From assembly GCA_001873165.1 (NCBI GenBank), contig MNYO01000129.1:1-5157 (forward strand): DNA of 5,157 nucleotides, in the 5' to 3' direction. Source of the stretch: Candidatus Gracilibacteria bacterium CG2_30_37_12. GTDB taxonomy: Bacteria > Patescibacteriota > Gracilibacteria > BD1-5 > UBA2023. Position 1 is the first letter of the stretch. Each line of letters opens with the position of its first letter. Of the stretch, positions 1-5,157 are shown one piece after another. The position numbers and the translations under genes are program-made. The notes below the pieces were generated by a model. The model ran no database searches and had not been told where the DNA came from. It saw nothing but the letters and a program-made list of their open reading frames with translations.

Positions 1-1
1 T

Positions 2-3000
2 TTTTCCATTCTCGTACTTTCCTCCTATTTCTCCATGACCATCGCTATTTCTGCGGGTGTCGTTCCTGACATACTTTTTACCTTCCAAAATCCCAGTTAC
101 GTTACTGATAAAAATTCGCTTCTTTCCGAATTTACTTGCGATATTACCAAGTCAGATTGCAAAGTGAATTTCGATCTATCCACCTCATTTACGGGTGGAT
201 TTTCTGTATCAGATTATACTTGCTCGCTCGACTTTGGGATGGGAAGTCCAACGGGAGAAGAAGCGAAATGTAATCCTATCACGGTTATATTCACTGGAAA
301 TACCGATTATACCGTGCATTTCCGAATCATTCAAAAAATGGATGTGAATATTTTTTCGGAAAAAACTTTAATTATCCACTCTGGATATGCTCCAATTATT
401 ATCGATACTTCCTCTGAAGTCTTGACCAATACAGGTAGTCTTTCGAACTCATGAGTACTGACCAATACAGGAGTTCTTTCGGATTCTGGAACACTGATAA
501 ATTCCTGAATTCTCGATAGTACAGGAACTCTTACAGACTCTTGAATACTTGCGAATTCTGGGATTCTCAATCAAACAGGATTTCTGGTTTCCACGGGAAA
601 TATCTCTCTTCTGACCAGTACGAGCGCTCTGCTTTCTGGAATTGTTTTCGAGCCAATTACTCTGACAGGAAATGTGTACTATGGAACGGGAGAACTGGTT
701 TCGAGTGGGATTATTTTTGATGGATCATTCATATTTTCATGACTTACATCAAATATAGATGATTTCTATCACATAGGTTTTATCTCATCTTCGGGAATTT
801 CGGAAACTCTGTCGGATACAGGAACTTTTCATACACTCTCATCGCCAAAAATAGTTCCCGATATTGTTTTTGTTTTTCAGAATCCGAGTTATGTGACTTA
901 TAAAGATCCAGTACTTGCTGAGTTTACTTGTGACATCACACAATCCGATTGCAAGATAAATTTCGATTTTTCCTCGTCTTTTACGGGTGGATTTTCTGCG
1001 TCCGATTATGTTTGCTCGCTCGATTTTGGAATAGGAAATTTGACGGGAGAAGAATCAAAATGCAATCCTTCCACCGTGGTATTTACAGGGAGTGCTGATT
1101 ATATAGTTCACGCCAAGATTATTCAAAAAGCCGATTCAAATATATTTGCGGAAAGGATATTTACTATTCACTCAGGACATATTCTCCCAGATACTTCTTC
1201 GGGCACGGTGAGTAGTTCGGGAATGCTTTCAAACTCAGGAGTTCTTGATAATTCTGGAACTACTTCAAACTCAGGAATCATTACTCAAACAGGATGAATA
1301 TTTTTTGGTTCAATCTTAGAAATCACTGACCCAGAAATCGTTATCCAGTCGGGAATTAACTCCTCACTCCATTGCACAAAATCAGATTGTATTGTGAATC
1401 TGGAATATGTTCCCAAAGATTCCAAAGAAGCGTGTCTCTGGGATTTTTCTGGTGGAATATATAGTTCTGGAACCGAGCAAAGTTGTAATCCAGGATATGT
1501 TCATTATCCGATTGGCAATTTTACCATTACCTTGCAAGTATATGAGAAAGGAAATACTCTCAATTACCGTGAAAAAATTCTTGTTTTCTCAAATAATATT
1601 TCTGTGATTTCTAATGGTGGATCGAGCATATCTATTAGTTATTCCTCACTTTCTGCATTTATCGCTGAGCCAAATATTGTCGTGCAATCGGGATTGGATG
1701 TGAGTAATCATTGTACAAAAATAGATTGTTCGCTGAATCTAGAATACAAGGTTCTCGGACCAAAAGAAGCATGTCATTGGGATTTCCCTGGTGGTTCTTT
1801 TACTGCCGGGACGGAAAGTAAATGCAATCCTGGATATGTCCACTATCCCATCGGAGATTTTTTGGTTACTCTTCGGGTTTTTGAACAGGAAAATATCTCC
1901 AATTATCGTGAGAAAATTCTTCATTTTTCCAATGGAAATGCGTCAGAGATACAAGAAGCGAAAGTGAATCCTGGAAATCATCCGCCCATTGCTCTCATAA
2001 AGCTCCAATGAACGATCGAGAAAACAAAAATTCAGCAGGGAAATAGTGTAAAATGTGTGGAAGTGGATGAATGTAGTATCAATTTGAGCGGAGAAGAAAG
2101 TTATGATCCGGATCACGATATAGCATCCTATTATTGGGATTTTTGAAATGGGGAAACGAACACAAAAGAGAATCCAGCATCGGTGAAATATGGAATAGGA
2201 GAATATGCGATTGTTCTGCGAGTAACCGATAAAAAAGGATTTTCAAGTGAACAATTTTTTAGTGTATCAGTTTCAGGGAAAGCTATCAAAGAGAAAGAAA
2301 AAATTCCTCTTAAATCTATGGATGAAAAAGTCTTTTTTCTGAAAATTATGAGTACAAATCCAAATCCTCTTGGGAGTGATAATTTTTCAGAATGGGTAGA
2401 AATAAGTAATCCTCTATGAGCGGATATTTCCTTTGCTGGTTGCAGTTTCGATGATGATGTAGAGAAGGGGAGTAATCCATATATTTTCGGAGATTCTGCT
2501 CTGATACGAGCTAATTCTTCCAAGCGTTTTTATAAACTCCAAACACTTTTGAACCTCAATAATACGGGTGATTCTATCAATCTCTTGTGCTGAGGAAAGT
2601 TGATCAGTAGTCTTTCTTGGGATTATTCTGTCCCAGAAGGATTTATCGTTTCACAAGAATATGGATTATTGCAACAAAAAGAGGAGAATATTCTCGATGA
2701 TCTTTTAGAACTCGCAGCGGAGGATGAAAATATATCTTCCGAAAAACTTAGTACTATGCTCTTTGAAAATCTCTTTATATTCGATGATATGTGAGTAAAA
2801 AAGAGTATTTCCAAACCTCAGAAAATATCTGAAATTGCCGGGATAAAATCCATTGAAGATATCCATATTTCGCTTCAATGAGTCATTTCTAAGAATCGTG
2901 TACTCACAGGAAATACACTTGTTTGTCATACGAAAAGTACCTGTAGCGTGAATCTGACCGCAGGAAATTCCCAAAAAGATACGATTTATCTCTGGGATTT

Positions 3001-3352
3001 CTGAGATGGTAAAAGTTTGTACGGAGTAAATCCTCCGGCCCATACTTTTTTTATAGGAAAACACAGCGTCATTTTGAAGATATATGACATCAAAACAGGA
3101 AATCTCCGCGAAGAGATATTTTCTATAATCGTAAAGAAATTAGTGACCGTGAAAAAGGTAAAAGTTCCAAAAGTAGTACCTCCAAAAATAGAAAAACCAC
3201 TCGTGATAAAATGACAAAATTTCTCCACTCCTGTAGTTTTGGACAAGAAAGAAATTTCTCCACTCCAAGCCTCTGCTTCTGCAGGAATTATCCTGTCCCT
3301 TATATTTTCTGGAGCGTATGTGATTATTCGGAGGAAAAAGGTGAATCTATAA
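2..3352 (+). CDS. Large PKD/LTD-domain surface protein, 5' partial, UGA read as glycine
   Basis: One open frame of 1116 residues from the left edge to TAA (3350-3352), crossed by 13 TGA codons and no TAA/TAG. I read TGA as Gly. Residue numbers count from the codon at 2. Residues 1-18 look like the hydrophobic core of a signal peptide ending near AISA, so the true start lies upstream. Then: four-Cys PKD-like domains at 21-128 and 285-392; glycine hexapeptide linkers after each; four-Cys PKD-like domains at 443-532 and 555-646; canonical PKD at 661-759 (WDFGNG 712-717); LTD-like domain at about 776-883 (SEWVEISN near 796-803); an acidic probably helical segment at 884-930; PKD at about 957-1050 (WDFGDG 998-1003); a Lys/Pro-rich stalk; a membrane helix at about 1089-1109; and RRKK at 1110-1113. 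PKD and LTD domains are beta-sandwich folds common in extracellular proteins, so an adhesive or structural surface role is inferred. There is no LPXTG motif. A standard-code annotation would break this gene into fragments. Confidence 0.9.
62..385 (+). repeat. Duplicated four-Cys PKD-like domain, copy A1
   Basis: This encodes residues 21-128 of the surface protein. An ungapped alignment by eye to copy A2 (854-1177) gives about 77 of 108 identical residues. Cysteines are at residues 46, 53, 74 and 90. The third precedes SLDFG, which sits where a PKD domain has its WDFG motif, and the fourth is in KCNP. All four are kept in copy A2, so two disulfides outside the cell are likely (inference). Confidence 0.8.
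434..598 (+). repeat. 18-nt tandem repeat encoding a glycine hexapeptide array
   Basis: Ten glycine codons occur exactly every 18 nt: 434, 452, 470, 488, 506, 524, 542, 560, 578 and 596. The peptide pattern is roughly G-x-[LI]-x-x-[ST], for example GVLTNT and GILDST. Three of the ten (452, 506, 542) are TGA and the rest are GGT, GGA or GGG. A looser Ser/Gly-rich stretch continues to about 720. This probably forms an extended or beta-type linker between surface domains. It is internal evidence that TGA is glycine. Confidence 0.85.
854..1177 (+). repeat. Duplicated four-Cys PKD-like domain, copy A2
   Basis: This encodes residues 285-392, offset 792 nt from copy A1. It shares long exact matches such as FQNPSYVT, SFTGGFS and CSLDFG. 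Cysteines at 310, 317, 338 and 354 keep the A1 spacing exactly. Like A1, it is followed by a glycine hexapeptide array, so the duplicated unit appears to be domain plus linker. Confidence 0.8.
1202..1294 (+). repeat. Second 18-nt glycine hexapeptide array
   Basis: Glycine codons at 1202, 1220, 1238, 1256, 1274 and 1292 keep an exact 18-nt spacing, with units such as GMLSNS and GVLDNS. It follows PKD-like copy A2 as the first array follows copy A1. The last repeat glycine (GGA at 1292) is followed at once by an in-frame TGA at 1295-1297. Confidence 0.8.
1328..1597 (+). repeat. Second-type four-Cys PKD-like domain, copy B1
   Basis: This encodes residues 443-532. It shares with copy B2 the landmarks HCTK, a DC pair, NLEY, EAC-x-WDF, CNPGYVHYPIG and NYREKIL. 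Cysteines are at 458, 463, 478 and 495. Here the PKD tryptophan is present (WDFSGG), but the glycine after WDF is displaced by one residue compared with the canonical motif. Confidence 0.75.
1664..1939 (+). repeat. Second-type four-Cys PKD-like domain, copy B2
   Basis: This encodes residues 555-646, with its cysteines (571, 576, 591, 608) offset 113 residues from those of copy B1. The WDFPGG motif, CNPGYVHYPIG and NYREKIL are retained. No glycine hexapeptide array separates B1 from B2; the connector is a short Ser/Ile-rich stretch, unlike the A-type repeats. Confidence 0.75.
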
Positions 3353-3378
3353 CAAAGAGTCAAAAATATCACTTCCTC

Positions 3379-3405
3379 TTGAAAAATCCTAAAAAAAACT
3401 ATACT
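3379..3405 (+). promoter_or_regulatory. Possible mltG promoter overlapping the terminator
   Basis: TTGAAA (3379-3384) and TATACT (3400-3405) resemble -35 and -10 boxes with a 15-nt spacer, shorter than the usual 17. Transcription from here would begin near 3412 and leave a leader of about 20 nt before the mltG ATG. The evidence is weak: the region is AT-rich and the -10 box lies inside the hairpin. It is listed because little space remains between the terminator and mltG. Confidence 0.22.
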
Positions 3406-3424
3406 CCATCGGTATAGTTTTTTT
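3391..3424 (+). terminator. Rho-independent terminator after the surface-protein gene
   Basis: ACTATAC (3398-3404) pairs perfectly with GTATAGT (3412-3418) around a seven-base loop. A run of eight A before the stem and seven T (3418-3424) after it lengthen the pairing and supply the U-tract. It lies 38 nt after the TAA at 3350-3352. The A-run opposite the T-run could let it work in both directions. It ends only 8 nt before the mltG start codon. Confidence 0.8.
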
Positions 3425-3432
3425 CTTTTTCT

Positions 3433-4410
3433 ATGAAATTTCTTTCTTTTCTGGTTTTTCTCTCACTTCTCCTCATGGGGTATACTGTTTTTATATTTCC
3501 AAATACTATGGTATCGAAGCAGGATTTTATCGTGAATCGAGGTGATACGATTGCAAGTCTTCCCAAGAAACTTGACGTGCCAGTAAATACTACTTTTTTT
3601 AAGATATATACTCGATTTTTTGTGAAGAATTTCACTCTTCAGGCAGGAACTTATTCTATGGAAAAAGATGCGACTATTGCATCACTTTTCTCTCAAGTAC
3701 TCAAGAATCCTACGTCCAAGGACATTACCATTACCTTTTTGCCAGGTTGGAATATGTGGGATATGGATGCGTATTTGACAAAAGTAGGGATTATAAAAGC
3801 AGGAGATTTTACGAAAAACGCAGAAAATATTACTCCCGAAATCAGGAAAAGTTTTCCATTTCTGGGAAATATGACAACCCTCGAAGGATTTCTCGTTCCA
3901 GATACCTACCGTATCAGTCCAGAAGCTGGAGCGAATGAGATTATAAAAATACTTTTGAAAGCATTTGATGTGAGAATATATAAAGAGTTTAATTTTACCT
4001 CAAATGAGAAATTGTACGAAACACTCATATTTGCTTCCATCCTAGAAAAAGAGGAGAGAAATAGTACGAATAAACCGATTGTAGCGGGGATTCTCGACAA
4101 ACGGTATCAAGAGAAAATACCTATCGGAGCTGATGCAACTGTTTGCTATGGGTATCGTTTGATGATGATAGATTGTACACCGACGTTTATAGGGGAACAT
4201 ATTTATGAGAAAAATCCGTACAATACGAGAAATACTCTCAATCTTCCACCGACTCCGATTGCCAATCCGAGTATTAAAACGATACTGGCGACAATCAATG
4301 CCCAATCAAGTAATTATTATTACTATCTCCATGATAATTCTGGAAATATCCACTATGGGAAAACGCTCGAAGAACACAATGGAAACCGAGTTTTGTATCT
4401 TGGAAAATAG
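3433..4410 (+). CDS. mltG: Endolytic murein transglycosylase MltG (YceG-like family)
   Basis: The 325-residue length is close to the E. coli protein (340). MltG is a membrane-anchored lytic transglycosylase that cuts nascent peptidoglycan glycan strands near the growing wall. An N-terminal membrane helix (about 3-22) is followed by a LysM-like subdomain with VNRGDTIASLPKKL (34-47) and LQAGTYSM (69-76). The catalytic YceG domain follows: EGFLVPDTYR (151-160); ASILEKE (201-207), which holds the glutamate region matching catalytic E218 of E. coli; VAGILDKR (217-224); ADATVCYG (233-240); YNTRNT (263-268); LPPTPIANP (271-279); YYYYLHD (295-301); and EEHN (313-316). The ATG at 3433 is the first after an in-frame TAG at 3415-3417, and it places the membrane helix correctly. 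No Shine-Dalgarno sequence is visible; the leader is T-rich. The gene ends in TAG and contains no TGA among about 17 Gly codons. Departures from consensus include NLPPTPI for the usual GLPPGPI and GADATV for the usual DPTV. Confidence 0.95.
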   Translation: MKFLSFLVFLSLLLMGYTVFIFPNTMVSKQDFIVNRGDTIASLPKKLDVPVNTTFFKIYTRFFVKNFTLQAGTYSMEKDATIASLFSQVLKNPTSKDITITFLPGWNMWDMDAYLTKVGIIKAGDFTKNAENITPEIRKSFPFLGNMTTLEGFLVPDTYRISPEAGANEIIKILLKAFDVRIYKEFNFTSNEKLYETLIFASILEKEERNSTNKPIVAGILDKRYQEKIPIGADATVCYGYRLMMIDCTPTFIGEHIYEKNPYNTRNTLNLPPTPIANPSIKTILATINAQSSNYYYYLHDNSGNIHYGKTLEEHNGNRVLYLGK

Positions 4411-4412
4411 AC

Positions 4413-4441
4413 AAAAAAAGACCGCTCAGATATGGCGGCCT
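4413..4441 (-). terminator. Rho-independent terminator of the minus-strand small-gene cluster
   Basis: Read on the minus strand, GGCCGC (4440-4435) pairs with GCGGTC (4425-4420; five Watson-Crick pairs and one G-U) around a nine-base loop, followed by seven T (4419-4413). An A-T pair at the base extends the stem. It lies 20 nt past the TAA of the 53-residue gene. The plus strand has no U-tract after this hairpin, so it is directional. It abuts the mltG stop codon (4408-4410). Confidence 0.8.
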
Positions 4442-4460
4442 CCTATATTCGCAAGATACC

Positions 4461-4622
4461 TTAATCAGGCATTTTGCGTTTTTCCCCAGGGAATTTTGGC
4501 AGATGATCAAACACCCAGCTTGTGATAATGGATTCTTGTCTATCCCGTCCTCTTCTCTCCGTATCAATTTTCTTGAAATCCTCATGCGGACTTCTAGAAC
4601 CCTTCCTTTCCTCTTCTTTCAT
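4461..4622 (-). CDS. Small charged protein of 53 residues, unknown function
   Basis: The ATG at 4622-4620 is preceded by AAAGGAGA (4635-4628) at ideal spacing, and the frame ends in TAA (4463-4461) just before a terminator. This complete start-to-terminator arrangement is the case for a real gene despite its size. The product is very hydrophilic in its first 30 residues (opening MKEEERKGSR, then TERRGRDRQE at 21-30), followed by a short more hydrophobic segment (SIITSWVFDHL, 31-41) and a basic tail ending KRKMPD. There is no signal peptide or membrane helix. I do not recognise the family. It is the last gene of the minus-strand cluster, 46 nt downstream of its neighbour's stop. It contains no in-frame TGA. 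Confidence 0.68.
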   Translation of the reverse strand: MKEEERKGSRSPHEDFKKIDTERRGRDRQESIITSWVFDHLPKFPGEKRKMPD

Positions 4623-4627
4623 GAATG

Positions 4628-4635
4628 TCTCCTTT
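4628..4635 (-). promoter_or_regulatory. Ribosome binding site of the 53-residue gene
   Basis: AAAGGAGA on the minus strand; its AGGAG core ends six bases before the ATG at 4622. It fixes the start of a gene that length alone would not support. Confidence 0.75.
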
Positions 4636-4668
4636 ATATGTGTTTTTGAAAATTTTTATTTTTGATGC

Positions 4669-4938
4669 TTAATGACGATAAGGTATCCAATGCTGAACTG
4701 GATGATGTGTTCTCACATCTATAGTCCAACAGAATTGTGAAGTATGGAATCCTTGCTTCTTTTTCGATTCCTCCTCCTGATTCAGAGGTTTTGGAATTTC
4801 CCATCCTTCCACTTGCTGAGATTTGCACATTTTACTACCTCCTTTCGTAGGTGTTTCCGACCTAAATTTACATCGGGAGACTGGGCATTGTATGAAAATT
4901 TCTCTAAAGTCAATTCTTTCTACCTCAATTCCACCCAT
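4669..4938 (-). CDS. Small Cys/His-containing protein, 89 residues (53 if the internal start is used)
   Basis: The ATG at 4938-4936 follows AGGTGAG (4950-4944), which overlaps the TAG of the upstream gene, an arrangement typical of translational coupling. The frame ends in TAA (4671-4669). The product is soluble, with cysteines at 18, 23, 38 and 70 and a His-rich end (65, 78, 79, 83, 89; THHP, then WIPYRH at the C-terminus). Metal binding is conceivable but not shown, and I do not recognise the family. A much stronger Shine-Dalgarno (AAAGGAGGT, 4845-4837) stands six bases before an in-frame ATG at 4830, which would give a 53-residue protein starting MCKSQQ. I favour the long form because of the coupling, but either or both may be made. 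The coding sequence has no TGA. It is the middle gene of the minus-strand cluster. Confidence 0.55.
   Translation of the reverse strand: MGGIEVERIDFREIFIQCPVSRCKFRSETPTKGGSKMCKSQQVEGWEIPKPLNQEEESKKKQGFHTSQFCWTIDVRTHHPVQHWIPYRH
4837..4845 (-). promoter_or_regulatory. Strong internal ribosome binding site inside the 89-residue ORF
   Basis: AAAGGAGGT on the minus strand is a near-perfect complement to the usual 16S 3' end. It is followed after six bases by ATG (4830-4828) in the same frame. It encodes Lys-Gly-Gly if the long form is translated. It either marks the true start of a 53-residue gene or provides a second, shorter product. Confidence 0.5.
4887..4913 (-). promoter_or_regulatory. Possible internal promoter for the short form of the small ORF
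   Basis: On the minus strand TTGACT (4913-4908) and TACAAT (4892-4887) are each five of six matches to -35 and -10 consensus, but the spacer is only 15 nt. A transcript starting near 4880 would lead into the strong internal Shine-Dalgarno at 4845-4837. This is suggestive only. Confidence 0.25.
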
Positions 4939-4943
4939 TTTTT

Positions 4944-4950
4944 CTCACCT
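4944..4950 (-). promoter_or_regulatory. Ribosome binding site overlapping the upstream stop codon
   Basis: AGGTGAG on the minus strand, with its AGGTG core seven bases from the ATG at 4938. Its first two bases are the last two of the upstream gene's TAG (4951-4949), suggesting that termination and re-initiation are coupled. Confidence 0.5.
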
Positions 4951-5157
4951 AACCAACCGTAAAAAGCCTTTGTTGTACTGAGTCTAACGGATTTCTATTG
5001 ATGTGTTTTCTTGGATCCTTTTTAGGTCGTTTGTAGAGTTGTTCCAGACAGTGAGAGATGAAGGTAATAATGGAGTTACGATTCATCGTAAGTCCGAGTC
5101 TCCGTGTAAATTTTTCAAACTTCTTGGTAAACTCTTTTCCGACTCGAAAGAGTCGTG
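4949..5157 (-). CDS. Small basic protein, 5' partial; possible ribbon-helix-helix DNA-binding protein
   Basis: An open minus-strand frame runs from the right edge to TAG (4951-4949), giving 68 complete residues and no start codon with a ribosome site in the window, so the gene begins outside it. The visible part opens RLFRVGKEFTKKFEKFTRRL, continues with GLTMNRNSIITFISHCLEQL, then a Lys/Arg-rich tail. A short strand-like segment (LFRV), a charged helix, a turn at GLTMNRN, and a second amphipathic helix resemble the Arc/MetJ-type ribbon-helix-helix layout, in which an RNS-like turn precedes helix 2. The assignment is by pattern only; no family is confirmed. The other two minus-strand frames are closed by TAA or TAG in this stretch, even with TGA read as Gly. 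It is the first visible gene of the cluster and its stop overlaps the next gene's ribosome site. Confidence 0.5.
   Translation of the reverse strand, partial: RLFRVGKEFTKKFEKFTRRLGLTMNRNSIITFISHCLEQLYKRPKKDPRKHINRNPLDSVQQRLFTVG

Follow-up and report, generated by a model that had tools for sequence, protein, structure and literature searches.

Comparative sequence evidence that UGA is very likely read as glycine in a PKD-domain protein gene of a Gracilibacteria-clade bacterium

The closest described system is NCBI code 25, which applies to Gracilibacteria (BD1-5) and Absconditabacteria (SR1). In a BD1-5/SN-2 population, 97 peptides were unique to a Gly reading of UGA, 3 to a Trp reading and 0 to a stop, and at the highest stringency 40 peptides for Gly stood against single ones for Trp, Ala, Lys and Asp (accessible part of PMC4032931). 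The available portion of a second report states that prfB was undetected in all BD1-5 genomes at its authors' disposal (PMC6851277). UGA was inferred as Gly in 13 of 15 Gracilibacteria species, the remaining two of which keep RF2, one of them having been placed in a different order, and in Absconditabacteria an additional change of CGA and CGG to Trp was reported (PMC8629427, in the part of the text accessible to us). The locus described here resembles the code 25 systems in that UGA occupies Gly sites, RF2 was not found, the relatives carry a tRNA-UCA with glycine identity elements and the genome falls within the Gracilibacteria clade. It shows no difference in the code itself; the assembly lacks the tRNA, probably owing to a gap. 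With the Mycoplasma-type code 4 it has in common a UGA sense codon and an RF2 that was not found, but the residue at the UGA sites here appears to be Gly and not Trp. Our result agrees with these three reports, as far as their accessible parts go. The Gly reading of UGA is already known for Gracilibacteria, and the present work is hence an independent confirmation that is sound but not new.

The window, that is, the whole stretch of DNA analysed, is 5,157 nucleotides long and is the whole of contig C39 (MNYO01000129.1). Its main feature is a 1116-codon frame that is open under code 25 and whose left end runs off the contig edge. A recount codon by codon found the 13 in-frame TGA codons exactly where the initial annotation had placed them, and it likewise upheld the statements that no TAA or TAG precedes 3350 (the sole one in the frame is the TAA at 3350-3352) and that about 13 of 93 Gly codons are TGA (13 TGA and 80 GGN). 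The features of the window are as follows.

2..3352, + strand: protein-coding gene, truncated at its 5' end where the contig begins; 1116 codons with UGA read as Gly; TAA stop at 3350; kept in five same-genus genomes
422..601, + strand: hexad repeat L-x-x-[ST]-G-x, ten units; register checked; TGA at 452, 506 and 542
452..454, + strand: TGA, repeat glycine position; aligned homologs have Ala in 3/3
506..508, + strand: TGA, repeat glycine position; homologs (n = 5) 3 GGN, 2 TGA
542..544, + strand: TGA, repeat glycine position; no homolog aligned
740..742, + strand: TGA; homologs (n = 4) 3 GGN, 1 TGA
1295..1297, + strand: TGA; no homolog aligned
2009..2011, + strand: TGA in an LQ-x motif ahead of the first PKD domain; homologs (n = 4) 1 GGN, 3 TGA
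2072..2266, + strand: PKD domain, residues 691-755; PF18911, 70.8 bits for the whole protein, cut-off 27
2144..2146, + strand: TGA at the Gly of WDF-G-NG; homologs (n = 4) 2 GGN, 2 TGA
2354..2620, + strand: lamin-tail-like stretch, residues 785-873; PF00932, 28.8 bits, under the cut-off of 34.3
2417..2419, + strand: TGA; homologs (n = 4) 2 GGN, 1 Ala, 1 His
2591..2593, + strand: TGA; homologs GGN in 4/4
2792..2794, + strand: TGA; the single aligned homolog has Ser
2879..2881, + strand: TGA in LQ-x-VI, residue 960; TGA in 6/6 genus genomes compared
3002..3004, + strand: TGA at the Gly of WDF-G-DG, C-terminal PKD-like part; homologs (n = 5) 3 GGN, 2 TGA
3212..3214, + strand: TGA; homologs (n = 5) 4 TGA, 1 Thr
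3433..4410, + strand: mltG (endolytic transglycosylase); PF02618, 179.5 bits; TIGR00247, 122 bits, cut-off 103.4; stop TAG

The downstream mltG has 17 Gly codons, with no in-frame TGA among them. The four frames at 4274-5155 matched no Pfam family above cut-off (one match below it, E 0.044), and no Rfam family matched within the window at gathering scores.

The frame at 2..3352 is not a product of chance, since in 1000 base shuffles of it the in-frame TAA and TAG codons averaged 54.9 and never fell below 35, against the one observed, and the remaining two forward frames are rich in stops (TGA, 31 and 30; TAA/TAG, 32 and 31). Several of its TGAs lie in recognizable motifs. The fifth position of the ten hexads is Gly or TGA in 10/10 units, being TGA in three; the repeat had been called an exact six-residue one, which is true of its period, while its letters are degenerate. 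The TGAs at 2144 and 3002 both fall on residue four of WDF-x-[ND]-G. When the TGA was masked as X, the first of these motifs aligned with the WDFGDG of solved ColH PKD domains, X standing opposite the first G, and at both sites every aligned codon of the genus homologs is GGN or TGA, which bears out the proposal that these two codons stand for the Gly of a PKD motif.

The PF18911 match of the window protein passes the Pfam cut-off and comprises two stretches; the stretch resembling a lamin tail is termed lamin-tail-like only, because its PF00932 score does not reach the cut-off. Inspection by eye of the N-terminus of the homolog in genome G006 and of the C-terminus of the window protein suggests that the latter is likely exported and membrane-anchored; such a protein would bear a PKD domain, a C-terminal PKD-like part and the lamin-tail-like stretch. 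Homologs in G002, G004, G005 and G006 have the shared parts in the same order (44-64% identity over aligned columns), but differ in possessing an SNase domain (PF00565) after the lamin-tail-like stretch. This domain is missing cleanly from the window protein, with the reading frame kept. SNase matches are present elsewhere in this genome. The homolog of a fifth same-genus genome, G001, is a single 856-codon frame with a TAG stop and lacks the part that matches window residues 661-948. All five homologs are open, each with 7 to 24 TGAs, some of them at shared sites. A protein search returned at least 18 relatives among 7988 candidates scored, the best listed being a Candidatus Gracilibacteria hypothetical protein; our literature search on Gracilibacteria, nuclease and PKD domain in combination found no report.

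The five homologs allowed us to ask of the aligned codons what UGA stands for. Opposite the window TGAs, 44 homolog cells, which cover 11 of the 13 sites (542 and 1295 having no aligned homolog), comprise 19 TGA, 18 Gly, 4 Ala and one each of His, Ser and Thr, and none is Trp. Conversely, homolog TGAs face 60 cells of the window gene, namely 30 Gly (GGN), 19 TGA, 5 Ser, 2 Thr, 2 Glu, 1 Phe and 1 Lys. TGG, for its part, faces Trp in 24/24 cells. The 7 of 44 cells that are neither Gly nor TGA were counted against the Gly reading.

A second comparison employed Escherichia coli K-12 proteins from 11 stretches against 60 of the 134 contigs of this genome; 76 alignments were kept, and 32 of 108 were dropped, each overlapping a better one on the DNA. 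TGA stood opposite Gly in 25/67 cells and opposite Arg in 7/67, and never opposite Trp or Cys; with conserved flanks, Gly accounted for 19/32, followed by Ala (5), Gln (2) and single others. GGA faced Gly more often than TGA did (537/873 vs 25/67; with conserved flanks, 347/471 vs 19/32), and distant or wrong-frame alignments are the likely cause both of this lower rate and of the Arg cells. An unfiltered tally of 102 TGAs, with 31 opposite Gly, 12 opposite Arg, 9 opposite Leu and the rest opposite other residues, was superseded, as it took in antisense shadow frames. The RF1 gene of this genome provides a third line of evidence. It contains three TGAs, at residues 118, 178 and 192, and these residues are Gly in 76/76 RF1 loci not labelled Gracilibacteria; in four Gracilibacteria loci the 12 corresponding cells divide into 7 Gly and 5 TGA. 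All three lines support the earlier proposal that TGA means glycine, and the first two, together with the TGG cells, the view that Trp does not fit these sites.

Assignment of the contig to Gracilibacteria, at first a conjecture, gained support from RF1. The closest 4 of the 80 RF1 loci kept are Candidatus Gracilibacteria, and in a tree of this one gene (26 rows, being 25 of 84 loci plus this genome) the genome groups with these same four in a clade of nine rows (100/99). Arg codons did not follow the Absconditabacteria pattern: in the E. coli comparison with conserved flanks, CGA stood opposite Arg in 132/200 cells and opposite Trp in about 1%, and CGG opposite Arg in 11/15 with no Trp, so that both mainly face Arg. 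Judged by these alignments, the genetic code is plain table 25, because UGA is Gly without a change of CGA or CGG.

Loss of RF2 had been named as a check, and the outcome was in keeping with the Gly reading. The assembly, which is 90.5% complete, contains one class I release-factor match; this is prfA (TIGR00019, 457 bits, cut-off 423), and the same protein reaches 269 bits with the prfB model TIGR00020, under the cut-off of 370. Across the order, 0/40 genomes, with this one counted, have prfB above cut-off; 37 of them gave a single match with the prfB model and three (78-80% complete) gave none. In-frame TGAs occur in 31 of these 37 genes (1 to 17 each) and in six there are none. Above the cut-off, prfB was found in 173/192 genomes of the wider phylum and in 14/14 same-class genomes from other orders. 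The origin of the code change is thus bracketed between 0/40 in the order and 14/14 in the sampled other orders of the class, and the RF1 genes, with 0 to 17 TGAs within the order, form a ready series for the spread of a reassigned stop.

The other check, a glycine tRNA with a UCA anticodon, gave a divided answer: such a tRNA is not in this assembly, whereas it is common among the relatives. It was detected in 33 of 40 genomes searched, including 5/6 same-genus relatives. This assembly (90.5% complete) lacks it, as do 6/39 relatives, of which G008 is 93% complete and the other five are 70-84% complete. We counted these absences against the Gly reading. In G005, one of 36 tRNA places has the UCA anticodon; it lies beside tRNA-Arg(GCG), was labelled SeC by ARAGORN and possesses an ordinary 7-bp acceptor stem, a 7-base anticodon loop and no long variable arm. 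In the 30 of 33 copies that were read, under a filter requiring a GCG start, the loop and a CCA end (no copy failed), the anticodon loop is CTTCAAC and G1-C72, C2-G71, G3-C70 and U73 are present in 30/30. These identity elements are the criteria by which tRNA-UCA was classed as a glycine acceptor in the accessible part of PMC8629427. Another 13 anticodons present in G005 are missing from this assembly, among them those of every G005 tRNA for Ala, Asn, Asp, Ile, Lys, Pro and Val. A cell can hardly dispense with the tRNAs for these seven amino acids. Two genes flank tRNA-UCA in G001, G003, G005 and G006, and in G004 one of the two does so; neither was found anywhere in this genome by searches that had no positive control of like kind. 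Since 13 other anticodons and both flanking genes are also missing, the absence of tRNA-UCA is probably an assembly gap.

We are nearly certain that the 1116-codon frame is one gene of a Gracilibacteria-clade bacterium in which UGA is read as glycine by a predicted tRNA-Gly(UCA), while RF2, which would terminate there, was above cut-off in 0/40 genomes searched across the order. Under this mechanism the tRNA-UCA would be charged with glycine and decode UGA as such; it would exist in this organism too, its neighbourhood being missing from the assembly; and all termination would be carried out by RF1 at UAA and UAG. Genes of the contig and of the order must then be called with UGA as Gly, for the standard code would break the window protein at each of its 13 TGAs.

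The alternatives that retain other meanings for UGA fare poorly on the same data. A tryptophan reading of the Mycoplasma type, through a tRNA-Trp(UCA), is the commonest bacterial reassignment of UGA according to the accessible part of PMC8629427, and a tRNA-UCA with loss of RF2 would give a similar picture; against it stand the lack of Trp in all 67 E. coli cells and all 44 genus cells, the consistent pairing of TGG with Trp, the U73 of tRNA-UCA where tRNA-Trp has G73, and the three RF1 TGAs at invariant Gly, and we hold this reading to be extremely improbable. No better can be said for the standard code, under which the TGAs would be stops, or sites of selenocysteine insertion, that programmed readthrough overcomes; we give it hardly any credence. 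The ARAGORN label of tRNA-SeC speaks for it, but the acceptor stem and variable arm of this tRNA are ordinary, SelB was above cut-off in 0/40 genomes, as was prfB, 13 TGAs lie within one gene, and RF1 itself carries up to 17 and is TGA-bearing in 31/37 genomes.

That the gene is decayed or badly sequenced, its TGAs being real stops, is suggested by the 13 standard stop codons in a single frame and by the loss of the nuclease domain seen in four homologs. Decay would, however, add TAA and TAG as well, none of which occurs ahead of 3350; the five genus homologs are open in spite of their own TGAs, some at common sites, and the TGA-bearing RF1 genes argue in the same direction, as a result of which we consider decay very improbable. 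A mixed meaning, mostly glycine with Ala or another residue at certain sites, or else deliberate slow decoding, would accommodate the four Ala among the 44 homolog cells, three of which fall at residue 151, and the published peptides at the highest stringency, of which 40 indicate Gly and one each Trp, Ala, Asp and Lys (PMC4032931, in the part available). Yet Ala/Gly swaps between homologs are ordinary, GGN also stands opposite other residues, and those single peptides may be noise; this variant, too, is very improbable beside the uniform reading of UGA as glycine.

With UGA taken as glycine, its frequency and placement in the window gene were also considered. The TGA share of Gly codons is 13/93 in this gene vs 37/1234 in the E. 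coli-supported stretches (alignments of at least 100 bits; Fisher p 1.8e-5). Even so, the gene does not stand out: among the 72 frames that have 40 or more Gly codons, a set containing spurious frames, 17 reach such a share, the gene itself being one of them. A TGA share of 1272 in 10,392 Gly codons (404 frames) was set aside, as it included spurious open frames. A preceding Gln had no strong effect on TGA that might explain the LQ-TGA sites (45/284 in the same 404-frame set, spurious frames included). TGA sites coincide well beyond chance: across 82 all-Gly columns of six homologs we counted 35 co-occurring TGA pairs vs 10.6 +/- 2.9 after shuffling (0/5000 shuffles reached 35; kinship was ignored), and the LQ-G-VI site at residue 960 is TGA in six of six. 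This leaves a slim chance that UGA is kept at selected positions of the surface gene, beyond being a mere spare glycine codon, in which case slow, placed UGA codons could pace the translation of a multidomain exported protein. A slow change of T to G by descent is the plainer reading of the coincidence, given that shuffling takes no account of relatedness and that the identity of GGN codons is likewise kept (218 pairs vs 188.7 +/- 10.0 shuffled; 22/5000).

Comparison of the surface gene, which encodes a probably exported, membrane-anchored PKD protein, with its homologs within the genus revealed that in-frame TGA codons, very likely read as glycine, recur at the same sites. Coinciding TGA sites among six homologs amounted to 35 pairs, an excess over the 10.6 ± 2.9 obtained in shuffles of the 82 all-glycine columns, which ignore relatedness. 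At residue 960 (window 2879-2881), TGA was observed in all six. The number of in-frame TGA codons in the gene for RF1, the genome's sole class I release-factor match, ranged from 0 to 17 inside one order (37 genomes) and from 0 to 3 in the genus of the window.

Among the five same-genus relatives in which the tRNA with anticodon UCA, a predicted glycine acceptor (loci L254-L283), was detected, four share the same 79 bases. Its D-arm differs from that of the genus's tRNA-Gly(UCC).

The next gene after the surface gene is the following:

3433-4410, + strand, mltG

No mltG was found near the surface gene in nine homologous loci, each of about 5 to 9 kb. Within window 4411-5157, none of the four frames tested had a Pfam family above the cut-off, and there was no Rfam match.

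The homolog of G001 (L240, 2220-4787) is a single 856-codon frame ending in TAG and has no counterpart of window residues 661-948, which comprise the first PKD domain and a lamin-tail-like stretch. The homologs of G002, G004, G005 and G006 possess an SNase nuclease domain where the window protein has none; judging from the homolog comparison, the gap is clean and in frame at residues 885-888 (window ~2654-2665). Elsewhere in the window's genome, SNase matches were located at C122:636-965 and, as a partial match, on contig C40.
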